DNA of 64,000 nt from Oscillospiraceae bacterium (GTDB lineage Bacteria; Bacillota; Clostridia; Oscillospirales; Ruminococcaceae). Within the stretch, counting starts at the first letter, position 1. Each line of letters starts with the position of its first letter. Of this stretch, positions 1-64,000 are shown piece after piece. Made by a program: the position numbers and the translations under genes. The stretch is taken from the NCBI GenBank assembly GCA_031280965.1, contig JAITFZ010000029.1, positions 1-64,000 on the forward strand, given 5' to 3'. A model generated the notes under the pieces. The model was not told where the DNA came from. It made no database searches and saw nothing but the letters and a program-made list of their open reading frames with translations.

Positions 1-1
1 T

Positions 2-112
2 ATTCGCTTTGAAAAGAAAGTCGATAATTATATCGGATTGCTTGCTTTCGCTTTCGCAACGATTGTGTGGCGAAAAATCATAATTGTTCATGAAATGCCT
101 ATTGTTGGATAG
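2..112 (+). pseudogene. C-terminal fragment of an IS5-family-like DDE transposase
   Basis: Frame 2 reads IRFEKKVDNYIGLLAFAFATIVWRKIIIVHEMPIVG*, resembling IS5-type transposase C-termini; cut by window start. Confidence 0.5.
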
Positions 113-120
113 GTTCTAAG

Positions 121-504
121 CTGAAAAGGTTGTTCGCGGGAACAATCGAGCAGATGTTAGAGTCCGAAATGGACGAACATCTTGGTTACGAGAAACACAA
201 TAACTTGGGCGATTTAACAGGAAATAGTCGTAACGGTTACAACAAAAAGACGATTATCAGCGATTACGGTGAGTCTGAAATCGTAATTCCCTGTGACAGA
301 AACGGCGAATTTGAGCCAAAAGTTCTTGAAAAACGACAGACACGAACCGACGAAATAGAGCAGAAAATCCTTGCGATGTACGCCAAAGGCATGAGTCAAC
401 GCGACATTGAAGACAATCTTCGTGAGATTTACGGTGCGGAAATTCCGCAGACACTAATCTCTAAAATCACAGACAAAATCCTGCCTGAGGTCAACGATAT
501 GGTT
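121..504 (+). pseudogene. N-terminal fragment of an IS256/Mutator-family transposase
   Basis: LFAGTIEQMLESEMDEHLGYEK...GNSRNGY...KTIISDYGESEIVIPCDRNGEFEP...RQTRTDEIEQKILAMYAKGMSQRDIEDNLREIYG; similarity stops after LPEVND, no DDE core. Confidence 0.82.
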
Positions 505-660
505 AGCTTGACCTGCGGGTCAAGCATAAGGATACACCTCCGGTTTCGTATGCGAAAATATTTATATACCCATTATACACTTGTTCAGATTAGATTGCAA
601 GTGTTTTCCAAAAATATTTCTAAAAAATGTTATAAAACCCGATAATTTGTAGAAAAAGTG

Positions 661-689
661 TTGACAAAGCCAATTTGAATTGTTATAAT
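661..689 (+). promoter_or_regulatory. Sigma-A promoter for tracrRNA (and probably the cas operon)
   Basis: TTGACA (661-666), 17-bp spacer, TGTTATAAT with TATAAT at 684-689. Confidence 0.85.
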
Positions 690-695
690 TGATAT

Positions 696-800
696 ATTCT
701 TGGATACCATGCCAAGAGTTACTCGGTTGCTATAATAAGGTACTACCTAAAAGTAGTGACCGTACAGCTCTAAAGTCTACTTTTAGTAGGCTTTATCTGT
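696..800 (+). ncRNA. tracrRNA
   Basis: Anti-repeat ATACCATGCCAAGAGTTACTCGGTTGCTATAAT (704-736) matches the CRISPR repeat; followed by AAGG-stem(TACTACCTAAAAGTAG)-TGACC and terminal hairpin TAAAGTCTAC/GTAGGCTTTA (771-795). Confidence 0.88.
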
Positions 801-834
801 TTATTTAAGGAAATTTAAAACAGGAGAATGAATT

Positions 835-3800
835 ATGAAATATTCAATCGGACTCGATATAGGAATTACATCGGTTGGCTTTGCAATTATGGAGCTTGAC
901 GAAGACGATATACCTTGCCGTATTGCTACAATGGGTTCACGTATATTTGATGCACCCGAAAATCCGAAAGATGGTGCTTCGCTTGCTTTACCCCGCAGAG
1001 AGGCACGGGGAATCCGCCGTTGCACAAGAAGACGGCGGCACCGCAAGAAAAGAATCAAAAACCTGATTGTTTCACAAAGTTTGCTTTCAAAAGAGGAATT
1101 AAATAGTTTATATGCAGGAGAAAATCCCGATGTATATAAACTTAGGGTCGATGCTCTTGACGGATTGCTAACAAACAACGAGCTTGCTCGTGTGCTGATT
1201 CATCTTGCTCAAAGGCGTGGCTTTAAGTCTAATCGGAAAAATGAAGCTGAACCCAAAGACTCAAAAGGGTTACTGAAAGCATTAGAAGTAAATGCAGATG
1301 AACTATCAAAATACAGGACAGTCGGGGAAATGCTATATAACCGCGAAAGCAAGCGGAATAAACCCGAAGATTACTCAAATACTGTATTGCGTTCAGATGT
1401 CCTCAAAGAAGCTCATATGATTTTTGAGAAACAGCGTAGTCTCGGGAATAATATATGTGATGAAAAGTTTGAGAATAATTATTATGATATTTTATCAAGT
1501 CAGCGTTCCTTTGATGAGGGACCAGGCGGTGATAGTCCTTACAAAGTGGATTTTTACAAATATATGGTTGGAGATTGTACACTCGAAGGAGAAAAGGAAA
1601 AGCGTGCCGCAAAAGCGACTTATTCGTTTGAATATTTTAATTTGCTTCAGAAAATAAATCATATTCGGCTTGAAACAAGCGGTCAATCAAGAGCGTTGTT
1701 TGCTGATGAACAGCGGATAATTATAAACAAAGCACATGACTCGCCATCTAAAATAACTGCCGTTTCGTTACGAAAGCTACTTAGTCTGCCTGAAGATGCC
1801 GAAGTTAATTTCAGAGATTATACACCTTTAAAAGCTTTTCACGAAATGCGAAAAGCATTGAAAAGCGTAACAGATATTAAATATATCAACACTGCTTTGC
1901 GGAATCAAATCGGTCATATATTTACTTACGAAAAAACAGATGAGAATATAGAAACAGCTTTGAAGAAGACTTCGTTAAATTTTGGCGAAATAAACGCTCT
2001 TATAAAAAATATAAAAAATATAAAAAATTTCAAAGGAAACGGGCATTTATCATTAATCGCACTTGATAAATTAATTCCTCATTTAGAAAAAGGATTTACT
2101 TATTATGATGCTTGTAAAGAAGCAGGTTATAATTTAAAGAGCAATGAAGATGCTACACCAAAAAAACTAATTGAATTGAAACACCTTGCAAAGAAAACCG
2201 AAAACACCATTACAAGCCCGGTTGCTCGCCGTGCTTTGTCGCAATGTGCCAAAGTCATAAATGCTATAATTCGTGAAATTGGGACAAGTCCTGTTTATAT
2301 CAACATTGAACTTGCTCGTGAAATGTCAAACAATTTCGATGAGCGAATGAAAACCGATAAAGATATGAAAGAAAATCAAGCAAAAAACGAGAGAATTAAA
2401 GAAAAAATCAAGGAATACGGTATTAATAATCCTACCGGACTTGATATTGTTAAGATGAAGTTATACGAGGAACAAAGCGGAATATGCCCGTATTCGCTTA
2501 TTCAAATGGATATATCGCAGTTATTTGACCCGGGTTATGCTGATATAGACCATATAATGCCGTATAGCGAATCGTTTGATGATTCTTATAAAAACAAGAT
2601 TTTAGTGCGAACAGAAGAAAACCGCCAAAAAGGTGACCGCTTGCCTTTGCATTACTTAAAAGGTGAAAAACAAGATAAATTCATCGTTTGGGTGAATAAC
2701 TCTCATCTTACAAAAAACAAGAAGCAGAACTTATTATGCGAAAAAATCCCCGAAGGCTTTAAGGAACGCAATCTACAAGATACTAAGACTATATCGAGTT
2801 TTATGTATAACTATCTCACAAACAACCTTACGTTCGCTGATTTTTCAACCGACCGTAAACGTCATGTTATGGCTGTAAACGGTGCAGTTACATCTATGCT
2901 TCGTAAGCGTTGGGGATTGAATAAAATCCGCGAAGACGGTGACTTGCACCACGCACTTGATGCGGCGGTGATTGCTTGCGTAACACAGGGTAACATCAGT
3001 ATGCTTACAAAACTTGAAAAATATTATATCAAAAAGGAAAATTATTATATTGACAGAAAAACAGGCGAAGCAGTGGAAAAAGATTTTCCACAGCCTTATG
3101 ATTACGGAAACAAGAGAAGTTTCAGCAATGAAATAGCGGCACGGCTTTCAAATAATCCACAAAAAACACTCAGAGAATTAAACTATCCGACTTATAGTTA
3201 TTATACGCTTGAAAAAATTAATCCTGTATTTGTATCAAGGATGCCGAATCGCAAAGTCAGCGGTGCAGCTCACAAGGAAACCATTAAAGGTATCGGTGAA
3301 AATAACTCTCAAATCAAGAAAGTGCCGCTGTCTGCACTCAAACTCGATAAAAACGGTGAAATAGACGGATATTACAATCCTAATGATGACCGCCTACTTT
3401 ATAATGCACTCAAAGAACGATTAGCCGAATTTGGCGGCAAAGGCGAAAAAGCATTTGATGAACCTTTTTATAAACCCAAGAGCAACGGTACACCCGGACC
3501 GATTGTTAAAAAAGTGAAAATCGAGGAAAAAAGCACATTAAACGTATTAGTTCACGATAAGACGGGTTCAGCAGACAACGGCAGCATGATTAGGGTTGAT
3601 GTGTTTTACGTGAATGGTGACGGATATTATCTTGTTCCGATTTATGTTGCAGATGTTGTAAAGGGAAAACTTCCAAATAAAGCAATTATAGCTAACAAGT
3701 CTTATGTAGACTGGAAAGAAATGAGCGATGATGATTTTATCTTCTCGCTTTATCCGAATGATTTGGTCTATATTGAACATAAAAAGGGTCTGACCTTTAG

Positions 3801-4041
3801 CAGAGTTAATGACAAAAGCTCACTGCCCCAAAAATTAGATAAGAAAAGCGAATATGTGTATTATAAAAAAACTGGAATATCAACCGGTTCAATAACAATT
3901 ATTAATCATGACAATAGTTATTTCATACCGAGCCTTGGTGTTAAATCGTTATTAAAATTCGAGAAATGGCAGGTTGATGTTTTGGGAAACAAGACCAAGG
4001 TTGTACATGAACCGCGATTAGGATTCGATAAGGAGGGGTGA
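835..4041 (+). CDS. cas9: CRISPR-associated endonuclease Cas9, type II-C, 1068 aa
   Basis: RuvC-I GLDIGITSVGFA, Arg-rich bridge helix RRCTRRRRHRKKRIK, RuvC-II YINIELAREMSNN, HNH DIDHIMPYSESFDDSYKNKILV, RuvC-III HHALDAAVIACVT; SD caggag. Confidence 0.97.
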   Translation: MKYSIGLDIGITSVGFAIMELDEDDIPCRIATMGSRIFDAPENPKDGASLALPRREARGIRRCTRRRRHRKKRIKNLIVSQSLLSKEELNSLYAGENPDVYKLRVDALDGLLTNNELARVLIHLAQRRGFKSNRKNEAEPKDSKGLLKALEVNADELSKYRTVGEMLYNRESKRNKPEDYSNTVLRSDVLKEAHMIFEKQRSLGNNICDEKFENNYYDILSSQRSFDEGPGGDSPYKVDFYKYMVGDCTLEGEKEKRAAKATYSFEYFNLLQKINHIRLETSGQSRALFADEQRIIINKAHDSPSKITAVSLRKLLSLPEDAEVNFRDYTPLKAFHEMRKALKSVTDIKYINTALRNQIGHIFTYEKTDENIETALKKTSLNFGEINALIKNIKNIKNFKGNGHLSLIALDKLIPHLEKGFTYYDACKEAGYNLKSNEDATPKKLIELKHLAKKTENTITSPVARRALSQCAKVINAIIREIGTSPVYINIELAREMSNNFDERMKTDKDMKENQAKNERIKEKIKEYGINNPTGLDIVKMKLYEEQSGICPYSLIQMDISQLFDPGYADIDHIMPYSESFDDSYKNKILVRTEENRQKGDRLPLHYLKGEKQDKFIVWVNNSHLTKNKKQNLLCEKIPEGFKERNLQDTKTISSFMYNYLTNNLTFADFSTDRKRHVMAVNGAVTSMLRKRWGLNKIREDGDLHHALDAAVIACVTQGNISMLTKLEKYYIKKENYYIDRKTGEAVEKDFPQPYDYGNKRSFSNEIAARLSNNPQKTLRELNYPTYSYYTLEKINPVFVSRMPNRKVSGAAHKETIKGIGENNSQIKKVPLSALKLDKNGEIDGYYNPNDDRLLYNALKERLAEFGGKGEKAFDEPFYKPKSNGTPGPIVKKVKIEEKSTLNVLVHDKTGSADNGSMIRVDVFYVNGDGYYLVPIYVADVVKGKLPNKAIIANKSYVDWKEMSDDDFIFSLYPNDLVYIEHKKGLTFSRVNDKSSLPQKLDKKSEYVYYKKTGISTGSITIINHDNSYFIPSLGVKSLLKFEKWQVDVLGNKTKVVHEPRLGFDKEG

Positions 4042-4949
4042 CAATGGCTTTTCGTAACATTATTATACAAAATGAGGCGAAATTATCGCTTAAAAGTGGG
4101 CAACTAATTGTGAAAACCGAAACTGCCGATGCCTCTCTCGCAATTGAAGACATTGACACGATTCTTGTTGAAAACCGACGAACAGTAATCAGTACGGCTC
4201 TGCTTGGAAGTCTTGCGAAATCGGGTGTAGCATTATTTATCTGCGATGAATACCATATGCCATGTGCGGTACTCCAACCGTATTTACAACATTCGCGCCA
4301 ATATGAAGTTACGCAAAAACAGCTTGAGCTTTCTGCTCCGACAAAAAAGCAGCTATGGAAGCAAATTGTTGTTGCAAAAATCAATAATCAAGCCAAATGT
4401 CTTTTGTTATGCGGAAAAGAGAAAGAATTCAAAGAACTTGAAAGTATTGCCAAGAGTGTTAAGTCGGGCGATGAGGGCAATGCGGAGGGTTATGCCGCCG
4501 CGCGATATTTTCCTGCGCTATTCGGAAAGGGGTTTATACGCGGTGATGATATAGACCATAGAAATTCATGGCTGAACTACGGTTATTCGATTGTTCGCGG
4601 GTGTGTGGCGCGGTCGTTGGCGGTTTATGGATTTTTTTCTCTCTTCGGATTACAACATCATTCTACTCTCAACCAGTTCAATTTAGCTGATGACTTCATA
4701 GAGCCTTTTCGACAAATTGTCGATTTGTTTGCGGCTACATATGCCGATGCAGATGGTGAATTAAACCCTGATATTAAAAGCAAATTAGTTAATCTAATAA
4801 ATTATGACATTATAATTGATGATAAAAAATACGCTTTGTCGTACGCAATTGAAAAAACAGTGCAAAGTTTTTCGGCAGTAATTAATGGCAAAGGAAAAAA
4901 GCTGTTGTTGCCGGAACTCACAGAGTTAAAACAACACACTTATGAATAA
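4038..4949 (+). CDS. cas1: CRISPR-associated integrase Cas1 (GTG 4038 or ATG 4044)
   Basis: Cas1 fold motifs EGYAAARYFPALFG, HHSTLNQFNLADDFIEPFRQIVD; overlaps the cas9 stop. Confidence 0.96.
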   Translation: MTMAFRNIIIQNEAKLSLKSGQLIVKTETADASLAIEDIDTILVENRRTVISTALLGSLAKSGVALFICDEYHMPCAVLQPYLQHSRQYEVTQKQLELSAPTKKQLWKQIVVAKINNQAKCLLLCGKEKEFKELESIAKSVKSGDEGNAEGYAAARYFPALFGKGFIRGDDIDHRNSWLNYGYSIVRGCVARSLAVYGFFSLFGLQHHSTLNQFNLADDFIEPFRQIVDLFAATYADADGELNPDIKSKLVNLINYDIIIDDKKYALSYAIEKTVQSFSAVINGKGKKLLLPELTELKQHTYE

Positions 4950-5265
4950 ATTTATGAGAATACTTGTATTTTTTGATTTACCTGTTAAAACAAAACCGGA
5001 AAGAAAGGCTGCGACTAAGTTTCGTAAGTTTTTGCTTGATGACGGGTATCATATGTTACAATACTCTATGTATGCCCGAACTTGTAACGGCAGCGATGCC
5101 GTGGAAAAACATAAAAAGCGGTTGTATGCCAGTCTGCCGGACAATGGTTCAATACGAGCTTTGACTATAACCGAAAAGCAATATCAAAGCATTGAAATTT
5201 TAGTAGGTAGCTTGACAAAAGCTTGTGATAAGCCATTTGAAACAGAACAGCTTACACTTTTTTGA
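4942..5265 (+). CDS. cas2: CRISPR-associated endoribonuclease Cas2
   Basis: MRILVFFDLPVKTKPERKAATKFRKFLLDDGYHMLQYSMYAR. Confidence 0.95.
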   Translation: MNKFMRILVFFDLPVKTKPERKAATKFRKFLLDDGYHMLQYSMYARTCNGSDAVEKHKKRLYASLPDNGSIRALTITEKQYQSIEILVGSLTKACDKPFETEQLTLF

Positions 5266-5305
5266 AAAACGATATATTTTATCGAAATTTCTGTTAAATT
5301 CGCAA

Positions 5306-5369
5306 ATAATAAACCCCTTACAAATCGGTTTAGTTTTGGCTCTAAGCTGATTTGTAAGGGGTTTATTAT
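5306..5369. terminator. Long hairpin at the cas2/CRISPR junction, probable bidirectional terminator
   Basis: ATAATAAACCCCTTACAAATC (5306-5326) is the exact reverse complement of GATTTGTAAGGGGTTTATTAT (5349-5369); stem continues inward with 5 WC and 2 G-T pairs to an 8-nt loop. Confidence 0.8.
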
Positions 5370-6637
5370 ACCATGCCAAGAATTACCCGGGAGCTATAAC
5401 CTTTGTCACAAACTTGCGAACGGCACGCGCATTATACCATGCCAAGAATTACCCGGGAGCTATAACTCGCACAGGCGGCGGTGTATCTAATGCCGGATTA
5501 TACCATGCCAAGAATTACCCGGGAGCTATAACCCGCATGTCCTGTCGGGTACACGCCTTTGGATTATACCATGCCAAGAATTACCCGGGAGCTATAACTA
5601 TTAATATATGCATACAAATTGCACAATTATTATACCATGCCAAGAATTACCCGGGAGCTATAACTACCGCTGTCAATCGTTTTCAACGGTGCTTATTATA
5701 CCATGCCAAGAATTACCCGGGAGCTATAACGAGTAGGAAGTTATTTAAGTGAAGTTTCTGATTATACCATGCCAAGAATTACCCGGGAGCTATAACTTAG
5801 GTAGTTGACAATCGACGAAAATTCTAATTATACCATGCCAAGAATTACCCGGGAGCTATAACACTATTATTATAACACATTTACAAGAGTTAATTATACC
5901 ATGCCAAGAATTACCCGGGAGCTATAACTGGATGTACGCCCTCATTTGCGCGGCGGTTATTATACCATGCCAAGAATTACCCGGGAGCTATAACTCACGC
6001 GAGCGTTAGGTCTTTGATGTTTACATTATACCATGCCAAGAATTACCCGGGAGCTATAACTTGTATATCTCCGTGGCGTTGGTGGTTATAATTATACCAT
6101 GCCAAGAATTACCCGGGAGCTATAACGTCCCTTGTGAACATGAACGCGACACCTTGATTATACCATGCCAAGAATTACCCGGGAGCTATAACGTCGCGTC
6201 CAAAGCATCGTTTAGCACACTTATTATACCATGCCAAGAATTACCCGGGAGCTATAACCCGGACGTTCTCAACGGGTATGTTGCGGCGATTATACCATGC
6301 CAAGAATTACCCGGGAGCTATAACGTTTCGTCGGGGCTTAACCTATTAACCTTGATTATACCATACCAAGAATTACCCGGGAGCTATAACAAAGCGAAAT
6401 AGTAACCACACGCAAAGCAGGGATTATACCATGCCAAGAATTACCCGGGAGCTATAACTTCCGACCATGTATTGAGTATTCTACACCGATTATACCATGC
6501 CAAGAATTACCCGGGAGCTATAACCTCGGCTTGTGGTTCATTTTGCCGATACGGATTATACCATGCCAAGAATTACCCGGGAGCTATAACTTTGCAGTGC
6601 TTTTGGTTGTTGCAATGGTAATTATACCATGCCAAGA
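5365..6637 (-). CRISPR. Type II-C CRISPR array: 19 full 36-bp repeats plus one 17-bp truncated repeat, 19 spacers (18 of 30 nt, one of 32 nt)
   Basis: Repeat (+) ATTATACCATGCCAAGAATTACCCGGGAGCTATAAC at 5365 and then every 66 bp to 6355, then 6423, 6489, 6555, partial at 6621; the 6355 copy has G-to-A. Strand from same-sense tracr anti-repeat and GTTATAGCTCCC...TATAAT on minus. Confidence 0.98.
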
Positions 6638-6679
6638 TACGCGCAAGGAAAAAGGGAAAATGGAGCGAGGCGATAATGC

Positions 6680-7846
6680 TTATTTTATCTGTTTTTTACG
6701 TCCATCAGTATATTCAATATAGGTTTTAACTTCAATTGTATTACAACCGCCTGTACATGTCCCGGTCATCATTCCGCTTGCCCCTGAACTGGACATATCA
6801 TATGCACACCCCGAACAATACGGAACTTCAACTTCTTCGTGACAAATAACAGCTCCACAATGCAAGCATTTATCGTTTTCAAAATAGTGTTCTTCTTTTC
6901 CACATCTTGTGCAAAAACACTCTCCTTCATAAATGTGTCCTATTTTTTCACAGGCCTTTATACGGATAAAATCAATTTTGCTATTATTTGCAACATTTGT
7001 CAGAGCACTCTCGTTAGTGAGTTTATCAATTGGTATGTATACTGCATTGCTTGTTGCGTTTATAATAATATCAGCAATAATTTGCTGTCCAATGTCTTTA
7101 TTATTTATTTTTTCAACCATTGCTACACGGCGTTCATTAGTTTTTTTGTTATTGTTTGCGATATGCACAAATACATTTTGCAAAATATTTTCGTTAACCA
7201 GCTTTTTAATTGCTTTATCAGATATGTCATTATCAATGGCTTCTTTGGCTACATCTGCAATTATTTCTTCGCCAGATAATTTTTCTAATGCTGCATATCC
7301 CCAGTTATCTGCATTACCATAACTTTTTTTTGCTATATCAATAAGTATTTTTTGTACAAGTATTTGGTCTGTTAATTTTTCAGTTGCAGTTATACGCAAT
7401 TTACCCCATGCTTTAGGATTTTCAGCAATGTCCTTAAATACGTTATACGCAATTATTTTGTTTTCCAGTTTTTCAGCCGCTTCCATTTTCATATCTATAG
7501 AAGTAGCATTTTCAGCGAGGTCGGTTAGCACGGCTTGGTCTGTAAGCTTTGCAACCGCTACTTTGCGTATTCCACTCTCTTTATCGTTTTTCGCAATGTC
7601 TGCCAAAATAACTTGGTCAGTAAGTTTATCTAATGCGTTTTTACGAGTATGACTAAGTGGTGCGTTTTTCGCAATGTCTGCCAAAATAACTTGGTCAGTA
7701 AGTTTATCTAATGCGTTTTTACGAGTATGACTAAGTGGTGCGTTTTTAGCTATTTCAGCAAGTATCGTTTGTGTTGTTTCTTTTTCAACTGCTTTTAATG
7801 CTCTTTTTCCGTTTTCACTTGCCCATGCAGGTTTGATAAATCCCAT
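6680..7846 (-). CDS. HEAT/LRV-like repeat protein with C-terminal zinc-ribbon region
   Basis: Repeated KLTDQxxLADIAKNxxxxxxRKxAxxKL units; C-terminal CTRCG...CLHCG and CSGC. Confidence 0.7.
   Translation of the reverse strand: MGFIKPAWASENGKRALKAVEKETTQTILAEIAKNAPLSHTRKNALDKLTDQVILADIAKNAPLSHTRKNALDKLTDQVILADIAKNDKESGIRKVAVAKLTDQAVLTDLAENATSIDMKMEAAEKLENKIIAYNVFKDIAENPKAWGKLRITATEKLTDQILVQKILIDIAKKSYGNADNWGYAALEKLSGEEIIADVAKEAIDNDISDKAIKKLVNENILQNVFVHIANNNKKTNERRVAMVEKINNKDIGQQIIADIIINATSNAVYIPIDKLTNESALTNVANNSKIDFIRIKACEKIGHIYEGECFCTRCGKEEHYFENDKCLHCGAVICHEEVEVPYCSGCAYDMSSSGASGMMTGTCTGGCNTIEVKTYIEYTDGRKKQIK
7585..7740. repeat. Exact 78-bp tandem duplication within the HEAT-like gene
   Basis: cgtttttcgcaatgtctgccaaaataacttggtcag...gactaagtggtg repeated back to back; encodes LADIAKNAPLSHTRKNALDKLTDQVI twice. 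Confidence 0.9.
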
Positions 7847-7981
7847 GATTACACCTCATAAGTACAGATTATCCATCCATTATATCATAAAAATGCCTAA
7901 TTTGCAATAGTTTTCTGAAAAATTCATATATTACCACTCAACCCCGCATAAACTCAAACAAGCCCTACTATCACGGAGGAC

Positions 7982-8215
7982 GTGCATGAGCATATTAAAC
8001 CTATTCAAATCGGTTATGTCCAGAAGACGGAAACTAAGCACAATCTCGAAGTTATTTGGTTGCTCGGTAAGTTATCGCCTGACCATAAAACTATTTCCCG
8101 TTTTCGCAAAGAAAATACTGTTGCGTTGAAAAATGTGTTTCGGGATTTTGTAAAGTTGTGTACGAAGTTGAATCTTTACGGCAAGGAATTAACATATAAC
8201 AAAAAAATGTCAATA
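7982..8215 (+). pseudogene. IS1182-family transposase N-terminal fragment
   Basis: TETKHNLEVIWLLGKLSPDHKTISRFRKENTVALKNVFRDFVKLCTKLNLYGKEL; core missing. Confidence 0.8.
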
Positions 8216-8238
8216 AAAACCCCCGTTCTTACATTGAA

Positions 8239-9009
8239 TTATATTTTCCTCTTGATTTTATTAAGCGCGCCCTTTTCAAGGCGGGAAACTTGCGCCTGGC
8301 TTATCCCAATTTGCTCCGCAACCTCGACCTGCGTTTTTCCCTGAAAGAATCGCAGGTTTAAAATCTTTTTTTCACGTTGTCCGAGATGCGCTATGGCTTC
8401 CTTGAGCGCAATTTCATCAAGCCAGTTGTTGTCATCGTTATTATCGCCGATTTGGTCCATAACATATATAGTATCGCCCGCTTCTGAGAAAACCGGCTCG
8501 TAAAGTGAAAGAGGTTCGCTAATCGCTTCAAGAGCAAGCACAACATCTTCACGCTTTGAGCCTATTTCCTTTGCAATTTCCTCTACGTTTGGTTCGCGGG
8601 ATTTTTCACTTGTCAGTTTTTCTTTTGCCTGCATTGCGCGGTAAGCTAAGTCGCGAAGAGAGCGGGACACGCGCACTTGATTGTTATCGCGGAGATAGCG
8701 CTTGACTTCGCCTAAAATCATCGGTACGGCATACGTACTAAACTTCACATTCAACGTAGTATCAAAATTATCAATAGATTTAATAAGCCCTATACAACCT
8801 ACCTGAAAAAGGTCGTCGGGGTTTTCGCCGCGCCCGGAGAAACGTTGAATAACGCTCAGCACAAGCCGCAGATTCCCGTTAATCAGCTCTTCGCGGGCTT
8901 TCATGTCGCCGCTTTTTATTCTGTGGAGTAATTCGACTTTTTCTGCCTCTTTAAGGACTTTTAAGCTGGCGGTGTTTACACCGCTGATTTCAACTTTATT
9001 ATAATACAA
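8239..9009 (-). CDS. sigG: RNA polymerase sporulation sigma factor SigG (TTG start)
   Basis: NKVEISGVNTASLKVL...GNLRLVLSVIQRFSGRGENPDDLFQVGCIGLIKSIDNFD...GKTQVEVAEQIGISQAQVSRLEK. Confidence 0.93.
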   Translation of the reverse strand: MYYNKVEISGVNTASLKVLKEAEKVELLHRIKSGDMKAREELINGNLRLVLSVIQRFSGRGENPDDLFQVGCIGLIKSIDNFDTTLNVKFSTYAVPMILGEVKRYLRDNNQVRVSRSLRDLAYRAMQAKEKLTSEKSREPNVEEIAKEIGSKREDVVLALEAISEPLSLYEPVFSEAGDTIYVMDQIGDNNDDNNWLDEIALKEAIAHLGQREKKILNLRFFQGKTQVEVAEQIGISQAQVSRLEKGALNKIKRKI

Positions 9010-9245
9010 ATTAAATCACTCCCATAAAATATTTCACTAAAAACATGAAAACAAGAATATTTTTGCATCCATAAAAGTTAAGTAAATCTATGGTGCTTTT
9101 TACGTCTATATTGAAAGTATTGACCGGGAGCATTTCTTTATTCGTTTTTCAAATTGGAAAAAAATAGTTGCATAAATCGTTAAATTATGCTATAATCGGA
9201 TATAAAGTTTAAGGCGGGTCATAAGTTTGAAATAAAATACAAATT

Positions 9246-9305
9246 AAACGGGAAAAATGTTATTTTCATTCCTTGTTGGTGAAGAAAGGGCTTTATGAAA
9301 ATATG
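9246..9305 (+). repeat. Dispersed 60-bp upstream element, copy A
   Basis: AAACGGGAAAAATGTTATTTTCATTCCTTGTTGGTGAAGAAAGGGCTTTATGAAAATATG, matches 16674-16732. Confidence 0.75.
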
Positions 9306-9638
9306 AACATTCAGATTTTCGGGAAAACAAAGTGCTTTGATACGAAAAAAGCCGAGCGGTACTTTAAGGAGCGCGGCGTTAAGTTCCAGGCGGTTGATAT
9401 TATGCAAAAGGGGTTAAGCAAGGGTGAGCTGAATTCGGTAATAAGTGCGGTCGGAATGGACGCAATAATTTCGGAAAAAGCAGAGGAATACCACATTTTC
9501 AAATATCTCACACCGGACGCGAAGCTTGAAAAACTGCTCGAATGTCCGCGACTTTTTAAAACTCCGATTGTCCGTAACGGAAAGGCGGCGACTGTGGGTT
9601 ATGCGCCCGACGTTTGGAAGAAATGGGAGAATTCATAA
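9303..9638 (+). CDS. ArsC/Spx-family protein
   Basis: MNIQIFGKTKCFDTKKAERYFKERGVKFQAVDIM...CPRLFKTPIVRNGKAATVGYAPDVWKKW. Confidence 0.85.
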   Translation: MNIQIFGKTKCFDTKKAERYFKERGVKFQAVDIMQKGLSKGELNSVISAVGMDAIISEKAEEYHIFKYLTPDAKLEKLLECPRLFKTPIVRNGKAATVGYAPDVWKKWENS

Positions 9639-9646
9639 AAAATCAT

Positions 9647-9675
9647 AAAAGCGCGACATTATTCGCGCTTTTTCT
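9647..9675 (+). terminator. Intrinsic terminator
   Basis: AAAAGCGCGA cattat TCGCGCTTTTT. Confidence 0.8.
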
Positions 9676-9702
9676 TATACCGGCTTAAATTATACTTGAA
9701 GC

Positions 9703-10404
9703 ATGGATATAATTAAATGTGAAAATCTGTGCATGTGTTATGATAATAACAATGTGTTTTGCAACCTGACGTTTAACGTTAAATGCGGGGAATTCCTCTC
9801 TGTTGTCGGTGAGAACGGCTCAGGCAAAAGTACGCTCGTTAAAGGTCTGCTCGGTTTTAAAAAACATAGCGGTGCGCTCGAAATAAATGTTCGGCGAAAC
9901 CGAATCGGCTACCTGCCACAGCAAATGCCTGTCGCCGAAGATTTCCCTGTGACGGCGGGGGAAGTTGTGCTTTCCGGGTGTTTGAATGATGTGGGTTTTT
10001 TGCCTTTTTATAAAACGCGCCACAAAGAAAAAGCTCGGGAAGCCCTTGAAAAAATGCGGGCGCTTGACCTTGAAAAGCGATGCTTCCGTGAATTATCAGG
10101 GGGACAGCGCCAACGGGTTTTAATAGCGCGCGCCCTTTGCGCGGCGGAAGAGTTGTTACTGCTTGATGAACCCGCGTCGGGACTTGACCCGATGGTGCGG
10201 GCAGAATTATATGAGTTAATCGGCGTCCTGAATAAAACCTGCCGCCTGACTATAATAATGGTATCGCATGATTTGGAGGGTGTGGTAGCGAATTCCTGCA
10301 AAGTTCTGCACATATCTGAAAAAGCAAGTGATAATTTTTTCGGAACCGTGAGTGAGTATATGCAAACATCGGTATACAGGGAAATGAGGTGCGGTTGTGT
10401 TTAA
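9703..10404 (+). CDS. znuC: Zinc/manganese ABC transporter ATP-binding protein
   Basis: Walker A GENGSGKSTLVKG, signature LSGGQRQRVLIARAL, Walker B LLLLDEP. Confidence 0.88.
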   Translation: MDIIKCENLCMCYDNNNVFCNLTFNVKCGEFLSVVGENGSGKSTLVKGLLGFKKHSGALEINVRRNRIGYLPQQMPVAEDFPVTAGEVVLSGCLNDVGFLPFYKTRHKEKAREALEKMRALDLEKRCFRELSGGQRQRVLIARALCAAEELLLLDEPASGLDPMVRAELYELIGVLNKTCRLTIIMVSHDLEGVVANSCKVLHISEKASDNFFGTVSEYMQTSVYREMRCGCV

Positions 10405-11215
10405 TGAAATCGCACGGATGTTCTCATTCGATTTTTTTGTGTACGCCTTTATTACAGGTTTGCTGACATCACTTTCGGCGTCGCTTCTCGGTGTTAATTT
10501 AGTCTTGAAGCGCTATTCGATGATAGGCGACGGCTTGGCACACGTAGGTTTCGGGGCGTTTGCACTGACCGCAGCGATGAACCCGCTTCCGGCATGGGCG
10601 GCGCTCCCGATTGTCGGAATCGCGGCGATTCTGCTCCTGCGGCTAAGCAAGAACAGCAGAATCAAGGGCGATGCGCTCATAGCCGTAATTTCCTCCGGTT
10701 CACTTGCAACAGGCTTACTTCTGCTCACTGCATTTGAGGTGCGAAATGACATAAACCGCTATATGTTCGGGAGTATATTCGCGCTTGATAAAATCGACGT
10801 TATTATAAGTGCCGTTTGTTCATTCATAATAATATCACTTTACATAATCTACTACAATAAAATCTTTCTTGTCACTTTTGATGAGAATTTTGCTCGTGCT
10901 TCCGGCATAAACGTACCGCTTTACAATACACTTATCGCCGTACTGACCGCAGTTATAATCGTAGTCGGGATGAGGCTTATGGGCGCGCTTCTCATTTCCG
11001 GATTAGTAATTTTCCCGCCGCTTTCGGCAATGAGAATTTTCGGCGGCTTCAGGAAAGCGGTTGCCTGCTCAGCTGTTTTGTCTATTGTCTGCTTTACGGC
11101 GGGGCTTGTGTTTACGTTTTATTTTTCACTTCCGCCGGGTGCAAGCATCGTGGCAGTGAATCTGCTTGTATTCATTTTATTTACATCTTTCGGGAAATTT
11201 CGGCAAAAAGGTTGA
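10397..11215 (+). CDS. znuB: Metal ABC transporter permease (ZnuB/MntB type)
   Basis: VLKRYSMIGDGLAHVGFGAFAL...GMRLMGALLISGLVIFPPLSAM. Confidence 0.88.
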   Translation: MFNEIARMFSFDFFVYAFITGLLTSLSASLLGVNLVLKRYSMIGDGLAHVGFGAFALTAAMNPLPAWAALPIVGIAAILLLRLSKNSRIKGDALIAVISSGSLATGLLLLTAFEVRNDINRYMFGSIFALDKIDVIISAVCSFIIISLYIIYYNKIFLVTFDENFARASGINVPLYNTLIAVLTAVIIVVGMRLMGALLISGLVIFPPLSAMRIFGGFRKAVACSAVLSIVCFTAGLVFTFYFSLPPGASIVAVNLLVFILFTSFGKFRQKG

Positions 11216-11440
11216 AATCTCGGAGGATTTGGTGAAAAAATGGAAATAGAAGTGATTGATAAACCGCCTGATTTCAGGGTGTTCATGTGAAACGAAATCA
11301 TGCAATACGAACTTGTTTATATATCAAATTCGCCAACATTCGCGTATCGATGTTGAGAATAATTATATAATAAGTCAATTGACTTTAACGTGCTAATATG
11401 ATAATATGATAATAAGATGATTAGATAATGAGATAAAGGA

Positions 11441-11465
11441 GAAGAAAGGACTTTATGAAAATATG
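11441..11465 (+). repeat. Partial third copy of the dispersed element (3' part)
   Basis: GAAGAAAGGACTTTATGAAAATATG. Confidence 0.6.
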
Positions 11466-12404
11466 AAGAAACACAACTTAATAACCCCCGAAGGCACACG
11501 CGACCTGCTTTTCGAGGAATGTAAAGCTCGTCGGGATATTGAAACCAAGTTGATGGATTTATTTAAAGGCGAAGGTTATTCCGAAGTCATAACGCCGTCT
11601 TTGGAATTTTATGATGTTTTTAACAGTTTTCCGCAGGAAAGCATGTATAAACTTACCGATGCTAAGGGCAGATTGATGGTAATTCGCCCTGATTCCACCA
11701 TTCCCATCATCAGGCTTGCCGAAACGAGACTCAAAGATGAACCGAGGCCCCTGAAGCTTTGTTACAATCAGACTATCTATAATGTAAACCCTAAAGATGC
11801 CGGCAGAGATGATGAAACCGCACAGTGCGGGGTTGAATATATAAATGATGAAAACAGTATGAGCGGCAGCGACATTAAGGTTTTAAAACTTGCGGCGGAG
11901 GCGATTAAAGCAACCAATTTTGATTTTCGCTTTGAAATAGGAAACGGCTTTTTTTTCGAGGTTTTGATTAAAGAAAACAGAATCGAAGCTAACGATGCAG
12001 AAAAAATCCGACAATTAGTTGAAGAAAAGAACTATCCCGCGCTTTCTGTTATGAACATACCGGATATTTTTATTGAACTTCCTAAGCTTTTCGGCGGCGG
12101 CGAAGTTTTTGATAAAGCTGACAAACTGTTCAAATCAGATAATCTTAAAAAATGTTTAAATATGTTTAAAAAAGTATATAACGAACTCAGAGAAAAGGTA
12201 GCCGGCGAGAATATAACAATTGATTTGGGATTTACAAGCAAGCGCGATTATTACGAGGGAATCCTATTCAATGGCTACGCTGCAGGTTGCGGTAAGCCAA
12301 TTCTTGAAGGCGGCAACTATAAAATTAACAACACATCAGGTATCGGTTTCGCGGTAAATGTAAGCGCGGTTGCGCGGTTGAGCAGAGGTAATTATGCAAA
12401 ATAA
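11463..12404 (+). CDS. hisZ: ATP phosphoribosyltransferase regulatory subunit HisZ
   Basis: HisRS-like: TPEGTRDLLFEE...MVIRPDSTIPIIRLAETRL...KRDYYEGILFNGY; adjacent to short-form hisG. Confidence 0.9.
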   Translation: MKKHNLITPEGTRDLLFEECKARRDIETKLMDLFKGEGYSEVITPSLEFYDVFNSFPQESMYKLTDAKGRLMVIRPDSTIPIIRLAETRLKDEPRPLKLCYNQTIYNVNPKDAGRDDETAQCGVEYINDENSMSGSDIKVLKLAAEAIKATNFDFRFEIGNGFFFEVLIKENRIEANDAEKIRQLVEEKNYPALSVMNIPDIFIELPKLFGGGEVFDKADKLFKSDNLKKCLNMFKKVYNELREKVAGENITIDLGFTSKRDYYEGILFNGYAAGCGKPILEGGNYKINNTSGIGFAVNVSAVARLSRGNYAK

Positions 12405-13026
12405 TGTAATCAGAATTGCTCTGACAAAGGGCAGGCTTGAAAAAAAAGCAACCGAGCTTTTTGGAAAAATGGGTTTTGATACATCACTGTTGTCAGACCG
12501 CGGCAGACAGCTTATAGCACGGATTCCCGGACGCAACACAGAAGTGGTAGTCGCAAAGCCGCCGGATGTTTTAACTTTCGTTGAACACGGCGTCTGCGAC
12601 ATAGGAATAGTCGGCAAGGACACGATTATTGAATGTGGCGGGGAATATTTTGAAGTGCTGGACCTCGGCTTCGGGAAATGCCGCTTTTCGCTGGCGGTGA
12701 AAAAAGGTGAGGAATTTTACGGCGGATACGGAGTTAAAACAGTCGCAACAAAATATCCGAACGTTACAAGGAATTTCTTCGGGAGCAAGGGTATGGACGT
12801 TGATATAGTTAAAATCGAGGGTTCGGTGGAACTTGCGCCGCTGTTAGACTTGGCGGACGGAATTGTTGACTTGGTTGAAACGGGCTCAACGCTGAGGGAA
12901 AATGGTCTTGAAGAAATAGAGGAAATAGCACAGATTTCCGCACGGTTAATCGTCAATACCGTAAGCATGAAGCTGAAAAAGCAGAACCTTGACGAAATTA
13001 TCAGCAGAATTGAGGAGAATTTATGA
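12394..13026 (+). CDS. hisG: ATP phosphoribosyltransferase, short form
   Basis: IRIALTKGRLEKKATELF...GICDIGIVGKD equivalent, LVETGSTLRENGL. Confidence 0.95.
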   Translation: MQNNVIRIALTKGRLEKKATELFGKMGFDTSLLSDRGRQLIARIPGRNTEVVVAKPPDVLTFVEHGVCDIGIVGKDTIIECGGEYFEVLDLGFGKCRFSLAVKKGEEFYGGYGVKTVATKYPNVTRNFFGSKGMDVDIVKIEGSVELAPLLDLADGIVDLVETGSTLRENGLEEIEEIAQISARLIVNTVSMKLKKQNLDEIISRIEENL

Positions 13027-14303
13027 AAATTTATAATCTAAATAATTGCGCGGAATTTCTTGACAGAATTAACGCGCGCTCGGACACAGGCGTGAAGGAA
13101 GCCGAGGAAACCGCTGCGGAAATTATAGAGGATGTCAGAATTAACGGCGATGAAGCGGTTCGGAAGTATACGGCGAAATTCGACAGCGATAGTGCAAAAT
13201 ATTATGAAGTGCCTGCCGGTGTGATTGAAAAAGCGTACAGAGAAGCCGACTCAGAATTAATAAATGCGCTCAAAAGATGTAAGGAGAACATCGAAGCTTT
13301 TCATGAGCGTCAAAAACAGGACGGCTACGTTATAACCTCGGAAAACGGCGTTATGCTCGGGCAGAGGAGCAGGGGACTGGAACGTGCGGGAATTTACGTG
13401 CCGGGCGGTTCCGCGCCGTTGGTGTCGTCGGTTTTAATGTGCGCTGTTCCCGCAAAAATCGCGGGTGTGGGCGAAATCATCATGACCACGCCGCCGCAAA
13501 AAGACGGTACGCCTAACATGGATATTTTAGCCGCGGCGCGGCTTTGCGGCGTTGATAAAGTATTCCAGTGCGGCGGAGCGCAGGCAATCGCGGCTATGGC
13601 GTTCGGCACTGAAAATATTCCCCGGGTTTGTAAAATAGTCGGTCCCGGAAACATTTATGTAACAGCGGCAAAGAGGTTACTGTTCGGAACTGTCGATATT
13701 GATATGCTCGCAGGTCCGAGCGAAATCCTGATTTTAGCCGATGAAAGTGCTAACCCGCGCTATATAGCCGCCGACCTGCTTTCACAGGCAGAGCATGACA
13801 GGTTGTCAAGCGCAGTTTTGATTACAACAAGCAACGAAATCGCAAAAACGACAGTTGTAGAGTTAGAAAGGCAGTTAGCCGCGCTTCCGCGTAAAGAAAT
13901 CGCAGAAGAGTCGCTTCAAAAATACGGTGCGATTATCGTAGCTGACAGCAAAGAGCAGGCGGTTGACTTAGCGAACAAGCTTGCCCCCGAACATCTTGAA
14001 GTGCTTTTTGAAAACCCGCTTGAATATATCGGCAGAATTAATAACGCCGCTTCGGTGTTTTTCGGGGCGTATTCACCCGAACCGCTCGGCGATTACTACG
14101 CGGGTTCCAACCATGTTCTCCCGACCAATGGTACGGCGCGGTTTTTCTCGCCGCTGTCGGTTGAAACATTTACTAAAAAGTCAAGCTGGATTTATTACAC
14201 AAAAGACGCGCTGAAGGAAGCGGCAGACGCGACAATTCTGATTGCAGAGCGTGAGGGACTCGATGCTCACGCGAACTCTGTTAAGGTTAGGTGTGAAAAT
14301 TAA
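13023..14303 (+). CDS. hisD: Histidinol dehydrogenase
   Basis: RAGIYVPGGSAPLVSSVLM...VGPGNIYVTAAKRLLFG...DMLAGPSEILI...LSQAEHD. Confidence 0.96.
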   Translation: MKIYNLNNCAEFLDRINARSDTGVKEAEETAAEIIEDVRINGDEAVRKYTAKFDSDSAKYYEVPAGVIEKAYREADSELINALKRCKENIEAFHERQKQDGYVITSENGVMLGQRSRGLERAGIYVPGGSAPLVSSVLMCAVPAKIAGVGEIIMTTPPQKDGTPNMDILAAARLCGVDKVFQCGGAQAIAAMAFGTENIPRVCKIVGPGNIYVTAAKRLLFGTVDIDMLAGPSEILILADESANPRYIAADLLSQAEHDRLSSAVLITTSNEIAKTTVVELERQLAALPRKEIAEESLQKYGAIIVADSKEQAVDLANKLAPEHLEVLFENPLEYIGRINNAASVFFGAYSPEPLGDYYAGSNHVLPTNGTARFFSPLSVETFTKKSSWIYYTKDALKEAADATILIAEREGLDAHANSVKVRCEN

Positions 14304-15340
14304 TGTATCAGCTACCTGAAAAACTGAAAAACTTCACCCCTTACGAACCGCTTGTCGGCGACTATAAAATCCGGCTTGATGTGAACGAAAGCTTTGTTGA
14401 AGTGGACGAGGAAAAAATAATTGAAGCGGTCAGAGGCGTCAGCTTGAACCGCTATCCCGACCCTTACGCAACCGATACGGTTAACGCATTTTCGCGGTTA
14501 TTCGGGGTGAACCCCGCGCTTGTTACGGCAGGGAGCGGACTGGATGAATTAATAGGGTTAATTGCCGCGTCGTTACTTGAAAAAGGCGATAAGCTTCTGT
14601 GCCTGACTCCCGATTTTTCGATGTATGCATTTTATTCAAGGTTGTATGAACTTGAGGTTGCCGAACTTCCGAAAAGCGAGGACATGACAGTTGATATAAG
14701 GGCCGTAATTGACTATATCAACAAAAATAATGTTAAAGCGCTGATGTTCTCAAATCCGTGCAACCCAACTTCGCTCGGCATTGAAAAAGCGGAAATCAGG
14801 CGCCTGATTACAAGCACAGGCGCGCTCGTTGTACTTGATGAGGCGTACATGGATTTTTGGGATGAATCTGAAAGTATGCTTTCGGAAGCAACCGATTACA
14901 GCAACTTAATTGTTTTGCGTACCTGTTCAAAGTCCTGTTCACTCGCAGGAATAAGGCTCGGCTTCGCGGTCGCCGGCGAGAAAATTACACACGCGCTCAG
15001 GACGATGAAGTCGCCGTTTAATGTCGGCGTACTTACGCAGGCTATCGGCGCGGCGGCTTTGTCCGATGCCGAGGGATATAAGCGCAGTGTTCAAGCGGTA
15101 AAAAAATCAACTCTCTGCTTGTATAACGCGCTCACAGAGCTAAATATGTTCGGGCGTATTTTTGAAACGCGCACGAATTTTATCTTCATAAAAACCGAAA
15201 GAGCGCGTGAGATTTACGAAGAACTGCTTAGAAAAAGCATAGCGGTGCGGTGCTTTGGCGGTTATTTGAGAATCAGCGCGGGTACTGAAGAAGAAAACAG
15301 CGCATTAATATGCGCGTTGTCTGAAATAAAGCGGAAATAA
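14303..15340 (+). CDS. hisC: Histidinol-phosphate aminotransferase
   Basis: RLDVNES...NRYPDP...FSNPCNPTSLG...RTCSKSCSLAGIRLGFAVA. Confidence 0.94.
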   Translation: MYQLPEKLKNFTPYEPLVGDYKIRLDVNESFVEVDEEKIIEAVRGVSLNRYPDPYATDTVNAFSRLFGVNPALVTAGSGLDELIGLIAASLLEKGDKLLCLTPDFSMYAFYSRLYELEVAELPKSEDMTVDIRAVIDYINKNNVKALMFSNPCNPTSLGIEKAEIRRLITSTGALVVLDEAYMDFWDESESMLSEATDYSNLIVLRTCSKSCSLAGIRLGFAVAGEKITHALRTMKSPFNVGVLTQAIGAAALSDAEGYKRSVQAVKKSTLCLYNALTELNMFGRIFETRTNFIFIKTERAREIYEELLRKSIAVRCFGGYLRISAGTEEENSALICALSEIKRK

Positions 15341-15352
15341 AGGAGAAAAAAC

Positions 15353-15937
15353 ATGAAAAGAACAGCGGAAATTACGCGCAAAACTAAGGAAACAGATATA
15401 CTTGTTAAGCTTGATATTGATGGTGCGGGCGACTGCGAAATAAACACGGGTGTGGGCTTCTTCGACCATATGCTGACGTGTTTTGCGGTTCACAGCGGTT
15501 TCGATTTAACTGTTAAGTGTCAGGGAGATTTGCAGGTGGATGCACATCACACCGTTGAAGATGCGGGGATTGTACTCGGAACAGCGTTTAAACAGGCGCT
15601 CGGCGATATAAAAATCACGCGTTTCGGGAACGCCTGTATTCCTATGGACGACGCGCTCGGAAGTTGCAGCCTTGATATTTGCGGGCGGCCGTTCCTGGTT
15701 TATGAAATCGAATTCGAGAATGAGAAAACAGGCGAATACGAGAATTGCCTGACGAAAGAATTTATGCGGGCGTTTGCATTTAACGCAGGTATAACTCTGC
15801 ACATCTGTGCAATGTACGGAAGCAACGACCACCATAAAACCGAAGCGTTATTCAAGTCATTGGCATATGCGCTAAAGCAGGCGGTCAGAATAAAGGAAGA
15901 CGGCAGAATCGTCTCGTCAAAAGGGGTTCTCTCATGA
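15353..15937 (+). CDS. hisB: Imidazoleglycerol-phosphate dehydratase
   Basis: TGVGFFDHMLTCFAVHSGFDL...DAHHTVEDAGIVLG...NDHHKTEALFKSLAYAL. Confidence 0.96.
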   Translation: MKRTAEITRKTKETDILVKLDIDGAGDCEINTGVGFFDHMLTCFAVHSGFDLTVKCQGDLQVDAHHTVEDAGIVLGTAFKQALGDIKITRFGNACIPMDDALGSCSLDICGRPFLVYEIEFENEKTGEYENCLTKEFMRAFAFNAGITLHICAMYGSNDHHKTEALFKSLAYALKQAVRIKEDGRIVSSKGVLS

Positions 15938-16674
15938 TTATATTTCCCGCGATTGACCTGAAGGGCGGCGAGTGCGTAAGGCTTTGGAAGGGCGAATTCG
16001 GCACGGCGCACAAGGTAGCCGACAGTTATATGGAAACGGCGTTTAGCTTTGTTAAGGCGGGCGCTGAGTGGATTCACATAATTGACCTCGACGGTGCGAA
16101 AGACGCTGAAAGAAAAAACCGCGAAATAGTAATTGATATTGCGAAGAATACACCGCTTAAAGTTCAGACAGGCGGCGGAATTCGCAGTATTGAAGACGTT
16201 GATGATTACCTGAATAATGGCGTATCACGTGTGATTATCGGTTCGGCGGCTGTGAAAAATCCCGGGTTTGTAAAACAGGCTGTGAAAAAATACGGCGGCA
16301 GAATCGCCGTCGGAATTGACGCGAAGAATGGTATCGCAGCTACCGAGGGCTGGCTTGAAAGCAGCGGCGTTAATTACATTGAACTGGCGCTTGAAATGTG
16401 TAAAATCGGTGTGAAATATTTTATTTTCACCGACATAGATAAAGACGGTACGCTTTCACGCCCTAATCATTTTAAGACGAAAAAACTTCAGGAAAAAATT
16501 GCGCCTTATGGCGCTGATGTTATAGCAAGCGGCGGAATCAAAACGCTCGAAAACATAAAAACGTTAAAGAAAAACGGCGTATGCGGCGCAATTTGCGGGA
16601 AGTCGATTTACAGCGGAACGCTGGACTTAAAAAAAGCGATTGAACACTCGCAGAGGGAAAAAAAATATAACTGA
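15934..16674 (+). CDS. hisA: ProFAR isomerase
   Basis: IIFPAIDLKGGECVRLWKGEF...VQTGGGIRS...DIDKDGTL...ASGGIKTLENI. Confidence 0.95.
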   Translation: MIIFPAIDLKGGECVRLWKGEFGTAHKVADSYMETAFSFVKAGAEWIHIIDLDGAKDAERKNREIVIDIAKNTPLKVQTGGGIRSIEDVDDYLNNGVSRVIIGSAAVKNPGFVKQAVKKYGGRIAVGIDAKNGIAATEGWLESSGVNYIELALEMCKIGVKYFIFTDIDKDGTLSRPNHFKTKKLQEKIAPYGADVIASGGIKTLENIKTLKKNGVCGAICGKSIYSGTLDLKKAIEHSQREKKYN

Positions 16675-16732
16675 AACGGGGAAAATGTTGTTTTTATTTC
16701 TCGTTGGTGAAGAAAGGACTTTATAAAGTATG
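16674..16732 (+). repeat. Dispersed 60-bp upstream element, copy B
   Basis: AAACGGGGAAAATGTTGTTTTTATTTCTCGTTGGTGAAGAAAGGACTTTATAAAGTATG. Confidence 0.75.
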
Positions 16733-17494
16733 TTAGTAAGAAAGGTAATTCCGTGCCTTGATGTTAAAGACGGAAAGGTAGTTAAAGGCGTTAATTTCGA
16801 GGGCATAAAAGAAGTCGGCGACCCTATAGAGTACGCGGAATTTTACAACAGTCAGGGTGCGGATGAACTGGTGCTTTACGATATATCGGCGTCAATTGAA
16901 AACCGCATTATAGACCTTGAGCTTGTCAGAAAAGTATCGCAAAAAATATCAATGCCGTTTTGTATTGCCGGCGGAATCGGTACGGAAGAAGGCTTCAAAA
17001 ATGCGCTTAACGCGGGCGCCGACAAGGTTTCAATTAATTCGCAGGCAGTGAAAAACCCTGAGCTTATAAGTCTTGCCGCTGCCGCTTTCGGTAGTGAGAG
17101 TGTGGTTGTCGGGATTGACGCAAAGCGAGGTTCCGAAAGTAATTTCACGGTTATGTTAGGCGGCGGGAAAATTGACACAGGGCTTGATTTAATAGAATGG
17201 GTGAAGAAAATTCAAAGTCTCGGCGCCGGTGAAATTTGCCTTAATTCCATAGACAAAGACGGCGTTAAAAACGGCTACGACATTGAAATGTTGAACGCTG
17301 TTTGCGAGACGGCGGAAATCCCCGTAATTGCAAGCGGCGGTTGTGGAAAGCTTGAGCATTTTTCGGAAGTTTTCAGTAAAACTAAAGCAACGTCAGCACT
17401 CGCGGCATCGGTTTTCCATTTCGGAATATTAACGGTTGAGGAGATTAAGGAATACCTGCAAAAAGAGGGTATTCCGGTTAGGGAACACAGATGA
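16730..17494 (+). CDS. hisF: Imidazole glycerol phosphate synthase cyclase subunit
   Basis: VIPCLDVKDGKVVKGVNFEGIKEVGDP...CIAGGIGTEEG...NSIDKDGVKNGYD...ASGGCGKLEHF. Confidence 0.96.
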   Translation: MLVRKVIPCLDVKDGKVVKGVNFEGIKEVGDPIEYAEFYNSQGADELVLYDISASIENRIIDLELVRKVSQKISMPFCIAGGIGTEEGFKNALNAGADKVSINSQAVKNPELISLAAAAFGSESVVVGIDAKRGSESNFTVMLGGGKIDTGLDLIEWVKKIQSLGAGEICLNSIDKDGVKNGYDIEMLNAVCETAEIPVIASGGCGKLEHFSEVFSKTKATSALAASVFHFGILTVEEIKEYLQKEGIPVREHR

Positions 17495-18336
17495 AATTTA
17501 CACGCTATATAGATATGAAGCTGTTTGAGAAAGATACGCTCAAAATTCTGCTTGAAAACGAGGTGCAGAATAACATGCCGTTAAGCTTCATTAAAAATGA
17601 GCGGGGTCTTGACACTTCCGAATGGCTGTTGTTTACAGTCAAAGACAAAAGCGGAGAGGTTGCGCTGACTGCCGCCTGTACGCCGCCGCGTAATATTGTT
17701 ATGTATGAAACGCAGAATAAGCCAAACGATGCGGCTGTAAAACTGCTTTCCGACGAACTGAAAAGCATGGGCATATCTCTTCCCGGCGTACTTGCGGAGC
17801 AGGGGTTGGCGCGGCGTTTCGCAGAGAATTACGCAGTAAATTTTAGACAAAACATGTCAACGAATGTAATGCGGCTTGATAAAATAAGCAACATACAGAA
17901 AGCGCCCGGTTTCTGCCGGGAACTGCGTAAAGATGACTTGTTTTACATGCCCTTTTGGATAAAGGCTTTCGGTGATGATTGTAAAGTCGGAGTGGATTCA
18001 AGTATAGAATTTTTTAACCGGCATATCGGCATGAATACGTACTATATTTGGGAGGATACTCACCCCGTTTCAATTGCTGTTAATCATCGAAACACCGAGA
18101 ACGGCGCGGGAATAAGTTGTGTTTACACGCCGCCTTATTACCGCGGAAAAGGTTATGCGTCATCGGTTGTCGCGGAATTATCTGCGAGTTTATTAGAGCG
18201 CGGATATAAGTTCTGCTTCCTTTTCGCCGACGTTGAAAACCCTGTGTCCTGCGGAATTTATCGTAAAATCGGATTCTGTGATTTATGCGTATTTGATGAA
18301 ATAAAGTTTGGAGGCGAAGCCGATGACGGACATTAA
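17491..18336 (+). CDS. GNAT-family N-acetyltransferase
   Basis: C-terminal GNAT core [56 protein letters not shown]. Confidence 0.8.
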
Positions 18337-18658
18337 AAAGTATTTTGAAAAATCTGAATTAATTCCTGCAATTGTTCAGGACGCCGGAACGGGCGATGTT
18401 TTAATGCTTGCCTACATGAACGAGCATAGTTTTAAAAAAACGCTGGAAACCGGTTATACGTGGTTTTGGAGCCGGTCACGCGGGGAGTTATGGAACAAAG
18501 GCGCAACATCGGGAAACATGCAGGAAGTGATTGAAATTTACGCCGACTGCGACCTTGATACACTGCTTATAAAAGTCGTGCAAAAAGGCCCCGCGTGTCA
18601 TACGGGAAGCATGAGTTGTTTTTTAAATAAAGTAGAGGAGAATAGTAAAAATGAGTGA
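18323..18658 (+). CDS. hisI: Phosphoribosyl-AMP cyclohydrolase
   Basis: [21 protein letters not shown]...[20 protein letters not shown]...[11 protein letters not shown]...PACHTG; start inside the GNAT 3' end. Confidence 0.94.
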
Positions 18659-18980
18659 TGTTTTTAATAATCTTTATGAATTAATCAGTGAACGCAAAAA
18701 CAACCCGAAACAGAATTCTTACACAAGTTATCTTTTTGAAAAAGGGCTCGACAAAATTCTCAAAAAGTGCGGAGAGGAATGTTCGGAGCTGATAATTGCC
18801 GCGAAAAATTCTGATAACGATGAACTAAAAAATGAAATAGCCGACTTGATTTATCATGTCATGGTTTTGTGCGTGGAGAGCAAACTTGAATGGCGTGAAA
18901 TAGAAGAAGTTTTAAACGGACGCGGAAAGAAAACCGGAAATTTGAAACAATTTCATAATACCGATAACGATATGCTGTGA
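18651..18980 (+). CDS. hisE: Phosphoribosyl-ATP pyrophosphatase
   Basis: [31 protein letters not shown]...[13 protein letters not shown]. Confidence 0.94.
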
Positions 18981-19023
18981 CTTTGCTGTTCTTTTATTTC
19001 AATAAGAGAATAGCGGGGAATTC

Positions 19024-19063
19024 CCTTTCATATAATTTACGGACGAGTTTAAATTATGAAAGG
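19024..19063 (+). promoter_or_regulatory. Hairpin covering the Shine-Dalgarno of the 19074 gene
   Basis: CCTTTCATATAATTTA...TAAATTATGAAAGG (2-nt bulge); right arm carries AAAGG upstream of ATG 19074. Confidence 0.5.
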
Positions 19064-19073
19064 AAATTGAGTT

Positions 19074-19319
19074 ATGGAAGAAATAAAAGCGGCAGAATTT
19101 TCACCGGAATATTTCCCGTCGGAAATACCGCCGATTTTTAGAACAGCGCAGATTAAAGAAAGCAAGAAGCCCCGCGGCGGAGTAGTTCTGTACCGACTTT
19201 TTGCCGCCGCGCTGATTATAATTGCATTGATTGTTTTAAAGGTCTTTTTCCCGGATATTTATGTTGTGATTGATTCGTGGCTTAATGAAAAACTTGCGCT
19301 TTCTCCTCTTACGCCGTGA
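19074..19319 (+). CDS. Short single-TM protein, candidate partner of the downstream M50 protease
   Basis: 81 aa; basic stretch then YRLFAAALIIIALIVLKVFFP; stop abuts the 19316 start. Confidence 0.6.
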   Translation: MEEIKAAEFSPEYFPSEIPPIFRTAQIKESKKPRGGVVLYRLFAAALIIIALIVLKVFFPDIYVVIDSWLNEKLALSPLTP

Positions 19320-19912
19320 TTCAAATAAAACTGCGTGAAAAAACAAGGGTAAGTATAGATTTTACTTTTTTTGCGGTAATTGCATTGTTTTTTTACTTTG
19401 ATGAAAACGGCTTAGCGTTTATGAGTGTCTGCGCTTGTATAATTCACGAAACAGGGCATTTAGCGGCGCTTTTTCTCGAAAAAAGAGAGCTCAAATCACT
19501 GACTTTCTATGGTGGCGGAATCAAGATAAATTATGATAAAAGTTTGGACGCTTCGGTGAGGTTAATTATAGCGGGCAGCCTTTTGAATTTTACGGTTTTC
19601 ATAATTTTTTACTTTATTTTTCATGCAAATTTAATGTTAAAAGTTTTCGCTTTAATTAATTTGATAATTGGAATTTTTAATCTTTTTCCGGTTAGATTTT
19701 TTGACGGCGGTCGCTTACTTGAAAAAATATTAATCAAACTTTTTCATGCAGGAAAAGCACTGTCAATATTAAGAAAAACTGAAATTGTAACCACTTTATT
19801 TACAATCATAATGCCTATTTTTATCATAGCTTCGGGAAATATAAATCCAACGCTTTTAATTGTAATGCTTTATATTATAATTTCAGATATTATATATAAA
19901 AAGGAATGTTAA
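19316..19912 (+). CDS. M50-family intramembrane metalloprotease (SpoIVFB-like)
   Basis: HExxH motif CIIHETGHLAALF and NLFPVRFFDGGRLL in a multi-TM protein. Confidence 0.85.
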   Translation: MIQIKLREKTRVSIDFTFFAVIALFFYFDENGLAFMSVCACIIHETGHLAALFLEKRELKSLTFYGGGIKINYDKSLDASVRLIIAGSLLNFTVFIIFYFIFHANLMLKVFALINLIIGIFNLFPVRFFDGGRLLEKILIKLFHAGKALSILRKTEIVTTLFTIIMPIFIIASGNINPTLLIVMLYIIISDIIYKKEC

Positions 19913-19913
19913 A

Positions 19914-21728
19914 ATGTATAAGGAAAAACTTGACAAAATACTGTTGAATGTGCAAAAACCTGCACGTTATATTGGCGGAGAAGTGAATTCAGTCAGTAAA
20001 GATAAAAGCAAAGTTGACGTGCGTTTTGCGTTTTGCTTTCCCGAAACATACGATATAGGAATGTCGCATCTCGGCATGAAAATCCTGTATTCGCTTAAAA
20101 ATAATGTTGAAAATTACTGGTGTGAACGAGTTTTTATGCCTTTACCCGATATGGCGGCGGAAATGCGGAAAAACGACATACTGCTTTACGGGCTGGAAAG
20201 CCTTGAACCTGTTCGCAATTTTGATTTTATCGGTTTTACTTTACAGTACGAACTGACATACACAAACATACTCGCCATGCTTGATTTGGCGGGTTTACCC
20301 GTGCTTGCAAGCGCGAGAAAAAACCTTAATCCGATTGTGGTCGGGGGAGGACCGTGCGCTTGTAATCCCGAGCCGCTTACGGACTTTTTTGACTTATTCG
20401 TAATGGGTGAAGGCGAAGAAGTCAATCTTGAATTAATGAGCCTTTACGAAACATGCAAAAGCGAGAAAAAAAGCAAATCCGAATTTCTTGAAAAAGCCGC
20501 ACAAATAGATGGAATATACGTACCATTGTTATATAATGTAACATACAAAACTAATAATACAATTAATAAAATAACTCCGGAAAAAACTGTAAAAAAACGT
20601 ATAGTTAAGGAACTTGACAAGGCGTTCACGCCGGATAAATTCGTAGTTCCTTTCTGTGAAATCGTACACGACCGCGCAATTTCTGAGATTTTGCGCGGTT
20701 GTATTCGTGGATGCAGGTTTTGTCAGGCGGGATTTATTTATCGCCCTTACCGCGAAAGGAGCGAGGATAAAATCCTCGGAAATATTAAATCATTATGCGA
20801 AAACACAGGCTATGACGAGGTTTCGTTGTCTTCATTAAGTACGGGCGATTACGGAAAAATTGAAGAATTGCTTGTCAGGTTAACCAATTATACAAGCAGT
20901 AAAAATATAAACTTATCGCTTCCGTCAATGCGGATTGACAGCTTTAATGATGAGATTTTGCAACAAGTCAAGAGCGTTCGCAAGAGCGGGCTTACTTTTG
21001 CGCCGGAAGCGGGAACACAGCGTCTGCGCGATATTATAAACAAAAATATAACAGAAGAAGATATTTTAAAAGGCTGTAAAATCGCTTTTGAAGGCGGTTA
21101 TACAAGCGTAAAGCTGTACTTTATGCTCGGACTTCCCGGTGAAACTGATGATGATTTAGAGGGAATTAAACACTTGATTGACAAAATAATCGACTTGTAT
21201 TACGCTCTTCCGAATCGCCCGAAAGGCAAGCAAATATCAGTATCCGTGACGCTTTCCACTTTTATTCCCAAGCCTTTCACGCCTTTCGAGTTTGAGCCGC
21301 AGCTTTCACGTGAGGAAATCACTCGCCGCCGTAAATTCCTGCTCGGTATTTTAAAAAACAAAAAGGTCAGCATAAGCTGGTCGGATTACGATGTTTCGGT
21401 ATTGGAAGCGGCTTTGGCGCGGGGCGACAGGCGACTCGGACAGGTTATAATGAGAGCGTGGAAGAGTGGTTGCGAGCTTGACGGCTGGGAAGAGCATTTC
21501 GATTTTGAGAAGTGGGAAAAGGCGTTTGCCGACTGCGGAACCGACATGACGTTTTACGCAAACAGGCGACGCGAATATGACGAAATCCCGCCTTGGGCGA
21601 TGCTCGACATGTTAGTCAGCAGGGAATTTTTAATAGCGGAAAACAAACGTGCTGTAAGCGGAATTACAACACCGTCATGCCGCGAAAAGTGCGCAGGATG
21701 CGGCATTGGAGGTGTTTGCAATGAGTAA
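19914..21728 (+). CDS. B12-binding-type radical SAM protein (TIGR03960-like)
   Basis: EILRGCIRGCRFCQAGFIYRPYRERS; B12-binding-like N-term CFPETYDIGMSHLGMKILY. Confidence 0.9.
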   Translation: MYKEKLDKILLNVQKPARYIGGEVNSVSKDKSKVDVRFAFCFPETYDIGMSHLGMKILYSLKNNVENYWCERVFMPLPDMAAEMRKNDILLYGLESLEPVRNFDFIGFTLQYELTYTNILAMLDLAGLPVLASARKNLNPIVVGGGPCACNPEPLTDFFDLFVMGEGEEVNLELMSLYETCKSEKKSKSEFLEKAAQIDGIYVPLLYNVTYKTNNTINKITPEKTVKKRIVKELDKAFTPDKFVVPFCEIVHDRAISEILRGCIRGCRFCQAGFIYRPYRERSEDKILGNIKSLCENTGYDEVSLSSLSTGDYGKIEELLVRLTNYTSSKNINLSLPSMRIDSFNDEILQQVKSVRKSGLTFAPEAGTQRLRDIINKNITEEDILKGCKIAFEGGYTSVKLYFMLGLPGETDDDLEGIKHLIDKIIDLYYALPNRPKGKQISVSVTLSTFIPKPFTPFEFEPQLSREEITRRRKFLLGILKNKKVSISWSDYDVSVLEAALARGDRRLGQVIMRAWKSGCELDGWEEHFDFEKWEKAFADCGTDMTFYANRRREYDEIPPWAMLDMLVSREFLIAENKRAVSGITTPSCREKCAGCGIGGVCNE

Positions 21729-22344
21729 ACCAATGCGCGTGTTTTTCAGGAAAACAGGCAGGGCGAAATACATTTCCCACCTTGATTTACAACGGACAAT
21801 GCAACGTGCATTGAAGCGCGCCACTTTACCCGTGTGGGAAACCGAAGGCTTCAATCCGCACATCTACCTTACATTCGCATTGCCGCTTTCGCTCGGAATC
21901 GAAGGCGTTTGCGAATCGTTTGACATTAAGATGACAGGCGAAATTTCAACTGATGAAATCCGCGCCCATCTTAACGCCGCGCTGACCGAAGACTTGAAGA
22001 TAATATGCGTTGCAGAGCCTGTTTACAGGCACACTGAAATTCAAAAAGCCGAATATGAGATTTTATTAAATGAGACCGATAAATTCACAGAATTTCTAAA
22101 TCAAAACGAAATAATTATTAAAAAGAAAACAAAAAAAGGTGAAATACAAACAGACATAAAACCGCTGATTGAATTAAGGGCGGTTGAGGGTGAAAAAATA
22201 ACCCTGCTTCTGCCCGCCGGAACAGGATTAAACGTCAATCCGATTCAGGTAATAAGCGCGTTCGGCGCGTTTCGCGGCGCAGAATTACAAGCGGACGTAA
22301 CGCGGACGGCAGTTTTCTGCGCGGACGGAAAGGCTTTTATTTGA
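21706..22344 (+). CDS. DUF2344 / TIGR03936 family protein
   Basis: MRVFFRKTGRAKYISHLDLQRTMQRALKRATLPVWETEGFNPHIYLTFALPLSLGIEG. Confidence 0.88.
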   Translation: MEVFAMSKPMRVFFRKTGRAKYISHLDLQRTMQRALKRATLPVWETEGFNPHIYLTFALPLSLGIEGVCESFDIKMTGEISTDEIRAHLNAALTEDLKIICVAEPVYRHTEIQKAEYEILLNETDKFTEFLNQNEIIIKKKTKKGEIQTDIKPLIELRAVEGEKITLLLPAGTGLNVNPIQVISAFGAFRGAELQADVTRTAVFCADGKAFI

Positions 22345-22369
22345 CAAATCGAAAAAATTATGTTAAAAT
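22341..22369 (+). promoter_or_regulatory. Sigma-A promoter for ilvB
   Basis: TTGACA-17-TAAAAT; -35 overlaps the TGA stop of the upstream gene. Confidence 0.65.
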
Positions 22370-22420
22370 GAAAAATGTATATTCGATATGTCAAAGATGA
22401 AACAGTATTAACCGCCAGAG

Positions 22421-24052
22421 GTGAAAGCTTTGTCACATAAAATAACAGCCGCAGAAGCTCTTGTAAAATGCCTTGAAGCCGAGGGAATCAAGACGATTTT
22501 CGGTTATCCGGGCGCTGCAATCTGCCCCTTTTATAATAAACTGATTGACAGTAAAATTGAGCATATTTTAGTGCGGCATGAAGCCAACGCAGGTCATGCC
22601 GCAAACGGCTATGCACGGCTCACCGGCAAGCCCGCTGTCTGCGTCGCAACTTCGGGACCGGGCGCAACTAACCTTATAACCGCGATAGCAACCGCTTTCA
22701 TGGACAGTATACCGATGGTGGTTATAACAGGACAGGTCTGTACCGACCAAATCGGGCGCGACGTGTTTCAGGAAGCCGATATAACAGGCGCGGCACAGCC
22801 TTTCGTCAAGCACAGCTACCTCATTAAAGATGCCGCACTCATTCCCGAAACAGTCAAAAAAGCCTTTTATATAGCGGGAACAGGCAGACCGGGACCAGTT
22901 CTGCTTGACGTTCCTATGGATGTGCAATTACAGGAAATTGAGTTCAGCTACCCGGAAAGCGTTGAAATAAGCAGTTATAAGCCCAAATGCGAAGGTAATA
23001 AACTGCAAATCAAGCGTGTTGTCGAAACAATAAAAGAAGCCGGAAAGCCGTTGATTTGTGCGGGCGGCGGATTGTTTAACGCCGGAGCAAAGGATTTATT
23101 GCAAAGCATTGCAGAAACCGCTAATATTCCAGTAATCTGTACTATGATGGGCATTAGTTTGATGCCGCACGACCATCCGCTTTTTCTCGGCATGATTGGT
23201 ATGCACGGAAAAAGCGCACCGAATCAAGCTATTTCCGAGTGCGATTTGTTAATTCTGCTCGGCGCAAGGGTCGGCGACAGAGCGGTCACGGCAATAAAGA
23301 ACCGCGATGATTTAAAGGTCATTCACATAGATATAGACCCGGCAGAAATAGGCAAGAATCTGCCTGTCAGCGTTCCTGTAGTCGGCGACTTAAAGGCAGT
23401 ACTGACGCAACTTTCCGAAGTAATAGAGCGTGGAAATAATGTCGAATGGATTTCATATTTACAGGATTTAAAAGCACGGAAAAGTACGCCCGAACTTCAC
23501 AAAAACGGAGTAAACCCCGCCGCTTTCATAGATAAGTTAAGCAGACTATTACCCGGGAAATGTGTGGTTTCCGCAGATGTCGGGCAGAATCAGATTTGGA
23601 CGGCGAACAACATAAAACTTAACGGCGGTCGCTTTATAACATCGGGCGGAATGGGTACAATGGGTTATTCGGTTCCGGCGGCAATCGGTGCGAAGTCGGC
23701 AGTGCCGGAATATGAAGTTATTGCTGTCTGCGGCGACGGAAGTTTTCAAATGCAGTCAATGGAACTCGCAACCATGCTTCAGCACGGGATTAATGTTAAA
23801 GTAATTATAATGGCGAACAATCGCCTTGGTATGGTTAGAGAATTCCAGACTAATAATTATGAAGACAGGCAAACCGCTGTTTTTCTTGACGGAAGCCCCG
23901 ATTTTGTGAAACTTGCCGCCGCTTACGGCATTGAGGGCGAGTATGTGAACGAAATTTCCGAAGCTGAAAAAGCGCTTAAAAACCTTATTAAATCAGACAA
24001 ACCGTATATTTTGCAGGTAAAAGTAGACGAGAACGAGAAGTCGGTTATATAG
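22421..24052 (+). CDS. ilvB: Acetolactate synthase large subunit
   Basis: FGYPGAAICPFYNKL...HEANAGHAANGYARLTGKPAVCVATSGPGATNL...GDGSFQM. Confidence 0.96.
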   Translation: MKALSHKITAAEALVKCLEAEGIKTIFGYPGAAICPFYNKLIDSKIEHILVRHEANAGHAANGYARLTGKPAVCVATSGPGATNLITAIATAFMDSIPMVVITGQVCTDQIGRDVFQEADITGAAQPFVKHSYLIKDAALIPETVKKAFYIAGTGRPGPVLLDVPMDVQLQEIEFSYPESVEISSYKPKCEGNKLQIKRVVETIKEAGKPLICAGGGLFNAGAKDLLQSIAETANIPVICTMMGISLMPHDHPLFLGMIGMHGKSAPNQAISECDLLILLGARVGDRAVTAIKNRDDLKVIHIDIDPAEIGKNLPVSVPVVGDLKAVLTQLSEVIERGNNVEWISYLQDLKARKSTPELHKNGVNPAAFIDKLSRLLPGKCVVSADVGQNQIWTANNIKLNGGRFITSGGMGTMGYSVPAAIGAKSAVPEYEVIAVCGDGSFQMQSMELATMLQHGINVKVIIMANNRLGMVREFQTNNYEDRQTAVFLDGSPDFVKLAAAYGIEGEYVNEISEAEKALKNLIKSDKPYILQVKVDENEKSVI

Positions 24053-24138
24053 GAGATTAAAACTTTTTAAAACAGAATCTGCCGTTAGGGGAGGTTAGTT
24101 TTAACGGCTCATTGAAGCCGGAAGGGAATGATGAAAAT

Positions 24139-24630
24139 ATGAGACACACAATTTCAATATTAGTCGAGAACAACGCCGGTGTCCTCGCCAGAATTTCGGG
24201 GCTTTTTGCGCGGCGCGGCTATAATATCCACAGTCTTGCGGTCGGCGTGACCGATAACGATAAGGTTTCGCGCATAACAATAGTCGCGGAGGGTTCGGAT
24301 TATACCCTTGAGCAAATAGAGAAGCAGTTGAATAAGCTGATTGACATTATAAAAGTCCGTTCACTGCCTGCGGATAAACTGCTCGCAAGGGAACTCGTGC
24401 TTGTAAAGGTAAGCTGCAAACCCGCACAGCGTTCGGAAATTATCGACATCGCGGAAATTACAACCGCGAAAATCTCCGATGTTTCGCCTGAAACTATGAC
24501 GCTTGAGCTTTCGGGGAACCAGTATAATATCGCTACTTTTGAGGAATTGCTAAGACCTTATGAAATCATCGAAATCGTGCGGACAGGCACAGTCGCAATG
24601 CAGAAGGGGAGCGGGGGATTGAGAGTTTAA
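24139..24630 (+). CDS. ilvN: Acetolactate synthase small subunit
   Basis: HTISILVENNAGVLARISGLFARRGYNIHSLAVG. Confidence 0.95.
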   Translation: MRHTISILVENNAGVLARISGLFARRGYNIHSLAVGVTDNDKVSRITIVAEGSDYTLEQIEKQLNKLIDIIKVRSLPADKLLARELVLVKVSCKPAQRSEIIDIAEITTAKISDVSPETMTLELSGNQYNIATFEELLRPYEIIEIVRTGTVAMQKGSGGLRV

Positions 24631-25472
24631 TGGGCGTAAATTATCGAAATACACAAACCGGATGGGAGCGGGACAAAAGAACACTCTTTGATGAAATCGT
24701 TGACAATTACGACAGGGAACGACCGGATTACCCCCGCGAGTTATTCGATGATTTAATCGAATATTTGGGCGCGGGCGAGAATAAAAAAGCCCTTGAAATA
24801 GGTGCCGGAACCGGAAAATCAACAACACCGCTTCTTGACGCGGGATACAATGTAACCGCCGTGGAACCGGGTGAAAATATGGCGGAATTTCTGCGAAATA
24901 AATTTAAAGGAAACAGTAATTTTAATGTAATCGTGTCCGATTTTGAGAAATTTTCATTAGAAGAGGAAAATTATAATTTAGTGTACGCAGCAACCGCCTT
25001 TCACTGGGTAGAGCCGCAAATCGGGTGTCCGAAAGTTTTTCGTATACTAAAAAGCGGCGGTGTGTTTGCGCTATTCCGCTACAACGCCGTTCCGTCTATC
25101 GGCGAAACACTTTATGAAGCCGTTCAGGAAATCTACGAAAAGCATTATTACAACCATTATACATCTAATAAAAGGCCCGTTAAAAAATCTCATGATGATT
25201 TTTGCACACCTGCCGAAATCTTGCATAGTTTTGGGTTTGCGGACATGAAAGAATACGGATTCTGCAATTTAAAGATGAAACTATATGACGTAAGCCGCAC
25301 GTTTACGGCAGATGAATTTGTTGCAATCCGCGATACTTTTCCCGACCACCGCGGGCTTCCTGAAAGCAACAGAACCGCCTTGTATGCGGGATTAAAAGAA
25401 GTGATTTTAAAACACGGCGGACAGTACGATGAGAAATATACTTTCCAGCTTTATATGGGAAGAAAGTTATAA
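24630..25472 (+). CDS. Class I SAM-dependent methyltransferase
   Basis: ALEIGAGTGKSTTPLLDAGYNVTAVEPGENM...YAATAFHWV. Confidence 0.85.
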   Translation: MGVNYRNTQTGWERDKRTLFDEIVDNYDRERPDYPRELFDDLIEYLGAGENKKALEIGAGTGKSTTPLLDAGYNVTAVEPGENMAEFLRNKFKGNSNFNVIVSDFEKFSLEEENYNLVYAATAFHWVEPQIGCPKVFRILKSGGVFALFRYNAVPSIGETLYEAVQEIYEKHYYNHYTSNKRPVKKSHDDFCTPAEILHSFGFADMKEYGFCNLKMKLYDVSRTFTADEFVAIRDTFPDHRGLPESNRTALYAGLKEVILKHGGQYDEKYTFQLYMGRKL

Positions 25473-25479
25473 ACAATAA

Positions 25480-26502
<1,023 letters not shown>

Positions 26503-26508
26503 AAGCAA

Positions 26509-26533
26509 AACCGCCGCTTCAAATGCGGCGGTT
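26509..26533. terminator. Bidirectional terminator between convergent genes
   Basis: AACCGCCGC ttcaaat GCGGCGGTT. Confidence 0.8.
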
Positions 26534-26547
26534 AACTCTACTTAATT

Positions 26548-26862
26548 TTACTGAATAAACTTCACAGCCGTTCCATACACGATTACCTCTGCCGTACCCT
26601 GCATTACTTCGCAGGAAACGAAGCGCACGTTAATTACAGCGTCTGCACCTATTGATGCAGCATCTTGAATCATGCGGTTTGTAGCGGTCACTCTCGCCTC
26701 GTTCATCATCTCGGTGTAGCCCTTGATTTCGCCGCCGACAATGGTTTTGAAGCCCGCCATCATATCTCTTCCGATATGCTTCGCCCGAACAACGCTGCCT
26801 TTTACAAGCGATAAAGTATGCAGGTTTTTCCCGGTGATAAAATCAGTGTTTACAAGTATCAT
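26548..26862 (-). CDS. UPF0145/YbjQ heavy-metal-binding domain protein
   Basis: GSVVRAKHIGRDMMAGFKTIVGGEIKGYTEMMNEAR...GADAVINVRF. Confidence 0.9.
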   Translation of the reverse strand: MILVNTDFITGKNLHTLSLVKGSVVRAKHIGRDMMAGFKTIVGGEIKGYTEMMNEARVTATNRMIQDAASIGADAVINVRFVSCEVMQGTAEVIVYGTAVKFIQ

Positions 26863-26915
26863 GTCAGTTCTCCTTAAAAATTATATTAGAATATAAATTT
26901 AAGTATACCACATAT

Positions 26916-26944
26916 TTGACATATAGTCAATTACATGTTAAAAT
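26916..26944 (+). promoter_or_regulatory. Sigma-A promoter, predicted leaderless rimM mRNA
   Basis: TTGACA-17-TAAAAT ending 6 nt before ATG 26951; no SD. Confidence 0.6.
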
Positions 26945-26950
26945 AATGTT

Positions 26951-27454
26951 ATGAAAAAATATCTTGAAATTCTCGAAATCACCAAACCGCACGGCTTAAA
27001 AGGCGAAATGCGCGCTAAATACTACTGCGACGACCCTGATGAAATAGAGCAGTTCGCCGTTTTATATTTAGGCGGGAAGAAAGAACCCGTGAAGCTGATT
27101 TCATGCAGACTTATAAAAAACATGGCGGTGATTATGCTTGACGGCGTTAATACAATAGAGCGGGCGCAGAAGCTTGCGGGAGAATTTCTCTACATCGACA
27201 GGGAAGACGTGGAGCTTGATGAAGACGTGTGGTTTATCTGTGATTTAATCGGTTTGGATGTTTTTGATGCCGATACGGGTGAGTTGTACGGAAAAGTCGT
27301 GGAAATCCTGCAAAACGCGCCTGCGGATGTTTATTGTATCAAAGCCGATGACGGCAGACAATTGCTTTTCCCGTCAATTCCGGAAGTGCTGATTGACGTG
27401 AATACAGATGAAGGGAAAATACTAATCAGACCGCTGAAAGGCTTGTTTGAGTAG
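26951..27454 (+). CDS. rimM: 16S rRNA processing protein RimM
   Basis: ILEITKPHGLKGEMRAKYYCDDPDEIEQ...LIGLDVFD; followed by trmD. Confidence 0.93.
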   Translation: MKKYLEILEITKPHGLKGEMRAKYYCDDPDEIEQFAVLYLGGKKEPVKLISCRLIKNMAVIMLDGVNTIERAQKLAGEFLYIDREDVELDEDVWFICDLIGLDVFDADTGELYGKVVEILQNAPADVYCIKADDGRQLLFPSIPEVLIDVNTDEGKILIRPLKGLFE

Positions 27455-27471
27455 CCCGGGAGCATAAAAAC

Positions 27472-28143
27472 ATGAAAATAGATATACTGACGCTGTTTCC
27501 CGAGATGTGCGGGAATTATCTCGGTGAAAGTATAATCGGCAGAGCGCGAAAGGCGGGCTTCATCGAAGTAAACTGCCGTAATATCCGCGATTATACAACA
27601 GACAAGCATCGCCGCGTTGACGATAAGGCTTATGGCGGCGGCACGGGCATGGTTATGCAGGCACAGCCGATTTACGATTGCGTAATGAGTATAGTCGGCG
27701 ATAACAGTGCGCGTTTGATTTATATGTCGCCGCAAGGCAAGCCGCTTAACCAGAAACTTGTGAAAGAACTCGCGGGAGAACAGCGGCTTGTAATTCTTTG
27801 CGGTCATTATGAGGGTGTAGACAGGCGTGTGCTTGATGAACTCGGCTTTGAGGAGATTTCAATAGGTGATTATGTAGTGACGGGGGGAGAACTGCCCGCG
27901 CTTATACTTACAGACGCCGTGGCGAGGCTTCAGGAGGGTGTGCTTCCGAACCAAGACGCATTCACCGAAGAAAGCCATTATAACGGTTTACTTGAAGAGC
28001 CGAAATACACCCGCCCCGAAGTTTGGCGCGGCAGAAAGGTTCCCGACGTGCTTATTTCAGGTCATCACGCCAATATAGAAAAGTGGAAAAAGGAACAAAG
28101 CAGGAAAATTACGCAGGAGAAGCGCCCTGACATGTTGACATAA
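27472..28143 (+). CDS. trmD: tRNA (guanine-N1)-methyltransferase
   Basis: IDILTLFPEMCGNYLGESIIGRA...YGGGTGMVM...CGHYEGVDRR...ISIGDYVVTGGELPA. Confidence 0.96.
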   Translation: MKIDILTLFPEMCGNYLGESIIGRARKAGFIEVNCRNIRDYTTDKHRRVDDKAYGGGTGMVMQAQPIYDCVMSIVGDNSARLIYMSPQGKPLNQKLVKELAGEQRLVILCGHYEGVDRRVLDELGFEEISIGDYVVTGGELPALILTDAVARLQEGVLPNQDAFTEESHYNGLLEEPKYTRPEVWRGRKVPDVLISGHHANIEKWKKEQSRKITQEKRPDMLT

Positions 28144-28163
28144 GCATTAACTCGTGGTACAAT
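28135..28163 (+). promoter_or_regulatory. Promoter for the GH43 gene overlapping the trmD 3' end
   Basis: TTGACA-17-TACAAT with upstream TGG (extended -10). Confidence 0.7.
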
Positions 28164-28199
28164 GTAATTTAATACAATCATAACGGAGGATTAAACGCA

Positions 28200-29192
28200 A
28201 TGGAAAAAATTTCCGGTTTTAAAACCCCATTAGTTTCGCATATCTACACCGCAGACCCGTCGGCGCACGTTTTTGAAGGAAAGCTCTATATCTATCCTTC
28301 TCACGACCTTGAGAACGAGGGGCTTGACGACGGCAAAGGCGACCATTTTAAAATGCAGGATTATCATGTTCTGTCGATGGACGATATAGGCGCACCCTGC
28401 GTAGACCACGGTGAGGCGCTTCATATAAAAGATGTTCCGTGGGCAAGCGAGCAAATGTGGGCGCCCGACGCCGCATATAAAGACGGTACATATTTCTTTT
28501 ATTTTCCCGCTAAGGATAAGGACGGCATCTTCCGTGTGGGCGTAGCGACAAGCAAAATCCCTGCCGGACCGTTTAAAGCTGAGCCGAATTATATCCCCGG
28601 CAGTTACAGTATAGACCCTGCTGTTTTTGTTGACGATGACGGAAGAGCTTATATGTATAACGGCGGGCTTTGGGGCGGACAGCTTGAAAGGTGGAAGACC
28701 GGCTCGTATAATCCGAATGAACCCCATTCGGAAGCACCTTTCACTGACGAAGACGCGCTTGGGCCTTGGGTTGCGGAAATGAGCGACGATATGCTGACCT
28801 TCAAAACCGAGCCTGAGGAATTCAAGATTCTTGACGAGAACGGCGCACCTTTAAAGGCAAGCGATGAAGAGAGAAGGTTCTTTGAAGCGCCGTGGTTACA
28901 TAAGTTTAATGGTAAGTACTACTTATCCTATTCGACAGGAAACACTCACTTCATCTGTTACGCCGAGAGCGAAACCCCGCTCGGTCCCTTTACATATAAA
29001 GGCAGGGTTTTGGAACCGGTGCTTGGATGGACGAACCATCATTCAATCGTTGAATTTAAAGGAAAATGGTATCTTTTCTATCACGACAGTTCGCTTTCGG
29101 GCGGGAAAACGCACCTGCGTAACGCAATGTATACCGAGCTTGAAATTGCACCGGACGGGACTATTACAACTATAAAACCTTATGGGGATTAA
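28200..29192 (+). CDS. Glycoside hydrolase family 43-type protein
   Basis: YTADPSAHVFEGKLYIYPSHD...MWAPDAAYKDGTYFFYFPA...IDPAVFVDDDGRAYMYNGG...FEAPWLHKFNGKYYLSYST. Confidence 0.88.
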   Translation: MEKISGFKTPLVSHIYTADPSAHVFEGKLYIYPSHDLENEGLDDGKGDHFKMQDYHVLSMDDIGAPCVDHGEALHIKDVPWASEQMWAPDAAYKDGTYFFYFPAKDKDGIFRVGVATSKIPAGPFKAEPNYIPGSYSIDPAVFVDDDGRAYMYNGGLWGGQLERWKTGSYNPNEPHSEAPFTDEDALGPWVAEMSDDMLTFKTEPEEFKILDENGAPLKASDEERRFFEAPWLHKFNGKYYLSYSTGNTHFICYAESETPLGPFTYKGRVLEPVLGWTNHHSIVEFKGKWYLFYHDSSLSGGKTHLRNAMYTELEIAPDGTITTIKPYGD

Positions 29193-29206
29193 AGGAGTAT
29201 AAAAAT

Positions 29207-31345
29207 ATGATGATTCATCTTTTCTGGCTGGGAATTGCCGGCGCCGCTCTTGCGCTCGGCTTCGCATTTACACAAAGCCGCAAAGTACTTAAATTCTCAG
29301 AAGGCAACGAAGTCATGATTAAAATCGCATCGGCGATTAGAACCGGCGCAAAGGCCTACATGAAAAGGCAATATTCAGCCGTAGTAAAATTCTTTGCTAT
29401 AGTGTTTGTTATCTTGTGCGCTCTTGCGTTTGTGCCGGTATTTTTCGGGGAAAAAGGGCTTGTTAACCAATACGCTCCCTTTGCGTTCATAACGGGCGGT
29501 TTTTTCACCGGGCTTTCCGGTTATATCGGTATGAAAGTCGCGACCAACGCGAACGCCCGTACAGCTAACGCGGCAGGCGAAAGTCTTAACAAGGGCTTGC
29601 GCGTGTCGTTTTCTTCGGGGACGGTTATGGGTTTTATTGTTGTGGGATTCGGGCTTTTGGATATAACCGCATGGCTTTTACTTCTGCATTACGTGTTCGG
29701 CGCAACTGATGTGGAAATAGGGCAGTCTATGGTTAAATTCGGTTTGGGAGTGGCTTCAATGGCTATGTTTGCGCGGGTCGGCGGCGGTATTTTTACCAAG
29801 GCGGCAGACGTAGGCGCAGACCTTGTCGGTAAAATCGAAGTCGGCATTCCCGAAGACGACCCGAGAAACCCTGCCGTAATCGCTGATAACGTCGGCGACA
29901 ACGTGGGCGATGTTGCCGGAATGGGCGCAGACCTTTATGAAGCTTATGCTCACGCTATTATCGCGACTTTTGCGCTCGGAGTGGGGATATACAGTTACGG
30001 CGGGATGCTTTTGCCTATTCTTATTTCTGTAGCCGGTATTGTTGCTTCACTGATAGGGACTTTCTTTGTGCGAACCAAGGAGAAGGCAGACCAAAAATCG
30101 CTTTTACGTTCTTTACATATGGGAACTTTTCTTGCTGCGGGTATTGCCGCCGCCGCCGCTCTGCCGCTGACCTTTTTAGTTGCAAGGATGTCGGATGACT
30201 CTTACATGCAGGATAACGAGTGGGGCATTTTCGGCTCAATAATCGTGGGGATTATTTCCGGTCTTTTAATCGGCTTTTTCACTGAATACTATACTTCCGA
30301 CACTAATAAACCCACGAAAGAGCTTGCCGCCTCAAGCGAAACAGGAACAGCAACGGTTATGATTGGCGGATTATCGCTCGGCATGAAAGCTACCGTAGGT
30401 CCCATCATTACTGTAGCGGGAGCCGCGCTTATAAGCTTCTTTATAGCCGGCGGACACGCTTCGCTTGAAATGATGGATGAAGCTTTTCAGGCAGGGCTTT
30501 ACGGTATAGGAATCGCTTCTGTCGGATTAGTCGCAACGCTCGGAATTAACCTTGCCACCGATGCTTTCGGGCCTGTTGCCGATAACGCGGGCGGCATTGC
30601 GGAAATGGCTCACCTGCCTGAGGAGGTACGTGTGCGTACCGATGCCCTTGACTCTCTCGGCAACACAACCGCCGCAACCGGAAAGGGTTTTTCAATTGGC
30701 GCTACAGGATTTTCTGCACTTGCGTTGCTTGTTTCTTATGTAACTTTAGCTGAAAACGCTTTGGAAGAAAGTCTTGATTTAAGTGTCACCAATCCGCCCG
30801 TTCTTGTCGGGCTTTTCATCGGCTGTATAACCGCGTTTTTCTTCGCCGCGCTTACTATTTCCGCTGTACATAAGGCAGCTCAGTGCGTTGTTATAGAGGT
30901 GCGGCGGCAGTTCAGGGAAATCGCCGGGCTTATGGAGGGTACTGCCGAACCCGATTATGCGACCTGTGTTGATATATGTACCCGAAGCGCGCTCAGGCGA
31001 ATGGTTGCACCATCGTTGCTTGCGTTTGTAGTGCCGATTACCACCGGAATTCTTCTCGGTGCGGCGGGAGTCGTCGGAATGCTCGCAGGGATTGTAGTAA
31101 CCGGATTTGCTTTAGCGATTTTCATGATGACTTCCGGCGGAGCGTGGGACAACGCGAAAAAGTACATTGAAGCCGGAAATCACGGCGGTAAAGGCAGTGA
31201 AAATCATAAAGCTGCCGTAATTGGAGATACTGTCGGCGACCCGTTTAAAGATACCGCCGGCCCCTCATTTAATATCCTGATTACACTTTCTTCAGCGGTT
31301 TCGCTTGTATTTGTCGGTGTGACAACCGCATTCTCGCTAATGTAG
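29207..31345 (+). CDS. hppA: Membrane-bound proton/sodium-translocating pyrophosphatase
   Basis: GGGIFTKAADVGADLVGKIEVGIPEDDPRNPAVIADNVGDNVGDVAGMGADLYE; GNTTAATGKG suggests K+-dependent subclass. Confidence 0.96.
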   Translation: MMIHLFWLGIAGAALALGFAFTQSRKVLKFSEGNEVMIKIASAIRTGAKAYMKRQYSAVVKFFAIVFVILCALAFVPVFFGEKGLVNQYAPFAFITGGFFTGLSGYIGMKVATNANARTANAAGESLNKGLRVSFSSGTVMGFIVVGFGLLDITAWLLLLHYVFGATDVEIGQSMVKFGLGVASMAMFARVGGGIFTKAADVGADLVGKIEVGIPEDDPRNPAVIADNVGDNVGDVAGMGADLYEAYAHAIIATFALGVGIYSYGGMLLPILISVAGIVASLIGTFFVRTKEKADQKSLLRSLHMGTFLAAGIAAAAALPLTFLVARMSDDSYMQDNEWGIFGSIIVGIISGLLIGFFTEYYTSDTNKPTKELAASSETGTATVMIGGLSLGMKATVGPIITVAGAALISFFIAGGHASLEMMDEAFQAGLYGIGIASVGLVATLGINLATDAFGPVADNAGGIAEMAHLPEEVRVRTDALDSLGNTTAATGKGFSIGATGFSALALLVSYVTLAENALEESLDLSVTNPPVLVGLFIGCITAFFFAALTISAVHKAAQCVVIEVRRQFREIAGLMEGTAEPDYATCVDICTRSALRRMVAPSLLAFVVPITTGILLGAAGVVGMLAGIVVTGFALAIFMMTSGGAWDNAKKYIEAGNHGGKGSENHKAAVIGDTVGDPFKDTAGPSFNILITLSSAVSLVFVGVTTAFSLM

Positions 31346-31355
31346 TCGTAAATAT

Positions 31356-31402
31356 CCTCCGTCTTTAATATACTTTAAGTACATTAAAGACGGAGGTTTT
31401 TT
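31356..31402 (+). terminator. hppA terminator whose 3' arm carries the SD of the next gene
   Basis: CCTCCGTCTTTAAT...ATTAAAGACGGAGG TTTTTT ATG. Confidence 0.8.
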
Positions 31403-32467
31403 ATGTCACGACACTATTTTGCGGGTTCGAACACCCCAACCGGCTTTTTCAGCTTTTATTCCGATATAATACAATTCGGCGACACCGAAAGGAAAATCTA
31501 CATAAAAGGCGGCTCCGGCACAGGCAAAAGCACACTCATGAGAAAAACCGCAGGGATTTTTGAAAAAAAGGGCAGGGAGGTTGAATACTTTCATTGCTCG
31601 AATGACGCGAACAGCCTTGACGGGGTCGGTGTTGCCGAGCTTGGAATTGCCGTGGTTGACGGAAGCAATCCGCATCCTGATGACCCTCAACTCCCCTGTG
31701 CAAAAGACGAGATTTTCAACGCTTCGGACTTCCTTGACAAGGCATATCTGCGTGAGAATAAAGATTATTTAACAGAGTTGCTGGCGGAGAAAAAAGTGCT
31801 TTACGAGCGGGCTTACGGCTATTTGAGCAGTGCGAATGAAATTTACCGCCTGAACGAAAGCATTTATGAAAGCGCGCAGAGCGCAGATGCGTTGAACGGG
31901 CTTGTGCTTGAAATACTGCGGGTTTTTGAAGAAGAAAAGCAGAATAACGGCAGACTGCATAACAGGCGGCTTTTCGCTACGGCAATCACGCCCGAAGGTG
32001 TGAAAAGCCTTATTGAGTCCGCGTTAAAAGCGGAAAAAACCTACATTTTAAAAGGGCAGGGCGCAATGGGAATAACAGAAATGTTAGATACTGTGCAAAG
32101 AAGCGCAAACCTGCATGGCTTAGAAACCATAAGCTTCAAAAGTCCGCTCAATCCTAAAAAAACCGAACATCTTTATATTCCCGCGTATGATATTGCGTTC
32201 ATAACTTCCAACCGTTTTCATGAAACCACCGCCGAAGCGGATGCAATCAGTTTCAGGGAGTTTTTGAACACATCAGTGCTTGAAAAATACAGCAGTCAGT
32301 TAAGTTACAACGACGGCATATTCGACGAACTGCTGAAGAAGGCAATCGGCACGATGGCGGCGGCGAAAGGCATACATGTGAAAATCGAAGCAATTTATAT
32401 AGAGGGGATGGACTTTAAGAGAATGCACAGGGCTTATGATAAGATTTTGGAGGAGATGCTCGCATAG
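31403..32467 (+). CDS. P-loop ATPase (PRK06851-like)
   Basis: Walker A IKGGSGTGKSTLMRK; NTPTGFFSFYSDII N-terminus. Confidence 0.75.
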   Translation: MSRHYFAGSNTPTGFFSFYSDIIQFGDTERKIYIKGGSGTGKSTLMRKTAGIFEKKGREVEYFHCSNDANSLDGVGVAELGIAVVDGSNPHPDDPQLPCAKDEIFNASDFLDKAYLRENKDYLTELLAEKKVLYERAYGYLSSANEIYRLNESIYESAQSADALNGLVLEILRVFEEEKQNNGRLHNRRLFATAITPEGVKSLIESALKAEKTYILKGQGAMGITEMLDTVQRSANLHGLETISFKSPLNPKKTEHLYIPAYDIAFITSNRFHETTAEADAISFREFLNTSVLEKYSSQLSYNDGIFDELLKKAIGTMAAAKGIHVKIEAIYIEGMDFKRMHRAYDKILEEMLA

Positions 32468-32470
32468 TGC

Positions 32471-32505
32471 AAATCCCCCGTAATTCACAGAATTACGGGG
32501 GATTT
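32471..32505. terminator. Bidirectional terminator between convergent genes
   Basis: AAATCCCCCGTAATTC aca GAATTACGGGGGATTT, perfect 16-bp stem. Confidence 0.9.
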
Positions 32506-32506
32506 G

Positions 32507-33475
32507 TCAGTTAAAATCGCTGAAAATAAGTTTTTCGCTTTCCTGTGTTGAATAAACCCACTTGTTCACGTGTCCTGAATCTATGAAATAATCGTAGGTG
32601 TGGTTTATACAGCTATAATCGCAAATATCAACGATTATCAGCTTTATTTTCATCTTTTCGGGTATTATGGCTTTTATGTAAACGCTTGCCTGTTGATTTA
32701 TTTTCACGTTTTCCCGTAATTCCGCAAGACCCGCCAAGTTCGGTGCAAGCTCTACAAAAATTCCGTAGTTCTCAACCGAGCGGATTATCCCTACTACAGT
32801 TTCGCCGACCGTAAACTTTGCTGCATTCTCCGCCCATGTACCGAGAAGCTCTTTGTGAGAGAGAGTAATCTTGCCGCCGGGAACAGAGCCGTTATTTTCT
32901 ATCGCCTTTACAACCGCGAAGATTTTTTGCCCTATGAAGAATCTGTCAGCCGGGTGCGAAATCCGCGAAACTGAAATTGCGTCTATAGGAATAAGCGAGG
33001 GAAGACCGCATCCGATGTCAACAAACGCGCCGAATTGTTCCAAATGCGTAACCTTCACGTTTATGACATCGCCGGTTTTGAGCGCGCTTACATAATGCTC
33101 CATACATTCAAGTTGCGCGGCTTTCCTTGACAGCATAACAGTTTCACGCCCGAAGCTGTCCTCGGCGAATCCCGTGACTTTGAAGCAGACAGGCTTATTT
33201 ACCCTTGATATAAGCGCTATGTCGCGGGTTATGCCCTCCTCAATTCCAAGTGCGCCTTCTGCGCGCGGAATCATACCCTTCATAAATCCAAAATCTATAA
33301 TTAAATTATGGCGGCTGTCACAAACTATACAAGGAGCTTCAACAGTGCGGTTCGCGGTTATACATTCTTCCAAAGTCTTTTTTGATGAAGTATGGAGCTT
33401 ATTTTCCTCAGTGCAGAAAAGTTCGCCCTCCGGCTTTGGCGGCACGGAAATGCTCCCGTTAAAAAATCCTGTCAT
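32507..33475 (-). CDS. S1 RNA-binding domain protein (RpsA-like)
   Basis: S1 modules: GDVINVKVTHLEQFGAFVDIGCGLPSLIPIDAIS and GETVVGIIRSVENYGIFVELAPNLAGLAEL. Confidence 0.85.
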   Translation of the reverse strand: MTGFFNGSISVPPKPEGELFCTEENKLHTSSKKTLEECITANRTVEAPCIVCDSRHNLIIDFGFMKGMIPRAEGALGIEEGITRDIALISRVNKPVCFKVTGFAEDSFGRETVMLSRKAAQLECMEHYVSALKTGDVINVKVTHLEQFGAFVDIGCGLPSLIPIDAISVSRISHPADRFFIGQKIFAVVKAIENNGSVPGGKITLSHKELLGTWAENAAKFTVGETVVGIIRSVENYGIFVELAPNLAGLAELRENVKINQQASVYIKAIIPEKMKIKLIIVDICDYSCINHTYDYFIDSGHVNKWVYSTQESEKLIFSDFN

Positions 33476-33630
33476 ACATGTAATCCTTTCTTTTTATTAT
33501 CATCATGTAATATCTATGAGGACTTGGCTTTTTTTATGCCGTATAAACTTCTTGCAAAAACCTTTATTTTGTGATACAATAGTAAGGGTACGGAATATGC
33601 GTCCGTTAAAAAGAAGAAGAGGAACGAATT

Positions 33631-34647
33631 ATGGCGAAAAAACGGGTTGCGGTTTTATTCGGGGGGGCAAGTCAGGATTATGCGGCTTCATTGCAATCGG
33701 CTTACTCTGTGCTTTGCGTATTATCTAAAGAAAAATATGACATAATCCCCATAGGAATAACAAGAGCGGGGCGATGGCTTTTCTTTCCGGGCGACTATAA
33801 CGAGATTCCGAGCGGCGCGTGGGAGCAAAATGCAGACTGCTGTTCCGCAATTATCAGTCCCGACCCGCATCACGGCGGCATATTAAAAATACTTGACGAC
33901 GGACACTTCACCCGCCAAAATATAGACGTGATTTTTCCGGTACTGCACGGAAAATACGGCGAGTGTGGGCGAATTCAGGCGTTGTGCCGGCTTTCGGGCG
34001 TACCCTTTGTCGGTAGCGGCTTTGAAGCCGCAAACGCATGCAGTGACCGTATGCTGACTTATCTTCTGCTTGAGAGGGCGGGGATAAAAGTGCCGAAATA
34101 CTTTTACGTTGAACGCGCATGGCTTGACGATATTGACTCGCTGTTCCCGCTTATAGAAGCCGAGATTGAGTACCCCATGTATGTCAAAGCCTCAAACTGT
34201 AGTAACTCAATCGGAGCAAACTATGCCGCTAACCGCGAAGAATTGCGGCAGTCGATTAAACTCGCGGCTACACATCATCACAAGGTTTTGATTGAGCAGT
34301 GTCTTTCGGGCAGAGAGTTTGAATGTGCGGTAACAGGCGGCTCTTACAAGCTGAAAGCGTCTGTGACGGGTGAAGTAAAAACCTCGAGAAAATCAGAATT
34401 CGGCGTAGTCAAGCTTAAAAAATCCCTGCAAACCGAAATTCAGGAAACCGCGAAAGCCGCGTTTGTAGCGCTCGGGTGCAAGAACTTTGCACGGTTTAGC
34501 TTTACGCTTGTCGGTGACGAGCTTTATTTAAGAAAAGCCGGCGCAATGCCGGGATTTACGGAGGTCGGGGTTTTTCCGGCACTTATAATGGAGAGCGGCA
34601 CGAGTTATGCGGAAATGTTGGATGAAATTATAGAGTCGGTGCTTTAG
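33631..34647 (+). CDS. D-alanine-D-alanine ligase homologue with degenerate active site
   Basis: VAVLFGGASQDYAASLQSAYSV, VLHGKYGECGRIQALCRLSGVPFVGSG, ATP-grasp fold; RFSFTLVGDELYLRKAGAMPGFT replaces canonical R-x-D...LEANTxPGMT. Confidence 0.85.
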   Translation: MAKKRVAVLFGGASQDYAASLQSAYSVLCVLSKEKYDIIPIGITRAGRWLFFPGDYNEIPSGAWEQNADCCSAIISPDPHHGGILKILDDGHFTRQNIDVIFPVLHGKYGECGRIQALCRLSGVPFVGSGFEAANACSDRMLTYLLLERAGIKVPKYFYVERAWLDDIDSLFPLIEAEIEYPMYVKASNCSNSIGANYAANREELRQSIKLAATHHHKVLIEQCLSGREFECAVTGGSYKLKASVTGEVKTSRKSEFGVVKLKKSLQTEIQETAKAAFVALGCKNFARFSFTLVGDELYLRKAGAMPGFTEVGVFPALIMESGTSYAEMLDEIIESVL

Positions 34648-34687
34648 AACGTGTGGGGTGTAAATATAAACGGGAGGATGCAATTCT

Positions 34688-35485
34688 GTGAATAATTCTG
34701 CTGTCCGGTTAGACGGAAAAAAGATTTTAATTACCGGTGTAAGCCGTCCAATCGGTATTGGTGCAACACTTGCCAAGAGATTAGCCGAAGCAGGGGCAAT
34801 CATTGCAATTCACGGGTTTTCGGACTATGATATGACTGTAGGCGTGAGTAAATCCGCTATGGCGAACGGCACGGAAATATTGGCAAAGCAATCAGTTGAT
34901 TCCGGATTAAATATAACCGCAATCACGACCGGGGATTTAATGATACCGGGCGTTGCTGAAAAGGTTGTTGAGGAAGCGGCAGAAAAGTTAGGCGGGCTTG
35001 ACGGATTGGTTCTGAATCACGCTTACTCAACTTACGGCGAAATGGGCGACTGGACACCGGAGCATATAGACCCGCACTTACTTGTAAATGTGCGTGCTTC
35101 AATGATGATGATACAGGCATTTGTTAATCAGGCAGACATCACAAAAGAAAACGCAATTACATTGTTTACAAGCGGTCAGTATTTAGGTCCGATGATAAAT
35201 GAAATTGCATATAGCGTGTCAAAAGAAGCGATTATTTGTTTATGCAGACAAACTTCTTACCTGCTCGCTGATAAAAATATTCGTGTGAATTGCATAAACC
35301 CCGGACCCGTTGATACAGGTTATTGCTTTGATGAAGCGCATGAAGCTGTTGCAAAAATGTTTCCGTCGGGGCGTTGGGGGACGCCTGATGATACTGCTGA
35401 TTTGTTGTTGTTTTTGCACAGCGGATACGCTAAATGGATTACCGGTCAGGTTATAGCCGGCGAGGGTGGTTTTAATCGCTATTGA
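34688..35485 (+). CDS. Short-chain dehydrogenase/reductase
   Basis: KKILITGVSRPIGIGATLAKRLAEAGA...LVLNHAYS...YSVSKEA...INPGPVDTG. Confidence 0.87.
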   Translation: MNNSAVRLDGKKILITGVSRPIGIGATLAKRLAEAGAIIAIHGFSDYDMTVGVSKSAMANGTEILAKQSVDSGLNITAITTGDLMIPGVAEKVVEEAAEKLGGLDGLVLNHAYSTYGEMGDWTPEHIDPHLLVNVRASMMMIQAFVNQADITKENAITLFTSGQYLGPMINEIAYSVSKEAIICLCRQTSYLLADKNIRVNCINPGPVDTGYCFDEAHEAVAKMFPSGRWGTPDDTADLLLFLHSGYAKWITGQVIAGEGGFNRY

Positions 35486-35522
35486 GGGTTATAACGAACC
35501 TATACAACAGAAAGGAACAAAC

Positions 35523-35951
35523 ATGGAAAAAAACGTATGCATAGACATTAAAAGTACGCAATTTGCTGAAGACGAGCGTGATGTAACAGAACTTTTCACC
35601 TACGGCAGACTTAAACGCGGGCGCGAACGAAATAAGTACAAGATTATATATGAGGAAAGCGAGGCGACCGGCTTCGGCGGAAATACCGTGACGCTTGATA
35701 TAGCGGGTAATGACATGGTTACGCTTTACCGCTCGGGTGATGCGCTGAGCAATCTTGTGATTGAAAAGGGCAAGAAGCATCATTGCCATTACGGTACGCC
35801 GTTCGGCGACTTCATGGTGGGTGTAACCGCTGATGAAATCCGCTCCGAACTCAGCGATAAAGGAGGTAATTTATACCTTAAATACACTATCGACATAAAT
35901 TCAAGTTATATGTCTGAAACGGAAATGCACATTAATATAAAGGAAGTTTAG
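35523..35951 (+). CDS. DUF1934 (YwiB-like) protein
   Basis: Located directly upstream of argS; YGRLKRGRERNKYKIIYEESEATGFGGNTVTLDIAGNDMVTLYRSG. Confidence 0.78.
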   Translation: MEKNVCIDIKSTQFAEDERDVTELFTYGRLKRGRERNKYKIIYEESEATGFGGNTVTLDIAGNDMVTLYRSGDALSNLVIEKGKKHHCHYGTPFGDFMVGVTADEIRSELSDKGGNLYLKYTIDINSSYMSETEMHINIKEV

Positions 35952-35957
35952 GAATTT

Positions 35958-37622
35958 ATGCAAAACATGACAGAATACGCAAAACAGCAAATAAAGAATT
36001 TAATTTCAGGAGCATTGGAAATAGAATCGCCGGCTTTACTCCCTGCCGGTGTAATTGTTGAAGTTCCCGCTAATCCCGCAAACGGCGACCTTTCCTGCAA
36101 TGCCGCTATGATTCTCGCAAAAAGCCAGAAAAAGAATCCGAGAGAAGTTGCGGCAAAAATAATTGAAAGCATAAGGCTTGATGAAGCTGTTTTCAGCCGC
36201 TGTGAAGTTGCGGGTCCCGGCTTTCTTAATTTCTATTTGGCTTCGGGCTGGTATACAAAGGCTGTGAAGTTCATAACAGAGCAGAAAGAAGATTACGGGA
36301 AAATTGATTTCGGGATAGGGAAGCGCGTTCTGATTGAATTTGTTTCGGCAAATCCTACAGGTCCCATGCACATAGGAAACGCACGCGGCGGCGCACTCGG
36401 CGACTGTCTTGCTTCTGTAATGGAGCGGGCGGGGTATTATGTGGAGCGGGAGTTTTATGTAAATGATGCAGGCAATCAGGTTAACAAGCTCGGTTTAAGT
36501 CTTGACATACGTTATCGTCAGTTGCTCGGCTCTCCGGTTGAAATGCCGGAAGACAGCTATCACGGTGATGATATAATTGAACACGCGAAGAATTATATTG
36601 CGAAACACGGCGACAAGTTGCTTTTAGCGACAGAAGAAGAGCGCAGAACCGAACTTGCCGATTATGCACTTCCTTTAAATATACAGGCGTTAGAATCCGA
36701 CCTCGCAAAGTACAGAATTACGTACAACACATGGTTTAAAGAAAGCGCGTTACATGAGAGCGATGCACCTGCGAAAATCGTGGAATTATTAAAGGAAAAA
36801 GGTCATACGTATGAGCGGGACGGCGCGGTGTGGCTTAAATCCACGGAGTTCGGTGACGAAAAGGACAGGGTTTTAGTCAGAAGCAATGGTATTCCGACTT
36901 ATTTGGTGCCGGACATTGCTTATCATTATAATAAGTTAGTTGAGCGAAATTTCGATATTGCAATTGATATTCTCGGCGCAGACCACCACGGCTACATTCC
37001 GCGCATGAATGCGGCTTTGGCGGCGCTCGGAATTGACACTTCAAGGTTAAAAGTAATAATTTATCAGATGGTGCGGTTGCTTCGGGGCGGGGAAGCGGTG
37101 AAATTATCCAAACGTTCCGGAAAGGCAATCACGCTCGCGACCCTGCTTGATGAAGTCCCGCTTGATGCGGCGCGGTTTTTCTTTAATCTGCGCGATTCAA
37201 ACACGCACATAGATTTTGACCTTGACCTGGCAATTGAGGAAAGCAACAAGAATCCTGTTTATTACGTCCAATACTCATATGCACGGATTTGCAGTATAAT
37301 TCGTAAACTCGCAGACGAGGGCATAACCTGTACTTTTCCTGAAAATCTTATTTTCACGGAAAAATTTGAGTCAGAACTTATAAAGAAAGCTTCCGAATTA
37401 CCCGCGGAAACCGAAAAAGCCGCACAGGAACTTAATCCGTCGCGAATCACAAGATTTGTTTTGGAACTGGCGCAAACCTTCAATAAATTTTATGAAACTT
37501 GCAGAATCAAAGGCGAGGAAGATACTGTTTTGCAGTCGCGCCTGACGCTCTGCCATGCGGTAAAAATCACACTCAAAAACGCATTGGAAATTCTCAAAGT
37601 AGACGCACCGGAGAAGATGTAA
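35958..37622 (+). CDS. argS: Arginyl-tRNA synthetase
   Basis: VEFVSANPTGPMHIGNARGGALGD...REFYVNDAGNQ...VKLSKRSGKAITL. Confidence 0.96.
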   Translation: MQNMTEYAKQQIKNLISGALEIESPALLPAGVIVEVPANPANGDLSCNAAMILAKSQKKNPREVAAKIIESIRLDEAVFSRCEVAGPGFLNFYLASGWYTKAVKFITEQKEDYGKIDFGIGKRVLIEFVSANPTGPMHIGNARGGALGDCLASVMERAGYYVEREFYVNDAGNQVNKLGLSLDIRYRQLLGSPVEMPEDSYHGDDIIEHAKNYIAKHGDKLLLATEEERRTELADYALPLNIQALESDLAKYRITYNTWFKESALHESDAPAKIVELLKEKGHTYERDGAVWLKSTEFGDEKDRVLVRSNGIPTYLVPDIAYHYNKLVERNFDIAIDILGADHHGYIPRMNAALAALGIDTSRLKVIIYQMVRLLRGGEAVKLSKRSGKAITLATLLDEVPLDAARFFFNLRDSNTHIDFDLDLAIEESNKNPVYYVQYSYARICSIIRKLADEGITCTFPENLIFTEKFESELIKKASELPAETEKAAQELNPSRITRFVLELAQTFNKFYETCRIKGEEDTVLQSRLTLCHAVKITLKNALEILKVDAPEKM

Positions 37623-37712
37623 ATGTAGGGGTGTGCATTGCTGACAATCTTAATATTTTATACAATCAAGACGAAGAAAACGGAATGATGAAATATTTAA
37701 AAGGAGTTTACG

Positions 37713-38273
37713 ATGAAACTAACAACCGAAAAAACCATATCCAGCGAAACCATATTTGAAGGGCGTGTCGTGCATTTGGTTCGCGATGAGGTTGAGCTTG
37801 AAAACGGCAAAATAACCACCCGCGAGATAGTAAAACATCCGGGCGGCGCCTGCGTACTCGCGATTACCGACGAAAATAAAGCCGTCATGGTGCGGCAATT
37901 CCGCTACGCTCACAAAATCATACAGCTTGAAATCCCCGCAGGTAAGCTTGAATACGGAGAAGACCCAAAACTGTGCGGGATTCGCGAGCTGAAAGAAGAA
38001 ACCGGTTATGAAGCGGGAAGCTTTGAATATTTCGGAAAGATGATTCCGACCGGAGCGTATGTCGGCGAAGTTATACATATTTATTTAGCGCGGGAACTGC
38101 GTAAAACCGAGCAGATGTTAGACGAGGACGAGTTTTTGGAAATTGTGGAGATTCCGTTTGAAAACGCGGTCAATATGGCATTAAGCGGAGAAATCACGGA
38201 CGGGAAAACGCAGGTAGCATTGCTGAAAGCGTGGATTTTGTTCAACAAGGACGCGCAATGCGCGCCCATGTAA
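37713..38273 (+). CDS. NUDIX hydrolase (ADP-ribose pyrophosphatase type)
   Basis: Nudix box LEYGEDPKLCGIRELKEETGYEAG. Confidence 0.92.
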   Translation: MKLTTEKTISSETIFEGRVVHLVRDEVELENGKITTREIVKHPGGACVLAITDENKAVMVRQFRYAHKIIQLEIPAGKLEYGEDPKLCGIRELKEETGYEAGSFEYFGKMIPTGAYVGEVIHIYLARELRKTEQMLDEDEFLEIVEIPFENAVNMALSGEITDGKTQVALLKAWILFNKDAQCAPM

Positions 38274-38275
38274 AA

Positions 38276-38554
38276 TCACTGCCGCAACTGCTGGTCTGCG
38301 CTGATATATTCGTCATAAGCTTTCAGTATACTTGTTTCAAGCAGATTGCGCGCTTCGGGATTAATCGGGTGGATTATATCCCGGAACATTCCCGCTTCAT
38401 CGCGGCGGCTCGGCATTGCCACAAACATGCGGTCATCACCTTGAACCAACTTTATATCATGTACCGCTACGGCGTTGTCGATTGTCAGAGAAACAACAGC
38501 GCGAAGCCGTCCGTCCTGCAAAACCTTTCTAATACGAATGTCGTTTATTTCCAT
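38276..38554 (-). CDS. spoVG: Septation protein SpoVG
   Basis: MEINDIRIRKVLQDGRLRAVVSLTIDNAVAVHDIKLVQGDDRMFVAMPSRRDEAGMFRDIIHPIN. Confidence 0.94.
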   Translation of the reverse strand: MEINDIRIRKVLQDGRLRAVVSLTIDNAVAVHDIKLVQGDDRMFVAMPSRRDEAGMFRDIIHPINPEARNLLETSILKAYDEYISADQQLRQ

Positions 38555-38638
38555 TACGTTGCACCTTTCAAGAATGTATTTGAGATTAGTATTTGACATA
38601 GAGTTTTGAAATATTCATATAAATTAAGGAGAAAATTA

Positions 38639-39427
38639 GTGATAAAAAATAAGAATATAGACTGCGGAAAAGCGTTTGACTGGGGGCGCGCATCAGAGGA
38701 TTACGCAAAGTTCAGGGATATTTATCCCGCTGCATTTTATGAAAAAATAATTGAACTGGGATTATGTGTAAAAGGACAGAAAGTATTGGATATAGGCACG
38801 GGCACAGGCGTTCTGCCGCGTAATATGTATAAGTACGGCGCGAAGTTCACAGGCGCCGACATTTCCGAAAATCAGATTGAACAGGCGCGGCGGCTATCGG
38901 CAGAAGCCGGATTGAACATAGATTATATCGTAACTTCAGCGGAGGAAGCAGACTTCCTCGAAAACAGCTTCGATGCCGTAACTGCCTGTCAGTGTTATGT
39001 TTACTTTGACAAAGACATTGTTTTCAATAAGATTCATAAAATCTTGAAAGATTCAGGGAATTTTTGCATACTATTTATGTCTTGGTTAATTGAGGAAAGC
39101 GAAATTGCACGAAGAAGCGAAGAGCTTATTTTAAAATATAACCCGCATTGGTCAGCACACAGCATGAAGCGGTTTACCTATGATTTTCCCGAACAGGCGC
39201 AGGGTTTATTCGAGGTTGCGGATTCTTTTTGCTATGACTTATCCGTAACTTTCACCCGCGAAAGCTGGCACGGTCGTATGAGAGCCTGCCGCGGAATAGG
39301 CGCTTCGTCGCTTTCGGCAGAGGACATCGCCGCGTGGGAGAAAGAGCATATCGAATATTTACAAAGTGTACCCGAAACATTTGATATTCTGCACTTCGCG
39401 AGCATTTTGAATTTAAGGAAAAAATAA
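38639..39427 (+). CDS. Class I SAM-dependent methyltransferase (GTG start)
   Basis: VLDIGTGTGVLPRNMYKYGAKFTGADISENQIEQAR; SD aaggag. Confidence 0.85.
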   Translation: MIKNKNIDCGKAFDWGRASEDYAKFRDIYPAAFYEKIIELGLCVKGQKVLDIGTGTGVLPRNMYKYGAKFTGADISENQIEQARRLSAEAGLNIDYIVTSAEEADFLENSFDAVTACQCYVYFDKDIVFNKIHKILKDSGNFCILFMSWLIEESEIARRSEELILKYNPHWSAHSMKRFTYDFPEQAQGLFEVADSFCYDLSVTFTRESWHGRMRACRGIGASSLSAEDIAAWEKEHIEYLQSVPETFDILHFASILNLRKK

Positions 39428-39479
39428 AGTCGGCAGATTATTCATAACAAAATTCACAAAGAACTAAAGGGGAAAAATT

Positions 39480-40850
39480 ATGACAGACTTTTTAAAAGGC
39501 AAAAAACAAATTCACTTTATCGGAATCGGAGGAAGCGGGATGTTTCCGCTTGTACAGATTTTACACGCGTGCGGGTATTCGATAACCGGCTCTGATAATA
39601 ACGAAACCGTGACGCTTGATGCCGTGCGGAAAATGGGCATAAAGGTTTATTTGGGGCATAATGAAAGCAACATTGAAGGCGCGGATTTAATAATCTACTC
39701 GTCTGCAATTTCAGGCGAGAATCCCGAACTCCGCGCCGCACGGGAAGCAGGCATTGCTTCCTTTGACCGCGCAGAACTTCTCGGGCTTTTAACAAGCAGG
39801 CACGACAAGGCTGTTTGCGTTGTCGGTACGCACGGAAAAACTACAGCAACTTCAATGCTCGTGCATATACTTATGGCGGCTGAACTTGATATTTCCGCAT
39901 TTATCGGCGGTAAGTTGAATTTGCTGAACGGCAGTGCGCGAATCGGAAACAGCGGTATTATGGCGGTGGAGGCCTGCGAGTTCAACAGTAATTTCCTTAA
40001 ACTTTCCCCGAACATTGCAGTTATTCTGAACATTGACGAAGACCACATGGACTGCTTCGGGAACATGGATAATCTGCGGAAAGCGTTCACGAAATTCTGT
40101 GACCTGACTACGGATTTGGTGATTTTCAACGGCGATGACCTTAATGTGCGGGTAGCTGTAATGAACAGCAATTACAGAAGCGAAACCATTACATTCGGTT
40201 TTTCAAAGAGCAATGATTATTTTCCGCGCAATATTAAAAGGTTATCGAATTATGAAAGTTCGTTTGAGCTGTGGCATAACGATAAGCAGATTGACGAAAT
40301 AATTATAAGTGTACCCGGCGAACATAATATAATAAATGCGGTTGCGGCGTGTGCGGCGGGGCTGTATCTCGGCGCAGGAACAAACGCAGTTAGGGAGGGT
40401 CTGCGGAGCTTTACCGGCGCTGTTCGGCGCTTTGAGCGCATTTATAATGAAAACGGCATAACTGTCGCAGACGACTACGCACATCATCCCGCCGAAGTGG
40501 CAGCCACACTTAAAACTGCTAAAAACATGGATTACAAGCGGGTTTGGGCGGTACATCAGCCGTTTACGTATTCGAGGACAAAAGCGCTTCTTGATGACTT
40601 TGCCGGAGCGCTTTCAATTGCCGATAAAGTAGTGTTAAGCGAGATTATGGGCGGGCGCGAACCGAACCCCGGCGATATAAAGTCAGAGGATTTGGCGGCG
40701 AAAATCAATGGCGCCGTTGTAATTCAGGATTTCGCGGGTATTGCAAATTATATAGCTGAAAATGCGGAAAGCGGAGATTTAATTATAACGATGGGTTGCG
40801 GAGATGTGGATAAATGTGCGAGACTTATTGCAGAGAAACTGAATAAATAA
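39480..40850 (+). CDS. murC: UDP-N-acetylmuramate-L-alanine ligase
   Basis: HFIGIGGSGMFPLVQIL...VVGTHGKTTATSML...DDYAHHPAEV...FQPFTYSR-like HQPFTYSR. Confidence 0.96.
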   Translation: MTDFLKGKKQIHFIGIGGSGMFPLVQILHACGYSITGSDNNETVTLDAVRKMGIKVYLGHNESNIEGADLIIYSSAISGENPELRAAREAGIASFDRAELLGLLTSRHDKAVCVVGTHGKTTATSMLVHILMAAELDISAFIGGKLNLLNGSARIGNSGIMAVEACEFNSNFLKLSPNIAVILNIDEDHMDCFGNMDNLRKAFTKFCDLTTDLVIFNGDDLNVRVAVMNSNYRSETITFGFSKSNDYFPRNIKRLSNYESSFELWHNDKQIDEIIISVPGEHNIINAVAACAAGLYLGAGTNAVREGLRSFTGAVRRFERIYNENGITVADDYAHHPAEVAATLKTAKNMDYKRVWAVHQPFTYSRTKALLDDFAGALSIADKVVLSEIMGGREPNPGDIKSEDLAAKINGAVVIQDFAGIANYIAENAESGDLIITMGCGDVDKCARLIAEKLNK

Positions 40851-42399
40851 ACTCTCTCCCTTTTTTCCCGATTTTATTTATCACTGACATGTATTCAAGA
40901 ATTTCCAAAATAATCGAATCATTACATTTTTTCGACAGTTTAATAAATTCCTGTCGTGTGAATTTTTCCGGCAGGTCATCGGGCAGGAACATTCGGTAAT
41001 CCTCCGGGCTGTTCAAATATACCTCCGAGAGCAGGGAAAGCGGCTTTTTATGCTTCTTTTGATTGCGTTTTCGGAGGTTTTTTTCGTCTGAAACATAAAA
41101 GAATTTCTCAATTTCAAGTCCCGCAATACAGATTGTAAGGTTCGGATGGGTCAAAAATCCCTTGATACGATATAATTCGAGAAAAAATCGGGTCATATCT
41201 TTATTGTTGCGAATCGGTGATTTTTTTAGAAGCTCGCCGGTGTTTTCATCTATATATGCGTTATGAACACGTTGCTCAAACGGGTAAACTACAGTAACGT
41301 GACTCGCTTCAAGAAATACATCTAACTTGACTTTCAGTTTATCCCAACCCGCTGTTTGAATTTCATAAATCCCGTTCTCGCCCGCCGCGTCCGCGTAGTA
41401 GGAACCTATTTTAACTTCGCGGTCGGAGTTGACGGAGAAGTAATTTTTAAGTGCGGCATGAGTTAATTTTTCGTTCAGGGTTCCGATTACGGTTATTTTA
41501 CTTTTTTCGGCTTTTTCAAGGGCTGACGCGAAACGGGTTTTATCAGGTTCTTTATTAACGGGCGGAAGTTTATAATCCCAAATTTTCGCGGTTCTGCGTT
41601 CTATGAAAACAGGTACGCCCATATTTTCGTTGCTTGAAATTATCCCCGTCGCAATAGCCTTTAACTCGGTAACGGCGTTTTCAACCGCATAGGACTCATC
41701 GGCAATTTCAAACATAGGTATATCGTTCAAGTTATCACCGAAAGCGATGATTTTGTCCGCACCTGCTAATTCTTTCAGTTTTAACGCCGCAACCGCTTTT
41801 GAGACGTTCACACTCCACGCCTCGTAAAAGCGAAGATTCTTCGTATAAGTATCCAAATATGTAACGGCACAGAAGCCGTTTTCGCGGTTTAAAACCGCGT
41901 CAATGGCAGAAATTTCGCTTTCGGGGTTCAGAAAAGTTATGTAGCAGATTTCACCCTTGAAAAGCTCATCGTAACTATTGCAGGCATGCCGAAAAGGGTC
42001 TCCTTTGCGAGTGTCGTTGAAGGCTTTAATGGCTTTATGGCTCTTGTTCAAGAAGCTGACCCGCTCAACGCCGTCTACATGAGAATAAACGAGCGGGGTT
42101 TCGTTGTTTTCGATTATGAAGCGTTTTGCCGCTTCAATGCTGTTTTCGGCAATGTAATCGGTTGAAATGCGTTCACCCGTTTTCGGGTCAACAATAATCA
42201 CGCCGTTCATGGTTATGACGGGTATGTTCATTTCGACTTCCTGCATAATCGGTCCCGCTGTTTGGAACCTTCGCGCCGTTGCATACGAAAACAACGCGCC
42301 GTTCTTAATCTGCCGATTCAGAATTTCGGCGGTGCGGGGCTTTAATTTTGCGGCATAATTGAGCAGTGTGCCGTCAAGGTCGGTTAAATATAAAATCAT
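40825..42399 (-). CDS. HAD-IIB (Cof-type) phosphatase fused to an uncharacterised C-terminal domain
   Basis: N-term LYLTDLDGTLLNYAAKLKPRT...IIAFGDNLNDIPMFEIADESYAVENA; C-term IGSYYADAAGENGIYEIQTAGWDKLKVKLDVFL...VTVVYPF. Confidence 0.8.
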   Translation of the reverse strand: MILYLTDLDGTLLNYAAKLKPRTAEILNRQIKNGALFSYATARRFQTAGPIMQEVEMNIPVITMNGVIIVDPKTGERISTDYIAENSIEAAKRFIIENNETPLVYSHVDGVERVSFLNKSHKAIKAFNDTRKGDPFRHACNSYDELFKGEICYITFLNPESEISAIDAVLNRENGFCAVTYLDTYTKNLRFYEAWSVNVSKAVAALKLKELAGADKIIAFGDNLNDIPMFEIADESYAVENAVTELKAIATGIISSNENMGVPVFIERRTAKIWDYKLPPVNKEPDKTRFASALEKAEKSKITVIGTLNEKLTHAALKNYFSVNSDREVKIGSYYADAAGENGIYEIQTAGWDKLKVKLDVFLEASHVTVVYPFEQRVHNAYIDENTGELLKKSPIRNNKDMTRFFLELYRIKGFLTHPNLTICIAGLEIEKFFYVSDEKNLRKRNQKKHKKPLSLLSEVYLNSPEDYRMFLPDDLPEKFTRQEFIKLSKKCNDSIILEILEYMSVINKIGKKGREFIYSVSLQ

Positions 42400-42493
42400 A
42401 ATATTATATTACCACAAATCTTGACTTGCTGTCAAATTTATGCTATTATGGAAAGGCAATTAAAATAAAAAATAAACAGGAGGTATCACAAAA

Positions 42494-43507
42494 ATGGCAG
42501 TAAAAGTAGCAATTAACGGTTTCGGACGCATAGGAAGATTAGCGTTCAGGCAGATGTTCAGGGCGCCCGGTTATGACATCGTGGCAATCAACGACTTAAC
42601 TTCCCCAAAAATGCTGGCACATCTTTTGAAGTATGACTCGGCGCAGGGGCCTTACAAGGCTTATGCAGTTGAAGCGGGCGATGATTCCATCACCGTGGAC
42701 GGCACAACGATTAAAATTTACGCAGAACGTAACGCGGCAGATTTGCCGTGGGGTAAGCATGAAGTTGATATGGTGCTTGAATGTACCGGTTTCTATGTTA
42801 CAAAAGCAAAATCACAGGCGCATATTGATGCGGGCGCGAAGAAAGTTATTATCTCCGCTCCTGCAGGTGACGACCTGCCGACAGTGGTTTTCGGCGTAAA
42901 CGAGAGTATCCTGAAAGCAAGCGACACTATAATTTCGGCAGCATCATGCACGACAAACTGTCTTGCGCCGATGGCAAAGGCGCTTAATGATTACGCGCCG
43001 ATTCAAAGCGGAATTATGTCTACAATCCATGCGTATACCGGCGACCAGATGACCTTGGACGGCCCTCATGCAAAAGGCGACCTCAGAAGAGCGCGCGCCG
43101 CCGCCGCCAACATCGTTCCAAACTCTACGGGCGCGGCGAAAGCTATCGGCTTGGTTGTCCCCGAACTTAACGGCAAGCTTATCGGTTCGGCTCAGCGTGT
43201 GCCTGTAATTACCGGTTCTTCAACCATTCTTGTAGCTGTGGTAAAAGGCGCGAACATCACTAAGGACAGCGTTAACGCCGCTATAAAAGCCACCGCTAAC
43301 GATGCTTTTGAGTATAATACCGATGAAATCGTTTCTTCTGACGTAATCGGCTCGCTCGCGGGTTCAATTTTTGACGCAACACAAACAATGGTGTCGAAAA
43401 TTTCCGATGACCTTTATCAGGTTCAGGTAGTTTCATGGTATGACAACGAGAACAGCTACACAAGCAACATGGTTAGGACTATTAAGTATTTCGCGGGTTT
43501 AAAGTAA
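42494..43507 (+). CDS. gap: Type I glyceraldehyde-3-phosphate dehydrogenase
   Basis: [18 protein letters not shown]...[17 protein letters not shown]...[20 protein letters not shown]. Confidence 0.97.
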
Positions 43508-43524
43508 GCTGAAAGCTTCTTATG

Positions 43525-43553
43525 CGGCGCCGTGAAAGCGGCGTCGTTTTTTT
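43525..43553 (+). terminator. gap terminator
   Basis: CGGCGCCG tgaaag CGGCGTCG TTTTTTT. Confidence 0.8.
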
Positions 43554-43611
43554 AACCACCAGACGACCTCGGTTTTACTGACGGGTGGTTTAAGTCGAGA
43601 AAGGTTACATT

Positions 43612-43878
43612 ATGAAATTATTAATTATCACCGGCAACGGCGCAGTCGGGAAAATGACGGTGGGGCAGAATCGGTTGAAACACAAGCCGTCCAAAAGAAA
43701 CATTGAACGTTCAACAGGGTTCATCTGCCAAACCGATGAGGAAAAACGTTGTGAAAGCAACGAGGGCGAAATAATTAAGGGTATGAACATACCGCCCGAA
43801 AGGTACATGAGAATCGACAATTCCGCGCTTTCAGCCGAAGAAGCCGCGAAAATAATAAAAGAGAGATTTTCGCTGTAA
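43612..43878 (+). pseudogene. Internally deleted P-loop nucleotide kinase-like gene
   Basis: N-term MKLLIITGNGAVGKMTVGQ joined in frame to C-term-like NRLKHKPSKRNIERS...NEGEI...YMRIDNSALSAEEAAKIIKERF; middle absent. Confidence 0.6.
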
Positions 43879-43885
43879 CAAAGCC

Positions 43886-43914
43886 TTGACAACTTTAACT
43901 ATATATTATATAAT
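43886..43914 (+). promoter_or_regulatory. Perfect sigma-A promoter, predicted leaderless dusB mRNA
   Basis: TTGACA-17-TATAAT then ATACTA then ATG 43921. Confidence 0.7.
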
Positions 43915-43920
43915 ATACTA

Positions 43921-44910
43921 ATGGACTACGTATATATCGGCGATGTGAAAATTGAGAAAACAGCCGTTTTAGCTCCGATGGCGGGCGTTTGTGACCATGC
44001 TCAGCGCGTTTTATCGAGGGAATTCGGCGCGGCGCTTGTTTATGGTGAAATGGCGAGTTCGGCGGGACTTGTTTACGGCGGAAGAGGGTCTGCACCCAAC
44101 TCTAAAACTGCGGAACTATTGGTTTCTACAGATATTGAAAAGCCTTTTGCCGCGCAGATTTTCGGGAATAATCCCGAATTTATGGCAAGAGCGGCAGAAA
44201 TCGTGCAGGAATTCAAACCCTGTATTATCGATATAAACTCCGGTTGTCCGATGCCGAAAATCACGGGCGGCGGCGCGGGGGCGGCTTTATTAAAGACGCC
44301 GAAGTTACTTGGCGAAATAGTGAATTCTGTTGTAAAAGCTGTTGAAAAAACTGCCGTCGGTTCGCCGGTTCCTGTGACTGTGAAGATTCGTTCAGGCTGG
44401 GACGAAAGCAGCAAAAACGCAGTCGAGGTCGCAAAAATCTGTGAAGCCGGCGGCGCAAGTGCCGTTACTGTTCACGCAAGGACAAGGGAGCAGATGTACA
44501 GCGGGTCCGCCGACTGGAGCATAATCGCGGATGTAAAAAAAGCAGTGAAAATCCCCGTAATCGGAAACGGTGACGTTACGAGTGCAGAGAAGTGCAGATT
44601 AATGTACGGGCAGACCGGTTGTGACTTAGTTATGATTGGCAGAGCGGCTTGGGGTGCGCCGTGGATTTTTAGTTTGCGCGACGAGGAAATTACACTCCAA
44701 AAACGCCTTGCTGTTATGACGCGCCATGTCGAACTCCTGATTGGGGATAAAGGTGAAGCCGTTGCCATGAAGCAGGCGCGCGCTCACATTGCTAAGTATT
44801 TGCGCGGTGTGCGCGGTGCGGCGGTTTACAGGAATATGTGCGCAAACCTTACTTCAAAGGAAGATTTTCTGCAATTGATTGAAAAAATTAGTTTGGAATA
44901 TAAACTATGA
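43921..44910 (+). CDS. dusB: tRNA-dihydrouridine synthase
   Basis: VLAPMAGVCDHAQRVLSREFG...IDINSGCPMPKITGGGAGAALLKTP...TVHARTREQMYSG...IGRAAWGAPWIF. Confidence 0.94.
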   Translation: MDYVYIGDVKIEKTAVLAPMAGVCDHAQRVLSREFGAALVYGEMASSAGLVYGGRGSAPNSKTAELLVSTDIEKPFAAQIFGNNPEFMARAAEIVQEFKPCIIDINSGCPMPKITGGGAGAALLKTPKLLGEIVNSVVKAVEKTAVGSPVPVTVKIRSGWDESSKNAVEVAKICEAGGASAVTVHARTREQMYSGSADWSIIADVKKAVKIPVIGNGDVTSAEKCRLMYGQTGCDLVMIGRAAWGAPWIFSLRDEEITLQKRLAVMTRHVELLIGDKGEAVAMKQARAHIAKYLRGVRGAAVYRNMCANLTSKEDFLQLIEKISLEYKL

Positions 44911-45809
44911 AAAAATTGTTAGTTTTAATGTTTTCGGTATATTTGTTGTTTTTAATGAGCGGCTGTGACAAAGACGGCGGCGAAATAGTTCAGGAACCCG
45001 ACATAACAGAAGAACCGCCCGAACCCACGCCCTTTCCTTTATTCATAGGTGATGTGGAAATTACGCAAAGTCCGCCGCGGGTTGTCAGCCTTTCGCCGTC
45101 GCTGTCGGAAATTGTATACGAACTCGGCTATGGCAGCAGAATAATAGGCAGGGGGAGTTACTGTGATTTTCCGCCTGTTATTACGGAAGCTCCCGATACG
45201 GGAAGCGCCGCAAATCCGGATGTTGATAAAATCATTTCGCTTTCACCGTATTTAGTGCTTACTACTGCGCCTTTATCAGGCATGGACATGTTCCGCATGG
45301 AACAATCGGGCATAAAGACTTTAGTTATTCCGGCGAGTGAAAATATAAGCAGTCTGAGGGAAGTTTATCGTGTTCTCGGGTTAGTGTTTGAGGGGCTTTT
45401 CACGGGGATTGAAGCAGGGGATGAAGCTTTCGCCCTCATTTCAAAGGTTTGCGATAACACAGGTGTTTTGAATATAGGAAAGTTTGTTTATATTACCGGC
45501 GATATGAAAGCCGCGACAGGCGACACGCTTGAAAGCTCGATTTTCTCCTGCTTCGGCGAAAACATAGCGGCAGACGGCGGAAATTATGATTTTGATTTAT
45601 CGCTGTTATCTGAAAATCAGCCCGATATAATCCTGCTTAATGATAAATATACAGCAGACGACCTGCTTGCTTCGGAGAATTTTAGTGAGCTTGACGCGGT
45701 TATCGGGGGAAAAATAATTTTTATTGATAATTCAGCTTTTGAGCGACCGTCAATAAGACTTGCGTTGTTAGTTGAAAAAATGATTGCGGATTACCGCGAT
45801 TTACAATAA
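44907..45809 (+). CDS. ABC transporter substrate-binding lipoprotein (BtuF/FhuD-like)
   Basis: Lipobox LFLMSGC; PPRVVSLSPSLSEIVYELGYGSRIIGRGSYCDFP. Confidence 0.85.
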   Translation: MKKLLVLMFSVYLLFLMSGCDKDGGEIVQEPDITEEPPEPTPFPLFIGDVEITQSPPRVVSLSPSLSEIVYELGYGSRIIGRGSYCDFPPVITEAPDTGSAANPDVDKIISLSPYLVLTTAPLSGMDMFRMEQSGIKTLVIPASENISSLREVYRVLGLVFEGLFTGIEAGDEAFALISKVCDNTGVLNIGKFVYITGDMKAATGDTLESSIFSCFGENIAADGGNYDFDLSLLSENQPDIILLNDKYTADDLLASENFSELDAVIGGKIIFIDNSAFERPSIRLALLVEKMIADYRDLQ

Positions 45810-45827
45810 ACGAAAGGTATATAAAAT

Positions 45828-46703
45828 ATGCTGACTTATTTAAATGATATTTTAGACAACCTAATCAGCATAATTAAGACAATGGGGATTGTAGATTTTC
45901 TCGAAATTCTTCTATTGTCATACCTTGTTTACAAGTTGCTTAGGTTAGTTCGCGAAACGCGCTCCGAACAGCTTCTGCGCGGAATAGTAGTTGTAGTTTT
46001 AATTCTTTTCATAACCCAGCAGTTTGACCTGCGCGCGCTCGGATTTTTGAGCGAAACGTTCTTCAGTATTGGCTTGATGGCTATTATAGTGATGTTTCAG
46101 CCGGAACTGCGCCGGGTGCTTGAAAAGATGGGGCGTACTAAAGTTGTGCAAACCCTCGCTTTCAACCTTGTGGATGCGCGAACAGACATGGATTCGGCAA
46201 TTGAGAAGATTGCGGCATCGTGCGAAAAATTATCGAGAACAGCGACAGGCGCGATTATCGTCATGGAGCGTCAAACTAAGCTCGGAGAGCAGGCGGATAC
46301 CGGTATAATACTCAACGCCGCGCCTTCCGTTGAACTCTTCGCAAGTATCTTTTTCCTGAACTCGCCGCTTCATGACGGCGCGGTTATTGTAAGGGACGGC
46401 GTGATTCTTGCTGCCGGCTGTTTCCTCCCGAAGCCGCAGAACGAGGAATTCATTTCAAAAGACCTCGGAACCCGCCACAGAGCCGCTATAGGCATGAGTG
46501 AAATAAGTGATGCAATTGTGATTGTTGTTTCGGAGCAAACAGGGATTATCTCTGTCGCCGAGAACGGCACACTGCGAAGAAGTTTAGACCGTGCGGCACT
46601 TACAAAGATTTTAAGCAATACGATTCTAAAAGATTCGGATAACGGGGCGCCAAAGCAAAAACGCGCAAAGAAGCGCGGCGGCAAAACAAAAGAAATGGCT
46701 TAA
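45828..46703 (+). CDS. cdaA: Diadenylate cyclase CdaA
   Basis: LLRGIVVVVLILFITQQFDL...SPLHDGAVIVRDGVILAAGCFLP...LGTRHRAAIGMSE. Confidence 0.96.
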   Translation: MLTYLNDILDNLISIIKTMGIVDFLEILLLSYLVYKLLRLVRETRSEQLLRGIVVVVLILFITQQFDLRALGFLSETFFSIGLMAIIVMFQPELRRVLEKMGRTKVVQTLAFNLVDARTDMDSAIEKIAASCEKLSRTATGAIIVMERQTKLGEQADTGIILNAAPSVELFASIFFLNSPLHDGAVIVRDGVILAAGCFLPKPQNEEFISKDLGTRHRAAIGMSEISDAIVIVVSEQTGIISVAENGTLRRSLDRAALTKILSNTILKDSDNGAPKQKRAKKRGGKTKEMA

Positions 46704-46725
46704 CGGAAAGGCGTAGACGCACTTT

Positions 46726-48030
46726 ATGAAAAAGGTTCTAAAAAATTTCGCACTTAAACTTAAATCCAACATAAAGACAATCATAACCGCGGTAATTACA
46801 TCTGCGGTGATTTGGTTTGCCATTTCGCTTCAGATTTTCCCCGATGTAACCATCACGATTTCAGATATTCCGGTGAGAATTGCACCGACGTCTTCTATGA
46901 TTGAACATAACCTTCAGCTTACCGAGGATTACGAACTGACTGCCAACGTACAGGTCAGGGGAAAGCGCTATGACATCGGCATACTGAACAGCAGTGATTT
47001 TCAGGCGGTGCTTAACCTCACGAATGTTGAGGATGAAGGCGAGCATGTAGCCAATATAATTATAACATCAGATTCGCCGATTAATTTTGAAATATTGCCT
47101 TCAAACCAAAACGCTAAAATCAAAATCGAGCGCATTGAATCGAAAACCCTTGAAATTACCCCGCGTGTTGATTCAATCACCGTAGCGGACGGAATGACTA
47201 TTGATACCTCCGGCTTGTCGGTGAACCCGCCAACCGTCACCATAAGCGGTGAAAAGAGCGTTATAGATTTAATCGAAAGGGCGGAAGTTCACGCTGTTCA
47301 CAGTGAGGAAATGCATACGTCGCTTTCGCTTGAAGGCGAGCTGGTGCTTTTCAATAATGAAAACATCAGGGTATCTAATCCGGATGTTGATTACGACAGC
47401 GAGATTTTTTCCGTGACTGTTCCGATTCATATGGTGCGGACGTTACCGCTTGATTTTATTATAACCGGCGCTCCGAGCAACTTTAACTTACAGGGTTTAC
47501 GCTCAATGATGGATATTCCGCCTTATGAAATTACGCTGTCTTCTCCCGATATGTCCATAAGTCATTTAAGCCACTTTGACGTGGGGGAAATGTCGCTTAA
47601 TGAAATTGATATGCAGATGCTTCTCTTTGGAATACGCGATACATTTGCGCCGAAACTGCCCGAAGGGTATAAAAACATTTCGGGCTATGCTTCCTTTTCG
47701 TTGCAGTTCAGGGACGTAGAGGATTACACGCAATATAATTTCGCCATTCCGTGGGAGAATATCAATATTCTTAATAAGCCGGTTGATTTTGATGTTGAAA
47801 TCCTGACCCGGGAGCTGACTGTTACTGTGCTGGGACCGGCTTCTTTTATTCACGCAATGGCTGTAAGCGATATAATAGTAACACTTAATCTTCTCGGGAT
47901 TCCCGAAATAACAGAGGACAGCAGATTTATCACAAGAAGCGTACAGTGCAGAATCAGAGGCACGAGAGTACCGGCGTGGGTGGTGGGAGACCCGCAGGTG
48001 GACGTAAACTTTACGCGCATTACCGAGTAA
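46726..48030 (+). CDS. cdaR: YbbR-domain protein CdaR
   Basis: Follows cdaA; TM plus repeated YbbR domains (IDTSGLSVNPPTVTISGEKSVIDLIERAEV). Confidence 0.88.
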   Translation: MKKVLKNFALKLKSNIKTIITAVITSAVIWFAISLQIFPDVTITISDIPVRIAPTSSMIEHNLQLTEDYELTANVQVRGKRYDIGILNSSDFQAVLNLTNVEDEGEHVANIIITSDSPINFEILPSNQNAKIKIERIESKTLEITPRVDSITVADGMTIDTSGLSVNPPTVTISGEKSVIDLIERAEVHAVHSEEMHTSLSLEGELVLFNNENIRVSNPDVDYDSEIFSVTVPIHMVRTLPLDFIITGAPSNFNLQGLRSMMDIPPYEITLSSPDMSISHLSHFDVGEMSLNEIDMQMLLFGIRDTFAPKLPEGYKNISGYASFSLQFRDVEDYTQYNFAIPWENINILNKPVDFDVEILTRELTVTVLGPASFIHAMAVSDIIVTLNLLGIPEITEDSRFITRSVQCRIRGTRVPAWVVGDPQVDVNFTRITE

Positions 48031-48057
48031 CAACTAAAGCAGGAGGAAGAACTCGCT

Positions 48058-48894
48058 ATGGAAAAAATCAAGGTAACAATTTGCGGCAGGGAATTTAATC
48101 TCGTAACGGACGATGCCCCCGAAGACATAAGAATAATTGCTGAGAAGTTAGAAGAAAAGATTGTCGAGTTCAGCAAGACAAAAATACGCTCCGATGAGGA
48201 AATGCTGACGCTCATTGCGCTCAACGTCCTGAACGAAGCGGAAAAAGATATGTTCGCAGTTAAGAATGTTATAGGTGAAATGCATAAAAGAATCTCCGCG
48301 CTTGAAGAAGAAAATTCGGATTTGAAGTCAGCGGAGCAATTAACTATAAGCGAAAACCTGAAAAGCGCAACGCGTGAGCTTGAGCAAATCGCGCAGGTCA
48401 GAGACGAGGAAAACGAACAACTCCGAAAAAGAATAGTTGAATACGAGCGTAATGCAGAGCATCTTGCCAAAGAACGCGAGATTGAAATAATGCGGCTCAA
48501 AGACGGCTTCGAGAGCGCACAAAGCGAAATGGCGAACATAGCAGGTCAAACGGATGAAATTAACGAACAGCTTCGCGGAAAAATCTTAGATTACGAGCAG
48601 CAAATCGAAGCGCTCATGAAAGACCGTGAGGTTGAAATTAAAAGGCTTCATGACGGTTTTGACAGCGCATCGAAGGAAATGGCACATATAGCGGGCGTCA
48701 GGGAAAATGAAAATAACACACTCAGAAACACCCTTAGTACCTATGAAGCTACTTTCGATAATTATGTTAAACTGAAAGAAGAAGAAATCGTAAAGCTACG
48801 CGGTATGTTAGAAAACGTTCAGCTTGAATATGCTACCTTGAAATCAAAGCTTTCCGACGGAAACAGCGGCGGTCAGCTTACGTTTTACTCCTGA
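48058..48894 (+). CDS. zapA: ZapA-like cell division protein with extended coiled coil
   Basis: N-term EKIKVTICGREFNLVTDDAPEDIRIIAEKLEEKI...LIALNVLNEAEKD; three 50-aa coiled-coil repeats. Confidence 0.82.
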   Translation: MEKIKVTICGREFNLVTDDAPEDIRIIAEKLEEKIVEFSKTKIRSDEEMLTLIALNVLNEAEKDMFAVKNVIGEMHKRISALEEENSDLKSAEQLTISENLKSATRELEQIAQVRDEENEQLRKRIVEYERNAEHLAKEREIEIMRLKDGFESAQSEMANIAGQTDEINEQLRGKILDYEQQIEALMKDREVEIKRLHDGFDSASKEMAHIAGVRENENNTLRNTLSTYEATFDNYVKLKEEEIVKLRGMLENVQLEYATLKSKLSDGNSGGQLTFYS

Positions 48895-48896
48895 TT

Positions 48897-49880
48897 ATGG
48901 TCGAAATACTTGCGCCGGCGGGAAGTTACGAAGCCTTGAAAACTGCCATAAACACAGGCGCGGACGCGGTTTATTTGGGGTTGTGCAATTTTTCCGCGAG
49001 AAGGAATGCGAAAAACTTCACCGAACAGGAATTATACGAGGCGGCAAAGTTATGCCGCCTTTCGGGTGTAAAGCTGTATTTAACGCTCAATACTCTTGTT
49101 TTTGATGATGAACTGCCCGAACTGTGCAAAACAGTGAAAATAGTCGAAGAAGCGGGCGTAGACGCTGTAATCGTGCAGGACTTAGGGGTTTTGAGCGTAG
49201 TAAAGGAAGCGGGCATTAAAGTTCACGCTTCCACGCAGATGACGATTAACTCGGTTTCGGGGGCGGAAGCGGCGCGTGAACTCGGCTTCTCGCGGGTTGT
49301 GCTGGCGAGGGAGCTTTCTTTCCCGGAAATAGCGGAGATTGCAAGTAAAGTTGAAATAGAAACCGAGGTTTTCATTCACGGGGCGCTTTGCGTTTCGGTA
49401 AGCGGGCAATGTCACATGAGTGCGTTTTTCGGCAGTGAAGCCATCAGAAGCGCCAACCGCGGTTTATGCGCGCAGCCGTGCCGTTTAAACTTCAAAACCC
49501 TAAAAAGCGAATACACGCTTTCACTTAAAGATTTATCAATTATTAAATGTATAAATGAACTTGAAAAAGCCGGAGTAACTTCAATCAAAATTGAGGGTCG
49601 CATGAAGCGCCCGGAATATGTTGCGGCGGCGGTTGAGGCGTGTATTAAATCGCGAAAAGACGCTCCGTACGACGAAAAGACATTAAAAGCAATTTTTTCA
49701 CGCGGCGGTTTTACAGATGGATATTTTACGGGGAAAATGTGTTCGATGAGAGGGTTCCGAAGCAGGGAAGATGTTTTGCTGACTCAAAACACACTTAAAA
49801 ACTCAAAAGCTTCAAGTCAAAAACCGGAAAAGTGCAGGAAAAATAATAAATCCAATAATAAAAAGAGGCAGGATATATGA
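48897..49880 (+). CDS. U32-family peptidase (short form)
   Basis: EILAPAGSYEALKTAINTGADAVYLGL...EVFIHGALCVSVSGQCHMS...NRGLCAQPCR...KIEGRMKRPEYVA. Confidence 0.9.
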   Translation: MVEILAPAGSYEALKTAINTGADAVYLGLCNFSARRNAKNFTEQELYEAAKLCRLSGVKLYLTLNTLVFDDELPELCKTVKIVEEAGVDAVIVQDLGVLSVVKEAGIKVHASTQMTINSVSGAEAARELGFSRVVLARELSFPEIAEIASKVEIETEVFIHGALCVSVSGQCHMSAFFGSEAIRSANRGLCAQPCRLNFKTLKSEYTLSLKDLSIIKCINELEKAGVTSIKIEGRMKRPEYVAAAVEACIKSRKDAPYDEKTLKAIFSRGGFTDGYFTGKMCSMRGFRSREDVLLTQNTLKNSKASSQKPEKCRKNNKSNNKKRQDI

Positions 49881-50296
49881 GAATTTTAGCAGTTGATTAC
49901 GGCGATGCGCGTACGGGGCTTGCGACTTGTGACATGACGGAAACTTTAGCTTCGCCGTATTCTGTTATTCGCGAGCGAAATACCAATGTGCTTATACAAA
50001 AAATCGCAAAAATTGTTTCCGAGGAAAAAATCGAGGAAATCGTAGTCGGGAACCCGATTAACACGAACAATACGCGAGGAATCCGAAGTGAAATGTGCGA
50101 GATTTTTGCGGAAATGTTAGATAAAGCAGTCGACGTTCCTGTTTCGATGTGGGATGAACGTTATTCGACTGAAATTGCACACACCCTTCTTAAATCAACA
50201 GACAAAAAAGGTAAAAAGCGTAAAGACGTGATTGACGCGGCGGCGGCGGCGGTGATTTTAGAAAACTACTTAGCTTACAGGAGGAATAAAAGATGA
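49877..50296 (+). CDS. ruvX: Putative pre-16S rRNA nuclease/Holliday junction resolvase YqgF
   Basis: RILAVDYGDARTGLATCD...EEIVVGNPINTNNTRG...WDERYSTEIAH...DVIDAAAAAVILENYL. Confidence 0.94.
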   Translation: MRILAVDYGDARTGLATCDMTETLASPYSVIRERNTNVLIQKIAKIVSEEKIEEIVVGNPINTNNTRGIRSEMCEIFAEMLDKAVDVPVSMWDERYSTEIAHTLLKSTDKKGKKRKDVIDAAAAAVILENYLAYRRNKR

Positions 50297-50838
50297 AATA
50301 CTTCAAGAAAATTCCCGGCGAACGGGTTTATCTCTCGCCATATAACCTTGAGGATGTGAGAATCCTCACCAAATGGCTTAATGACAGTGCGGTTACGGAC
50401 GGACTGGGCGATACTTTTATGCAGTTCAACCTCTTAAATGAGACGCAGTGGGTAGAGGATATGTTAAAAAAAACCGAGCCGGCTTTCGCAATAGTTTTAA
50501 ATGAAACAGACGAGTTAATAGGCAGTATCGCCTTAATGGATGTAAAACTCGCATGCGGCTCCGCGACAGTCGGGCTTTTCATCGGTGAAGCCGAAAACCG
50601 CAGCAAGGGCTTAGGAACGGAAGCTATGAAACTCATTATCGGCTATGCTTTCAACGTTTTAAATCTTTACAATGTAAATCTCGCTGTCTATGATTTCAAC
50701 GAGGGAGCTTATAAGTCCTACCTGAAAGTCGGCTTCAGGGAAATAGGGCGGCGCAGAAAAGCGTATTACTTAAATAATAAACGTCACGATATTATTTATA
50801 TGGATATAACAAGGGAAGATTGGTATGGAAGGGCGTAA
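50293..50838 (+). CDS. GNAT-family N-acetyltransferase
   Basis: GERVYLSPYNLEDV...SATVGLFIGEAENRSKGLGTEAMKLIIGYAFNVLNLYNVNLAVYDFNEGAYKSYLKVGF. Confidence 0.9.
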   Translation: MKYFKKIPGERVYLSPYNLEDVRILTKWLNDSAVTDGLGDTFMQFNLLNETQWVEDMLKKTEPAFAIVLNETDELIGSIALMDVKLACGSATVGLFIGEAENRSKGLGTEAMKLIIGYAFNVLNLYNVNLAVYDFNEGAYKSYLKVGFREIGRRRKAYYLNNKRHDIIYMDITREDWYGRA

Positions 50839-50952
50839 AAATGTTTATGTTGTTGAATAGTAAAACGGCGTGAACCCAACACCGCCACACATGAAACCGC
50901 CCCGTGCCTATAAAAGCATAAGGCGGTTTTGAAATGGATAGTCTTTATATTC

Positions 50953-51339
50953 TTATTCGGTAATTTCAATCCTGTTTCCGTCAGGGTCAGCGACACAACT
51001 TTCAAAATAACCATCGCCCGTTGCTCGTGGTGGGCTTAATAGTTTATAACCATCATTAACTATTCGTTCAGTAAGTGTAAGCACCGCTTCCTTGCTTCCT
51101 ACTGAAAATGCAATATGACTTATGCCGTTTACCTTATCAAGCACCTCACGCTCGGTAAGTTCGATATGGGACATTATTTCAATTCTCGCCCCCGATGAGA
51201 ACGTCAGAAAGTAACTTGAAAACCCTTTTTTATTTTCGTATTTACTGTTACTTTCAGCGTTAAAGTATTTTTGGAAAAATGCCCTTGAACGCTCTAAATT
51301 CGTTGTATAAATTGCGATATGTTCTATTGATACTTTCAT
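50953..51339 (-). CDS. VOC-family (glyoxalase-like) protein
   Basis: IEHIAIYTTNLERSRAFFQKYF...ISHIAFSVGSKEAV...DGYFESCVADPDGNRIEI. Confidence 0.9.
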   Translation of the reverse strand: MKVSIEHIAIYTTNLERSRAFFQKYFNAESNSKYENKKGFSSYFLTFSSGARIEIMSHIELTEREVLDKVNGISHIAFSVGSKEAVLTLTERIVNDGYKLLSPPRATGDGYFESCVADPDGNRIEITE

Positions 51340-51503
51340 GCTATTTCTCCTTTAAGTTTTCTTTTTGGTCACGTTCAACTCGGGTTGAATCGCCGATAAT
51401 TCAACCCGAGTTCAACAATATTTATAACCAACCCAATCACGGTATCATGCATGAATTCGGACTTTGAAAAGCATATTGTTTTTCTGCTTGCACCTACTTG
51501 CCT

Positions 51504-51950
51504 TTACACCAAATCCTTTTTCTCCGGCATTGTCTTAATCGCCGCTGCGGTTTTCTTTGCGGGCGTTATTTTTTTCACTACAGAAGTTACGCTTTTGGCT
51601 TTTTTGGCGGCTTCCTTTTTTTCGGCGGCGGATTGAGCTAATTTATTCAGCTCAAGTGCCAATTCATAGTCGCCGTCAATTTTAATCGCGCCTGACTCAA
51701 CAGCTTCTTCCAGCGTGAACTTAGAGCCCGCAAGCCTGATAAAATCTTCACCCGAAGCAGTAAGCAAAGCACTCCTGTCAACATAATCATATGGGGCAAC
51801 TTCAAGAATACCGCCTCTGAAAGCGACATAAAAGCTACCGCCTCCCTCGCCGTCTATGTTGAATTGAAACGCGAAGTCACTGCTAAGGATTTTCTTATCA
51901 GCTTTAGAGTAAATTTTTTTTACTTCCGCGAATATCTTTTCATACGTCAT
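51504..51950 (-). CDS. SCP2 sterol-binding domain-like protein
   Basis: FQFNIDGEGGGSFYVAFRGGILEVAPYDYVDRSALLTASGEDFIRLAGSKFTLEEAVESGAIKIDGDYELALEL; Ala/Lys tail. Confidence 0.78.
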   Translation of the reverse strand: MTYEKIFAEVKKIYSKADKKILSSDFAFQFNIDGEGGGSFYVAFRGGILEVAPYDYVDRSALLTASGEDFIRLAGSKFTLEEAVESGAIKIDGDYELALELNKLAQSAAEKKEAAKKAKSVTSVVKKITPAKKTAAAIKTMPEKKDLV

Positions 51951-52082
51951 AACGATACTTCCTTTCATTTTATGCTCGTCACCCTTAGATAAAATTATTA
52001 TACCACAATCTTTTGTAATATGCAATAGATAAAACATACAAAATTTAGATAAATAATATTTTTTCAAAGTGTGTAAGATTTG

Positions 52083-52111
52083 TTGACAAAAGGCGGGTAA
52101 GCATGTATAAT
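52083..52111 (+). promoter_or_regulatory. Perfect sigma-A promoter upstream of mgtE leader
   Basis: TTGACA-17-TATAAT. Confidence 0.75.
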
Positions 52112-52163
52112 GTAATAAGGAAAATGCTAATCTTTCAAATAAGCGCAGAAAGGAGACGATTTT

Positions 52164-52259
52164 ATGCGTACTAAAAACTTTGACGACCCTTTGCCATCCC
52201 GAAGTCGCAGCTTAGGAAGTATTAAAATAAAAAGCAGTATAAAATCGTTGTCGTTATAA
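52164..52259 (+). CDS. 31-aa small ORF in the mgtE leader
   Basis: SD aaaggag; MRTKNFDDPLPSRSRSLGSIKIKSSIKSLSL*. Confidence 0.5.
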   Translation: MRTKNFDDPLPSRSRSLGSIKIKSSIKSLSL

Positions 52260-52272
52260 AGTCAAAAATACG

Positions 52273-52297
52273 GTCGCGCTTTTATGCGCGGCTTTTT
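52273..52297 (+). terminator. Intrinsic terminator/attenuator between small ORF and mgtE
   Basis: GTCGCGC tttta t GCGCGGC TTTTT. Confidence 0.7.
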
Positions 52298-52370
52298 GTT
52301 TTCATACTCCGGAAAAAATCTAAGAGGCGGGGAAAAGCACAGCGTGCCGCCCGCCCGAAAGGAAATTCGT

Positions 52371-53732
52371 ATGAAAACATTTGAAACCTACGAAAAAATG
52401 CTTGATAATAAGCAGTACCACGCACTTCGCGGCGAGCTTATTGACGAGAATCCTGCCGATATAGCAGGACTGATTGAAAACATACCGGTAGATAAGGCGG
52501 TATTGATTTTCCGTATGCTCCCAAAGGATATGGAAGCCGAGGTCTTTGCGGATTTGTTTCCCGACGTGCAGAAAGAACTTATCGGAAAACTCAGCGAAAC
52601 CGAAATCCAATTAATCATGGAAGAACTTTTTCTTGACGATGCGGTTGACTTTATTGAGGAAATGCCCGCAACTGTAGCTAAGAAAATCCTTGCCAATGCC
52701 AAGCCCGAAACGCGCGAAGAAATTAACCGCCTGTTAAAATATCCCGAGGACAGTGCGGGAAGCATCATGACGGTCGAATATGTTGACCTGAAGAGCGAGA
52801 TGACGGTGCGCGAAGCATTCGAGCGTATACGTAAAACAGGTACAGATAAGGAAACGATTTATACCTGCTACGTCACCGATTCAGAACGCAAGCTGAAAGG
52901 TATCGTCAGCGCGAAAACTCTCATGCTCGCCGAACGTGACGAAATTATCGGCGAAATCATGGAGGAGGCAAACCTAATTATCGCGGAAACCCTTGAAGAC
53001 AGGGAAGAAATCGCCCACAGATTCAACAAGTACGACCTTTTAAGTATACCGGTAGTGGACTCGGAGAAGCGGTTAGTCGGCATTATCACGGTTGACGACA
53101 TTGCGGACGTAATTCAGGAAGAAGCGACCGAGGACTTTCAAAAGATGGCGGCTATTCTCCCGTCCGACAAGCCGTACCTGAAAACCACCCCGATTATTCT
53201 CGCGAGGAACCGTATTGTCTGGTTGCTTGTGCTGATGATTGCGGCGATGATAACAGGCAGCATCTTAGATTATTATGAAACGGCTATAGCGGTAGTGCCG
53301 TTGCTGGTTACATTTATACCTATGCTGATGGACACGGGCGGAAATTCCGGCAGTCAGAGTGCTACGATGGTAATACGCGGTATGGCGCTGGCAGAAATAA
53401 CTCCCCGCGACTTTTTCAAGGTTGTCTGGAAAGAAATGCGTACCGGATTTTTGGTAGGGTGCGGGTTGTCTGCGGTTAACTTTATACGTGTTTGGTTCTT
53501 TTACCGGAATCGCGTGGAATTTGGCGGCGAGATTTTAATGATATCGGCGGTAGTCAGCTTTACCTTATTGTTTACAGTTATGGCGGCTAATCTGATTGGC
53601 GGAATCCTCCCGATTATCGCAAAAAAGTGCAAAATTGACCCCGCTGTAATGGCGGCTCCGCTAATCACCACAATAGTTGACGCCGGTTCGCTTTTGGTTT
53701 TTTTCGCTCTCTCGACAGCGTTATTAATGTAA
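52371..53732 (+). CDS. mgtE: Magnesium transporter MgtE
   Basis: ENPADIAGLIENIP...LKYPEDSAGSIMTVEYVDL, CBS domains, TM domain PMLMDTGGNSGSQSATMVIRGMAL. Confidence 0.95.
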   Translation: MKTFETYEKMLDNKQYHALRGELIDENPADIAGLIENIPVDKAVLIFRMLPKDMEAEVFADLFPDVQKELIGKLSETEIQLIMEELFLDDAVDFIEEMPATVAKKILANAKPETREEINRLLKYPEDSAGSIMTVEYVDLKSEMTVREAFERIRKTGTDKETIYTCYVTDSERKLKGIVSAKTLMLAERDEIIGEIMEEANLIIAETLEDREEIAHRFNKYDLLSIPVVDSEKRLVGIITVDDIADVIQEEATEDFQKMAAILPSDKPYLKTTPIILARNRIVWLLVLMIAAMITGSILDYYETAIAVVPLLVTFIPMLMDTGGNSGSQSATMVIRGMALAEITPRDFFKVVWKEMRTGFLVGCGLSAVNFIRVWFFYRNRVEFGGEILMISAVVSFTLLFTVMAANLIGGILPIIAKKCKIDPAVMAAPLITTIVDAGSLLVFFALSTALLM

Positions 53733-53789
53733 CACATTCACCGTTCTGCGAATAATATAGTATATTATTGATAAGCTGAGGTGTGAAAA

Positions 53790-53963
53790 ATGAGAAGACG
53801 GCGTTACTCGTACAGGCGTGAAAGCCGCAGAAGCCGTATGCCCATGATTTGTCTTGCGGGGGCATGCGCGTTCGTTTGTATTTGTCTGCTGTCCGCGAAG
53901 TTTTTGTTTTTCATTCTCGCAGTTACATTAATAGCGCTCGGTTTCTGGTTGCTCTTTTGTTAA
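53790..53963 (+). CDS. 57-aa basic single-TM protein of unknown function
   Basis: MRRRRYSYRRESRRSRMPMICLAGACAFVCICLLSAKFLFFILAVTLIALGFWLLFC*; upstream gaggtg. Confidence 0.55.
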   Translation: MRRRRYSYRRESRRSRMPMICLAGACAFVCICLLSAKFLFFILAVTLIALGFWLLFC

Positions 53964-53998
53964 ACCCGGGCGCAAATAATTAAGGTGAGGTGTACACA

Positions 53999-54085
53999 AT
54001 GAAAATAGTCGTAGTAAAAAGTCCTAAGCTCCTTGCTGGATTTTTAAGGTTTTTTTTCAAAATTAAGAAAGAACAAATTACATAA
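53999..54085 (+). CDS. spoVM: Stage V sporulation protein M
   Basis: 28 aa MKIVVVKSPKLLAGFLRFFFKIKKEQIT matches the SpoVM pattern MKxxxxKxPKxLxGxxR; SD gaggtg; next to rsgA. Confidence 0.85.
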   Translation: MKIVVVKSPKLLAGFLRFFFKIKKEQIT

Positions 54086-54129
54086 TGATAATTGCCAATG
54101 AAAAACGAGCGAACGCTGTTCGCCCGTTT

Positions 54130-55017
54130 TTATTTATAATTTTGCTCTTCCTTCCGTGCATCACTGTAAATACGCAAATAACTGCAAAATCTGCTTTCCG
54201 TAATTTCGCCGCGTTCCTTCGCCTTTATCACCGCACAGCCTTCTTCTCCGGTGTGGCGGCAACCCGCGAACTTACAGTCGGCAAGAAAAGGTATAAACTC
54301 TCTGAAATACAGCCCGATATCGGAAGACGGCAGTTTCCCGTACTTCGCTGCTTCAACCGTGGAAAAGCCCGGCGTGTCCGCGATGTAACCGTTTTCTCCC
54401 AAACCGTAAAGCTCAACCTGCCTTGTCGTGTGCTTTCCGCGTCCGAGTTTCCTGCTGATTTCCGCGGTTTCAAGCGCGAGTTCGGGGAAAAGGCTGTTTA
54501 GTGTGCTGGACTTACCGACGCCGGTGTTTCCTATAAGCGCATAGGTTTTCCCGCTCAGGAAAGTCCGCAGTTCCTCAATTCCCGAGTTATCATTATTACT
54601 AATTGAAAATACGGTAAAGCCGGCTTTTACATATATTTCCCGAAGTTCATCCTCGTCTTTTCTGTCGATTTTGGTGAAAATAGGAACAGGTTCAATCTCT
54701 TTGCTTTCAAAAATAGCAATCAGTTTATCGAGAATAAGTCGGTTCGGCGTCGGTTCAACGGTAGAAATAACGATAATTACCGCATCGAGGTTCGCAAGCG
54801 GAGGGCGCACAATATAGTTTTTACGGTTAAGCACGTCTGTAATAACAGGCGTACTTTCGCTTATGTCAACAATGACATTATCACCGGCGACCGGCGTGAT
54901 GTTTTTCAGTCTGAACAATCCCCGCGCCGTGCATAACAAAACTCCGTCAGAGGTTTCTACGTGAAAGAAACCCCCGACGGATTTTAATATTTTACCATTT
55001 AAACTATTCATTCTCAC
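54130..55017 (-). CDS. rsgA: Ribosome small subunit-dependent GTPase RsgA
   Basis: ALIGNTGVGKSSTLNSLFPE...GRGKHTTRQVELY...DTPGFST; CKFAGCRHTGEEGCAV. Confidence 0.95.
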   Translation of the reverse strand: MRMNSLNGKILKSVGGFFHVETSDGVLLCTARGLFRLKNITPVAGDNVIVDISESTPVITDVLNRKNYIVRPPLANLDAVIIVISTVEPTPNRLILDKLIAIFESKEIEPVPIFTKIDRKDEDELREIYVKAGFTVFSISNNDNSGIEELRTFLSGKTYALIGNTGVGKSSTLNSLFPELALETAEISRKLGRGKHTTRQVELYGLGENGYIADTPGFSTVEAAKYGKLPSSDIGLYFREFIPFLADCKFAGCRHTGEEGCAVIKAKERGEITESRFCSYLRIYSDARKEEQNYK

Positions 55018-55342
55018 CGTTTTCTTCGGGGCCGCCTAAACTGACCCATACATCAATTCGCAGACCTTCTTTTACATTTCTGCCGGGTAATATGCTTTGC
55101 CGAATTATCTGCCCTTTTTCAAATTCCGCAGAATGTTCCCATATCGGCTGAAAGTCAAGCTTGGGATATTGTAAGACTGCTTCATTAAAATCATCGCCGA
55201 TTATATCGGGCATAGTGATGATATTATAGGATGATTCACGGGGAAAAAATGAAACCCAAAGTATTGCTGTAATAACTAACAGCAATACTATTAAAATGAG
55301 CAAATACTTTATAATTTTTGAGCCTTTGAGCTTATTCATCAT
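55004..55342 (-). CDS. Single-TM protein with one PASTA-like domain
   Basis: MMNKLKGSKIIKYLLILIVLLLVITAILWVSFF...MPDIIGDDFNEAVLQYPKLDFQPIWEHSAEFEKGQIIRQSILPGRNVKEGLRIDVWVSLG. Confidence 0.75.
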   Translation of the reverse strand: MMNKLKGSKIIKYLLILIVLLLVITAILWVSFFPRESSYNIITMPDIIGDDFNEAVLQYPKLDFQPIWEHSAEFEKGQIIRQSILPGRNVKEGLRIDVWVSLGGPEENGENE

Positions 55343-57524
55343 CGCCGCCAATCGGGTCGGGGTCGGGTTCAGGCGGGTCGGGTTCAGGGTCAGGCGGGTC
55401 GGGAATAGGAGGGTCAGGCGGGTCGGGTGCAAGCGGCGCGGTGATTTCAATGAATATATCACGGTTAACATCCGCTCTGTGCGTAATCGATTCGCCCGTA
55501 AAATCAATATCATACGTGACGAACAAGCCTCTTCTTGTTGTTTCAACAGAAGTTATATATATATCGTACCTATGCACTCCCGTGCCTTCAACTTCCCATC
55601 GGATTTCCTTGTTAATTTCGATGTTCTGTCGGCGGTCAAACTGAAATACACCATCAGTATAATGCTCGAATATAAAGTCTCCCGTGCGGTTTGAAGTTAT
55701 ATTATGCAGAATAAGGAATGTCTTTTCGGGTTCGGGTCCTGCGCTGATTATAACGTTAATCGAACTGAATTTTTCAACCTGTACCATAGGAAGCGGGTCT
55801 TGTTCGATTACCCTGTCAACAGCTACAGTATCGCTGTATTCCTCTATAAACAGGAGAACAACATCATGCATTCTTGCGCGCTCCTCGGCTTGCAGGCGGG
55901 TAAGACCCTTGAGGTCGGGCGCCTGCGTAATTTCGTTTCCGCCGCCCAAGCTGATAATTATGGTTATGCGTTCATCAAGCGAAACCATTGAGCCTGCGCT
56001 CGGGTCGGTACGTATAACATAACCCGCGGGAACTGTTGCGTTTTCTTCGTTTCTGAAAAGGAAATTTGCGTCGGAGAACCCCTGTCGCTGCAATCTGCTC
56101 TTGACTTCTTCAATATGAAGCACTCCGCCCTCGTAATTATTAAGTTCAACTCTCTGCGCTCCCATACTGACCCAAATGTCAATCCTGTGACCTGTTCTTA
56201 CGGGTCGGCCTGCTAAAATACCCTGCCGCATAACAATACCTTTTTCATATTCGTTTGAGTATTCCTGTATAGCGTTTAAGGTTAAATTGGGATGTAGCGC
56301 AATGACAGCATCATAATCAAAACCGACAAGCGACGGCATTGTTACTTCTTCACCGCCACCCTCTTCAAATTCTTTGAACGTATTGTTAACGATTGTGAAT
56401 ATAAGCCACGCCGCCATAATTACAATCACCGACGCGGTAGCGAAAAGAATAGCCAATAACGGTGAACGACGCTCGACCACTTCATCGTAGTAGTCGTCGT
56501 AGTCATCTTCATCATCGTATTCGTCCCGCCCTGTCATAAGCGGGATTTTCGCCGGAATCGAGTCTGTTTTGCTGTTTTTCTTTCCGGGTGAAACGGGTCC
56601 CGTGTTCGCAGAAGCGGCTGACGGTGTTTTATCGAAGTACTTGGTCTTCTGGTCATCGGTTGAAAAATATTTATACTCGAAAACTATGCTCGGATTCTTT
56701 TTGAATTCATCTATGTCATTTATTAACTCACCGGCTGTCTGATAGCGTTTTTCCGGCTCTTTCTGCATTGCCTTGAGGGTGATTTCTTCAAGTCCGTCGG
56801 GAATCGAACTGTTGATTTCCGTAGGTCTTTTTGGTTGCGCCTGCATGTGCATGAGCGCAATCGAAACAGGATTATCGCCATCGAACGGCTTTCTGCCCGT
56901 CAGCATCTCAAACAGCATTACGCCCACCGAATAAATATCGCTTTTTTCGTCTGTTGAATCACCGCGCGCCTGTTCCGGGCTGATATAATGCACCGAACCT
57001 ATGGCTTTTTCGGAAATAGTTTTGTCGGTTTCGCGGTTGAAGCGCGCAATTCCGAAATCCATCACCTTAATTGTACCGTCGGAAAGGAGCATAACATTCT
57101 GCGATTTTATGTCGCGGTGGACAATTCCGCGGTCGTGAGCATGCTGGAGTGCGCGCAGAATCTGCGTTACAAAGTGCAGGGCATCGCGCCACTTCAAGAC
57201 GCCCTGACGCTCAATATACTCGGTCAGGGTTATACCGTCGATGTATTCCATTACTATGAACTGTACTTTATCACTGAATCCGACATCATAGATTTTAACA
57301 ATATTCGGGTGGGAGAGCAGGGCAATGGCCTTGCTCTCGTTTCTGAAGCGGCGCAGAAAGTCCTCGCTTTCAGCAAGCTCGTTCTTTAGGATTTTGGCGG
57401 CGACAATCTTGTCCTCGACCGCATCGCGGGCCTTGTATATGTCCGCCATTCCCCCGACGCCAATCAGCTCAAGCAGTTCATATCTGCCGTCGAGTCTTTT
57501 TCCGATGTTGTTGTCCATAAACAT
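55332..57524 (-). CDS. prkC: PASTA-domain Ser/Thr protein kinase
   Basis: GVGGMADIYKA...HRDIKSQNVMLLSDGTIKVMDFGIAR...YSVGVMLFEMLTGRKPF; TM; PASTA repeats; Pro/Asp-rich tail. Confidence 0.95.
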   Translation of the reverse strand: MFMDNNIGKRLDGRYELLELIGVGGMADIYKARDAVEDKIVAAKILKNELAESEDFLRRFRNESKAIALLSHPNIVKIYDVGFSDKVQFIVMEYIDGITLTEYIERQGVLKWRDALHFVTQILRALQHAHDRGIVHRDIKSQNVMLLSDGTIKVMDFGIARFNRETDKTISEKAIGSVHYISPEQARGDSTDEKSDIYSVGVMLFEMLTGRKPFDGDNPVSIALMHMQAQPKRPTEINSSIPDGLEEITLKAMQKEPEKRYQTAGELINDIDEFKKNPSIVFEYKYFSTDDQKTKYFDKTPSAASANTGPVSPGKKNSKTDSIPAKIPLMTGRDEYDDEDDYDDYYDEVVERRSPLLAILFATASVIVIMAAWLIFTIVNNTFKEFEEGGGEEVTMPSLVGFDYDAVIALHPNLTLNAIQEYSNEYEKGIVMRQGILAGRPVRTGHRIDIWVSMGAQRVELNNYEGGVLHIEEVKSRLQRQGFSDANFLFRNEENATVPAGYVIRTDPSAGSMVSLDERITIIISLGGGNEITQAPDLKGLTRLQAEERARMHDVVLLFIEEYSDTVAVDRVIEQDPLPMVQVEKFSSINVIISAGPEPEKTFLILHNITSNRTGDFIFEHYTDGVFQFDRRQNIEINKEIRWEVEGTGVHRYDIYITSVETTRRGLFVTYDIDFTGESITHRADVNRDIFIEITAPLAPDPPDPPIPDPPDPEPDPPEPDPDPIGGDDE

Positions 57525-57549
57525 TCATCCTTCTTGATAATAGTTGCGT

Positions 57550-58281
57550 TTACTTTACCGAAATCACAGCTACAGTGATATTGTCGCGTCCGCCGTTTTC
57601 AAGCGCGTATTCAACAAGCTTGTCGCAAACTTTATTAATAGGGTTGTTGACGATGATTTCGGCTATGCTTATATCCTCGCCGTAAGAGTGAAGCCCGTCT
57701 GAGCAAAGCATTAAAATTGAATCTTCAAATAACTCAATTTCAAAATAATCGGGAGTGAGCAGCGACTCGGCGCCTACAGCGCGGGTAAGGCAGTTCCGCT
57801 TAGGGTGGTTTTTCCCCTCGTCCTCGGTAATCTGACCGTCTTCAATTAGTTTATTTATGTAAGAGTGGTCTTTTGTAATCTGCTGTATGCTGTCCCCGAA
57901 AACATGATAAACTCTGCTGTCGCCGACGTTGACTATGTAAGCGCGTTCACTGTCTGCAATTGCGCTGACACAGGTTGTCCCCATGCCGAGCATGGTAAGG
58001 TCGAACTCGGCTAAATCGAAAACAAGATTATTCGCCGCCGTAACCGAGGTTATGAGCAGATTACGGATTGAATTACGGTTAAACTCAGGACGCCAGCCGC
58101 GTTTAATGCGCTCAGAGATGAAGTTGACGGTAGTTTCACTTGCGAAACTGCCCGCGTTTTCACCGCCCATACCATCACACAAAACAACAACCGCCGCTCT
58201 GCTTTCAAGTACAGAAGCCCAAACCCTGTCCTGATTTTCAGAGCGTTTTTTACCTATGTCCGATTTTGAGAATACTTTCAT
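57550..58281 (-). CDS. prpC: PP2C-family protein phosphatase
   Basis: SDIGKKRSENQDRVW...VVLCDGMGGENAG...NVGDSRVYHV...SDGLHSY. Confidence 0.94.
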   Translation of the reverse strand: MKVFSKSDIGKKRSENQDRVWASVLESRAAVVVLCDGMGGENAGSFASETTVNFISERIKRGWRPEFNRNSIRNLLITSVTAANNLVFDLAEFDLTMLGMGTTCVSAIADSERAYIVNVGDSRVYHVFGDSIQQITKDHSYINKLIEDGQITEDEGKNHPKRNCLTRAVGAESLLTPDYFEIELFEDSILMLCSDGLHSYGEDISIAEIIVNNPINKVCDKLVEYALENGGRDNITVAVISVK

Positions 58282-58375
58282 AAATTCTCCTACCATCAAT
58301 TATACTATACTTTTGTGATAAAACAAGGAAAAACTATTTACAATTTAGTTACAATTTGTCAAATTTCCGATTTTT

Positions 58376-59395
58376 TTAATTTTCCTGACCGCGTAACTGT
58401 CCGCACGCGGCGTTAATATCGGCGCCGAGGGTTCGGCGGATAGTTGCGTTTATGCCGGAGCTTGTTAACCGTTCGTAAAAAACTTTTGCGTTGCCGGACG
58501 CATGATGCGTATTTTTAAGCGTCGGATTCACCGTAATCAGGTTCACATGTGCGCCGAGCGGTTTTATCAGCTTTACAAGTCTGTCGGCGGCTTCAAAGCT
58601 GTCGTTCAGCCCTTTTATCAGCGCATACTCAAAACTGATGCGTCTTCCGGTTTCCTTGAAGTAATTTCTGCACGAAGCCATAAGTCTGTCTATGTTAAAA
58701 ACATCGTTTACCGGCATTAGTCTGCTTCTTGTTTTATCGTCTGCCGCGTGGAGTGAAACCGAAAGGGTCAGTCCGAGCTTTAACTTTGCAAGCTCGTCTA
58801 TCCTGTCCGAAAGTCCGCAGGTTGAGAGCGAAACATGCCGAAGGCTCATGTTCCTGCCGCTCTTATCGGAGAGCAGGCGCAGAAATTTTACCGTATTACC
58901 GAAATTATCGAGCGGTTCACCGATTCCCATTAAAACAATACTTTTCACGTCAATGCCGGAATCGCGTTCTGTTTCGTAAAGCTGTCCGAGCATTTCCGAT
59001 GGTTTGAGGTTACGCTTGAAGCCGTATGCTCCCGATGCACAAAAGGCGCAGTTCATTTTACAGCCGGCTTGCGTTGAAATGCACAGGCTTGCACCGTGAC
59101 GGTATTTCATAAGAACCGTTTCTATATTTTCGCCGTCATTAAGCCCATATAAGTATTTTACAGTATAATCATACTCTGATACAAGCTTTTTTCTTATAAT
59201 TAGTGGTTTTATACAAAAGTAAGCTGTCAATTTTTGGCGAAATTGTTCAGATAAGTTTGACATTTCAGAAAAATTTGTTGTTTTTTTGACGTGAAGCCAG
59301 TTGAAAATCTGTTCAGCCCGGAATTTCTGCCCGCCTGTTACCGTTATTTCATCTTGAAGCTCTTCGGGCGTGAGCGAAAGAATATCTGTTTTCAT
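58376..59395 (-). CDS. rlmN: 23S rRNA (adenine2503-C2)/tRNA methyltransferase RlmN
   Basis: CISTQAGCKMNCAFCASGAYGFKRNL...MGIGEPLDNFGN...RRTLGADINAACGQLR. Confidence 0.96.
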   Translation of the reverse strand: MKTDILSLTPEELQDEITVTGGQKFRAEQIFNWLHVKKTTNFSEMSNLSEQFRQKLTAYFCIKPLIIRKKLVSEYDYTVKYLYGLNDGENIETVLMKYRHGASLCISTQAGCKMNCAFCASGAYGFKRNLKPSEMLGQLYETERDSGIDVKSIVLMGIGEPLDNFGNTVKFLRLLSDKSGRNMSLRHVSLSTCGLSDRIDELAKLKLGLTLSVSLHAADDKTRSRLMPVNDVFNIDRLMASCRNYFKETGRRISFEYALIKGLNDSFEAADRLVKLIKPLGAHVNLITVNPTLKNTHHASGNAKVFYERLTSSGINATIRRTLGADINAACGQLRGQEN

Positions 59396-60723
59396 CTGAT
59401 TGTAAGTTGCTGTCCGTCCGCTTTACGCCTGAAAATGGCGATAAAGAAACCGTCGCCGCCTGTTACGTGCGGAAACAGATTATATCGGGAGGCATCGGGT
59501 ATACCTAAGCCGACAGGCACGAAATAAGGCGAAAACTCCGGATGGTTATATTGAAAGTTGTCCACAACCGCCTCGTTTTCATCAGGATTAAGCGTACAAG
59601 TGGAATAAATTAACGTGCCGTTAGATTTTACGTAAGCGGCGGCGGTGCTGAGAATACGTCGCTGTACCTCGGGAAGACCTTCAAGGCTTTTCATGGGTTT
59701 ATACTTGATTTCGGGTTTGCGGCGAATCACCCCGAGCCCGGAGCAGGGAACATCGCACAAAACCGTATCAGCTTGCGGGAAAGAGGGATTAAAAACACCG
59801 GCGTCATTTTCAACAGCCCTTATAACATCCAATCCGAGCCGCTTTGCGCCGTTTTCAATAAGCGACAGCTTTCCGCCGTAAAGGTCGCAGGAAATTAATA
59901 AGCCGCGATTGTTCATCATTTGCGCCATTGTGAACGATTTGCCGCCGGGAGCGGCGCAAAGGTCGATAACGGTTTGGTTGAAGCCCGGACGCGCTAACTT
60001 GCAGCAGAGCTGAGATGAAATATCCTGAACGTGGAACATACCCTTGCGGTACGCATCGGAAAGTTCGATGCTCGTATTCATGCGTTCAAGCTCAATGCAG
60101 TCGTCCAAAACCACATTCTTCTTTACTTCAAACTTTTCTTTCGTTAACGCCGCTATCACATCGGGAGTTTGAAACTTCAACGTATTTACTCGAAGATAGA
60201 TAGGCGGCCGCCCGAAAGTACCTTTTAAGATTTCATGTGTGTTTGCTTCCCCGAAAGTTGCCGTCCACTTCTTAATAAGCCACTTAGGGCAGGAAAAATC
60301 TATTGACAGCTTGGCTTCGTCTATGAGATGCTTCGTATCAATAACTAAATTATCGCGTATAAAGTTTCGCAGTATTGCGTTAACGAAGCCTTTGGAACTG
60401 CGGTCGGCAAGGTTCGCGGATTCATTTACGGCGGCGTTTTCCGGAACGCTGTCCATATAAAGCAACTGATAAAACCCCATGCGAAGAATTTGCACGGTTT
60501 CGCACGAAAGCTTGTCAAATTCTATATCGGAGTATTGCCGAATAAGAAAATCCAATGTCATCTTGCGTTCGAGAATACCGTAAAACAGCGCGGCGGCAAA
60601 ACCCTTGTCACGCGGCGATAAATTATCCCGCGAAAAGGTATTGTCTAATATTATGTTGGAATACGCGCCGTCCTGCTCCATACGACAGAGCAGTTCAAGC
60701 ACTGTTTTTCTCGATTGTGTCAT
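59392..60723 (-). CDS. rsmB: 16S rRNA (cytosine967-C5)-methyltransferase
   Basis: NusB-like N-term; VQDISSQLCC...VIDLCAAPGGKSFTMAQ...DVPCSGLGVIRRKPEIKY...YSTCTLNPDENE. Confidence 0.95.
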   Translation of the reverse strand: MTQSRKTVLELLCRMEQDGAYSNIILDNTFSRDNLSPRDKGFAAALFYGILERKMTLDFLIRQYSDIEFDKLSCETVQILRMGFYQLLYMDSVPENAAVNESANLADRSSKGFVNAILRNFIRDNLVIDTKHLIDEAKLSIDFSCPKWLIKKWTATFGEANTHEILKGTFGRPPIYLRVNTLKFQTPDVIAALTKEKFEVKKNVVLDDCIELERMNTSIELSDAYRKGMFHVQDISSQLCCKLARPGFNQTVIDLCAAPGGKSFTMAQMMNNRGLLISCDLYGGKLSLIENGAKRLGLDVIRAVENDAGVFNPSFPQADTVLCDVPCSGLGVIRRKPEIKYKPMKSLEGLPEVQRRILSTAAAYVKSNGTLIYSTCTLNPDENEAVVDNFQYNHPEFSPYFVPVGLGIPDASRYNLFPHVTGGDGFFIAIFRRKADGQQLTIR

Positions 60724-60779
60724 TTTGGGGGTTCCTTTATTTTTAAAATAGAATTATGTGAAGATAATATTTATATAAA

Positions 60780-61499
60780 TCATCTTCTTCTTGCTATCGC
60801 TAAAATTCTAATCAGCTGTGCGAGTGAAACAAGCAGTGCCGCGACATAAGTCATAGCGGCGGCGTTGAGAATACTTCTCGCGCCTTTCTGTTCGCTCCGG
60901 TCGAGAATACCCTGCGATTCTATAGTATTCATCGCTCTTCTTGACGCGTTGAACTCGACAGGCAGCGTAACAATTTGAAAAATCGCCGCAAGCGAAAACG
61001 CCGCAATCCCTACATTAATCATAATCGTTCCCGGCACTAACGGCAGAAAAAAGCCGATTAAAACTAAGAAAATCCATGTTCTGTTAGCAATGCTGACAGC
61101 AGGGAATATAGCCGTGCGTATTTTTATGGGCGTGTACGCCGTGGCGTGCTGGATTGCGTGACCGCACTCGTGCGCGGCAATGCCGATTGCGCTGACCGAA
61201 ATACTGTTATAAGTGCTTTCGGATAGCGCAACTACGTTCCTGCGAGGGTCGTAGTGGTCGGTGAGCTTTCCGCGTGTCGGCTCTACAATCACATCATAAA
61301 GCCCGTTGCTGTCAAGAATCTGCCGCGCTATAACATGCGCGGGAACGCCTCTTGCTGACCTGACTTTATCGTATCTTGAAAAAGTCAGCCTTACATTCGC
61401 GGAAGCAAGCATAGCGACTATAATAGTCGCAAACAAGAGTATTGTCGCCGCATTGGGGTTGCTTAGAAAGTATTCTAAGGTTTTTGGTAAATTTTCCAT
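60780..61499 (-). CDS. Zinc metallopeptidase (YugP/DUF2268-like)
   Basis: GIAAHECGHAIQHATAYTPIKIR. Confidence 0.9.
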   Translation of the reverse strand: MENLPKTLEYFLSNPNAATILLFATIIVAMLASANVRLTFSRYDKVRSARGVPAHVIARQILDSNGLYDVIVEPTRGKLTDHYDPRRNVVALSESTYNSISVSAIGIAAHECGHAIQHATAYTPIKIRTAIFPAVSIANRTWIFLVLIGFFLPLVPGTIMINVGIAAFSLAAIFQIVTLPVEFNASRRAMNTIESQGILDRSEQKGARSILNAAAMTYVAALLVSLAQLIRILAIARRR

Positions 61500-61503
61500 A
61501 TAT

Positions 61504-62388
61504 TTATTCCTTTCTGAAGCCGCGGAGGAATTCGTCTGCTTTCATTTTACTTTTACCCTCGGGTTGTACTTCAAGTAACCGCAGGAACCTTTTATCTCCG
61601 CAGATAAAATCAAGTTTGTTGTTTAGTGTTTCCACAATTTCAGAAGAAAAAACTTTTAATCTTCGATTATCAATAAAAGTATATGCTTCTCCCGATAACC
61701 CCCGAACGAAATTATAAATATCCGCAGAAGATTTATTCCAGTCGATTTCTTTCATCTGCTTTGTAATCATAGGCGCGTAAGTCGCAAGTTCGTTATTTTG
61801 TGCAGTTTTGCATTTCAGACATTCTTCCGGATTTTCCGCGAATTTTACAATGAGCCGTGCGCCGATTTCCTTTAGAACATCGTGTAACCGAGAAGCGGTC
61901 ATAGTGTCGGTGATTTCACATTTTTCAAAGAGCAACATATCGCCTGTGTCTATGCCTGCATCCATCTGCATAATCGTAACGCCGCTTTCCTTGTCGCCGT
62001 TCATTATGCAAAAGTTAACAGGTGCCGCTCCCCGCCATCGCGGAAGTAAGGACGCATGGATATTTACACATCCGTAGCGCGGGAATTCGAGAATTACTTC
62101 GGGAAGAATCTGACCGTACGCCGCAACAATTATAATATCGGGGTTGATTTCTTTAATAAGCTCAAGGCTTTTCCCGCTGTCATCGCCCCTGCGCAAAGAC
62201 ATCGGCTGAAAAACCTCTAAATCTTTCGCAAGTGCGTATTCCTTAACGGGGGAGAAGCGGACTTTCTGCCCTCTGCCGCTCGGCTTGTCCGGCTGGGTGA
62301 AAATGAGCGGAATTTCATGCCCGGCGTTAATTAATGCATCAAGTGCGGGTACTGCGAATTCAGGCGTACCCATGAAAATCAATTTCAT
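61504..62388 (-). CDS. fmt: Methionyl-tRNA formyltransferase
   Basis: MKLIFMGTPEFAVPALDALI...GYGQILPE-like AYGQILPEVIL...NIHASLLPRWRGAAPVNFCI. Confidence 0.96.
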   Translation of the reverse strand: MKLIFMGTPEFAVPALDALINAGHEIPLIFTQPDKPSGRGQKVRFSPVKEYALAKDLEVFQPMSLRRGDDSGKSLELIKEINPDIIIVAAYGQILPEVILEFPRYGCVNIHASLLPRWRGAAPVNFCIMNGDKESGVTIMQMDAGIDTGDMLLFEKCEITDTMTASRLHDVLKEIGARLIVKFAENPEECLKCKTAQNNELATYAPMITKQMKEIDWNKSSADIYNFVRGLSGEAYTFIDNRRLKVFSSEIVETLNNKLDFICGDKRFLRLLEVQPEGKSKMKADEFLRGFRKE

Positions 62389-62389
62389 A

Positions 62390-62908
62390 CTATCTTCTGA
62401 CCTTCTTCTTTCTCCTTTTCCTGTGCGGTTTTCTTTCGCGCTCGGCTTCAGCCTCATCTTTGTCAACCATCTCGTCCGCGACATCCGGGAAAACTACACC
62501 GTTAAGGTGGTCGATTTCATGGCAAATCGCAATAGCAAGCAAGTCGTCGGCTTCATGAAACTGCGGCTTTCCGTGGCGGTTCATGGATTTGACTTTAACA
62601 AAATCAGGGCGCACAACATATCCCCATAAATCAGGACAGGAAAGACAGCCTTCAAGCTCACGCTGACTGCCTATTGAATGTAGGATTTCAGGGTTGATGA
62701 GTTCAATCACGCCGTCGCCGAGGTCGATTACAATAACCCTGCGAAGAATCCCGACCTGAACGGCGGCAATTCCCACGCCGTCATGTTTTTCAAGCGTATC
62801 ATGCATATCATCGAGAAGCACCCATAATTTATCGTCGAATGCGGTTACATCTCTCGACTTTTTATTAAGTGTTTCATCAGGTAGTTTCAAAATGTTTCGC
62901 AGTGCCAA
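62390..62908 (-). CDS. def: Peptide deformylase
   Basis: GVGIAAVQVG, EGCLSCPD, HEIDHLNG. Confidence 0.96.
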   Translation of the reverse strand: MALRNILKLPDETLNKKSRDVTAFDDKLWVLLDDMHDTLEKHDGVGIAAVQVGILRRVIVIDLGDGVIELINPEILHSIGSQRELEGCLSCPDLWGYVVRPDFVKVKSMNRHGKPQFHEADDLLAIAICHEIDHLNGVVFPDVADEMVDKDEAEAERERKPHRKRRKKKVRR

Positions 62909-62959
62909 ATTCGCGTCCCTTCCGGTCTGCGCACGGACAAAAGTCTGTACGCTCCTAAA

Positions 62960-63997
62960 TTATAGAATTTCACCATTTATATCTACATATATTCCTGTAT
63001 ATTTAAAATCGGTGCCGCTGTAAGCAGTTTTCAGTGCGTTTGATATAATTCTGCGGAACGCCGCGCTGTTTTTACACTTGATAATCAGCTTATGCCGATA
63101 TTTTCCGTTAATGCGTCCGGTGCCGCTTTTTGTCGGACCAAGTACGCGGTAAGGGAGTTTTTTTTCCGCCGAGTTAAGCTCGGCGCTAAGGATGGCAAGG
63201 AATTTTTCAGCCGCTTTTTCGGAAGTTTTTTCATCGACTGCCGAGAAGCCTATTAAGAATATATCGCAAAACGGCGGAAATATGAGCGCTTTTCTGACTT
63301 CTGCTTCCTGCCCGTAAAATTCCGCGTAATCCTGTGCGGCGGCAAGGTTAAGGACATAGTGGTCGGGCGTAAAGGTTTGCAGGTACGCTCTGCCTTTCTT
63401 GCTTCCGCGCCCCGAACGCCCCACAACCTGCGTAATAAGCGAAAACGTCTTCTCATAACCTAAGTAGTCGCCCGAATACAAGGCTTTGTCAATCCCCAGC
63501 ACACCCACGAGCGTTATATTCTCGAAGTCAAGACCCTTTGCAACCATCTGTGTGCCGACCATTATATCATATTCACCGCTTTTAAATTCGGCGAATTTAG
63601 TCTCGAAAGCAGTCTTGGAAACTGTAGTGTCCGCGTCCATACGCAGAATTCTCGCATCGGGGAAAATTTCCCCGATTTCGTCCTCGACCCGCTGGGTTCC
63701 CGTGCCGCTTTGATAAATGTGCCTGCACTTACAATTTTCGCACACATCCGGCATCGGCGCGTTGTGGGCGCAATAATGACATTGCACGGAATTGCCCTTT
63801 TTATGATAAGTCAGCGGAATTAAACAAACAGGACAGCTAACCGCCGCGCCGCACTTGACGCACCTTGCGTAAGTATGATAACCGCGCCTGTTAAGCAGAA
63901 TAAGGCTTTGCTCGCCCCGTTCAAGATTATCGGCTAACTCCTCAAGGAGAATACCGCTGAAATTTGAGCGGTTGCCATTCTCGTATTCGGTTTTCAT
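62960..63997 (-). CDS. priA: Primosomal protein N' (PriA), N-terminus beyond window
   Basis: LILLNRRGYHTYARCVKCGAAVSCPVCLIPLTYHKKGNSVQCHYC...GTQRVEDEI...GTQMVAKGLDFENITLVGV. Confidence 0.95.
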   Translation of the reverse strand: MKTEYENGNRSNFSGILLEELADNLERGEQSLILLNRRGYHTYARCVKCGAAVSCPVCLIPLTYHKKGNSVQCHYCAHNAPMPDVCENCKCRHIYQSGTGTQRVEDEIGEIFPDARILRMDADTTVSKTAFETKFAEFKSGEYDIMVGTQMVAKGLDFENITLVGVLGIDKALYSGDYLGYEKTFSLITQVVGRSGRGSKKGRAYLQTFTPDHYVLNLAAAQDYAEFYGQEAEVRKALIFPPFCDIFLIGFSAVDEKTSEKAAEKFLAILSAELNSAEKKLPYRVLGPTKSGTGRINGKYRHKLIIKCKNSAAFRRIISNALKTAYSGTDFKYTGIYVDINGEIL

Positions 63998-64000
63998 ATC

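Follow-up and report, generated by a model that had tools for sequence, protein, structure and literature searches.

The window, a 64,000-nucleotide stretch of an Oscillospiraceae contig, encodes a homologue of D-Ala-D-Ala ligase (Ddl) that lacks the catalytic and metal-binding residues of that enzyme, and we propose, with a probability of roughly three in four, that it is a displaced ancestral Ddl retained as a non-catalytic protein with a binding, scaffold or regulatory role. The proposal is backed directly by the positional orthology of the gene, the loss of essential residues, the intact second Ddl in the same genome, purifying selection, and at least four separate losses within the family. 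Ddl is essential and is targeted by the antibiotic D-cycloserine.

A Ddl homologue without its catalytic residues

The window protein matches both Pfam halves of Ddl, Dala_Dala_lig_N and Dala_Dala_lig_C (E 7e-34 and 4e-27), and its AlphaFold model (pLDDT 87, pTM 0.84) has the VanG ligase 4fu0 as its best PDB match (TM 0.90), which places it in the D-Ala-D-Ala ligase fold. The solved structures nearest by sequence are likewise the VanG and VanA (1e4e) ligases. It is similar to such VanG-type and DdlA-type D-Ala-D-X ligases in fold, length, both Pfam domains and about 30% identity, but unlike them it is without the catalytic and metal-binding residues and scores below every Ddl/Van cut-off among the 25 NCBIfam families listed (TIGR01205, 204.8 bits against a cut-off of 245.65; PRK01966.1-4, 246.8 bits against 262).

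Residues were mapped with a MAFFT alignment to E. coli DdlB, the reference sequence of which agrees with PDB 1iov over its full length, and the numbering of lost and retained residues is that of DdlB. The changes in the window protein are E15D, D69C, K97R, S150N, D257S, E270K, N272G, and S281G, and the equivalents of K215 and Y216 are missing. Hence all three metal-ligand positions (D257, E270, and N272) are altered, to S290, K302, and G304, and the E15-S150-Y216 triad has become D, N, and a deletion. The motifs named in the sequence-only reading all lie in the protein (DYAAS at 16-20, GECG at 110-113, SNSIG at 191-195, RFSF at 288-291, and LRKAGAMPGFT at 300-310), and the alignment agrees with its S, K, and G for the metal ligands, with none of the DdlB ligands restored. 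To its list can be added the changes of K97 to R140, S150 to N192, and S281 to G313, together with the omega-loop deletion that takes K215 and Y216, which spans 10 residues relative to the nearest relatives and is also found in the independent MAG Th196P3bin104 (L057). In a Ddl described in the literature the equivalents of D257, E270, and N272 are part of the ATP/Mg site and those of R255 and S281 touch D-Ala-D-Ala (PMC6899670). As H63, K144, E180, E187, and R255 are retained, the window protein may still bind nucleotide; from the residues that are gone we infer that it would not ligate D-Ala.

The nearest relatives are encoded by the Oscillospiraceae MAGs Th196P3bin104, Lab288P3bin172, Emb289P3bin72, and Nt197P3bin86, which, going by their bin names, we take to be termite-gut genomes, probably of the 589-MAG higher-termite set (PMC7024585). 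All of the full same-genus orthologues examined are degenerate (32/32): every one of them has D at the E15 position and K, R or N at the E270 position, N272 is retained in G015 only, and D257, K144, S150, R255, and the omega loop are variable. A 33rd orthologue (G025), which ends at a contig end, also carries E15D. Because these changes at E15 and E270 occur in 32/32 orthologues and 22 canonical orthologues from the same family are invariant there, the residue losses are not due to chance or to a slip of alignment.

The reading frame is uninterrupted and is preceded by a Shine-Dalgarno sequence (Table 1), as the earlier reading had noted. Three promoter-like sites were found in the region, compared with 1.6 expected by chance, and the one listed in Table 1 has a counterpart of similar sequence and position in three close relatives out of four (Th196, G023, and G017; not G027). 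The short-chain dehydrogenase gene that lies between the ddl homologue and the DUF1934 gene is absent from that place in the relatives examined. An upstream ORF (31403-32467, + strand) encodes a P-loop protein (GGSGTGKST) with weak Pfam matches only (AAA_30, NPHP3_N). None of the neighbours indicates a specific partner.

Table 1. Features of the ddl-homologue region, in window coordinates.
Feature	Position	Strand	Basis or remark
Promoter-like site TTGCAA-17-TACAAT, TG preceding the -10	33552..33580	+	Motif scan
Shine-Dalgarno sequence GAAGAGGA	33616..33623	+	Core AGGA at 33620-33623, 7 nt 5' of the ATG; from sequence
Degenerate D-Ala-D-Ala ligase homologue P0001, 338 aa	33631..34647	+	ATG at 33631, stop ends at 34647, 338 codons; ORF, Pfam, alignment, model
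N-terminal domain, residues 1-139	33631..34047	+	As conserved as canonical Ddl
Codon of D16 (DdlB E15 position)	33676..33678	+	D in all 32 proteins from the genus
C-terminal catalytic domain, residues 229-338	34315..34644	+	Relaxed; identity comparison
Omega-loop deletion region, K215/Y216 gone	34384..34401	+	Model confidence lowest at residues 252-256
S290 codon (metal-ligand position D257)	34498..34500	+	Alignment
K302 codon (metal-ligand position E270)	34534..34536	+	K/R/N in 32/32 same-genus proteins
G304 codon (metal-ligand position N272)	34540..34542	+	Alignment
Short-chain dehydrogenase gene	34688..35485	+	Neighbour-ORF annotation
DUF1934 protein, conserved neighbour downstream	35520..35951	+	Locus comparison
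argS, conserved neighbour downstream	35958..37622	+	Locus comparison

A second, intact Ddl in the same genome and genus

A canonical ddl is present elsewhere in the genome (G000:C18:31571-32743), where it adjoins murF, recognised from reading the flanking ORF, and its product keeps all of the catalytic residues checked. The other PF07478 matches in this genome are weak and cover only part of the profile. The murF-linked canonical Ddl occurs in 34 of the 36 genomes of the genus and is intact in all 30 that were extracted. One of the two genomes without it, G033, has a canonical VanG-like copy instead. The other, G010, is the sole member of the genus with neither a murF-type nor a single-domain canonical Ddl; it encodes a 765-aa tandem double-Ddl (L197, G010:C20:18000-24000, ORF 1747-4041, + strand), the second half of which has the ligand motifs RVD and EVN.

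Selection and domain conservation

Many synonymous distances within the genus are saturated, and dN/dS is quoted from unsaturated pairs only: 0.022 (G029/G005), 0.036 (G032/G014), and 0.052 (G001/G008) in the genus, and 0.028, 0.028-0.059, and 0.027 in the degenerate lineages g54, g101, and g90, that is, about 0.02-0.06 across four degenerate lineages. The degenerate genes are not decaying, and there is strong purifying selection on the protein. The dN of the window protein versus its closest relatives is 0.094-0.129, and in three of these genome pairs the degenerate protein has a lower dN (0.096-0.129) than the intact murF-linked Ddl (0.150-0.166). Of the marks of a pseudoenzyme, the protein shows a clear relationship to an enzyme family together with missing essential residues, and its gene is kept by purifying selection.

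This selection is unevenly spread. The N-terminal part (residues 1-132) has the lowest dN of the three parts of the window protein (0.045-0.056 versus the closest relatives), and mean pairwise identity over the N-terminal, central, and C-terminal parts is 0.62/0.48/0.36 in the degenerate genus set, compared with 0.60/0.48/0.58 in canonical orthologues and 0.68/0.55/0.72 in the murF-type Ddl of the genus itself. Canonical orthologues were drawn from many genera and degenerate ones from a single genus, so it is the contrast between domains that is informative and not the absolute identities. Within the genus the N-terminal domain has stayed as well conserved as in active enzymes, and constraint on the catalytic domain has relaxed. 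Among the best-conserved stretches are residues 1-13, 40-52 (PIGITRAGRWLFF), and 105-117, and residues 53-78 are conserved more in the degenerate genus set than in canonical enzymes. The dimer contact of canonical Ddl includes the conserved equivalents of G70, G74, A92, and D96 (PMC6899670); when positions are transferred through the K104/K97 offset, G70 and D96 persist in the genus and G74 and A92 do not, which makes a simple Ddl-like homodimer less certain and suggests that partner contacts may have changed.

Evolutionary history and distribution in the family

The survey of the family is a sample in which all genomes are species representatives and many are MAGs, and a murF-type Ddl was called absent where there was no match at E 1e-80 or where the only matches were weaker ones of 30-39%. 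The orthologue of the window gene is fully canonical in 20 genomes of 17 genera, as are the G078 and G083 copies, and its locus is mostly ddl-murI-DUF1934-argS or ddl-DUF1934-argS. Canonical orthologues such as those of G153 and G239 are 42% identical to the window protein, lie at the same locus 5' of DUF1934-argS and are orthologous to it by position and tree; unlike it, they retain every catalytic residue. The degenerate genes occupy this same locus, ddl-(murI)-DUF1934-argS, which indicates that the old gene was altered in place, and a horizontally acquired odd paralogue is ruled out by the ancestral locus of the gene.

A murF-type Ddl is present in 12 of the 126 genera sampled and in none of the examined genomes with a canonical orthologue. 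In all seven genera that have both a murF-type Ddl and the old gene (g1, g43, g54, g80, g90, g101, and g107), the old copy is degenerate, with substitutions that differ between genera: E68A/G, E187K/R, E270K, and N272G/V in g43, H63Y, E180K, R255S, and E270Q in g54, and H63F, R255M, D257S, and G276R in g101. The genome G226 belongs to g101 yet has no murF-type Ddl, and its old copy is canonical. Four further genera with a murF-type Ddl (g64, g68, g124, and g150) gave no match to the old gene, which is accordingly not essential everywhere, and what matched in g61 was the murF-type gene, which lies at the end of a contig. Among 40 further genomes without a murF-type Ddl, 37 have a fully canonical orthologue, one has a canonical copy truncated before E15, and two have a degenerate one. 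At the genus level the old copy is degenerate in 7/7 genera with a murF-type Ddl versus 1/52 without (Fisher p 2e-8, uncorrected for kinship); an independent-pairs sign test, for which the pairs were too few, did not reach significance. The exception is g133 (L273 and L275, from G167 and G247), in which the old Ddl is degenerate with no murF-type match; its copies mostly retain the ATP-site residues and have lost H63, S150, R255, S281, and the omega loop.

A tree of 67 proteins requires five changes between the canonical and degenerate states, and the minimum is four once g133 and a further eight canonical genomes are included, the tree placement of the long branches g90 and g80 being less certain. 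A topology that unites every degenerate protein in a single clade is rejected (AU test, p-AU 0.00018), which rules out one ancient loss common to all degenerate lineages.

A link to the loss of murI is weak, since murI presence beside ddl does not match degeneracy: G153, G239, and G226 have a canonical ddl without an adjacent murI, and G114 (g80) has a degenerate one with murI. Glutamate racemase (TIGR00067) had no match over the cut-off in 28 genomes of the genus, and PF01177 had none in eight genus genomes or in G153, G226, G077, and G135. For D-amino-acid transaminase (TIGR01121), a possible source of the D-Glu of peptidoglycan, there was likewise no match over the cut-off in this genome and genus, a result that says little given that only one of 14 control genomes passes it.

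Proposed history and alternative explanations

Based on these data we put forward a probable history in which the starting point would be the ancestral, operon-borne Ddl of the family, of VanG/DdlA-like type. A second, murF-linked Ddl would take over as the D-Ala-D-Ala ligase, and the displaced old Ddl would then lose its catalytic residues and be kept as a non-catalytic protein. The sequence-only reading had suggested a candidate pseudoenzyme of regulatory or altered function, and with the ligands unrestored and a canonical Ddl elsewhere this is the best-supported reading; it now extends to purifying selection, fixation across the genus and recurrence in other genera, which lay beyond the view of that reading. 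Strong selection has kept the old gene in position, which makes a different function for the presumably inactive protein probable.

Any other explanation must accommodate the same pattern of selection. If the protein were still an enzyme, an ATP-grasp protein of changed chemistry or substrate with a different metal arrangement, strong selection at the protein level would be expected, as would the K144, E180, E187, and R255 that the window protein keeps and the ATP-site residues that g101 and g133 mostly retain. Within the genus, however, K144 is replaced by M, T, S, A or V, E187 is mostly gone and R255 is K, I, L or T in several members, no new common consensus has emerged at the variable metal-ligand positions, and the C-terminal domain evolves fastest, whereas a new enzyme would be expected to conserve its new active site; we therefore regard this reading as unlikely. 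It is extremely unlikely that the protein is an active D-Ala-D-Ala ligase with unusual ligands, a reading that the preserved fold and the partly conserved ATP site might favour, given the change of the three metal ligands to S, K, and G, the missing K215 and Y216, the scores under all NCBIfam Ddl/Van cut-offs listed and the intact Ddl in the genome.

That the reading frame is kept only for the expression signals of DUF1934-argS would explain its conserved position upstream of argS, but we consider this very unlikely: selection targets the amino-acid sequence, the window species has an extra gene before DUF1934, and four murF-type genera have no match to the old gene. A decaying pseudogene that is still unbroken would account for the many missing catalytic residues and the deleted omega loop and is nevertheless scarcely credible, with the ORF intact at all loci examined, an old, genus-wide retention and the low dN/dS of the unsaturated pairs, which rules out a recent pseudogene.

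For the retained non-catalytic protein that we favour, the job could be binding via the N-terminal domain, in which case the protein would most likely dock on or regulate a different cell-wall enzyme or act as a sensor of a D-Ala-type ligand; we make this assignment tentatively and at somewhat under even odds. This binding role may already have existed in the active ancestor.

Parallels and implications

There are parallels in other protein families. TTLL12 is an ATP-grasp homologue that is reported (PMC3520985) to be without the ligase activity of its family and is discussed there as a possible pseudoenzyme; it is eukaryotic and of another subfamily, and no close kinship with the window protein is claimed. 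In the yeast Dis3/RNase II pseudonucleases, catalysis is reported to have been lost repeatedly and the protein retained for binding (PMC8097288); these proteins are unrelated to Ddl, and the role they retain, RNA binding, is known. The open-access literature searched, the coverage of which was incomplete, yielded no account of a Ddl pseudoenzyme, and annotation by family name may label such degenerate proteins as D-Ala-D-Ala ligases.

A further-reaching reading is that a second role of the protein becomes visible because the old Ddl is often kept, though its catalysis is lost, once another ligase does the chemistry. It is about an even call that Ddl in this family has a second, non-catalytic role in its N-terminal domain, revealed by at least four separate losses of catalysis with frequent retention of the protein. 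Ddl is treated as a pure catalyst, and its repeated conversion into a conserved protein stripped of catalytic residues suggests a hidden, directly testable non-catalytic function.
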